Shown: piece by piece, positions 1-34,704 of the stretch | Position numbering within the stretch: position 1 is the first letter of the stretch | Layout of the letters: every line of letters starts with the position of its first letter | Assembly (NCBI GenBank): GCA_002763265.1 | Contig: PEZQ01000004.1 | Coordinates: forward strand, 1 to 34,704 | Origin: an archaeon CG10_big_fil_rev_8_21_14_0_10_43_11 | Lineage (GTDB): Archaea > Nanobdellota > Nanobdellia > PEZQ01 | Direction of reading: 5' to 3' | DNA length: 34,704 nt | Notes under the pieces: generated by a model | Told to the model about the DNA's origin: nothing | What the model saw: the letters and a program-made list of their open reading frames with translations, nothing else | Database searches by the model: none | Program-made: the position numbers and the translations under genes

Positions 1-77
1 AAAAGTGATAGAATGTATATAAATATTGTCAAAAGGAAAGCCGCCTTCATCTATTTTTAGGACTTCAAATTTATTGC

Positions 78-262
78 GTATAACATCGCGATTAAGAGAA
101 GTTCAATTTCCTCGTAAATTTCGACCTCGTGAGGATTTTCCCCCGAACCGCAGTTCAAAGCTGGAAAATCCGAACAGAGCTGGAGAAATTTACAGAGCTG
201 AAGAAAAAATTTGGGTGGAGAATTCAGCAGGACTTCGGAACTCTTTAATCGCGGTTATATTC
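78..262 (+). repeat. large imperfect inverted-repeat element, copy 1 (attC-like or structured RNA)
   Basis: The left arm at 79-98 (TATAACATCGCGATTAAGAG) pairs with the right arm at 241-260, with a one-base bulge and two extra bases on the left side. Inside are nested pairs such as GTAAATTTC with GAAATTTAC and GGATTTTCC with GGAAAATCC. The outer box on the right is GTTATAT and on the left GTATAAC, close to the RYYYAAC/GTTRRRY boxes of integron attC sites. At about 185 bp it is longer than most attC sites. A structured RNA or a MITE-like element is the alternative. Confidence 0.55.
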
Positions 263-414
263 GTCACAAAGTGACCAAGGGATAGGTGCAACGATTTTTG
301 CGAAGCAAAAAATTAGAGTTTTTTGATTACTGATAAATTTCGACCATAGGGGGTGTATATGTCTGAAGGACGACGCCCCTCTCTCTTTTCCGTTTTAAGT
401 AATCCAAAAATTGA

Positions 415-560
415 ATATAACATCGCGATTAAGAGAAGTTGATTTTTCAGAGTTGGAGTGAGCCACTCCTGGCGAATGTAATGAGCCGAGAGCGAACGAC
501 CTCGAAAAATCAATTTGGGAAAATTCCTGCAAGGGATTTTCCTCTTAATCGCTGTTAAAT
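415..560 (+). repeat. large imperfect inverted-repeat element, copy 2 (attC-like or structured RNA)
   Basis: This is the clearest copy. The outer stem pairs 425-435 (GCGATTAAGAG) with 542-552 perfectly. After two unpaired left-side bases it continues as TAACA (418-422) with TGTTA (553-557). A first inner stem pairs TTGATTTTTC (439-448) with GAAAAATCAA (504-513). A second pairs about 518-527 with 533-542 through one T-G wobble and a five-base loop. The loop carries a GGAGTG/CACTCC hairpin. The right box GTTAAAT (554-560) matches GTTRRRY. Asymmetric unpaired bases on one arm are also a feature of attC sites. Confidence 0.6.
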
Positions 561-669
561 ACCCCGAGCGTAGCGAGAGTGCAACGTGGTCGATTGAGCA
601 AAGCGAAGGAGAAGTCAGTCTTGGGTGCTGTCACCGCACCGAAAGCTGTATAAACTTTATAGTGGTTAC

Positions 670-1119
670 ATGAATTTCATGAGTGAATTACCAAAGATTT
701 CGGATGGAAGGCTTGAAGAACTTATGGGAGAAATCAAGCCAGTTGTTAGATATTCTAGAAGAGTAACTTCTCGTAAAGATAAACTCGTGCAAGATGATGA
801 GGGCGACTTATATTTTATTCAAGATGTTGATCCAAGAGGCGTAGCATTTACTTGGGCTCCTAAACCTGCCCGAATAGCTGACGAAGTAAATCCCAATCCA
901 TATAAATCAATTGAAACAATTCATAGTTATGGAGCACCTGTATTCTTTAAACCATCAATTGCAGAAGTGTTAGCACAAATTCCAGAAGATGATATTGGAA
1001 GGTGCGTTGCATTTGAAACAAATCCTTTGGGATTTACTGAGGGTTCAAGCTATCATCTTGCACAAACAAGATTATACGAGAAGTTACCTCAAAGATTTCT
1101 TCAAGGCACCCAAGACTGA
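670..1119 (+). CDS. hypothetical protein, possible cassette cargo
   Basis: A 149-residue protein that I do not recognise. The frame is open from a GTG at 625. A TATA-like stretch at about 648-660 and the leaderless habit of this genome point to ATG 670 or ATG 679 as the start. The product looks soluble, with an acidic N-terminal half and a middle segment rich in Pro and aromatic residues; there is no signal peptide or membrane segment and no Cys pair. Codon choice is more AT-rich than the genes downstream and lacks their ACGCG-type words. It sits between inverted-repeat copy 2 and a half-copy that begins four bases after its stop codon, which is how an integron cassette would be laid out. That reading is inference. 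Confidence 0.6.
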   Translation: MNFMSELPKISDGRLEELMGEIKPVVRYSRRVTSRKDKLVQDDEGDLYFIQDVDPRGVAFTWAPKPARIADEVNPNPYKSIETIHSYGAPVFFKPSIAEVLAQIPEDDIGRCVAFETNPLGFTEGSSYHLAQTRLYEKLPQRFLQGTQD

Positions 1120-1123
1120 TTGT

Positions 1124-1144
1124 ATTTAACAACTATTAAGCGAG
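1124..1144 (+). repeat. possible left half of an inverted-repeat element
   Basis: The segment ATTTAAC followed by AACTATTAAGCGAG resembles the left arm of the elements at 79-98 and 415-435 (box ending in AAC, then ATTAAG). The box fits RYYYAAC exactly. No matching right arm is visible before the next gene, so this is either a truncated copy or chance similarity in AT-rich DNA. Confidence 0.3.
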
Positions 1145-1231
1145 ATACATATTCATTTATTTGCGCCAAAACACGCGTTGCCAATGCTACCATAACATTT
1201 AAAAAGAGAATTTCTATGCTGTTTTGTCACT

Positions 1232-2086
1232 ATGCCGCGATTTGTTGTTGCAACTGATATTGAAAGAGAGAGTCTTGAAGACTTTGTAAACGAGATTGGC
1301 ACGCAAAAAGCAACAGCGGGATTGCTTCTTGGCGACTACACGGGCCACCACGCTAATGAATTCACTGATTTAACAGCTCTCAACCAAACAAATCGTCCCG
1401 TTATTATGATTGCAGGAAACCACGAAAACTATCCTGATTACCGGCAAGCCCTTCAAGGACTTGAATCACACGTGCTTGACATTAGCAATAACATGCGCGC
1501 AGAACTCGCGGGACTCTACTTTGTTGGAAACCCGGGCGGAACGTATTTTCCCGCAAATGTGAAGCAAGGCATTCCTTTTAGTGAGAAACGACTTTTTTCT
1601 GCGATTAAATCCGTAAAAGACACGCTTGACAAAACAATTGTGATGAGCCACATTCCTGCTCGAGGGTTTGGTGACACAGCCTATTTCTTCTTGCAAGAGG
1701 GGTCACTTATTCCGGGCTTTTTTGCACTTGAGCAAAATATTTCTTACGCGCAAAAAATCAAACCCCAACCCTCGCTTGGCGATGCTGCTGACTTTATGAC
1801 CACGCTTTTTGAACGCTACACGCCACACGTATTCTTGTCTGGTGACATTCACGAAAACAATGCGTTCACAACGCCTGGAAAAGACCTCAAAACAGGGGGG
1901 CAAATACCTGCAGGACAGGGCGTAGCACATCTTGCGTTTGCGCCAGGACCGTACTCTCACGACCCTCTTATAAAATACCAGAACTACATTCCTTCTCTCA
2001 AAAACAAGAACTGGGACCGTAGTATGGGCATTCTCACGCTGGATAACGGTCTTGGGTCATACCGCACAAAGCGAATAAGCGCGTAG
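1232..2086 (+). CDS. calcineurin-like metallophosphoesterase
   Basis: A 284-residue soluble protein of the calcineurin-like phosphoesterase superfamily, which hydrolyses phosphoester bonds using two metal ions. Visible motifs in order are D9 in an ATDIE segment, LGD at 33-35, GNHE at 62-65, SH at 139-140 and GDIHE at 204-208. The first motif has Glu (DIE) where DxH is usual, so one metal ligand may differ. The substrate cannot be told; nucleotide, nucleic acid and phosphoprotein substrates all occur in the family. A TATA box at 1197-1206 lies about 30 nt before the ATG, which supports this start and a leaderless transcript. The next gene has its own TATA box just past this stop codon. Confidence 0.85.
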   Translation: MPRFVVATDIERESLEDFVNEIGTQKATAGLLLGDYTGHHANEFTDLTALNQTNRPVIMIAGNHENYPDYRQALQGLESHVLDISNNMRAELAGLYFVGNPGGTYFPANVKQGIPFSEKRLFSAIKSVKDTLDKTIVMSHIPARGFGDTAYFFLQEGSLIPGFFALEQNISYAQKIKPQPSLGDAADFMTTLFERYTPHVFLSGDIHENNAFTTPGKDLKTGGQIPAGQGVAHLAFAPGPYSHDPLIKYQNYIPSLKNKNWDRSMGILTLDNGLGSYRTKRISA

Positions 2087-2090
2087 AAAT

Positions 2091-2100
2091 CTTTTTAATT
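2091..2100 (+). promoter_or_regulatory. TATA box of the Cas4-like nuclease operon
   Basis: CTTTTTAATT lies 25-34 nt upstream of the ATG at 2125, the normal archaeal spacing for a leaderless transcript. It indicates that the nuclease pair is transcribed separately from the phosphoesterase. Confidence 0.55.
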
Positions 2101-2124
2101 CAATCGTAGCATTTCAACGTAGTA

Positions 2125-2982
2125 ATGCAGCTCTCCACAACGCGCTACTATCTTGACGAGTACTACAACCCAAAAACAAAATCAGTTTCTCCAACAGAAG
2201 TGCTTATGTTTTCACAATGCCCGCGCGCGCATAATCTTGTGTATGGGCAAAAAAAGTTTGGTCTTATCGAACATGTTGCGGGCACGCGTGACGCGCACAC
2301 GCGCGCGTGGCTTCATCGCGGTTTTCAGGCAATCCAAGAATTTCGATGTATGACCCTGCAGGTTGAACCCTTATTTTTGTACAACCATCTTGTAAAACCC
2401 CTCAAAGACTTTTATTTTCTCCCAAGCGAAGAAAAACAACAATTCACGCGCAGAATGGCTCCTGCGCGCTATCATCGATTAACGCGTGAAGAAAAACAAT
2501 CAGCACTCACTAATCTTATCACTGCTGAACACGCATACGTTGAAACTAACACAAAACGAAACACGCTTGACACGCTTCTTAGCGTTGAAACCCGTTATCT
2601 TGACACCGAACTTGAAACTATTTTCGACCTCGTGCACGCAAGCGGAGAAAAACAAACACCCCTTCTTGGTGAAGTTAAATGCTTCACGCAACAAAAAGAC
2701 GCGTTGCACGCGCAAGTCAAGCGGGCAGAGTTGCAGATGCACGTTGCGTACCCGGCGTTTAAGCGAAACTTCAAAAATGCTTCTGAACACGGGCGACTCA
2801 CAATTATTGATGCACGAGACTATCCTCGTTCCATACGGATTCACTACAAGCTTGTCAACCTTGTAAGAGATGAAGAGAACACAAAACAACTTATTGCCCG
2901 CACGCGCGAAAACCGCTTTACCACTGGTGAGAAAGGCGCGTGCGAAGACTGCACGCTCAGAGAGGTGTGTGACAAATTATGA
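2125..2982 (+). CDS. Cas4-like PD-(D/E)XK nuclease with Fe-S type Cys set
   Basis: A 285-residue protein with the layout of Cas4/RecB-family exonucleases. One Cys lies near the N-terminus (C32, in a QCPRAH segment) and three at the C-terminus (C273, C276, C282), the set that binds a 4Fe-4S cluster in Cas4, AddB and Dna2. The nuclease core shows D168, then GEVK at 182-185 (E183, K185), then a Q204-x4-Y209 motif. These proteins cut or resect DNA ends. No CRISPR array or other cas gene is in the window, so a role in spacer acquisition is not supported; a DNA repair role is as likely. The stop overlaps the start of the next gene by 4 nt (ATGA), which implies translational coupling. Confidence 0.78.
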   Translation: MQLSTTRYYLDEYYNPKTKSVSPTEVLMFSQCPRAHNLVYGQKKFGLIEHVAGTRDAHTRAWLHRGFQAIQEFRCMTLQVEPLFLYNHLVKPLKDFYFLPSEEKQQFTRRMAPARYHRLTREEKQSALTNLITAEHAYVETNTKRNTLDTLLSVETRYLDTELETIFDLVHASGEKQTPLLGEVKCFTQQKDALHAQVKRAELQMHVAYPAFKRNFKNASEHGRLTIIDARDYPRSIRIHYKLVNLVRDEENTKQLIARTRENRFTTGEKGACEDCTLREVCDKL

Positions 2983-3941
2983 CGCAACCCGAATATTTTG
3001 GCCTCACCCGTCTGCTTGACGCCTACCCTGAGTCAATGGATGTGACTGCAGAAATGAGAACCCTCATGGGATTTGTAACAGAAGGTGATTACTTGTCAAA
3101 AGAGCTTGTGCAAAACGCAGCAAAGACAACTCATTTTGACACGCGCCACATAACTGAACTTGACGTGCATCTTGTTGTGCTCTCGCTTAATTCTTTGTTT
3201 AACGCTCTGCCCCGAACATACACGCAAGGATTCACGCGCCAAGCACTCAAAACACTCTCAGCAACGCGCTCATTTGCAAAAGACTTTGTTATCCCCTACC
3301 TTGAAGCGCGTGAAGCTATTTTAGCAGACAAAGTGAACAGACCAAAACCACGCCTTATCCTGCAGGAAAAACAGGCAGAATACCGCAGCAAGCAGGCGCA
3401 ATCAGAAAAAAGACTTTTATTTCACGCATATTACAAAACAAAAAACTTCCAAAGCGTGTTTCAGGAATCACGCGACACCGTTAAAAAAGCAATTGAAGGC
3501 GCAGGCATAACGCGCGGCTTTAATCATCTTGGCATTCTCAATCTTGAACATGGTTTTGAAACAAGAACAAAATCGCTTTTGGAACACGCACTTCTTTCAA
3601 CTCACACGCTTGACTACGCAGGCCATGGCACACTCTCGCTTGCACACTACTTTGAAGGAGAATACTATCCAACATTTCATGATGAAGTGTTCTGGAGGCC
3701 GGTTTATAGTATTACGCCCGTTGTGCAATGCAAACACGAAAAGAAAAATAAGCAATACTGCGATGAGCCCGCACGATTTTCATTTACGCTTCCCACATTT
3801 GAAATAGAAACCAGCAGTCACTCTCTTGTGAGCCCAAACGGAAATGAAACAAGACACGTTGAACTAGTTAAAACTATTCTTGGAGACAGAAGGGCAATCA
3901 GACCCGTGTACACGTGCCCGGCAGGTCACAGAACTAGCTGA
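2979..3941 (+). CDS. unknown protein with possible zinc site, partner of the Cas4-like nuclease
   Basis: A 320-residue protein that I do not recognise. The first 240 residues look helical and charged, with a likely coiled coil at about 125-175. The C-terminal part carries C251, H253, C261, C313 and H317 (CxH...C...CPAGH), a pattern compatible with a zinc site split by a roughly 50-residue beta-rich insert. There is no signal peptide or membrane segment. It overlaps the nuclease gene by 4 nt, so the two are very likely made together and may act as a complex. Its stop codon abuts the stop of the convergent isochorismatase gene. Confidence 0.7.
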   Translation: MTQPEYFGLTRLLDAYPESMDVTAEMRTLMGFVTEGDYLSKELVQNAAKTTHFDTRHITELDVHLVVLSLNSLFNALPRTYTQGFTRQALKTLSATRSFAKDFVIPYLEAREAILADKVNRPKPRLILQEKQAEYRSKQAQSEKRLLFHAYYKTKNFQSVFQESRDTVKKAIEGAGITRGFNHLGILNLEHGFETRTKSLLEHALLSTHTLDYAGHGTLSLAHYFEGEYYPTFHDEVFWRPVYSITPVVQCKHEKKNKQYCDEPARFSFTLPTFEIETSSHSLVSPNGNETRHVELVKTILGDRRAIRPVYTCPAGHRTS

Positions 3942-4517
3942 TTACTCAAAAAATATGCCGTTATTTGTAAACCATCGATGCGTAATTCCCGTGTATGGGT
4001 ATCCATACACATCTGCAATTAAGGTGGATGCGCTTGCGATTCGAAAACCAGTATTAAGCGCGCCCTCTGCAGTTGCTTTAACGCATGCTGAAGTATTAAC
4101 TCCCATTACGTACACTTCTTTTCGCGCATGGTTTGCAAGCCACTCTGCTAAGTCAGTTTCAACAAAACCATTTGCATTTTGCTTTGTGACGTAGTGCACA
4201 TTTGCAACGTGTTTAATATGCTCTTTGATTTCAGAAATGGTATTATCCTGACCCCTGAACTCAAGCACTGCCACGGGAACGCCTGCGTGCGCACAATAAT
4301 CAATGACTTCCTGCTGTCCAAGAATCATGCACGCGCGCTCAATCGGGTCGAGCTCGTGTACGAAATATGGTTGCATGTCAACAACCACAAATGCACGCTC
4401 ACGTTCGCGCTCTAGCAAGTGCTCTAACCTGTTGTCAGGCTCATTGAACTCTTGAGGGAACGTAAACCTACGATAGTCATATACACGTTGTCTAGATGCT
4501 TGTGGTTGGTGTTTCAT
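3942..4517 (-). CDS. isochorismatase-family cysteine hydrolase
   Basis: A 191-residue hydrolase of the isochorismatase-like (cysteine hydrolase) fold, which includes nicotinamidases and other amidases. The likely triad, numbered from the upstream GTG frame, is D48 (VVVDMQ), K113 (VTKQNANGF) and C146 (GVNTSACVKAT). The cis-peptide and cap regions look complete. The substrate is not evident; nicotinamidase-specific metal ligands are not clear. The ATG at 4517 is preferred over the GTG at 4520, with a TATA-like TTTAAAT on the minus strand near 4541-4547. The gene is divergent from the Cys-rich membrane protein and convergent, end to end, with the nuclease operon. Confidence 0.82.
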   Translation of the reverse strand: MKHQPQASRQRVYDYRRFTFPQEFNEPDNRLEHLLERERERAFVVVDMQPYFVHELDPIERACMILGQQEVIDYCAHAGVPVAVLEFRGQDNTISEIKEHIKHVANVHYVTKQNANGFVETDLAEWLANHARKEVYVMGVNTSACVKATAEGALNTGFRIASASTLIADVYGYPYTGITHRWFTNNGIFFE

Positions 4518-4618
4518 CACTACGCGTGATTCTTGTGCAATTTAAATACGTTATGGATATGACACTCGCGTGCGCTAAACCTTTTAATAGAATTTTTTGT
4601 TTTGTCACACTACTGATT

Positions 4619-6028
4619 ATGAAAAAAATCATACTCCTCAGCATCGCTGTTTTTTCACTGTATTTACTTCTTTTAGTTGCGTACGCACAAGACTGTACCA
4701 ATGGTTTGGTGTATAGTCTTGGTGCTGATGACTGTGTGGAATGCATAAGTGATGTGCAGTGCCAGTCTCAAGAAAAAGTGTGTGAATGGTTCAATTCATA
4801 CTCATGTGTTGATTGCCGTGTTATTGAGGATTGTCCAACAAATAAGGTGTCATGGACAAGCACGCGATTTTGCTCGGGAACCATTGTTAAAGAACGCGGA
4901 TATTTTCAAGAACCAAGCGCATGCACGCTTCAAAACACGTGCGTATACGCGCAAGGAGCACAAGCCACGCGATACGTAACTGATTGCGCAGACCAGGGAA
5001 CACTCTGCATTAATGGTGCGTGCGGGTGTCCTGATGAGCAAGTAGTGTGCGGAGGAACCTGTGTTGATACCGGCCTTGCAAACAATGACGCGTGCTCATG
5101 TGATTCTCAGTGTGAAAGCAATGTCTGCTACTCGGGCACGTGCGAAACCCCGCTTAATTTCTCATTTACTGACAATCAAACATACGCGTTTGTGAATGAA
5201 ACATTTACTAAATCTGTGTGGATCCAAAACTTGCTTGACAAACCTCTCTCAATCCTGCTCACGCTTAACACAAATCCTGGCGTTCTCGTAAACGAGTCCT
5301 GTAGCAAAACAAATTGCTCAGTTAACCTTACTCTTGAACCCCACACGTACGAGCAATACGTTCTTGCTCTCAAAGATGAACAACAACGCACCATTGCTCT
5401 TACTGCGTTTGCAACCTTGCTTGATGGAAACCAAACACACGAATTAGAGCAAGCACAAACTATTAGTCTTGAATCCTGCGGAGATGGTGTGTGCAGTCCT
5501 ATTGAAAACGGCATAAACTGTTGTTCTGATTGCGGGTGCGGCCGCGGGTTTTTGTGCGACAACAGCACAGACCGCCCAAATGAAACAACCTACTATTACA
5601 CAAACGCGTGCATGAACGTGTGCGGAGACACTCTTATTGTTGAAGGAGAAACCCCTGAAACGTGCTGTATTGATGCAGGATGCGCTGACACCGAGGGCGT
5701 AGTATATGAGCAATGCAACACTATACAAAACGCGTGTGAGAAAAAAGTTGACTACCTTCTTCTCGTACCCTTTGGATTTGCAGGCTGTGTGCTCGTGCTT
5801 GGTTTTTTCCTGCGAAAAAAACTCAAGCGCGCCCTGCGTTTTATTATCAAAAACCGAAAAAACATACACCCAAAACGCATGAGAGAAATACAACAACTCC
5901 AACGCGAAGCGCAGGCAAAAACCAGAGCAGAACACGTGAAGAGAATACTTGACAAACAAAAAGAACGCTACTCACGCGGCGTCATGTGGTTTGAGGATGT
6001 ACACGCGCGTAGTAAAGGTGAGAAATAA
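4619..6028 (+). CDS. secreted Cys-rich single-pass membrane protein
   Basis: A 469-residue surface protein. The frame is open from 4496, but the start at ATG 4619 gives a clean signal peptide (Lys-rich start, hydrophobic core, AYA-Q cleavage region) and a TATA-like TTTTAATAG lies about 30 nt upstream. The exposed part holds dozens of Cys in short EGF-like clusters at about residues 25-175. A beta-rich segment with many N-x-S/T sequons follows, then a CGDGVC...CC..DC cluster also found in the 1409-residue protein at 9712-13941. A membrane helix lies near residue 380 and is followed by a basic, coiled-coil cytoplasmic tail. Adhesion or envelope structure is plausible, but the function is unknown. 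The stop overlaps the next start by one base. Confidence 0.8.
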   Translation: MKKIILLSIAVFSLYLLLLVAYAQDCTNGLVYSLGADDCVECISDVQCQSQEKVCEWFNSYSCVDCRVIEDCPTNKVSWTSTRFCSGTIVKERGYFQEPSACTLQNTCVYAQGAQATRYVTDCADQGTLCINGACGCPDEQVVCGGTCVDTGLANNDACSCDSQCESNVCYSGTCETPLNFSFTDNQTYAFVNETFTKSVWIQNLLDKPLSILLTLNTNPGVLVNESCSKTNCSVNLTLEPHTYEQYVLALKDEQQRTIALTAFATLLDGNQTHELEQAQTISLESCGDGVCSPIENGINCCSDCGCGRGFLCDNSTDRPNETTYYYTNACMNVCGDTLIVEGETPETCCIDAGCADTEGVVYEQCNTIQNACEKKVDYLLLVPFGFAGCVLVLGFFLRKKLKRALRFIIKNRKNIHPKRMREIQQLQREAQAKTRAEHVKRILDKQKERYSRGVMWFEDVHARSKGEK

Positions 6029-6615
6029 TGAATAAAGACACACTTGAACTCGCAAACGCATTTGTCAAATACGCAAAAAAAGCAGGCTACCACAAAATTG
6101 GTGTAGAACAAGTATTTGATGTGCCCTACGAAGTTGGCAACACCTTTGTTGATGCAATTTTTTATGAGCCGCCAACAAATGATATTGTGCTTTGCATGTT
6201 TCGCGATACGCTTGGAGAAGAAAGCCTCAAAAACCTGCTTCGCGAGATTAGTGAGCGAACCGAATTCTTTTCTCGAAGCAAAAAATTTCGCGCAATCGCA
6301 GAAGAACATGACTGGACAAAAAACGCGAAAACCGAAGAACTATGCGCACTCATATGCCTTCGTGCAGACGAAGAACCCGAGCGCGTTATGAAACGAATTG
6401 TGCAACGCAAAAACCCCACTTATACTGATATTGAGCGTGTTGCAAACACGTTTAAGACAAGCATTGCTCCGCGCTCAAAACTATTCCTTATCGTGTGCGA
6501 CACAAAAGAAAACGAGGACTATTTTTGGAATAACAAAGAAGTACTGGTTGATAACTCATTTGTCACACTCTTTTTTGACCCTAACACGGGAAAACTCACG
6601 CGACCAGATGAGTAA
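6028..6615 (+). CDS. conserved-looking soluble protein of unknown function
   Basis: A 195-residue cytoplasmic protein that I do not recognise. It shows alternating helices and strands with no signal peptide, membrane helix or metal-binding pattern. Its start codon overlaps the stop of the Cys-rich membrane protein (TAATG), so the two are translationally coupled. It could bind the basic cytoplasmic tail of that protein, but this rests on gene order alone. Confidence 0.7.
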   Translation: MNKDTLELANAFVKYAKKAGYHKIGVEQVFDVPYEVGNTFVDAIFYEPPTNDIVLCMFRDTLGEESLKNLLREISERTEFFSRSKKFRAIAEEHDWTKNAKTEELCALICLRADEEPERVMKRIVQRKNPTYTDIERVANTFKTSIAPRSKLFLIVCDTKENEDYFWNNKEVLVDNSFVTLFFDPNTGKLTRPDE

Positions 6616-6630
6616 TATCAACCATCAATA

Positions 6631-6640
6631 TTTATAAAAG
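6631..6640 (+). promoter_or_regulatory. TATA box of tRNA-Cys
   Basis: TTTATAAAAG lies 26-35 nt upstream of the first tRNA base, in the short gap after the preceding gene. Confidence 0.7.
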
Positions 6641-6665
6641 CACAAAACTTTAACCAATGATACGC

Positions 6666-6737
6666 GCCAGGATGGCAGAGTGGCTTATGCGCCGGGCTGC
6701 AGACCCGGAGACGGGAGTTCAATTCTCCCTCCTGGCT
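6666..6737 (+). tRNA. tRNA-Cys (GCA)
   Basis: A complete cloverleaf is visible. The acceptor GCCAGGA (6666-6672) pairs with TCCTGGC (6730-6736). The anticodon stem CCGGG/CCCGG encloses loop CTGCAGA with anticodon GCA at 6699-6701. The T arm is GGGAG-TTCAATT-CTCCC. The discriminator base at 6737 is U, the identity element for cysteinyl-tRNA synthetase. CCA is not encoded. A run of seven T from 6737 acts as terminator. The cysS gene lies 770 bp downstream. Confidence 0.97.
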
Positions 6738-6741
6738 TTTT

Positions 6742-7293
6742 TTATCCAAAACTTTTGCCACAAAAACACAATTTGCTTGCATTAGGGTTATCAATCTTAA
6801 AACCAGAACTCATCAAATCCTCGTTATACTCAATACCCCCTCCTTTCAATTCTTGGAGTGCTGTTTTGTCCATGAATACTTTAGCTCCTTTTTTTTCAAG
6901 AGTAATATCAGATTCCTTTTGTTTGTCAATTGAGAGAAAATACTGATTGCCCGAACACCCGCCAGGCACGACTCGCAGGCGCAGACCATACTCATCTGAA
7001 GAAAAACCGTTTTTTTCAACAAAATATGCAATTTTTTGTGCAGCACGTGTTGAAATGGTGAAGTCAGACGCTAAAACAACCGTGCTTAGTGCTGCCCCAT
7101 GCTTGTCTAAACCTTCTTCTTCAATAATCACGTTTAAACCGCCCACGGCTTCACTAATTTTTGACGCATTAAGATTTAGAGCCCTAAACACGCTTTCAAT
7201 ACTGCTGTTAAGATTAGTAGAACAACTCTTCATGCTCAAACCGTATTCACGCAATAATTGGGCGATTCGAGGATGATTGTAATCACCAAGCAT
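6742..7293 (-). CDS. A-type Fe-S carrier (HesB/IscA-like) with N-terminal DUF1858-like domain
   Basis: A 183-residue protein from ATG 7293. Residues 70-183 are an A-type iron-sulphur carrier domain with the three family Cys: C113 in PGGCSG, and C176 and C178 in CFCG near the end. Such proteins carry or deliver Fe-S clusters. Residues 5-60 resemble the DUF1858 helical domain (LLREYG...C24...ALNLN), a fusion I know less well. The frame is open to a GTG at 7422. A GTG at 7329, about 24 nt from a TATA-like TATTTAATT, would also be a leaderless start. ATG 7293, with GGGGAA before it, is the conservative choice. The stop lies in the T-run after tRNA-Cys. Confidence 0.82.
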   Translation of the reverse strand: MLGDYNHPRIAQLLREYGLSMKSCSTNLNSSIESVFRALNLNASKISEAVGGLNVIIEEEGLDKHGAALSTVVLASDFTISTRAAQKIAYFVEKNGFSSDEYGLRLRVVPGGCSGNQYFLSIDKQKESDITLEKKGAKVFMDKTALQELKGGGIEYNEDLMSSGFKIDNPNASKLCFCGKSFG

Positions 7294-7460
7294 TTCCCCA
7301 AAATTTGTGTGTTTAGTAATAGGTTTCACACAAAAATAATAACAATTGTTAATTAAATAGTTTTGTTTTTTGGAAACATTTAAAAATAATTCATAGCACA
7401 AAAGAACTAGTATGAATAACACACGTGATCGTCTTTGCTGACAACAGTGTTACTTCTAGT

Positions 7461-7468
7461 TTTATAAA
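7461..7468 (+). promoter_or_regulatory. TATA box of cysS
   Basis: TTTATAAA lies about 43 nt before the cysS ATG, which leaves a short leader of about 15-20 nt. GGTGA at 7497-7501 precedes the ATG by six bases and can serve as a Shine-Dalgarno site, unlike the many leaderless genes here. Confidence 0.6.
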
Positions 7469-7507
7469 ATCACATAGCCTACAAGGTAGTGTGGACGGTG
7501 AAATGCT

Positions 7508-8893
7508 ATGGCACTAAAAATTTTTAACAGTCTAACCCGTAAACTTGAGGACTTCAAGCCTCTTAAAAAAGGGCGTGTGGGTCTTTATTCCTGCGGGCCG
7601 ACAGTATATAACTATGCACATCTTGGAAACCTTCGCGCATACGTGTTTGTTGACACACTCAAGCGCACGTTGCTCTATAATAACTATCACGTTACCCATG
7701 TCATGAACATCACTGATGTTGGCCATTTAACAAGCGATGCTGACACTGGCGAGGATAAAATGGAAGTAGCAAAAGCGCGCGAGCGAAAAAGCGCGTGGGA
7801 TATTGCACTCTTTTATGAAAAAGAATTCTTCCATGACATTGGTGCACTCAACATTCTTGACCCTGACATTGTGTGCCGCGCAACAGACCACATCAAAGAG
7901 CAAATTGATATGGTCAAAAAAATCGAGAAAAAAGACTACACCTACTGCGTAGAGGATGGCATCTACTTTGACACGTCAAAACTCAAAACCTACGGCGAGC
8001 TTGGTGGCATTAATAAGAAAAAACTTAAAGCAGGCGCGCGTGTTGAACTAATTGAAGGAAAAAAGAACCCTGCTGATTTTGCGCTCTGGAAATTCTCACC
8101 AAAAGACGCCAAACGCGACATGGAATGGGAGAGCCCCTGGGGCAGAGGCTTTCCGGGCTGGCACATTGAATGTTCTGCTATGAGCACGAAATACTTGGGA
8201 AACACATTTGACATTCATACCGGCGGCATTGACCACTTGACTGTTCACCACCCTAATGAAATTGCACAAGCAGAAGCAGCAAACGGGGTTGCGCCAGTAC
8301 GAGTCTGGATGCATAACGAACACTTGCACCTTAAAGAGGGCAAAATGAGCAAAAGCACGGGCAGCGGCTTTATTCTAAACACGCTCATCAAAAAAGGCTA
8401 CGATCCGCTTGACTACCGTTATCTGCTCTTGACTGCAAGCTATCGAAAACAGCTCTCATTTACGTGGGAAGCCCTTGAGAACGCAAAAAAGACACGAGAA
8501 CGCCTTAAAAATATTATTACTGACCTTCAAACAGAACTCAAAGGAACCATAAGCAAACCATACAAACAAGCATTTCTCAAAGCAATCAACAATGACCTTG
8601 ACACACCAAAAGCGCTTGCACTCATGTGGAAACTTATTCGAGACAAAAATATCAAAGACAAAGACAAGCTTGCCTTACTCTATGACTTTGACAGCGTGCT
8701 TGCACTTGGCATGCGCGACATGGCAGAAGAACACCACGTGCTTCCAGGAGAAGTGCAAGACATCATTGACAAGCGCGACAGTGCCAGAAAAGAAAAAGAC
8801 TGGAAAAAAGCAGACATGCTCAGAGATAAGTTAATTGCACGCGGTTATCACGTTGACGACACGCCGCAAGGAACGCGCGTAAAAAAATGCTAA
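7508..8893 (+). CDS. cysS: cysteinyl-tRNA synthetase
   Basis: A 461-residue class I synthetase that charges tRNA-Cys with cysteine. Visible parts are the zinc ligands C29, C222, H247 and E251, the HIGH motif as HLGN (38-41), the GWHIECSAMS segment, and KMSKS at 279-283. A helical anticodon-binding domain follows, ending in the family-typical basic tail. The length is normal for the short archaeal/bacterial form. It is transcribed from its own TATA box at 7461-7468, with a GGTGA site before the ATG. The last four bases overlap the convergent rhomboid gene. The cognate tRNA and an Fe-S carrier lie just upstream, a cysteine-themed group. Confidence 0.97.
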   Translation: MALKIFNSLTRKLEDFKPLKKGRVGLYSCGPTVYNYAHLGNLRAYVFVDTLKRTLLYNNYHVTHVMNITDVGHLTSDADTGEDKMEVAKARERKSAWDIALFYEKEFFHDIGALNILDPDIVCRATDHIKEQIDMVKKIEKKDYTYCVEDGIYFDTSKLKTYGELGGINKKKLKAGARVELIEGKKNPADFALWKFSPKDAKRDMEWESPWGRGFPGWHIECSAMSTKYLGNTFDIHTGGIDHLTVHHPNEIAQAEAANGVAPVRVWMHNEHLHLKEGKMSKSTGSGFILNTLIKKGYDPLDYRYLLLTASYRKQLSFTWEALENAKKTRERLKNIITDLQTELKGTISKPYKQAFLKAINNDLDTPKALALMWKLIRDKNIKDKDKLALLYDFDSVLALGMRDMAEEHHVLPGEVQDIIDKRDSARKEKDWKKADMLRDKLIARGYHVDDTPQGTRVKKC

Positions 8894-9456
8894 TGAGGAT
8901 TTTGCCGTTGCACCCACCAGACAACAAGCGCGCCCCCAAGAAAACCAAACGCGTGCGCGCTGTGTGCAATATTATCAAAGCTTACCACGCTTAAGATGAG
9001 TTCACCAATAAGCATGAATGGGCCTGCAAACTTTGCTTTAACTGGAAGCAGGATGATGCCAAATGGTAAGGGAATTTTCGTGTTTGGAAGCAACAGGGTT
9101 ACTGCTCCAATTAGTGCGTATACTGCTCCAGAAAAACCAAGTGCAAACGCGCTTGAAAACAAGGCAAAACCAAGATTGCCAATAATCCCTCCAAGCAGAA
9201 GCGTAATAAACACGCTTTTTGAACTGGTATTTGCTTCTAGAATGCTGCCAAAAATGAAAAGAGCGTACGCGTTATACAGAACATGCGCAAGGTTTGCGTG
9301 CAAGAAAAGTGACGTTACCAAAACCCATGGTTGCGTGATAAATTCGCGTGAAAAATAGAACGAAGAAAAATCAAAGAATTGCTGCAACAAAAAAATCAAA
9401 CTTATTATTATAAGTGCAGCAATTGTTACTTTGCCAAAACGAATCTCATCTACCAT
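8890..9456 (-). CDS. rhomboid-family intramembrane serine protease
   Basis: A 188-residue membrane protein with six predicted helices, the minimal rhomboid core. The motif HANLAHVLYN (53-62) provides the conserved His and Asn in helix 2. GFSGAVYALIG (107-117) holds the catalytic Ser109. AHSAHAFGFLGG (164-175) holds the catalytic His168 and the Gly-rich helix 6. Rhomboids cut transmembrane substrates within the bilayer. The N-terminus overlaps the upstream 66-residue gene by 7 nt, so the two form an operon. The C-terminus overlaps cysS tail to tail. Confidence 0.9.
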   Translation of the reverse strand: MVDEIRFGKVTIAALIIISLIFLLQQFFDFSSFYFSREFITQPWVLVTSLFLHANLAHVLYNAYALFIFGSILEANTSSKSVFITLLLGGIIGNLGFALFSSAFALGFSGAVYALIGAVTLLLPNTKIPLPFGIILLPVKAKFAGPFMLIGELILSVVSFDNIAHSAHAFGFLGGALVVWWVQRQNPH

Positions 9457-9650
9457 ATTCTTCTTCTCACGCGCGAAACCGCGTTTGACACCCTTTCAAC
9501 TTCGTCTGGCTCCACGCCCTGGTCAATAACAAGAAGAGAAAGTTTATCTTCTGCTTGCAAAAGAAGACGTGCTGCATCATTTCTAAATCCACACTCAAAC
9601 GCATGCTCACATTCTTCAAGCAAGACCAACACGTCATGTGCAATAGTCAT
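9450..9650 (-). CDS. small protein upstream of rhomboid, unknown function
   Basis: A 66-residue protein, probably two amphipathic helices, with two Cys (ECEHAFEC) and a basic C-terminus. I recognise no family. The 7-nt overlap with the rhomboid start and the shared strand support a real, co-translated gene. No clear TATA box is seen upstream; the T-rich tract at 9676-9684 (minus strand) is the only candidate region. Confidence 0.6.
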   Translation of the reverse strand: MTIAHDVLVLLEECEHAFECGFRNDAARLLLQAEDKLSLLVIDQGVEPDEVERVSNAVSRVRRRIW

Positions 9651-9675
9651 CTTAGGGAATAACAGGACTACACAG

Positions 9676-9706
9676 AAAAAAAAAGGTTGTGGGAGTGCAC
9701 ACTCCC
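9676..9706 (-). terminator. hairpin plus T9 terminator of the large repeat protein gene
   Basis: On the minus strand, 5 nt after the stop codon at 9712, GGGAGTG and CACTCCC pair as a 7-bp stem (9706-9691). Nine T follow at 9684-9676. A G+C stem followed by a long T run looks like an intrinsic terminator, more elaborate than the plain T tracts that usually end archaeal transcripts. Confidence 0.6.
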
Positions 9707-9711
9707 TATTT

Positions 9712-12700
9712 TTAGATATCCAGACCCGCAGTTGGCGCCATTGCAGTGAAAAACACGTTAATAAAACGCGGTATTTTAAACACGGTGTTAAATGGCTGAA
9801 CCGTTATTTCGCCGCCAACAAACATGCCAATCAATCGTCCGCCAAATGCAGGGATTGCTGTGATAAAATCACCAATGCCTTCAGCGTTTCTCAACCGCTC
9901 TTCCCACCAATTGCGCAAGCGCATAACTGATTCAAAATCTATTTCTAAATACACATTTTCTCCAGTATCTCCTGCGTTTTGGGCAACACCATATTTCATC
10001 CACGCAACATTACCATCTTCTATTTTAAATGAAAGCTCGAAAATAGATTCGTTTTGATAACGGAGCCTGACCGAAGTTGTGGTGTCTCCCCACTCGCGAA
10101 TCGCATCCTGCACTTCAGGCATGTTGTCAAGCCCAAGATTCAGATTGTAGAGCGCGTCATCAAGCGCGCCGCTTGCTTCCATCTCAAGCCACTGCGCTTT
10201 TACCTCTTGGGCAAGTCGCAGGATTTCTGCGTCAGTCATCTCAATGCTGAGTGAAAGTTTTGGCTTTATCCCCTCAATGCGTACCCGTGATACTGCATCT
10301 TCACTATTCTTTACTCGAGTCACCACACGTTCATGCGAGAAAAAGTCCTGCTCATTGCTTTGCAGTTCTTCAATGATTCTTTTGCGCTCATCAATATCGC
10401 CTGCACGACCCTTTTCGATAAAGTCAGCAACATCATCACTGTAGATTTCAACTGAATTCTCATCAAAGAATTGCTCTTGTCCTTGTTTGTCCTGCTCGCC
10501 TACAGGAAAAACCTGATTGCCCGTAATACTATTTCTTTCTTCAGGTTGCTGACTTGCTTGTTGCACGTTAACTTCGCGCTGAACATCTACTGGAGCAAAT
10601 TCAAATTTGCGCTGCGCTTCTCCTGCAGATTCAAATCCTTGACGGGTTAAAACCGCGCCAATGCCTGCGCCAAATCGATATTCAAAATCGCGCTCCTGCA
10701 GTTTGAGTTTGACATGTTCAGTTTCAATCTCAACAATGATTGGTTCAAACTCGGGAAACGCGTTTTGTGATATTGCCGCAAAGTATGCAAGCTCGTTATC
10801 ATACCCCTGTAGTTTGAAGTAGAGCGAGTTAATGTGCTGGCGCAATTCAGTCATGCTCACTTCTCCGTTCTCGTATTCTTCTATTTTTGCCGTGAGCGCG
10901 CTCGTGCTCAACTCATTTGCAATTTCCGTTCGTTTTGCGCGTAATTTCTCAAACCGCACTGCGCTCTGTTCCTGTTCATAGCGTTCAAACGCGTTTTTGA
11001 TGTGCTGGCTTAATTCATCTGACCACTCTTTCCAGATAAGGTCAATAATGATTTCATAATCAACACCATCCTCTCCTTTTGAGTCCTGTCTAAACATGTT
11101 TCCAAAAAGTTGATTGAATCGCACAACCACTTCAACATTCTCGTTATTAAACACGCTTACACCATAGAGTTGTTTGTTCCAGGTGTCATAGTCATGAAAC
11201 CCGCTGCTCTTCGCGCCGGAAACAATCACAAGACTCTCATCGCTTGCTTCGTCTAATTTGTCATTAAGCGCGTCTTGTTTGAGAAGCATTTCATACTGGA
11301 ACGCTTCAATGTCACGTGTGTCAAGTTGCTGTGCTTTTTCTAAAACCTCTGCAAACAACACGGTTAAATCGGCAATGATGCGCTGGTCTTGTGTGCTGTA
11401 CTCAGTTGCTTTTGCGCTTAATTCTGTAAGCACGCCTCCAAGTTCTGCTTCTCGTTTTTGTTTCCAAAAATAATCATTTGCCTGTCGCAAGTCACGCTTG
11501 ACCGCGTTCCAGTCCCGCCAATTCATACGTGCTTCAACGCGGCATTCAAAGTTTTGACCATACCCGCTAAAATCCCCAAAGTCATTACACCAGCCGTCCA
11601 TGCTTGCAATAACCCTGAATTTTCTTGAGTCATTTGATTCTTCCGTGATAAGCTCCCTCCATCCTCCAATGTTAATCTCATCAGTCTGCCAGTCAAGCCA
11701 GATATCTGGAGGCATGACATCACTTCCTAAGTTTGAAACCATCACGTAGTCGCGCGTAACTTTGTCAATATCCCGCATCAAGTCGCTTGCCTGCAATCGT
11801 TTGAATTCAACATCATACGCGCTTGCTTGTCCAAGGCGGTATTGCTGGACAACGCTTACAAATTCTTTTATCGCGTTCACGTAGGTAGTTGTATTCTCAT
11901 CAACACTGCCTTCAAGTTCAATTCTCATTTTTGAAGCGAGCGCTGATTTTCTCATTTTATCTGCTTCTCTCCACGCGTCTTGCTCTGCTTGTTTTATCTC
12001 TTCACGATATTGTTCGCGTTGTTTTCCCCAGTCAAGCCACGAACTAAATCCGCCCCTGCCTTGGAATTCATCAAACCAACGGTTGAAATTGAATTGCAGG
12101 TTATCAGTTTGATGCACTGCTAAGTTGTGGCCAACAAAGAGTTCATCTGTTTGAAAGTCATTCCACACATCAGGCACGCCAGGACCATACAATACAATGT
12201 AGGTGCCAACGTTCTCAGAGAGTTCAGGCAATGCTTCGCCAAGCCCTTCAAGGGTTGCGCGCAAAATCACGCTTGCGTAATGCAGGTTGTATGCACTTTC
12301 TTCTCCTGCTTCAAAGGCTAAAATCTTTTCTTTGAACTCTTTTAAGTTGTTGATAATTTCATCTCCAAGTTCTTCAACTTCAAAAGAGAAATCATATGAT
12401 TCTCGTGCTTGGAGCACAAGACCATGTCGTCTGAGCGCTTCAGCTTCACGAAATGAATCTTTTCGTGCTTTTTGGATTGATTCTTTAAATTGTTCAAGTC
12501 CGCGTCCAAGCTGCAGGTCAACACCCATGCCGCCCTGATCTTCAAATAAGTTGCAACCCCACATATTGAAGTTGAAACCAACTTGTTGTTCCTCATTTTT
12601 GTACAATTCTTTCCACGTATTGAGCTGCTGGTCGCCAAACTCGTCAGTATAAATATCAGCACGTCCAGGTCCATACAAAATGATATACTCTCCTACTTCG

Positions 12701-13941
12701 CGCAGGTTAGTGCAATCAAGGGTTTGGGAAATACCTTCAATTTTTGCCCGCAATAATTCGCTTGTGTACACTATATTATACACTGCCTCATTTGATAAGC
12801 GAAGCGAGTTGAGCGTGTTTACAATGCTTTCAATTTCCAAGAGAAGTTCTTTTGCCGTTTTCTTGTTTGCTTCTGAGATTGAGAACGTTGCAAGGTAGTC
12901 TTTGAGTTGTCCTGCAACTTCAAGCGCGCGCGCTTCATCTTCTGCGTTCCTTCGCGCTCGTTTAATATCTTCAGCAAACGCACGCGTGTCAGCCTGGCTT
13001 AGTTCTGCGCGCAAATTAATCCATGTTTTTGCTTCAAATTTATCGTACCATCGGTCGAATCTGACGCGCACGCCTTGCCGTGTTGTGCTTTCATACGCCC
13101 ACAACCCACCTACCTGCACATTGCCAAATTCGTCAATCCATAAATCAGGATTTCCCTGTCCGTGTATGACTACGTACGTGCTTGCTGCGTCAACGTCTGC
13201 TTGAGAATAGGTAGTGACATATCCTCGAAGCTTGCCTTCTGCAAGCCGTGAAGCATATGCAAGGTCATATGCTGTTGTTGATGAGGGTGAATTTGAAAAG
13301 GCCCGCGCCTTTTCTGTTAAACTGCTAATGTCTGCAAGAATACTGTTTGCAAGCTCTTTGGATGTTCCGCTCACGCTTGCTTGAACAAGCGAGCGTAAAT
13401 CAACCTGTTCTGGCTCTTTTCGGCCGCAATCATCTGCGCAATTGTCCGAGTTTTCACCATCTTCGCATGCGTTATTTCCGCACACTGCTGAAAGGTCATG
13501 GGGTGCGCAGTCGCTTTCACATACTGACGCGTCTTCTCCTGTTTCACACACACCATTACCACACATGATGGTGCTTTGTTCTTCAGGTATGCGGCAGTCA
13601 TCAGGGCAGGCGTCTGCGGTTTCATCAACATCGCACGTGCCATCCCCGCACACGCTGCGTACTTCGGTTGTTTCGTTATCTGATTCAATCAGCTCCTCTG
13701 CTTCGCATAAACCGGACTTACACGTTCCTTGCGCACAGGGCGCGCCGTCGCTTGAGGGCGTATACGAGCAGACTCCTTCTGAGCATGTGTCAAGCGTGCA
13801 CTCATTTGCATCGTCACAGGTGACGCCTGCACACAAGTCAACCTCTGTTGTGTTGTTTTCCTGAGCAACAGCCATTGTAGGCATGCTTGAAATAATAACT
13901 ATCAAGGATAGTAGGATACTAAACGTAAGATTCCCCTTCAT
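9712..13941 (-). CDS. giant secreted protein: Cys-rich N-terminus and five tandem repeats
   Basis: A 1409-residue protein with an N-terminal signal peptide (residues 1-26, ending AVAQ). Residues 37-79 are EGF-like. Three CG[DN][GN]xC...E...C..DC units follow at about 98-116, 127-145 and 154-172. From about 190 to 1000 come five tandem units of roughly 160 residues. Each is a charged helical or coiled-coil stretch with a Y-[IV]-[IV]-x-G-x-G...D[IV]W.DE-type beta segment (about 256, 420, 581, 732 and 880) ending in a F.RW.D.F-like motif. The remaining 400 residues are mixed and have no obvious membrane anchor except a hydrophobic end. It is probably an envelope or adhesion protein; no known family is recognised. 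A TATA-like TTTTTAAA and GGAG precede the ATG. Confidence 0.85.
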   Translation of the reverse strand: MKGNLTFSILLSLIVIISSMPTMAVAQENNTTEVDLCAGVTCDDANECTLDTCSEGVCSYTPSSDGAPCAQGTCKSGLCEAEELIESDNETTEVRSVCGDGTCDVDETADACPDDCRIPEEQSTIMCGNGVCETGEDASVCESDCAPHDLSAVCGNNACEDGENSDNCADDCGRKEPEQVDLRSLVQASVSGTSKELANSILADISSLTEKARAFSNSPSSTTAYDLAYASRLAEGKLRGYVTTYSQADVDAASTYVVIHGQGNPDLWIDEFGNVQVGGLWAYESTTRQGVRVRFDRWYDKFEAKTWINLRAELSQADTRAFAEDIKRARRNAEDEARALEVAGQLKDYLATFSISEANKKTAKELLLEIESIVNTLNSLRLSNEAVYNIVYTSELLRAKIEGISQTLDCTNLREVGEYIILYGPGRADIYTDEFGDQQLNTWKELYKNEEQQVGFNFNMWGCNLFEDQGGMGVDLQLGRGLEQFKESIQKARKDSFREAEALRRHGLVLQARESYDFSFEVEELGDEIINNLKEFKEKILAFEAGEESAYNLHYASVILRATLEGLGEALPELSENVGTYIVLYGPGVPDVWNDFQTDELFVGHNLAVHQTDNLQFNFNRWFDEFQGRGGFSSWLDWGKQREQYREEIKQAEQDAWREADKMRKSALASKMRIELEGSVDENTTTYVNAIKEFVSVVQQYRLGQASAYDVEFKRLQASDLMRDIDKVTRDYVMVSNLGSDVMPPDIWLDWQTDEINIGGWRELITEESNDSRKFRVIASMDGWCNDFGDFSGYGQNFECRVEARMNWRDWNAVKRDLRQANDYFWKQKREAELGGVLTELSAKATEYSTQDQRIIADLTVLFAEVLEKAQQLDTRDIEAFQYEMLLKQDALNDKLDEASDESLVIVSGAKSSGFHDYDTWNKQLYGVSVFNNENVEVVVRFNQLFGNMFRQDSKGEDGVDYEIIIDLIWKEWSDELSQHIKNAFERYEQEQSAVRFEKLRAKRTEIANELSTSALTAKIEEYENGEVSMTELRQHINSLYFKLQGYDNELAYFAAISQNAFPEFEPIIVEIETEHVKLKLQERDFEYRFGAGIGAVLTRQGFESAGEAQRKFEFAPVDVQREVNVQQASQQPEERNSITGNQVFPVGEQDKQGQEQFFDENSVEIYSDDVADFIEKGRAGDIDERKRIIEELQSNEQDFFSHERVVTRVKNSEDAVSRVRIEGIKPKLSLSIEMTDAEILRLAQEVKAQWLEMEASGALDDALYNLNLGLDNMPEVQDAIREWGDTTTSVRLRYQNESIFELSFKIEDGNVAWMKYGVAQNAGDTGENVYLEIDFESVMRLRNWWEERLRNAEGIGDFITAIPAFGGRLIGMFVGGEITVQPFNTVFKIPRFINVFFTAMAPTAGLDI

Positions 13942-13970
13942 ACTCCATTCTCGAGCGTTTAACGTTTAAA

Positions 13971-13986
13971 AATGTTCGTGAACATT
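13971..13986. promoter_or_regulatory. inverted repeat at the promoter of the giant surface protein
   Basis: AATGTTC, a GT spacer and GAACATT form a 16-bp inverted repeat. It touches the metG stop codon and lies next to the TATA-like element of the downstream minus-strand gene, where it would overlap the TFB recognition element. It could be an operator. A chance palindrome is possible. Confidence 0.4.
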
Positions 13987-15986
13987 TAGTGCACAGGCGC
14001 GCCTGATTTGACAATGCTTTGTGGCATTACTAATACGGGTTTTCCATTACTGTCTGCTGCAAGAAGCATGCCCTGGCTTTCAACACCGCGCAGTTTTCGC
14101 GGTTCAAGATTTGCAATAACCACAATTTGTCTGCCTATTAATTCCTTTTTTTCGTACGCGCCTTTAATGCCGGCAACAAGTGTGCGTTCTTCACCGGTGT
14201 CCACGCGTAATGTAAAGAGTTTGTCTGAGCCCTTAATGTCTTCAACTGCTTTAATCGTGCCGATTTTAAGCTCAAGTTTTTCAAAATCACTAAATGCTAC
14301 CATTGGTTTTCCGCCTTGTTTCTTTTTTTGCTTAACCCGCTCGTATGCTGCGATAACCTCTTTTTTGTCAATTTTTTGCACGAGTAATTTTGGTTTTTTA
14401 ATCATGTGGGAGTCAGCAAAGGGTTTTGTGCTCTCATCCCAGTTTGGTTTGATATTAAGCGTTTTCCACAAGCGCTCTGAGACTCCCGGCGTGAAGGGGT
14501 TAAGAAACACGCTTAATGCTTTGACAACACGCAAACACACGTAAACCGTATTCGCGCGCAGCGCTTTGTTCTTCCATGGCTCGCGTTCCTGAAAATATTT
14601 ATTTCCAACATCACCAAGACGCGTGATTTCGTGTAGTGCTTCGCGCAAACTGCCTTCACGCTCAATGAGTTTCTCAACGCGCGCTTTTACGCGTTCAATC
14701 TCTTTGAGCACTGCGTTGTCTTGCTTGTTAAGCGTAGCTTTTGGCACGCGCTGTTTGAAGTAGCGCTCTGTGAACGTGAGCGTGCGATTTACTAAGTTAC
14801 CAATATTTCCGATAAACACATCGTTAATTGATTTTTCAAGCTCATCCCATGAAAAATCAACATCACGCTTTTCAGGACGGTTATACAACAAGTAAAACCG
14901 CCAATATTCTGCAGGAAGAATGTCTAATGCTTCATCCATGTAAATGCCCGTGTTTGTTGTTTTTGAAAACTTTGCACCGCCAATCCAGTTCAAGAACTCA
15001 GTTGATGAAATCTGGTCAGGCAAATGCCACGCGCCCTTGTTTGCAAGCAAAAGCGCCGGCAAAATAATAGAATGAAAGGGAATGTTGTCTTTGCCAATGG
15101 TGTGGATTTGCTTGATGTTGTTTGCTTGCCAGAATTCAAGCCATTTCTTGTTTCCTTTAAACAATTGTTTGACTGCGCTCACATACCCAAGCACTGCCTC
15201 AGCCCACACATAAATGACTTTGTTTTTTGCACCTTCAAATGGCGCGGGAATGCCCCATTTTAAATCGCGTGTAATAGCACGCTCTTTTAATCCTTCTTGG
15301 AGCCAGCGCTCAGTGAAGTTTCGCACGTTACCCTTCCATTCAGGATGCTTTGCAATATAGCGTTTAATCTTTGGTTCAAGCTTTGGCAAGTCAAGATACC
15401 AGTGCGTTGTTTTTTTAAGAGCAAGCGTAGTGTTGCCACAAGTTACGCAACGCGCATCTAATAATTCTTCAGGATTGAGGATTCTGCCGCACGCATCACA
15501 CTGGTTTCCTTTTGCGCCCGGTGTCTTGCAGTGTGGGCACGTTCCTTCAACAAACCGATCTGCAAGAAATGTTTCATCTGTTGCGCAATACAGTTGTTCC
15601 TCTTCATGTTTTTGTAAAAACCCGTTTTTCTCAATTGTTTTGTAAAAGTCTGAAACAAACGCGTGATGCACAGGATTGTGCGTTATTGTGTAGTTGTCAA
15701 ATGCAATATTATACGCTTTGAGCAAGACTTTGAGTTTCTTGTGATTTGCAAATACTAATTCTTTTGGTGTGATGTTTTTTTGTTTAGCAATGTGTTCCAT
15801 GCGTGTGCCATGGCTATCACTGCCTGACACATAAATGGTATCAAATCCTTTTAGTTTGTAATAGCGGGAGAACACGTCTCCAGATAACAGGCTTCCCACC
15901 AGGTTTCCCAAGTGAGGCATGTCATGAATGTACGGCCAAGCCGTGCAAACTAATATTTTTGTGTTCTTGTGCGTGTACGTAACCAC
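13986..15986 (-). CDS. metG: methionyl-tRNA synthetase with C-terminal tRNA-binding domain
   Basis: A 666-residue class I synthetase that charges tRNA-Met. HLGN at 25-28 is the HIGH motif. Cys150/153, Cys163/166 and Cys180/183 form the zinc-binding knuckles. KFSKT at 339-343 is the KMSKS loop. An alpha-helical anticodon domain follows. Residues from about 565 form an OB-fold tRNA-binding (EMAP/Trbp111-like) domain containing LRGVESQGM. Some archaea encode that domain as a separate protein; here it is fused. The start is GTG at 15986, because no ATG precedes the HIGH region; a TTTAAAAAC TATA box lies about 30 nt upstream, which fits a leaderless GTG start. Confidence 0.96.
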   Translation of the reverse strand: MVTYTHKNTKILVCTAWPYIHDMPHLGNLVGSLLSGDVFSRYYKLKGFDTIYVSGSDSHGTRMEHIAKQKNITPKELVFANHKKLKVLLKAYNIAFDNYTITHNPVHHAFVSDFYKTIEKNGFLQKHEEEQLYCATDETFLADRFVEGTCPHCKTPGAKGNQCDACGRILNPEELLDARCVTCGNTTLALKKTTHWYLDLPKLEPKIKRYIAKHPEWKGNVRNFTERWLQEGLKERAITRDLKWGIPAPFEGAKNKVIYVWAEAVLGYVSAVKQLFKGNKKWLEFWQANNIKQIHTIGKDNIPFHSIILPALLLANKGAWHLPDQISSTEFLNWIGGAKFSKTTNTGIYMDEALDILPAEYWRFYLLYNRPEKRDVDFSWDELEKSINDVFIGNIGNLVNRTLTFTERYFKQRVPKATLNKQDNAVLKEIERVKARVEKLIEREGSLREALHEITRLGDVGNKYFQEREPWKNKALRANTVYVCLRVVKALSVFLNPFTPGVSERLWKTLNIKPNWDESTKPFADSHMIKKPKLLVQKIDKKEVIAAYERVKQKKKQGGKPMVAFSDFEKLELKIGTIKAVEDIKGSDKLFTLRVDTGEERTLVAGIKGAYEKKELIGRQIVVIANLEPRKLRGVESQGMLLAADSNGKPVLVMPQSIVKSGAPVH

Positions 15987-16089
15987 CGTTACCTACGTAC
16001 TCGCAGTCCGTTTTTAAACTTTTTCCACGCAAAAACAGAAAACAATATGAGCCCCCACTTGCTCTATATTGTCTATGCTTGTTTTCTTG

Positions 16090-16938
16090 ATGAAAAATAA
16101 AAACGCTTTTTTGCGTGCAGGAGCGGTTATTCTAAGCGTGTTTGTTTTGTTGAGTTTTTTCAAAACAGGCGTTGATTATATCTTTTTTAATGCGTTTGAA
16201 CCGGTTCAGACTATTCTTATTTCATATGTGCTTTCTGTTGTTGTAGGCGTGCTTTTCTTGAGCGCGCAAAAAAAGAAAAAACAACGAGCACTCGCTCGGT
16301 CGCACGCGCTTCTTTTCGTGTTTATCTTCTTGAGCGCGCTCTTTGCGTACTTTCCTGCACCTGAATTTGTGCCAACCCGCTGGGGCTTGTCTGGAAGTGT
16401 TGGGCTCATGCAAAAAGAACTTGGTCTCTTTTTTATCCCAACCCTTGCACTTGGACTCTACATTCTTTTTCGCGCACTTCCCGTTATTGCTGTGTTTCAA
16501 AACGCGTTCAAAAAATTTCGTGCATACTACCATCAATTTCTTACTACAACTCTCGCGTTTCTTTTCGCGCTTAACTCAGCTTTGATTTTTTCCGCGTTTA
16601 GCCCGGATTCTGCTATTGCCCCACTTATTGTTCTTGCAACAGGGCTCTACGTGATGTACGTTGCCTACATCACCCGCTTTATTGGAAGAAATTACTTGTT
16701 TGGGTTTAGAACACCCTGGGCGCTTGCGCACGATACCGTATGGGCACGAACCCAGAAAGTTGGAAGCAATTTGCTCATGTTCTCTGCAGCATTGCTTATT
16801 GTATCCCTGCTCAACCAAATAACCATCCCTGTTTTCATATTTGCAATTATCATGAGTATTGCCGTGACGTTTGTGTATTCATATCTGGTGTATCTTGCCG
16901 TGGTAAAAAAGCGCCGCGTGCTCTCTTTTATCCGATAA
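16090..16938 (+). CDS. SdpI/DUF1648-family multi-pass membrane protein
   Basis: A 282-residue membrane protein with about eight helices. The segment FVPTRWGLSGSVGLM matches the DUF1648 signature, and NYLFGFRTPWALAHDTVW matches the SdpI signature. In Bacillus, SdpI gives immunity to the toxin SdpC and sequesters its repressor; the function in archaea is unknown. The frame is open from a TTG at 16069. ATG 16090 lies about 24 nt after CTATATT and gives a better N-terminus, although ATG 16075 is possible. The gene is divergent from metG and is followed 29 nt later by a secreted protein. Confidence 0.8.
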   Translation: MKNKNAFLRAGAVILSVFVLLSFFKTGVDYIFFNAFEPVQTILISYVLSVVVGVLFLSAQKKKKQRALARSHALLFVFIFLSALFAYFPAPEFVPTRWGLSGSVGLMQKELGLFFIPTLALGLYILFRALPVIAVFQNAFKKFRAYYHQFLTTTLAFLFALNSALIFSAFSPDSAIAPLIVLATGLYVMYVAYITRFIGRNYLFGFRTPWALAHDTVWARTQKVGSNLLMFSAALLIVSLLNQITIPVFIFAIIMSIAVTFVYSYLVYLAVVKKRRVLSFIR

Positions 16939-16967
16939 GAACGTATATTAATCTCGCGCCTCTAATA

Positions 16968-17555
16968 ATGAGTGTCATGAAACGAGAACTTGTCCTTGCA
17001 TTCTTGCTCTTAGTTGTCGTTGCTTCAGCACAAGCACAAGAAGATGAACAGCCCGCTGTTATCAATGCGCCTGTGTCTGATGTTTCAGACATTCTTGATG
17101 CGTTTGTAGGACAAACCATACAACTTAATGACACCCAAAATGTTGACACACTTCTCAACATTGTTACACCAATACGCGTGCGCATAAACTTCAGTGACAC
17201 AGCACAGATATACGAATTTGCCCTTTCAACAGAAAAAACGTTTACGGTTTTGCAAGAAACAAACCAGTCACAAGACCTGCGCGTTGATGTTCCTCAAAGC
17301 GTTGTTAACGAACTTTTGCAGGACGAAAACATTACGCCTGATGACATGAAAACATTTCTTTCAAACCCCGCGCTCGTGTTTTACCCGCACACATTCAAAG
17401 TGGACCTTGCCCTTACAAACATTGAAGCCCTCTTTGATATTGATTTGCATGTGGTACGAGAAGACGTGTCGGTTAAGGCCTTGCATGTTATTAGTGTAAT
17501 TGTTGCAACATTTGTCAACATACTTAACAGCATTTTTTGGTTCATAAAAATCTAA
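16968..17555 (+). CDS. secreted protein with C-terminal membrane anchor
   Basis: A 195-residue protein with a signal peptide (hydrophobic core then AQAQ) and a C-terminal hydrophobic segment in about the last 25 residues. The region between is a small alpha/beta domain with N-x-S/T sequons. The strand pattern vaguely recalls SCP2-like lipid-binding domains, but I would not assign that. The start at ATG 16968 or 16977 follows a TATA box (CGTATATTAA, 16942-16951). The open frame reaches further upstream, inside the previous gene, but that part is a shadow. It may share regulation with the SdpI-like gene 29 nt upstream. Confidence 0.75.
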   Translation: MSVMKRELVLAFLLLVVVASAQAQEDEQPAVINAPVSDVSDILDAFVGQTIQLNDTQNVDTLLNIVTPIRVRINFSDTAQIYEFALSTEKTFTVLQETNQSQDLRVDVPQSVVNELLQDENITPDDMKTFLSNPALVFYPHTFKVDLALTNIEALFDIDLHVVREDVSVKALHVISVIVATFVNILNSIFWFIKI

Positions 17556-17593
17556 GAACTCTTTACTCCTTTTTTCTTCTTTATTTTTTTCCC
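17556..17593. terminator. T-rich convergent terminator region
   Basis: Two T runs of six and seven bases follow the stop of the secreted protein gene on the plus strand, the usual archaeal termination signal. The region ends at the radA stop codon on the other strand. Confidence 0.5.
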
Positions 17594-18592
17594 CTAATCT
17601 CGAATGCCCGGCGTATCAACCGTAAACACTGCTTCTGCTTCAGGAAGAGAAGGCGAATCAATTAAGCGCGCAATTCTTTTTGTTCCTTTACTTTTTCGCA
17701 CATACACACGAAACGTTGCTGCATGAGCAAGAATGTGTCCGCCCACCGCCTTGTCAGGATTGCCAAAGAAAATATCAGGACGGGACATAACCTGATTGGT
17801 TACGTATACTGCTAAATTGTAGCGGTCAGCAAGACGTTGAAGCGCGTGCAAGTGCCGGTTTAGTTTTTGCTGACGGTTTGCAAGTGTTCCTCGCCCGATA
17901 TACTCACTTCTAAATAATCCCATTAAGGAATCAACAACAACCAGCTTAATGTTTTTTCCCTCTTTTTTGATGAGTTCAGGAATTTTTTCAACAAGAAGCA
18001 TTTGATGGTCTGAAGAAAATGCTCGGGCAACGTGAATGCGTTTGAGAACCGTATTTGGTTTTAGTCCAACGTCCTTGGCAAGCTGCATAATACGTTCAGG
18101 CCGAAACGTGCCTTCGGTGTCAATAAATATAACATCACCATCAAGACCCCCCTTTTCAAGGGGTAATTGAGCGTTAACTGCTAATTGAAAACCGACTTGT
18201 GATTTTCCTGAACCAAACTCGCCATGAAATTCACTAATTGATTGCGTTTCAACGCCTCCGCCCAAAAGCTTGTTGAGATTATCACTGCTTGTTGTGATTT
18301 TTCCTACTTCCTTTCTTTTCTCAAGAAGTTCTTCAGCACTCATGAAATTCATGTGAAGCATGTGGCGTGCTGCTCCAATGATTTTTCGCGCAGCCCCTTC
18401 AGTAAGCTCTGCTGCTTCCATCACATCTCCAATAGGCGAGACTGCTAGGCTCATCAAATCAGAATATCCTGCCTCAACAAGTCGTTCAGCAGTTTTTTCC
18501 CCAACACCGGGAATGTCTTCAAGTGAATATTGCCTGAGCATATCTTCTTCAAGAACAGGTTCTTCTTCAGGCAATTCATCCGCTTCTGGCAT
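17594..18592 (-). CDS. radA: DNA repair and recombination protein RadA
   Basis: A 332-residue archaeal RecA/Rad51-family recombinase that forms filaments on single-stranded DNA and drives strand exchange. Residues 23-75 hold the helix-hairpin-helix domain ([12 protein letters not shown]). Walker A is GEFGSGKS (124-131), and Walker B is LVVVDS (217-222). The L2 region with its conserved GG (284-285) follows. The acidic N-terminal tail and length are normal. The start ATG at 18592 has a TATA box (ATTTATAAAC on the plus strand, 18613-18622) about 26 nt upstream. It is divergent from a HAD phosphatase. Confidence 0.97.
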
Positions 18593-18612
18593 GCATTATC
18601 GTATTGTTTGCA

Positions 18613-18622
18613 AATTTATAAA
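18613..18622 (-). promoter_or_regulatory. TATA box of radA
   Basis: GTTTATAAAT on the minus strand lies 21-30 nt upstream of the radA ATG, the spacing of a leaderless transcript. Confidence 0.65.
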
Positions 18623-18698
18623 CATATATCTAGGCACGCGTCCACTATTCTGTTGTATTCAAAACTCTTTTATTCGCTGAGCCTCTTTTTTTACCCAT

Positions 18699-19370
18699 AT
18701 GTCCACGCTTGTTCTCTTTGATCTTGATAAAACCATTCTTATTGCATCACCGTTTAATCATCATGCTTTTAACGAATCTATTAGCAGCGTGTACGGCATT
18801 CATGCAGATATTAGAGATGTCCCTCATAATGGCATGACTGATGAGCAAATTATCATTGCAACTGCGCTTCACTACGGCGTTCCAAAACGCGTTGTAAGTA
18901 GAAAGCTTGACTCGTGCAAAGAATACATGGTTCGCTATTACAAGCAACGAATTACGCCAGGAGACATTAGTGCTCTTGTAGGCGTTCGTGAACTCTTAGA
19001 CGCGCTCAAACAACGCCAATTCACGCTTGGTCTTGTCACGGGGAATCTCGAAGAGGTTGCGTTTGTAAAACTTGAAATCCTTGGTCTTGACGGCTTTTTT
19101 ACCGGAGGTGCGTTTGGCAGTGATGACCCTGATCGGGCAAACCTCATCATGCTTGCCCAAAAACGCTTAGGCAAACACGAACAGACTATTTATGTTGGGG
19201 ACAGTAAGCGCGATATGCAGGCAGCAAAGCGCGCGAACGTTGTTGCGTTTGGCGTTGCAAGCGGACAGACAACACAAGACCAACTCATGCGTGCAGGTGC
19301 GGACCACGCGTTTTCAAGTCTTGAGAATACTGATGCTATTTTGCGGGTAATAGCCACATTTTCTCGCTAA
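18699..19370 (+). CDS. HAD-family phosphatase (phosphoglycolate phosphatase-like)
   Basis: A 223-residue haloacid dehalogenase-fold hydrolase. Motif I is DLDKT at residues 8-12 (nucleophile Asp8, acid-base Asp10). A helical cap follows. Motif II is VTGN near 109, and motif IV is VGDSKRD near 166. The arrangement matches the phosphoglycolate phosphatase/Gph-like subgroup, although substrate range in this family is hard to read from sequence. A TATA-like CTTTTATT lies about 27 nt upstream. The hairpin-rich non-coding region and a large inverted-repeat element follow. Confidence 0.85.
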   Translation: MSTLVLFDLDKTILIASPFNHHAFNESISSVYGIHADIRDVPHNGMTDEQIIIATALHYGVPKRVVSRKLDSCKEYMVRYYKQRITPGDISALVGVRELLDALKQRQFTLGLVTGNLEEVAFVKLEILGLDGFFTGGAFGSDDPDRANLIMLAQKRLGKHEQTIYVGDSKRDMQAAKRANVVAFGVASGQTTQDQLMRAGADHAFSSLENTDAILRVIATFSR

Positions 19371-19894
19371 AAAAAGGTGTTAGTGCTTTGCCTTATACGT
19401 ATTTCAAAAGTTAGACTTTTGAGGCAAACGTTAGTTTCTAATCCTAACTCGTTCATTTCTAACGTTAGGATTATGAGAAGTTCACTTTTCCAGCTTTGTT
19501 CCACTCCCTGCGGTCGCTCCACGAGGGAAAAGTGAATTTTGAGAAATTGCGAGGCGAGCAATTTCTCGGTTAATGCCTGTTAAACGCGGGTGAGGAGCGA
19601 TAGCGACGAAAGCGCAGCGTCCCCAAGCGACCGTAGGGAGCGTAGAGTTTTCTTACTGCCTAAACTAAGAAAATCATAGATTTTCTGATCCCAAAACTCC
19701 TCGATTTTTTTGGAATCCAGTTAATGCCGTAGTTTTTGCCGACTATATCAATAACTGCGAAGCAGACTAAATGTCCGAAGGACTGGGGGGAGTCCAGATT
19801 TTTTGTTTCTTTCCATAAAAATCAAAGATTTTTAGGGTGTCAGAAATGTTGCATTTCTAAAAAAAGAGGATAGAATGGGCGTCTTTAAAGTATT
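19371..19894. other. non-coding hairpin-rich segment between HAD gene and hsdR
   Basis: No gene is seen in about 520 bases. Perfect hairpins include CAAAAGT/ACTTTTG near 19405-19421, AATCCTAAC/GTTAGGATT at 19440-19472, AGAAAATC/GATTTTCT at 19668-19686, TAAAAATC/GATTTTTA at 19816-19834 and AGAAATG/CATTTCT at 19842-19858. A third copy of the large inverted-repeat element lies at 19457-19585. GTCCGAAGGAC near 19775 echoes GTCTGAAGGAC at 361-371. Some hairpins are well placed to end hsdR transcription on the minus strand. Confidence 0.6.
19457..19585 (+). repeat. large imperfect inverted-repeat element, copy 3 (attC-like or structured RNA)
   Basis: The layout matches copy 2 with different stem sequences. 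The left box is TTCTAAC (19457-19463) and the right box GTTAAAC (19579-19585, a GTTRRRY match preceded by GCCT). The first inner stem is TTCACTTTTCC (19481-19491) with GGAAAAGTGAA (19526-19536). The second is GAGAAATTGC (19541-19550) with GCAATTTCTC (19558-19567). The loop shares a CCACTCC-TG-CG motif with copy 2. Stems kept while sequences change point to selection on structure. An overlapping 9-bp inverted repeat (19440-19472) could compete with the outer stem. Confidence 0.55.
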
Positions 19895-22800
19895 TTATTT
19901 TGAGATGTCAAAGAATCTTTCAAAGAATCTAGTGAATTTTTCAATAATAGTTTCACGTTTTTTAGTACGTTCTCCTGTCTTAGAAAATCTAGATACTGGT
20001 GGTAAAACTTTGGTTATTGCTGTGCCTGTTGCCGGTATGTTTCCATCTCTAAATGCATTTTTTATAAATCTGTATGTTTCATCATGATTAAGATTTTCAT
20101 CTTCAATTATTTTTTCTAATTCTTCAATTTTCTTTTTCTCTACGAATTTCTGCCAATCTTCATCTACCACCGATTTCATATTAAGAGATTCAATAAATTG
20201 ATGGATAAGATCTTTTTTATTACGAAGTTCTACACTTGAATCTATTGCTTTATTAATGTCTAATAGAATTTCTTTATCTTTTGTGTGTTCTTCATGATAT
20301 TTTTTAATTAATTCTAAGATATAATCAATGTTTATTTCTATTTGTTTGATGAGTTCCATTTCAAAAACAATATCATCATTAATATTCTCTTTTTCTGTAT
20401 CTTTACTTTTTCTAAACTCATTATATAGGTCTATGTATAAGCTATGGTAATCTTGAACATCTCTTTCTGTTAGTATCTCATTGCTCTCAAATTCATCAAA
20501 AGTTGTAAGAATATTACGGACTCTTAAAATGCCTCCGTAAAGTTTAATAAAGTCTTTTTGATTTTGTTCTCCAAGTATTCTTTCACCTATAGGAAATTTG
20601 TCTTGTAATTCTTCGACTAAACTTTCATATCCTCTTATTGTTTTTCCGTCGTTCTCATATCCATTATAATATTCTTTGTAAGTTTTTAGTAAAACAATTC
20701 CACTTGCTTCTTTATCTCCAAAAAGTGAAATAGATTCATTTGTTGCTTTTTCTAAGTTTCTAAAGCAAATAATGTTTCCAAAGGTTTTGATGCTGTTTAA
20801 AATACGGTTAGTACGAGAATATGCTTGGAGTAAGCCATGTAATCTTAAATTTTTATCTACCCAAAGGGTATTTAGTGTAGTTGCATCAAACCCAGTTAAA
20901 AACATATTAACTACTATCAAAAGATCTATTTCTCGGTTTTTTACACGCTCGCTAACATCTTTATAATAATTTTGGAACTTATCAGAAGAGGTATTATAAG
21001 ACGTTTTAAACATCTTGTTATAATCTTTAATAGCATTTTCTAAAAACTCTCTTGAACTTGCATCTAATCCACTTGTATCTTCTGAATTTTCATCAATTAC
21101 GCCATCAATTTCTTCCTCATTTATGCCGAAACTATATATTGCTGCAATTTTTAATCTTTGTATTTCGGGTAATAATTTTTGTTGCTTTTCAAATTCAGCA
21201 TAATACTTTTTTGCCATTTCTATTGATTGAACAGCGAAAATAGAATTAAATCCAGATAAACGAATCTTTTCTTTTATTACTGCAACCTTTTTCCTATCTT
21301 TTGCAGTTACAAGTTCTTGAATATTTTTTGTAACATTATGAATATAAGATTTATCATTTCTTTTGGTTTTTTGATTGAAGTGTTCAATGATGTAATTTAC
21401 AACATCACTTAATCTTTTAGGAGCAGACAAAACAGCTTCTCTATCTATATCTTTGACCTTTTTATCTTCAATATTTTCTGTTTCTTTAAATGTAGAAATA
21501 TAATCTACCTTGAAGGGTAAAACATTCTTATCATTAATCGCATCTACGATTGTATAAGTATGTAATTTATCGCCAAAAGCTTGCTGTGTGGTTTTTAAGT
21601 CCACTCTTCCGCTTGAAGATGAATTAACTGCAAAGATAGGAGTTCCTGTAAATCCAAAAAGATGATATTTGTTAAATGCTTTAATGATTGCTGTATGCAT
21701 ATCTCCAAATTGTGAACGATGACATTCATCAAAAATTAATACTATATGACCATTAAAAATTTTATGTCCTCTATTTTTTCCTATAAATCGGTCAAGTTTT
21801 TGAATTGTGGTAATTATAATTCTTGCATTAGGGTCTTCGAGTTGTTTTTTTAGAATTGAGGTGCTAGTGTTACTATTTGCTGCACCTTTTTCAAATTTAT
21901 CATACTCTTTCATTGTTTGATAGTCTAAATCTTTTCTATCAACAACAAATAAAACTTTGTCAATGAAAGGTAGTTTGCTTGTTAATTGTGCTGTTTTGAA
22001 ACTTGTTAGTGTCTTTCCTGAACCAGTGGTATGCCAAATATATCCTCCTGCTTTTACAGTTCCAAAATATTTGTAATTTGTGCTTACTTCAATTTTATTT
22101 AAGATTTTTTCAGTTGCAACAATTTGGTAAGGTCGCATAGCTAAAAGTTGTTTATCTGCTGTAAATACACAGTATTTAGTAAGAATATTTAGAATAGTGT
22201 GTTTTGCAAAAAATGTTTTTGTGAAATCAACTAAATCAGTTATTGGACGATTTGTAGAATCTGCCCACCAGCTAGTAAATTCAAAACTATTGCTTGATCT
22301 TTTGCCTTTCTTTTTTATGCCTCGATTTGCTTCTTTAATATGTTCTGAACGAGTTGTATTACTATAATATTTTGTATGTGTTCCGTTGGAAATAACAAAC
22401 AATTGAATATATTCATATAAACCGCTTGATGCCCAAAAACTTTCTCTTTGATAACGATTTATTTGATTAAAGGCTTCTTGTATTGCTACTCCTCTTTTTT
22501 TAAGTTCAATATGCACTAAAGGTAAGCCATTTACTAAAACAGTTACATCATAACGATTTTTATATTTTCCATCTTCTGTTTCATATTGATTAATTACTTG
22601 TAAAGAATTGCTGTGAATATTATCTTTTTTTAGTAGGTAAATGTTTTTACTTGTTCCATTATCGCACTTCAAAATTTTAATATAATCTTCTTGTATGGTT
22701 GTTGTTTTTTCAGCAATACTTTGGTTTGGATTTGCTAATTCTTTTTTGAAAAAATAATCCCATTCTTTATCACTAAACTTGTAATTGTTTAATTTTTCTA

Positions 22801-23011
22801 ATTGCTTTCTTAGGTTTAAAATTAAATCTTCTTCTTTAGTTATTTTAATATATTCGTAAGCTTGCGTTTGTAATTGTTTGATGAAAGCTTTTTCTAAGTC
22901 TGCCTCGCTTTGATAAGTTTTTGCTCTTTTTCCATAAGGCGGAGAATACTCTGCAACAACTGTGCTTTCAGTATTTTGCACTACAAGATTGTAATTGTGA
23001 TTTTTTGACAT
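19895..23011 (-). CDS. hsdR: type I restriction enzyme, R subunit
   Basis: A 1038-residue motor and nuclease subunit that translocates DNA and cuts it at a distance from unmethylated sites. The PD-(D/E)XK nuclease shows D155, E169 and K171 (IELKK). The superfamily 2 helicase has Walker A HTTGSGKT (327-334) and the DEAD-like box DECH (428-431). The GFTGTP motif and the FLTGFDA motif follow, with a helical C-terminal part that contacts the methylase. The length is normal and the gene looks intact. The ATG lies 3 nt after the stop of the COG2865 gene. Codon use is strongly AT-biased, unlike radA or metG, which fits transfer as part of the island. Confidence 0.96.
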   Translation of the reverse strand: MSKNHNYNLVVQNTESTVVAEYSPPYGKRAKTYQSEADLEKAFIKQLQTQAYEYIKITKEEDLILNLRKQLEKLNNYKFSDKEWDYFFKKELANPNQSIAEKTTTIQEDYIKILKCDNGTSKNIYLLKKDNIHSNSLQVINQYETEDGKYKNRYDVTVLVNGLPLVHIELKKRGVAIQEAFNQINRYQRESFWASSGLYEYIQLFVISNGTHTKYYSNTTRSEHIKEANRGIKKKGKRSSNSFEFTSWWADSTNRPITDLVDFTKTFFAKHTILNILTKYCVFTADKQLLAMRPYQIVATEKILNKIEVSTNYKYFGTVKAGGYIWHTTGSGKTLTSFKTAQLTSKLPFIDKVLFVVDRKDLDYQTMKEYDKFEKGAANSNTSTSILKKQLEDPNARIIITTIQKLDRFIGKNRGHKIFNGHIVLIFDECHRSQFGDMHTAIIKAFNKYHLFGFTGTPIFAVNSSSSGRVDLKTTQQAFGDKLHTYTIVDAINDKNVLPFKVDYISTFKETENIEDKKVKDIDREAVLSAPKRLSDVVNYIIEHFNQKTKRNDKSYIHNVTKNIQELVTAKDRKKVAVIKEKIRLSGFNSIFAVQSIEMAKKYYAEFEKQQKLLPEIQRLKIAAIYSFGINEEEIDGVIDENSEDTSGLDASSREFLENAIKDYNKMFKTSYNTSSDKFQNYYKDVSERVKNREIDLLIVVNMFLTGFDATTLNTLWVDKNLRLHGLLQAYSRTNRILNSIKTFGNIICFRNLEKATNESISLFGDKEASGIVLLKTYKEYYNGYENDGKTIRGYESLVEELQDKFPIGERILGEQNQKDFIKLYGGILRVRNILTTFDEFESNEILTERDVQDYHSLYIDLYNEFRKSKDTEKENINDDIVFEMELIKQIEINIDYILELIKKYHEEHTKDKEILLDINKAIDSSVELRNKKDLIHQFIESLNMKSVVDEDWQKFVEKKKIEELEKIIEDENLNHDETYRFIKNAFRDGNIPATGTAITKVLPPVSRFSKTGERTKKRETIIEKFTRFFERFFDISK

Positions 23012-23014
23012 TTT

Positions 23015-24434
23015 TTATTTACCTTTTTTTAAGTATTCTAAACCTTTTTTGGTTGTTATATATTTTTGCTTTTTACTTGTCGGTTTATCTGGAATAGTTA
23101 ATTCTAATAAATTCTCTTTTAATAAAGGAGTTAATATAGATTTTCTAAAATGTTCCCTATCTTTTATATTTATGTGACTCTGTATTTCTTCTCTTGTTTT
23201 TTTTAATTTACAGAATTTCAATATTTTATCTTGCGGGGTATCTTGCGGGGTATCCTGCTCTTTTAAGGGAATTATAATTTTAAAGATATCATCTTCAATT
23301 AATTCAGGAGTTGCGTCAGAGTATATTTTAACATATTTTGTTAAGTTTCTTATTCCTGAACCTAATTCTTCTGCAAACCCAATTTCTTTAAAGACTCTTG
23401 CAATTATTGGATTTTTAGGGTATGGTGAAAAATTATTAGGATTAATTTTGCCATGACCATGAGGTTTATTTGCATTCTCTGTTTTTATTTGATTTTTTTC
23501 TATTATGAATTTTGCAGGGAAATGATTTGTAAATTCTCTATGCATTAAAATATTTGATGCAATTTCTCTTAAAATTTTATTTCTGACACTTAATCTTTGA
23601 GTTCCTTCAAGATAAAACGGGTCAGGTAAATGTTTTTCTCCAAAAGCAATGATTCTTTCATAACTATCAATTAAATTTATTCGAACATCATCTCTATCAT
23701 CATACCTATCTAAATTAATTTTTCTTAGGATTAAATCGGTTTTGTGATGTGGCAAAACAGATAATATTGTTTCTTCTTTTCCAAATAATAAAATACCTGC
23801 TAAGGTTATTCCTTCCTCATTAGTTTGATAGTCTTTAGAATATAATTTAGCACTTTTTAATAATTCTAAATTACTCATTTGTTTCCAAGGATGAGAATTA
23901 TTTTGATTTACTGCTAATTTTCTTGCTTTGTTTATTAAGTTTTCATCTAAGTCTTTTAATTTACAATAAGGATAAACTCGGTTTTCTGAGTATGAAGTTT
24001 GTTTTTTTAGATATAGTTGTGTAACGAGTGTTTGATTTTCAGTTATGTCAATATCTCCATCTTCGTTTCTGTCAAATATTTTATTTTTACATTTTTGAAC
24101 TTGAGAACCAATGGGAACATATATGTGTAATATTTGTTTTTTATTTATTTCTACTTGATTTATTAAAAGATAAACAGGAGGAGACATTTTTTCTGAATTG
24201 TTTATTGTTGTTACAAAGTCTTTTTTTTATTTGCTCTATTTTATCTTTTTTTATTCCTTGAATTTCTTTATTATCTTTAACGCCAAGTAAAATATCTCCG
24301 CCATTCCGGTTTAGAAATGCACAAACAGTTTCATAAATACTGTTAGGAAGTTCATCTTTGCATTCTTTAAACTCAATATCAATTCCTTCTCCTTTTTCAA
24401 GTATCTTTCTTGTTTTTAGGTTTGCCATTTTCAT
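23015..24434 (-). pseudogene. COG2865/AlbA_2 (Schlafen-like) regulator with frameshift at an A8 tract
   Basis: Two frames together encode one protein of about 472 residues. The N-terminal part (24434 to about 24228) is an AlbA_2 domain (EFKEC, then FLNRNGGDILLGV). The C-terminal part (read to 23015) has the COG2865 ATPase-like region with LAGILLFG, NILMHREF and GSGIRNL, then a winged-helix end. The frame breaks at eight A on the minus strand (T8 at 24221-24228); seven A would restore IKKDF...EKMSPPV. This may be a sequencing error, phase variation, programmed slippage or a true pseudogene. Without slippage, the downstream part could start at ATG 24187. Such genes often sit in type I loci; their role is unclear. 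The start overlaps the hsdS stop by 4 nt. Confidence 0.8.
24221..24228 (-). other. homopolymer A8 tract at the frameshift site
   Basis: Eight A on the coding (minus) strand sit exactly where the two halves of the COG2865 reading frame fail to join. Loss of one A, or slippage by one base in the ribosome or polymerase, would give a continuous protein. Confidence 0.75.
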
Positions 24435-25690
24435 TCTTCCTTAATTTTTTCTTTAAAAGTTAAAAGCTTTTCTCGATAGTATTCGTACTGTTTTCTTCTA
24501 GCTTTAAGTTCAGCTGGAAGACCTATTGAAATATCATTAACAAGAGCATCAAACTTATCAAGGATTTTAACTATTCGGGTTTGTTCTTTTAAGGGAGGGA
24601 GGGGGATTTTGATTTTTGACAATTTTGGTCCACTTATCAGTGCCCTAGTAGTAAACGTACTATTTCTAATTATTTCTTTTCTTGCTGAAAAAGAAGTTAA
24701 ATAATAAGAACAAAATTTAGGATTTAATAAGTTTGTCTTTGGTCTAGCTCTTAGAACAAAACCACTAAATACACATCCTTCAACATCATCCAAAAGAGCA
24801 CTTACCATTCCAATATCTTCCTTAGTCTCTGAAGTCCTTGTAAAAAAGATATCATTTTTTTGAGCACCATATAATAATTTTTCTTTAGATGTAACCTCTA
24901 CTTTACCATTTAAATCTATTAAACTTAATGATCGTTTTTTAAAAACATCAGTAAAATTTACAATTGGTGTTCCCTTCCCAAAAAATTCTTTTCCTTTGTT
25001 TAATCCATTTTTAAAATCAAATAATTCTTTAATCATCTTAAACTCAACCTCATCGCCAAAAGTCAATAATTCTTCTCTATAATATCCATACTGTTTCTTT
25101 CTTGCTTCCAGCTCCGCTTCCAGCTCCGCTTCCAGCTCTGTAAAGTTATCAAGGATTTTAACTATTTCTTTTTGGATGGGAAGAGGGGGGAGAGGGATTT
25201 TTATTTTTAATATCTCGGTCATGTTAGGATGTTTTACTCCTGCTCCCCTAAAACAGCTTTCTATTAATTCATTTTTAATTAAAAGAAAATAATAACAATA
25301 TTTTAAATTTAAAATTTCATCATTAATTGAACTCGCTAAAATATTTCCACTATCTACAAATTTACCTTTAAAATATTTAATACTTGCAGAACCGCCAGAT
25401 GGAATCGAGATAACTTCCCCTTCATTTAGATTTTCTCCAGCTAATTCTTCAGTAGTCCAACCATCAAATTTCCCTGTTGCTAATAGTTTGATATTTCCAT
25501 TTTCTGCTTCTAAATCCTTTAAATCTTTTGAAGAAATGTGGTTAAATGACAAAATCTTTTTTTGCTTTTTATTATCAACTGCATTAAACCTTTTATCCCA
25601 TGCTGTAACTTCCCATAACTCCTTAAACTCAACTCCCTCAGGACAAAGTTCATTAATTAATTTGTCAATTTTATTCATGTTGTAAGCCAT
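24431..25690 (-). CDS. hsdS: type I restriction-modification specificity subunit
   Basis: A 419-residue subunit that selects the bipartite target sequence. It has two target-recognition domains (about residues 15-165 and 215-360). Each is followed by a conserved helical spacer: IKIPLPPLPIQKEIVKIL then ELEA repeats at about 163-200, and IKIPLPPLKEQTRIVKIL near 365-385. The central spacer contains a threefold ELEA repeat coded by a 12-bp direct repeat (25104-25139). The ATG at 25690 lies 3 nt after hsdM; M5 at 25678 is an alternative start. The two recognition domains differ, so the target should be asymmetric and bipartite. It forms an M2S methylase with HsdM and M2R2S with HsdR. Confidence 0.95.
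   Translation of the reverse strand: MAYNMNKIDKLINELCPEGVEFKELWEVTAWDKRFNAVDNKKQKKILSFNHISSKDLKDLEAENGNIKLLATGKFDGWTTEELAGENLNEGEVISIPSGGSASIKYFKGKFVDSGNILASSINDEILNLKYCYYFLLIKNELIESCFRGAGVKHPNMTEILKIKIPLPPLPIQKEIVKILDNFTELEAELEAELEARKKQYGYYREELLTFGDEVEFKMIKELFDFKNGLNKGKEFFGKGTPIVNFTDVFKKRSLSLIDLNGKVEVTSKEKLLYGAQKNDIFFTRTSETKEDIGMVSALLDDVEGCVFSGFVLRARPKTNLLNPKFCSYYLTSFSARKEIIRNSTFTTRALISGPKLSKIKIPLPPLKEQTRIVKILDKFDALVNDISIGLPAELKARRKQYEYYREKLLTFKEKIKEE
25104..25139 (-). repeat. three 12-bp direct repeats in the hsdS central spacer
   Basis: The unit GCTTCCAGCTCC (plus strand) occurs at 25104-25115 and 25116-25127, and with one change at 25128-25139. It encodes (A)ELE three times in the helix that separates the two recognition domains. 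In EcoR124 and EcoDXXI, a gain or loss of a 12-bp spacer repeat changes the length of the non-specific gap in the target; the same switch is possible here. Confidence 0.85.
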
Positions 25691-25693
25691 TTC

Positions 25694-27256
25694 TTAATTT
25701 CCGCTTTCAATTTCATCAACAATTTTATCAATTGCATTTCTAAGTTCGTTTTGTCTTTTAACAATTTCAGAAATTTCTTTATTTAACTCGATAATATTGA
25801 CAACTTCTCTCGTATCTTCTTGTTCTACATAACTTGAAACTGCAATATTATAATCATTTTCTGCAATCGTTTCATTATCTACTAATTTAGCAAAATGCTC
25901 AATATCTTTACGACCTTTGAAAGCATCTAAAATGTTTTTAATATTTGTATCACTTAATTTATTTTTGTTTCCTCCACGAACAAATTCAGCAGAAGCATCA
26001 ATAAATAGTGTCTTATTATCACTCTTACTTTTTTTAAGCACAATTATGCAGGTTGCAATAGTTGTTCCAAAAAACAAATCTGGTGGCAATTGAATAACAC
26101 AATCAACATAATTATTATCGATTAAATATTTTCTTATTTTTTGCTCTGCTCCACCACGATAAAGAACGCCCGGAAACTCAACAATTGCAGCAGTTCCACT
26201 TGTAGAAAGCCAAGACAACATATGCATAGTAAAGGCTAAATCTGCCTTACTTTTGGGTGCTAAAACACCTGCAGGAGAAAAACGAGGGTCATTAATCAAT
26301 AAAGGATTAGCATCACCTTCCCATCTTATTGAATAAGGGGGATTAGAAACAATCGCGTCAAAAGGCTCATCATCCCAATGTTTTGGATCTGTAAGAGTAT
26401 TGCCATGAGCAATATCAAAATGATTATAATTAATATCATGTAAAAACATATTTATACGGCAAAGATTGTAAGTTGTTAAATTAATTTCTTGCCCATAAAA
26501 ACCTTGGTGAACATTGTCTTTACCAAGAACTTTAGCAAATTTAAGAAGCAAAGAACCAGAGCCACAAGCAGGGTCATATACTTTATTAACATTCTTTTTG
26601 CCAACAATAGTAATTTCAGCTAAAAGTTCACTAACTTCTTGAGGAGTATAAAACTCTCCTCCAGACTTACCAGCACTACTCGCATACATAGTCATTAAAA
26701 ACTCGTAAGCATCACCAAAAGCATCGATAGTATTATCTGAATAATTTCCAAGACGAAGTTCACTTATAGATTCTAAAAGTTTAACAAGTTGTTTATTTCT
26801 TTGCTCAACGGTATTTCCTAATTTATTTGAATTCACATCCAAATCATCAAACAATCCTTTCAAATCATCTTCACTTTCTGTTCCTTTAGCAGAACTTTCA
26901 ATATTTTTGAAAACAACAGATAAAGTTTCATTGAGATTAGAATCGTTACGAGCATTTTTTGTAACATTCTTAAAAAGTTCACTTGGTAAAACATAAAATC
27001 CTTTTTCTTTAACAGTATCAGCTCGACCAAATTCTGCTTCTTTATCAGATAATTTAGAATAATCAAAATCTTTTTTTCCAGCTCGTCTTTCATCATCATT
27101 AATATAATTAGTTAAATTTTCGCTAATGAAACGATAAAAAAGCATGCCTAAAACATACTGTTTAAAATCCCAACCATCAACACTACCTCTTAAATTATTT
27201 GCAATTTGCCAGATAGTTCGATGCAGTTCTGCTCGTTCTTGTTCTTTTGATGCCAT
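25694..27256 (-). CDS. hsdM: type I restriction-modification methyltransferase subunit
   Basis: A 520-residue N6-adenine methyltransferase that modifies both half-sites with HsdS and S-adenosylmethionine. Residues 1-150 are the HsdM N-terminal helical domain. The SAM-binding motif I is DPACGSG (228-234), and the catalytic motif is NPPY (305-308). The C-terminal tail is helical, as in the family. The ATG is 2 nt after the stop of an RHH microgene and the stop is 3 nt before hsdS, so the genes form one operon. The gene is complete, with AT-rich codon use. Confidence 0.96.
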   Translation of the reverse strand: MASKEQERAELHRTIWQIANNLRGSVDGWDFKQYVLGMLFYRFISENLTNYINDDERRAGKKDFDYSKLSDKEAEFGRADTVKEKGFYVLPSELFKNVTKNARNDSNLNETLSVVFKNIESSAKGTESEDDLKGLFDDLDVNSNKLGNTVEQRNKQLVKLLESISELRLGNYSDNTIDAFGDAYEFLMTMYASSAGKSGGEFYTPQEVSELLAEITIVGKKNVNKVYDPACGSGSLLLKFAKVLGKDNVHQGFYGQEINLTTYNLCRINMFLHDINYNHFDIAHGNTLTDPKHWDDEPFDAIVSNPPYSIRWEGDANPLLINDPRFSPAGVLAPKSKADLAFTMHMLSWLSTSGTAAIVEFPGVLYRGGAEQKIRKYLIDNNYVDCVIQLPPDLFFGTTIATCIIVLKKSKSDNKTLFIDASAEFVRGGNKNKLSDTNIKNILDAFKGRKDIEHFAKLVDNETIAENDYNIAVSSYVEQEDTREVVNIIELNKEISEIVKRQNELRNAIDKIVDEIESGN

Positions 27257-27258
27257 AG

Positions 27259-27405
27259 TTATACCTTATTTTTGTTCCGTTTTAACTCTTCTTCTGCAAA
27301 AATTTCAAATTGCCTAGATATTATAAGACCTTTTTTTTTGCATAATTCTTTGTAAGCATTATACAATTTTTCATCTACTTTTAGAGTAATATTTTTTCTT
27401 CCCAT
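27259..27405 (-). CDS. 48-residue ribbon-helix-helix protein leading the hsd operon
   Basis: A short gene encoding MGRKNITLKVDEKLYNAYKE and a further helix (GLIISRQFEIFAEEEL). The beta strand NITLKV followed by two helices is the pattern of CopG/Arc-type ribbon-helix-helix DNA-binding proteins, which act as dimers. It ends 2 nt before the hsdM start and is the first gene of the operon. A control role over hsdM-hsdS-hsdR is the simplest reading. A TATA-like CTTTTAAAG (27423-27431) lies about 22 nt upstream. A second one (27410-27418) lies too close to the ATG to serve it and may be the operator. Confidence 0.8.
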   Translation of the reverse strand: MGRKNITLKVDEKLYNAYKELCKKKGLIISRQFEIFAEEELKRNKNKV

Positions 27406-27422
27406 AGTTATATAAATATCCC

Positions 27423-27431
27423 TTTTAAAGA
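27423..27431 (-). promoter_or_regulatory. probable TATA box of the restriction-modification operon
   Basis: CTTTTAAAG lies 18-26 nt before the ATG of the ribbon-helix-helix gene. A second AT-rich box, TATTTATATAAC on the minus strand, sits between it and the ATG and would suit repressor binding. Confidence 0.45.
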
Positions 27432-27730
27432 CGCGCCTAATAAAATTTCTTTAACATGTTTTTCAGATTCTGGGAAGTTCTCCATTTGAGAAAAACCTGC
27501 CATCAGTATAGTTATTATTATACGAAACCTTTACCGCAAAAAGTATATATTTGGAACATTATGCGAAATTAAACACAGTCTTTCAATTAAATTAGAAAAT
27601 GAATTGAAAGTTAAAATACTCACCTTTGAGGCAGAATGAACCCGTATAGGGCAACGTTACTTAGTGCAGACTAATAAGGCAAAGCCAGGTGTTACACAAC
27701 ACTTATAAAGCATACCTGAGGTCAGGTCAG
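27432..27730. other. intergenic region between the hsd operon and the C/D RNA
   Basis: About 300 bases with no gene seen. A perfect 9-bp inverted repeat pairs CTTTCAATT (27580-27588) with AATTGAAAG (27602-27610). Nearer the guide RNA are a GTGTT/AACAC pair (27689-27702) and a TATA box. Confidence 0.5.
27702..27710 (+). promoter_or_regulatory. TATA box of the C/D box sRNA
   Basis: CTTATAAAG is 24-32 nt upstream of the C box, placing transcription start within a few bases of the RNA's expected 5' end. Confidence 0.55.
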
Positions 27731-27792
27731 TACATGATGAAGCCGCCCCAATCAGAACGTTTGTTATGATGATAAGGGGTAACTTCTGATTA
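27731..27792 (+). ncRNA. C/D box sRNA guiding 23S rRNA 2'-O-methylation
   Basis: Box C ATGATGA is at 27734-27740, C' ATGATGA at 27766-27772 and D CTGA at 27786-27789. D' is a degenerate CAGA at 27753-27756. Guide lengths are 12 nt (before D') and 13 nt (before D), as in archaeal sRNAs of about 60 nt. From memory of 23S rRNA, the D' guide pairs with the P-loop GGGGCGG, and the five-base rule places the target at Gm2251 (E. coli numbering), a widely conserved methyl site. The D guide matches the segment just before GGGGAUAACAGG of the peptidyl-transferase centre, near U2438. The RNA would bind L7Ae, Nop5 and fibrillarin. Its 3' end touches the stop codon of the convergent membrane-protein gene. 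Confidence 0.82.
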
Positions 27793-28194
27793 TTTCCAAT
27801 AATATGATTCCTGCTTTTTCTTTAGTTCAATAGAATCAATTTCAATGGGCAGGTTGTCTTTAAACATTATTAAAAATGCGCCAATAAGAAGTGCTCCTGC
27901 AATCATGTTAATAATGTCCGAGCTGTAAAACACAAGAAAGATGCCAAGCAAAGAAAACTGTTCATTTGTAAGGTCAATGCCTGATGAAGCTAAACTTTGC
28001 TGAACTTCAATCCATGACTCTTGGGGACCCTCACGTTCAAACACGCCAATTGCCATGCTCACAAGCAAGAGCAGGACTGCAGTAGATAACAGTTTAGCGC
28101 TTTTTCTTTCTGAATTAAGCGCAATAACTAGTGAGAGCATGAATGCTATAATGAATTCAGCAAGCACAATAATGGAAAACACGTTGATGTTCAT
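27790..28194 (-). CDS. small membrane protein, third gene of a pilin-divergent operon
   Basis: A 134-residue protein with about four hydrophobic helices, a charged loop near residues 52-70 and a basic, Lys-rich C-terminus. I do not recognise a family. It overlaps the preceding gene by 4 nt (ATGA), so it is co-translated with it. The role is unknown; membership in an operon facing a pilin gene suggests an envelope function. Confidence 0.7.
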   Translation of the reverse strand: MNINVFSIIVLAEFIIAFMLSLVIALNSERKSAKLLSTAVLLLLVSMAIGVFEREGPQESWIEVQQSLASSGIDLTNEQFSLLGIFLVFYSSDIINMIAGALLIGAFLIMFKDNLPIEIDSIELKKKQESYYWK

Positions 28195-28502
28195 CGTTTC
28201 TTCCCCCGCCCGCGTTTTTTCTTTTGCACACGCAAGCGTGGTTTGAGATGTTGATATCCTGCAAGAAACAAGTGAAAAATAACAATAAGTTCAACAAGCT
28301 TGAAACCAAGCGAGTATGAAAATATTTCATTAAACACAAATCCTGCAACAAGAAAGAGTGCTGCACTCACAAGAATACGATACGTTTCAAGACTGATTTT
28401 TTTATCCCGCACAAATGAAACTAAAATCATTCCCACCAGCGGCATTGCCACAAGCGCGCTCAGGCTCACTGCTGCATGAAAGATGAGGTTAACCCTTTCC
28501 AT
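28191..28502 (-). CDS. small membrane protein, second gene of a pilin-divergent operon
   Basis: A 103-residue protein with three hydrophobic helices and a very basic C-terminal tail rich in Lys, Arg and Gly. No known family is recognised. It overlaps the first gene of the operon by 14 nt and the third by 4 nt. Confidence 0.7.
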   Translation of the reverse strand: MERVNLIFHAAVSLSALVAMPLVGMILVSFVRDKKISLETYRILVSAALFLVAGFVFNEIFSYSLGFKLVELIVIFHLFLAGYQHLKPRLRVQKKKRGRGKKR

Positions 28503-28770
28503 GTCTAAGCCCTCCTAAAAATCCGTACACAAAACAAAAACCAATCAGGGTGAGAAATACATCGCCAAAGGGGTTTACCTGCTCCATAACGATAAATGCA
28601 AGGTCAACAAATTCTGAGAGTGCAAATAACAAAAATCCGCTAAGCAATGCGATAAAATGCACGGCGCCAAGTCGCGCACCTTTTGACATAACACGGTACG
28701 TTACGTAAGAAGCAAGCACAAACGTAAGAATAAGCCATGACTTGTTGATGACGCCAAGAGAGTATATCAC
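28489..28770 (-). CDS. small membrane protein, first gene of a pilin-divergent operon
   Basis: A protein of about 93 residues with three hydrophobic helices. The frame is open to a TTG at 28830. The GTG at 28770 is preferred because a TATA-like CATTATATTAG on the minus strand lies about 30 nt upstream, inside the inverted repeat at 28781-28800. No family is recognised. Size, topology and close packing are like its two partners; the three may be diverged copies or parts of one complex. Confidence 0.65.
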   Translation of the reverse strand: MIYSLGVINKSWLILTFVLASYVTYRVMSKGARLGAVHFIALLSGFLLFALSEFVDLAFIVMEQVNPFGDVFLTLIGFCFVYGFLGGLRHGKG

Positions 28771-28780
28771 GCTATTTTCT

Positions 28781-28800
28781 ATTATATTCTCTAATATAAT
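28781..28800. promoter_or_regulatory. perfect inverted repeat at the membrane-operon promoter
   Basis: ATTATATT, CTCT and AATATAAT form an 8-bp perfect inverted repeat in the divergent promoter region. It overlaps the TATA box of the membrane operon and lies about 47 nt before the pilin start, so a bound regulator could affect both. Confidence 0.45.
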
Positions 28801-28846
28801 GTTTACGTAGCAAACTATATTAAACAACAATTACTATTCTATACCT

Positions 28847-29377
28847 ATGGATAGTAGGGGAGTAACGCCGATTATTGCAACGGTCTTGCTTCTTATGATG
28901 ACTGTTGCTGCCGCAGGTGCTGCATATTTGTGGATGACAAGCCTGCAAGGCCTTATCCAAAGCGAAGTTGAAGGCACCGCAACGTTTGTCACTACGCAGT
29001 CAGCATTTCAATTTGATGTGCGGTTCAGGCGATGCATTGCTGCAACAGACCTTGACCCAGATGAGCGCAATACTATTGAAGTCACGCTCGAAAACACGGG
29101 AACTGCTCCAATTGAAGAAGGTCCTGTGGGCATAACGCTTCGCGATGAAAACGGAAACGACCTCACGTTTAATTCGAATGAAACTATGATGGGCGCGTAC
29201 TTGGGTTCTGTTGGTCGCTCAACATTTCAAGTTGATACGTTTTTGAATCTTGAATGGTCTGTGTCTGATTGGGACTCGCCAATCACTCTTGAGGAAGACA
29301 CGGACTACATTCTCTACATTTCACTACCCGGTGGCGTTGTTGGTTCATCGCGTTGCACCGGACGCACAGTTACTTAA
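28847..29377 (+). CDS. archaeal type IV pilin-like protein
   Basis: A 176-residue protein with the class III leader of archaeal pilins. A short MDSRG leader is followed by VTPIIATVLLLMMTVAAAGA, the hydrophobic helix that packs in the fibre core, as in the Pilin_N (DUF1628-type) family. Cleavage by a prepilin peptidase after G5 is expected. The rest is a beta-rich head with two Cys (C34 precursors aside, RRCIA and SSRCTG) that could form a disulphide. A TATA-like CTATATTAAA lies about 27 nt upstream. The next gene starts 37 nt after its stop. No secretion ATPase or peptidase is in the window. Confidence 0.9.
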   Translation: MDSRGVTPIIATVLLLMMTVAAAGAAYLWMTSLQGLIQSEVEGTATFVTTQSAFQFDVRFRRCIAATDLDPDERNTIEVTLENTGTAPIEEGPVGITLRDENGNDLTFNSNETMMGAYLGSVGRSTFQVDTFLNLEWSVSDWDSPITLEEDTDYILYISLPGGVVGSSRCTGRTVT

Positions 29378-29414
29378 CTGTTCATACTCACAAAAGAGAG
29401 GCATTACTAATACC

Positions 29415-29819
29415 ATGGGATTTTTTGAAAAGCTCCTTGATGACGTTTCACTCGCGCGCAAAGCAAGTGACGTAAAAGGAACAGCAAAAAAAACATTTAA
29501 TCTGCAACTTAGTGCAAAAAACAAGCGTATGAGCGTTACATTAAAGGACGTGCAAATTTTGCAACTTGTTCCCTTTTGGTTTGATATCGTAAAAAAGCCA
29601 AAAAACGTGCGTGTTGAAGGAAAAACGCACAAGCTTATTGTATGGCACATCAAAGAACTCAAGCCACGAGAACAAAAAACTATCACACTCCAACTTCGCT
29701 CTGACGCGAAAAAGGAGGGCGAAATCGGCACAGCGCACTCTTCATACATAAAGGTGTTTGGCAAAAACAAAAAACACGTGTATGACGGGTATATTGGCGG
29801 TCCAATAAAAATATATTAA
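29415..29819 (+). CDS. soluble beta-rich protein downstream of the pilin
   Basis: A 134-residue protein from ATG 29415. It is basic and predicted mainly beta, with a segment (FWFDIVKKPKNVRVEG, then LKPREQKTITLQLR) resembling immunoglobulin-like domains of the DUF11/CARDB type, although I would not name a family. It has no signal peptide. No TATA box is evident in the 37-nt gap, so it is probably on the pilin transcript. It may be a cytoplasmic or periplasmic pilus accessory. Confidence 0.65.
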   Translation: MGFFEKLLDDVSLARKASDVKGTAKKTFNLQLSAKNKRMSVTLKDVQILQLVPFWFDIVKKPKNVRVEGKTHKLIVWHIKELKPREQKTITLQLRSDAKKEGEIGTAHSSYIKVFGKNKKHVYDGYIGGPIKIY

Positions 29820-29884
29820 CGGACAACCACCCCCCGTGCTCTTTTTATGGGCGCGTAGTATGCGTACTTTTTGGTGAATTACTT

Positions 29885-30223
29885 ATGTACGATGCCGAAC
29901 ACGTAATTCGAAGCGTTGTTCTTGAAAGTCTTTCAAAACAACATAGTCCAAGCTCTGTTGACAAACTCATTGACGCGTATGAAAAGCGTTACGGGAAAAA
30001 AATACATCACTGGCAAAAACTTAAAACTGACCTTACCCATGTTATGCATTCAGAACTTGAAACAAAAGAAATTCTTAGCAGAAACGTTTTAGACCTTGCC
30101 CTCAAAAACGGTCTTGACCACCTTTACGTGAGCTCTGACCCTACGGCAAAAGCGTTTAGAAGCACCGTGCTAAAGCAAAAACAAAAGAATTTCATGAAAC
30201 GCGTGTACAACACGTTTAGCTAA
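29885..30223 (+). CDS. small helical protein of unknown function
   Basis: A 112-residue, basic, mostly helical protein. The segment MYDAEHVIRSVVLESLSKQ then KLIDAYEKRYGKK looks like a small DNA- or protein-binding helical bundle. I do not recognise a family. A GGTGA lies eight bases before the ATG and may be a ribosome-binding site. The last four bases overlap the convergent HPF-like gene. Confidence 0.65.
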   Translation: MYDAEHVIRSVVLESLSKQHSPSSVDKLIDAYEKRYGKKIHHWQKLKTDLTHVMHSELETKEILSRNVLDLALKNGLDHLYVSSDPTAKAFRSTVLKQKQKNFMKRVYNTFS

Positions 30224-30534
30224 GTTTTTGCATTTCTTTTTCTGTCTTTTTTTACCTGTTTTTCTAGATTCTTAAGCGCACCCATAAATGTTTTAATCAT
30301 GTCCCATCCCTCAGCATGCGCCTGATGCTCCCCAAAGGTGCTTGTCATACGAACATCAAAGCGCCCTTTGAAATTGTCCTGTTTTTTTCGAACTTCATTG
30401 AGCCGCAAATCAAGCACGGCTATTTCCGGTATGTATGCGCCTACTTTTTCCAAAAACATGCCTGTCTGTTTTTTGATGTAGTCTTCTTCATCACTTTTTA
30501 ATAAGTCAAAATTCGCTACGCTAATTTTCACCAT
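30220..30534 (-). CDS. possible ribosome hibernation factor-like (HPF/RaiA) protein
   Basis: A 104-residue protein. The C-terminal helix (AHAEGWDMIKTFMGALKNLEKQ, split here by its Gly) resembles the second helix of HPF/RaiA proteins, which end in a Leu-rich helix and Lys-rich tail. The preceding strands (VLDLRLNEVRKKQDNFKGRFDVRM) fit the beta sheet. HPF-type factors bind the 30S decoding site in resting cells. They are classically bacterial, so the archaeal occurrence deserves a structural check. The ORF is alone on its strand here; a clear TATA box was not identified. Confidence 0.5.
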   Translation of the reverse strand: MVKISVANFDLLKSDEEDYIKKQTGMFLEKVGAYIPEIAVLDLRLNEVRKKQDNFKGRFDVRMTSTFGEHQAHAEGWDMIKTFMGALKNLEKQVKKDRKRNAKT

Positions 30535-30582
30535 ACTCTTACTCGTGTTTGTTTAGACAAAAGAACTTTTTGTTTTTCTTGC

Positions 30583-30753
30583 TTATGCTGCAAACACTAC
30601 CTGCATAACAACAGTGCCACTTTTTGATTTGATGTTTGTTTGGTACCCTTTTTTCTCATAGAGCTCCATAAGTTCAATCACGTCATCCATGCCCAGTGTT
30701 CCTATTGGAATCTCGCGAACCCGCATTTTCTGTTCTTGTATCTGCATGTGCAT
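30583..30753 (-). CDS. 56-residue protein of unknown function
   Basis: A short gene missed by length cut-offs. The product begins MHMQIQEQKMRVREIPIGTL and ends SGTVVMQVVFAA, with one amphipathic helix (DDVIELMELYEKKGY) between strands. A GGTG precedes the ATG, and a TATA box on the minus strand (about 30779-30788) gives normal spacing. The promoter is shared, in opposite direction, with the Orc1/Cdc6 gene, so the two may be co-regulated. No family recognised. Confidence 0.65.
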   Translation of the reverse strand: MHMQIQEQKMRVREIPIGTLGMDDVIELMELYEKKGYQTNIKSKSGTVVMQVVFAA

Positions 30754-30777
30754 CACCTAATGGTCATTGTGGCAAAA

Positions 30778-30791
30778 ACTATTTATTAATA
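30778..30791. promoter_or_regulatory. shared bidirectional TATA element
   Basis: CTATTTATTAATAG reads as a TATA box on both strands. It lies about 30 nt before the Orc1/Cdc6 ATG on the plus strand and about 30 nt before the 56-residue gene ATG on the minus strand. Confidence 0.6.
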
Positions 30792-30816
30792 GGTTGCAAC
30801 CATTTGTCCAGTAATC

Positions 30817-31899
30817 ATGAATCTGTTTGGAAGCCTTGAAGATAATGAACTTGTGCTCAAAGAGGGAGTTTTAACTTATTCTCACTTACCTGAAACCGTG
30901 CTTTTTCGCGAGCAAGAACAAAACGTTATTGCAAGCGCAATCAAGCCGCTTCTTAGCGGAAGAAAGCCGGATAACCTTTTTGTGTATGGCAAGCCTGGTC
31001 TTGGAAAAACATTGTGCACTAAGACAGTCTTGCAGCAACTGCAAAACTATTCAAGTGATGTGCTTCCAATCTATATTAATTGCTGGGATGCTAACCGCGA
31101 ATATCAGGTGTTCACTGAAATTGCAAAACAAACCGGGTACTTCTTTTTTCAGGGAAAAAGCGCTGAAGATGTATTTGATGAGATTGTGAAGCGCGCTGAA
31201 AAATCAAAAGGAGTGTGTTTTGTGTTTGATGAAATTGACAAAGTGCGCGATCTTGGTTTTCTCTATAAAATCCTCCAGCATCTTGAAGATAAAGCATCAG
31301 TGGTGCTTATTACCAACGACAAGGATTTTTTGATGAACCTTGAAGCGCGCATTCTCTCACGCCTCACTCCAAATGAGCTTAAATTCAGAGCCTATAGTCT
31401 TGAAGAGATTAAAGAAATTCTTGGCGAGCGCGTGAGGCTCGCATTTAAGCCGGGCGCGGTTTCGCACATCATGCTTAATAAAATTGCATACCACACGCAC
31501 CGCAGCGAGGACATTCGCGTTGGTTTATTTCTGCTTTTAAATGCGGCAAAAAATGCAGAGCAGTCGGGTCATGAAAAAATTTCAAATGAGGACTTGGATG
31601 CAGCACTCAGCAAACTTGCCCAGTTTAAAATAAAAACAAGCCTAAGCAAATTAAGCACTGATGAGCAATTACTCATTGACCTTGTCTCAAAATTTCCCGG
31701 ACTTATTTCAGGAGAACTTTTCCAAAAATATAGTGATGCAGGCGGCACGCTTACAATGCGAAGCTATCGGCGAATGCTTATGCGACTCTCGCGTCTTGAA
31801 TTACTGAGTCTTGAAAACACGTCAAAAGGTTTTCGCGGGCAATCAAGAAAAATCCTGCTTGGAAAAAAACTCAAATACACGCGTATTGATGCCGACTAA
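30817..31899 (+). CDS. cdc6: Orc1/Cdc6-family replication initiator
   Basis: A 360-residue AAA+ ATPase of the archaeal Orc1/Cdc6 family, which marks replication origins and loads the MCM helicase. Walker A is GKPGLGKT (58-65). Walker B is FVFDEID (135-141). Sensor 1 is TND (166-168). ARILSRL (177-183) carries the arginine-finger/ISM-type region. The C-terminal 90 residues form the winged-helix DNA-binding domain. The length is slightly shorter than most family members. Only 63 bp separate it from the divergent gene, and no repeated origin-recognition boxes are seen there. It ends 4 nt inside the convergent membrane-protein gene. Confidence 0.93.
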   Translation: MNLFGSLEDNELVLKEGVLTYSHLPETVLFREQEQNVIASAIKPLLSGRKPDNLFVYGKPGLGKTLCTKTVLQQLQNYSSDVLPIYINCWDANREYQVFTEIAKQTGYFFFQGKSAEDVFDEIVKRAEKSKGVCFVFDEIDKVRDLGFLYKILQHLEDKASVVLITNDKDFLMNLEARILSRLTPNELKFRAYSLEEIKEILGERVRLAFKPGAVSHIMLNKIAYHTHRSEDIRVGLFLLLNAAKNAEQSGHEKISNEDLDAALSKLAQFKIKTSLSKLSTDEQLLIDLVSKFPGLISGELFQKYSDAGGTLTMRSYRRMLMRLSRLELLSLENTSKGFRGQSRKILLGKKLKYTRIDAD

Positions 31900-32492
31900 T
31901 AGCGCTTTTTCTTGAACACGGGTTTAAATTCTTCTACGCTTTTGTCTTCTTCTGCTTCTCTTTTGCCATATGCTTTTTCAACAATGCGAAATGTTGTGAG
32001 TGCAAGAGCAAAGTGCACAAAAAAGAATGCAAGCGCAGGAATCCTGCTGTAGCCGCGCTCACGCATGCCCGCATACCCGCGCCGCACTATGAAAACAAAG
32101 AGCGCGATAAGACCAAAAAGCGCAATCCCCATACCCACGCGCACAATAAAGGGGTAGCGCGAGAATAAGAAGAGGTTGATGTCAATGCCAAGCACGCGTC
32201 TTCCTGCACCTACTGGAACGCGAATAGCATAGCTGTTTCCTTCTTCAATAAAGCGCACAAACTCAAAGCCAGAAACGCGCAGCGTGTACTCACCTTTGAT
32301 AAGCAAAAATGACGCTGAGCCTGATTCATTTGTGTGCGCTTCATCAAACAATACCGCATTATGGTAGACACGTACGCGCTCACTAACAAGGGTGTTTCCT
32401 TGTGCATCAATAAAACTAAAGGTGGTATTTTCAATGGCAAACGCGCCACTTGCTAGCATAAGGAGTGCGACAAAAAAGATTAGTGTGCGCAT
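31896..32492 (-). CDS. secreted/membrane protein with Ig-like domain and two helices
   Basis: A 198-residue protein with a signal peptide (AFA cleavage). About 70 residues resembling a CarboxypepD_reg/Ig-like beta domain follow (QGNTLVSERVRVYHNAVLFD, LRVSGFEF). Two membrane helices near 115-140 and 150-170 come next, with an Arg-rich loop between, then a charged cytoplasmic tail ending KKKRY. It is a likely envelope protein. I do not assign a family. It is convergent with the Orc1/Cdc6 gene, overlapping by four bases. Confidence 0.75.
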   Translation of the reverse strand: MRTLIFFVALLMLASGAFAIENTTFSFIDAQGNTLVSERVRVYHNAVLFDEAHTNESGSASFLLIKGEYTLRVSGFEFVRFIEEGNSYAIRVPVGAGRRVLGIDINLFLFSRYPFIVRVGMGIALFGLIALFVFIVRRGYAGMRERGYSRIPALAFFFVHFALALTTFRIVEKAYGKREAEEDKSVEEFKPVFKKKRY

Positions 32493-32699
32493 ACTACTTT
32501 TATGTGAAGTAATGTAATTTATACGTATCTGCTTTGCTCATTTGACCGGTTATGTTTGTTGAGTATATACCCCTTTTCAAACCTTTTTTGCCCCTAGTTC
32601 CTTTTTTGTGCAGATATTTCTTGTGACCAGTCTTTCTGGCACGCGTGTTCTTTGCTAAAGTAAACCTTTTAAACCACTTAATTGTACTAACCTACTACT
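32493..32699. other. gene-free spacer upstream of tRNA-Gly
   Basis: About 200 bases with no gene seen. A plus-strand TATA box (CTTTTAAA, 32666-32673) lies about 30 nt before the tRNA. The rest is AT-rich with T runs and no clear structure. Confidence 0.6.
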
Positions 32700-32770
32700 G
32701 CACCTGTCGTCTAGTGGCAGGATAAGGGCCTTCCAAGCCTTTGACCGGGGTTCGAGTCCCCGCAGGTGCA
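32700..32770 (+). tRNA. tRNA-Gly (TCC)
   Basis: The acceptor GCACCTG (32700-32706) pairs with CAGGTGC (32763-32769), with discriminator A at 32770. The anticodon loop CTTCCAA gives anticodon TCC at 32732-32734. The T arm is CGGGG-TTCGAGT-CCCCG. CCA is not encoded, and a T run follows. The ribosomal operon starts about 60 bases downstream. Confidence 0.97.
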
Positions 32771-32792
32771 CTTTTTAATGGCTAACAGTAAC

Positions 32793-32802
32793 CTTTTTAA
32801 AA
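32793..32802 (+). promoter_or_regulatory. TATA box of the S13-S4-S11-RpoD operon
   Basis: CTTTTTAAAA lies about 27-36 nt before the S13 ATG. A TTCTC/GAGAA hairpin (32813-32826) sits just before the ATG and may be in the mRNA leader. Confidence 0.6.
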
Positions 32803-32828
32803 TGCTTCTCTCTTCTCAATAGAGAATA

Positions 32829-33281
32829 ATGGTAGTAGACGAGAACATCCGCCAGATTGTACGCGTAAAAGGAACTGACCTTAATGGTCTTGACACTATT
32901 GAAAACGCGATACGAAAAGTCAAAGGTGTAGGACACGCAATCTCACGCGCAGTTATGATAAAGTTACACTTACCAAAAACCAAGAAAGTTGGAGAACTTA
33001 CTGACGCTGAACTTCACAAAATCGAAGATGTTCTTGACAACCCTCAAAACTATACTATCCCTTCATTTATTGTTAACCGCCAGCACGACATGGAAACCGG
33101 TAAATCCCTTCACATTACCGGCATTGAACTGGACATGACACGCAGAGGAGACATTGCCTTGATGAAAACCATTAAAAGCTACAAAGGCGTGAGGCACAGT
33201 CATGGTCTTAAAGTGCGCGGACAGCGAACAAAAAGCACAGGCCGAAAAGGCAGTGTTGCAGGCGTGAAAAAGAAGAAGTGA
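32829..33281 (+). CDS. rps13: 30S ribosomal protein S13 (uS13)
   Basis: A 150-residue small-subunit head protein that contacts the P-site tRNA and bridges to the large subunit. It has the family signature: an N-terminal helix-two-turn-helix (GTDLNGLDTIENAIRKVKGVG), MTRRGDIALMKTIKSYKGVRHSHGLKVRGQRTKSTGRKG near the end (cited in parts), and a Lys-rich tail. It is the first gene of the archaeal S13-S4-S11-rpoD operon. A TATA box lies about 30 nt before the ATG. Confidence 0.97.
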   Translation: MVVDENIRQIVRVKGTDLNGLDTIENAIRKVKGVGHAISRAVMIKLHLPKTKKVGELTDAELHKIEDVLDNPQNYTIPSFIVNRQHDMETGKSLHITGIELDMTRRGDIALMKTIKSYKGVRHSHGLKVRGQRTKSTGRKGSVAGVKKKK

Positions 33282-33288
33282 TACTACA

Positions 33289-33987
33289 ATGGGAAATCCA
33301 ATTAAACCACGAAAAGCATATCAGGGACCATCACACCCATGGCAGAAAGCCAGAATAGACGAAGAACGACGCCTCAAACAAAAATACGCGTATAAAAATA
33401 AAAAAGAACTCTGGAAGTTCACATCCCTTCTTCGTGATTATCGCGCGCAAGCACGAAGCCTTATCCCTCTTCTTGACACTACACAAGGAAAACGCGAACA
33501 AAAACAACTCGTAGAAAAGCTTGCAGGATACGGACTTGTTGCAAAAGACGCAACCATGGACGACATTCTTAAATTGGAAATTGAAGACTTACTTAATCGA
33601 AGACTTCAGACCCTTGTTTACCGAAAAGGTCTTGCAAACACCGTCAAACAAGCACGACAATTCATCGTGCACGGTCACGTTAAGATTGAAGGAAATAAGA
33701 TAACCGCGCCATCCTACATGGTTAAAGTTAAAGAAGAAGAAACAGTCATACTCGAACCACACGTTGAAGAAGAACTTAAAAAACAAGAACGCGTGGCAAC
33801 AAAAACAGAGGTAGAAGATGCCAAAGCAGAAGGAAAAATCGCAAGCAACCTCGAAAAAACCGCAAACAGAGCAGAACGCACAGGAAAAACCGGAAACGCC
33901 AAAGCAGGAGCAAGCAGCAGCACCGGAAACAAAAACGCAGGAAACAGCGGAAACGAGCGAGCAAGCACCAAGCATAAAAAAGAGTAA
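33289..33987 (+). CDS. rps4: 30S ribosomal protein S4 (uS4) with low-complexity tail
   Basis: A 232-residue primary rRNA-binding protein. The S4 RNA-binding fold is recognisable, with [20 protein letters not shown] and FIVHGHVKI. The ordered part ends near residue 165. About 65 further residues, rich in Ala, Gly, Asn, Lys and Thr, form an unusual tail ([17 protein letters not shown]). The last 170 nt are also read in another frame as the start of the S11 gene, so both tails come from one stretch of DNA. Confidence 0.95.
33809..33813 (+). promoter_or_regulatory. Shine-Dalgarno site of rps11 inside rps4
   Basis: GAGGT lies nine bases before the ATG at 33818, within the rps4 coding sequence. 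It supports a true start at this ATG, since no later ATG, GTG or TTG exists before the conserved S11 core. Confidence 0.7.
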
Positions 33988-34381
33988 ACAAAAAGGTCGC
34001 TGGGGAATTGCACATATTTATTCCTCATACAACAACACCTTTGTTCATGTTACAGACCTGACTGGCGCGGAAACTATTGCACTCGGTTCAGGCGGGCATG
34101 CAGTAAAAGTGTCACGACTTGAAAGCTCACCTGCAACTGCAGTTAAACTCGTCAAAAAAATTGCTGAAGACTGCGCAGAAAAAGGCATTACTGGCGTTCA
34201 CATTCGCGTTCGCGCACCAGGCGGACATAACGGCCCAAAATATCCGGGACAAGGCTCACAAACCGCAATCAAATCACTTGCTCGTGCAGGACTCAAAATT
34301 GGCGTTATTGAGGATGTCACACCAAACCCTCATGATGGCTGCAGAAAAAAAGGCGGGCGAAAACGTAAATCCGGCAAGTAA
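33818..34381 (+). CDS. rps11: 30S ribosomal protein S11 (uS11) with N-terminal extension
   Basis: A 187-residue platform protein. The core from about residue 59 is typical uS11: [21 protein letters not shown], then [17 protein letters not shown] and [19 protein letters not shown] near the end. The N-terminal 58 residues (Gln, Lys, Glu and Pro-rich, low complexity) are absent from most S11. Because no start codon lies between the extension and the core, the extension must be translated. The first 170 nt overlap rps4 in a different frame. A Shine-Dalgarno site precedes the ATG. Confidence 0.96.
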
Positions 34382-34383
34382 AC

Positions 34384-34388
34384 GGAGG
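34384..34388 (+). promoter_or_regulatory. Shine-Dalgarno site of rpoD
   Basis: GGAGG lies a few bases before the ATG at 34391, in the short gap after the S11 stop codon. Internal operon genes here use Shine-Dalgarno sites, whereas promoter-proximal genes look leaderless. Confidence 0.75.
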
Positions 34389-34390
34389 AC

Positions 34391-34704
34391 ATGCTCAAAA
34401 TGACGATAAAAACCCTTGAATTAACTAAACAAAAGCTTACACTCCTCATCACTGATGTAGAAGTGCCTGTAGTAAACGCGCTGCGACGCGCACTCATTCG
34501 CGATGTGCCAACAATGGCAATTGAGGATGTGTACCTTACAAAAAATGAATCACCTATTTTTGATGAAATGATTGCCCACAGACTCGGGCTTATTCCTCTT
34601 ACCACAGAACCGTCCTACACCATGCGCGAAAACTGCACGTGCAAAGCTGAGGGATGCTCAAAATGCCAAGTCACACTCATACTCAAAAAACAAGGACCAG
34701 GGTT
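34391..34704 (+). CDS. rpoD: DNA-directed RNA polymerase subunit D (Rpo3), partial
   Basis: The first 104 residues of Rpo3, cut by the window end. It is the alpha-like subunit that nucleates polymerase assembly with Rpo11. Visible family segments are VNALRRALIRDVPTMAIEDV and the HRLGLIPLTT turn. A CxCx4CxxC set (NCTCKAEGCSKC) follows, as in archaeal and eukaryotic RPB3-type subunits, where it binds a metal. The order S13-S4-S11-Rpo3 is the conserved archaeal operon. Confidence 0.95.
   Translation, partial: MLKMTIKTLELTKQKLTLLITDVEVPVVNALRRALIRDVPTMAIEDVYLTKNESPIFDEMIAHRLGLIPLTTEPSYTMRENCTCKAEGCSKCQVTLILKKQGPG

Follow-up and report, generated by a model that had tools for sequence, protein, structure and literature searches.

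Integrons combine an integrase (IntI), its attachment site attI and an array of cassettes, most of which carry one gene and all of which terminate in a folded attC site; the integrase gene is directed away from the cassettes and has attI at its 5′ side. IntI proteins carry an additional domain that is held to be necessary for their activity and by which software calls integrases. Xer-type sites also bound genes in the pdif modules of Acinetobacter plasmids, often toxin–antitoxin pairs. Archaeal integrons, including some in Nanoarchaeota, were described by Ghaly et al. 2022, who reported 539 attCs and only six IntIs; most of the arrays had no integrase (PMC9668308). In the same study, archaeal attCs were assayed for insertion with IntI1. 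An IntI call in that study needs a match to the additional-domain profile (PMC9668308), and recombinases of the kind described below would therefore have gone uncounted there.

The window analysed here, a 34,704-nucleotide stretch of an archaeal genome, contains three folded inverted-repeat elements. On the evidence of sequence, we consider it very likely that these serve as attC-like recombination sites in an integron-like system of DPANN archaea that is run by an adjoining Xer-type tyrosine recombinase. The system acts like an integron but by the IntI definition is not one: it fails one defining test because its recombinase lacks the IntI additional domain and its site has two hairpins. The array-side recombinase without this domain, its attI-like hairpin, the covarying two-hairpin site and the class-wide spread are new. 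In the literature on DPANN, Woesearchaeota and XerA integrons we found no description of these features, and only PMC9668308 was directly relevant; the present sites may overlap with the Nanoarchaeota attCs reported there.

A widespread family of folded sites

A first-pass annotation, made by reading the sequence alone, had described three folded copies in the window. All three are present (sites A–C in Table 1) and fold as single-stranded DNA beyond dinucleotide shuffles (z = −3.8, −5.9 and −2.6 for sites A, B and C, respectively). A home-made inverted-repeat scan returned an excess of chance matches and was replaced by a covariance model (R1) built from ten copies of the window genome and its relatives. 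A de novo model of this kind had been proposed in the annotation, and it recovered many more copies. The family comprises at least 143 distinct sites across 40 loci in the array regions retrieved. Of 378 genomes sampled from the archaeal class (Woesearchaeota, Pacearchaeota and kin), 113 carry sites. In the window genome itself (1.0 Mb), R1 finds six sites clearly and a seventh weakly, the half copy on C10. Site A is matched with a low score (18 bits) because of its long nested hairpin. No copies of the left-arm pattern were found in viral contigs.

Table 1 Features of the window and further sites in the same genome. Coordinates refer to the window unless a contig of the window genome (C2, C6, C10) is named.
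Feature	Position	Strand	Basis or detail
attC-like site A, whose first hairpin is long and nested	78..260	-	outer boxes GTATAAC / GTTATAT, L arms GCGATTAAGAG/CTCTTTAATCGC
attC-like site B	415..560	-	covariance model, 84.7 bits
attC-like site C, 3′ end of restriction-modification cassette	19457..19585	-	covariance model, 56.6 bits
Cassette without obvious gene, ending in site A	78..414	-	sequence between sites A and B
Orphan-ORF cassette, reaching from the GTT (1130-1128) to site B	415..1130	-	cassette-start consensus GTTANNNYCAAT
Half-copy: cassette start / attachment half-site (CTTAATAGTTGTTAAATACAA)	1120..1143	-	like relatives' attI ends ..TTAATAGTTGTTAGTTGCAAT
Orphan ORF, 164 aa, inside cassette	625..1119	+	no Pfam or PADLOC match
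8-kb cassette that begins at GTTAAAG (27455), holds five restriction-island genes plus a small ORF and has site C as its 3′ end	19457..27455	-	
HsdR, type I restriction subunit	19895..23011	-	
HATPase_c_4 / Fic-like_C protein	23015..24187	-	
SLFN_AlbA_2 domain protein	24141..24434	-	
HsdS, type I specificity subunit	24431..25690	-	
HsdM, type I methyltransferase	25694..27256	-	
Small ORF, 48 aa, at cassette start	27259..27405	-	read from sequence
Site on C6	33-155		covariance model
Site on C6	752-851		covariance model
Site on C6	2569-2653		covariance model
Site on C2	62215-62343		covariance model
Weak half copy on C10	87701-87773		covariance model

On the plus strand of the window, the consensus starts with a box nnnTAAC, followed by 2–4 unpaired nucleotides, a stem GCGATTAAGAG and hairpin 1 (AAGTT..AATTT); a GG linker then leads to hairpin 2, a stem CTCTTAATCGC, a T and a box GTTAnnn. 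Sites are approximately 95 nt long, with two terminal hairpins and a one-sided bulge of 2–3 nt. As in attC sites, R″ pairs with R′ and L″ with L′, so that an imperfect palindrome folds as a single strand. The consensus does not show the other attC traits, namely an unpaired central spacer, extrahelical bases and one variable terminal structure.

The annotation had further proposed that pairing is kept while the bases change, and this was borne out at scale. In an alignment of 150 matches, which is fitted to the structure, both sides change in 33 of 38 base pairs, with a covariation score of 0.468 compared with 0.153 after shuffling and 0.04–0.10 with slid partners. Covariation is already seen in 22 of the 38 pairs in alignment A2, which is not structure-fitted and consists of ten copies from the window genome and three relatives, aligned by sequence with hairpin loops clipped. 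The canonical bottom strand, corresponding to the plus-strand reading of the window, forms the more stable fold in 135 of 143 sites. In this reading, G.T pairs outnumber A.C mismatches by 111:54, and one base pair is G.T in 132 of the 150 matches. Bacterial IntI acts on the folded bottom strand (PMC8946536), and we infer that the archaeal recombinase does likewise.

Two local features of the sites were also seen. In hairpin 1 of site C (19482–19536), the interior is the reverse complement of a motif, CCTCGTG..GAACAGAGCTGG, that occurs in the direct sense in 20 other sites; it looks as if one hairpin had been inverted in situ. Many sites also have CCCGAGCG..GAGTGCAACGTGG in common some 20–40 nt past the R″ side (for example, at 561–590 in the window), which could be a terminator or belong to the site that is recognised.

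Predicted crossover point and orientation of the sites

Comparing similar sites with each other in the plus-strand reading, we found that 19% of 301 alignments extend more than 10 nt past the left box, whereas about 50% of 414 alignments run on beyond the right box. Because homology between sites breaks at the left box, this is the predicted crossover box R′; it reads GTTAnnn on the other strand (GTTATAC, GTTATAT and GTTAGAA in the window sites), and the consensus GTTANNNYCAAT that follows is the putative start of the next cassette. Across the family, R′ begins with GTT in 128 of 143 sites. The first-pass annotation had taken the right boxes GTTAAAT and GTTAAAC as the attC end, an assignment that the breakpoints overturn. 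Its wider comparison with attC, to which the arrays, the folding and the breakpoints lend support, holds only when the sites are read on the other strand. An initial orientation of our own, with the recombinase downstream, was reversed by the same breakpoint analysis.

The opposite-strand reading has the topology of an integron: a recombinase directed away from the array, an attI-like hairpin ending in GTT, and cassettes in which each gene is followed by its folded site. In many loci, the attI-like region between the recombinase and the first cassette consists of an inverted repeat and then GTT, and the hairpin is statistically significant in 14 of 24 loci. For one group of related recombinases, the attI-like region is conserved up to ..TTATGTT and unrelated beyond; the predicted cut point of the attI-like site is identical to that of the folded sites. 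The half-copy that had been noticed near an orphan ORF in the window is real and corresponds to a cassette start (GTTAAATACAAT on the minus strand).

Array architecture and cassette content

None of the 40 loci, with 143 sites between them, contains sites on both strands. The sites form tandem arrays in which neighbours are usually 0.2–3 kb apart with mostly one gene per interval, and the ends of these genes typically lie 50–120 bp from the flanking sites. The arrays have the layout by which integrons are recognised, with at least two sites less than 4 kb apart in a single orientation and short ORFs interleaved. A structured RNA, which the annotation had offered as the alternative to attC, or a transcription terminator would also account for a stable covarying fold with G.U pairs between genes. 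We regard this as extremely unlikely, since the architecture and the breakpoints contradict it: the sites of a locus occupy one strand though the genes point both ways, homology stops at the outermost GTT box, and a recombinase adjoins the arrays. Moreover, a search against Rfam at the gathering threshold found two tRNAs only and no match for the folded sites.

Under the preferred reading as recombination sites, the intervals are gene cassettes. The genes of single-gene cassettes are directed away from the recombinase by 42:21. Pfam assigns unrelated functions to genes of the arrays (hydrolase, nucleotidyltransferase, tRNA editing, MFS, acyltransferase, GATase, NUDIX, HD and Tad4-like anti-Thoeris), and among 112 array ORFs there are just 3 homologous pairs between different loci. 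The cassettes of the window genome encode DUF202, aspartate carbamoyltransferase, two ParE-type toxin–antitoxin pairs and an HNH endonuclease, in addition to the 8-kb cassette of the window, which holds a type I restriction–modification system with every gene in the canonical direction. No recombinase adjoins the window sites, so these cassettes would lie outside the main array, at places that are secondary insertion sites or else were left over from older arrays.

Individual cassettes include a match to Tad4, an inhibitor of type I Thoeris, so that an archaeal cassette here carries an anti-defence gene (L144 6964–7746), as well as the aspartate carbamoyltransferase gene of the window genome (L011 942–1853). 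In another locus, a 313-bp direct duplication (L105 9040–9352 and 9340–9648; 96%) takes in a site beside the recombinase.

A Xer-type recombinase at the end of the arrays

Of the loci retrieved, 24 encode a Xer-like tyrosine recombinase at full length (259–309 aa) past the last array site, mostly at a distance of 200–1500 bp; in L107 and L113, one further site lies beyond it. Its strand relative to the sites is the same in 24/24. The loci were chosen partly for having a recombinase near sites, whereas orientation played no role in the choice, which leaves the constant orientation as the one feature unaffected by it. For 13 recombinases of the same class that stand alone, no site lies within about 1.5 kb. 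Phylogenetically, one starred branch joins 24 array-side recombinases and that of the window genome, apart from the stand-alone XerA-like group, and the tree requires 3 label changes versus 11.1 when shuffled. Two array-side recombinases (L109 and L130, both of family f36) are placed in another clade, which is possibly another class of the system. The array recombinases of family f36 (L109, L130 and L108) have a motif, TTGACCAGTG.GGG.AGTGG, in common before the gene.

The catalytic residues are retained (HxLRHSFATHL, LLGH and Y). An IntI-type recombinase had been suggested as the enzyme to look for; a tyrosine recombinase does sit at the arrays, but it is Xer-like and lacks the additional domain. 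Aligned with IntI4 (2a3v), the region near patch III spans 61 residues in IntI4 versus 16 in the archaeal protein, which is thus approximately 45 aa shorter, and the IntI-specific domain is absent from the sequence alignment. Array-side recombinases score 175–221 bits with the integron-integrase model TIGR02249, and none of the seven scanned reaches its cut-off of 265. Among proteins of solved structure, XerA proteins (5hxy and 4a8e) are the best matches, and the archaeal XerA model NF040815 gives 213–250 bits against a cut-off of 220, with some proteins below it. That model is named 'site-specific tyrosine recombinase/integron integrase', and therefore public annotation may already give ambiguous labels to some array recombinases.

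The only tyrosine recombinase found in the window genome is a partial gene truncated by a contig end (C11:125–523), whose product is 87% identical to the protein beside the array of G009. It carries a 17-aa insert, SPKKSKIFWAQKNKFFS (L015 230–280, contig C11), which sits in the additional-domain region, is palindrome-rich at the DNA level and is not the IntI domain. With many further sites, a recombinase at the arrays and covariation in hand, none of the outcomes that the first-pass annotation had named as speaking against its proposal (no further copies, no integrase, no covariation) came true.

In the mechanism that we propose, the Xer-type recombinase beside the array (in the window genome, the putative product of the partial C11 gene) would bind the folded strand of a site and recombine it at the GTT of the outer box with another site or with the attI-like hairpin in front of its own gene. 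Cassettes would in this way be excised, inserted and shuffled. The array-side protein is thus the presumed acting enzyme, and the folded single strand its presumed substrate.

Probable cassette exchange between genomes

A pair of genomes from one genus (G043 and G213) shows synteny of the recombinase with four genes that flank it away from the array; the flank genes are 71–79% identical, and the two genomes have zero cassette genes in common. Across different families, stretches of cassette region are shared: one of 951 bp is 88.6% identical between the window genome and another family, and one of 955 bp is 78% identical. For an empty-site comparison of the window island, the HAD gene was unsuitable because the nearest relative, G001 (another genus), lacks it, and RadA and a pilin gene served instead. 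The RadA–pilin spacing is 10.3 kb in the window versus 2.7 kb in G001; the island was therefore either inserted in the lineage of the window or lost in the other.

Palindromic transposable repeats (REP/MITE-like or of the IS200/IS605 type) inserting between genes would also have hairpin ends and several copies per genome. They are nevertheless a very unlikely source of the sites: genomes share cassette stretches rather than bare repeats, and the arrays have a fixed orientation, one gene per interval and a tyrosine recombinase. That different families have cassettes in common would also fit ordinary integron cassette arrays that have no integrase (CALIN), moved in trans by a true IntI of other organisms, with the Xer-like gene incidental, and most archaeal integrons reported are CALINs (PMC9668308). 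Against this, the Xer-like gene occupies one particular end of the array, with constant orientation, in every one of the 24 loci, its proteins mostly form their own clade with their own attI-like site, and 0/378 class genomes contain an IntI over the curated cut-off, in a search that lacked a positive control giving signal. We consider this reading, with a true IntI in trans and the Xer-like gene as a bystander, unlikely.

Relation to known systems

The system that we favour, with the Xer-type protein as its recombinase, shares with integrons a recombinase directed away from mostly single-gene cassettes with an attI-like site at its 5′ side, inverted R and L boxes with AAC/GTT cores, a predicted crossover at GTT, a better-folding bottom strand and varied cassette functions. 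It differs from them in the missing additional domain, in an R′ box that is exactly GTTRRRY in only 35/143 sites, in the two terminal hairpins with a one-sided bulge of 2–3 nt in place of a symmetric unpaired central spacer, in an attI-like site that is a hairpin, and in the reversal of about a third of single cassette genes. The array recombinase is closest in sequence to XerA (5hxy, 4a8e; NF040815). Unlike XerA and XerC–XerD, which have one short dif site, its presumed targets are long folded sites in arrays, and most array-side proteins are on a clade of their own. Compared with pdif modules, the sites are folded, attC-like and approximately 95 nt long, have one orientation and are accompanied by a recombinase of their own where the array ends.

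On balance, it seems probable that DPANN archaea have their own class of integron, with a Xer-like recombinase without the additional domain, Y-shaped sites and a hairpin attI, and that cassette recombination at folded sites either predates the domain or arose a second time. If an enzyme without the additional domain drives folded-site exchange, the rules for recognition of single-stranded sites need rethinking, a simpler enzyme than any known would suffice for gene capture, and some of the archaeal arrays reported without an integrase may have an owner. Archaea with very small genomes would then also have a route of gene capture that is open to testing, whole restriction systems included.

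Contig ends and sites outside the class

In the window genome, C11 starts inside the recombinase gene, C6 starts with three sites, and both the window contig (C4) and C10 have sites at contig ends. Because these ends fall in sites or in the recombinase, we infer that the assembly was probably interrupted by the arrays. Further sites lie in contigs that carry the labels ANME/Methanosarcinales, Methanomicrobiales, Lokiarchaeia, Nanohalarchaeota, Parcubacteria, Thioploca and Deferribacterales (loci L162, L166, L175, L197, L202, L204, L208, L209 and L218). Some of these contigs are short and may be mis-binned; those of Loki (246 kb) and Nanohalarchaeota (176 kb) could represent real transfers.
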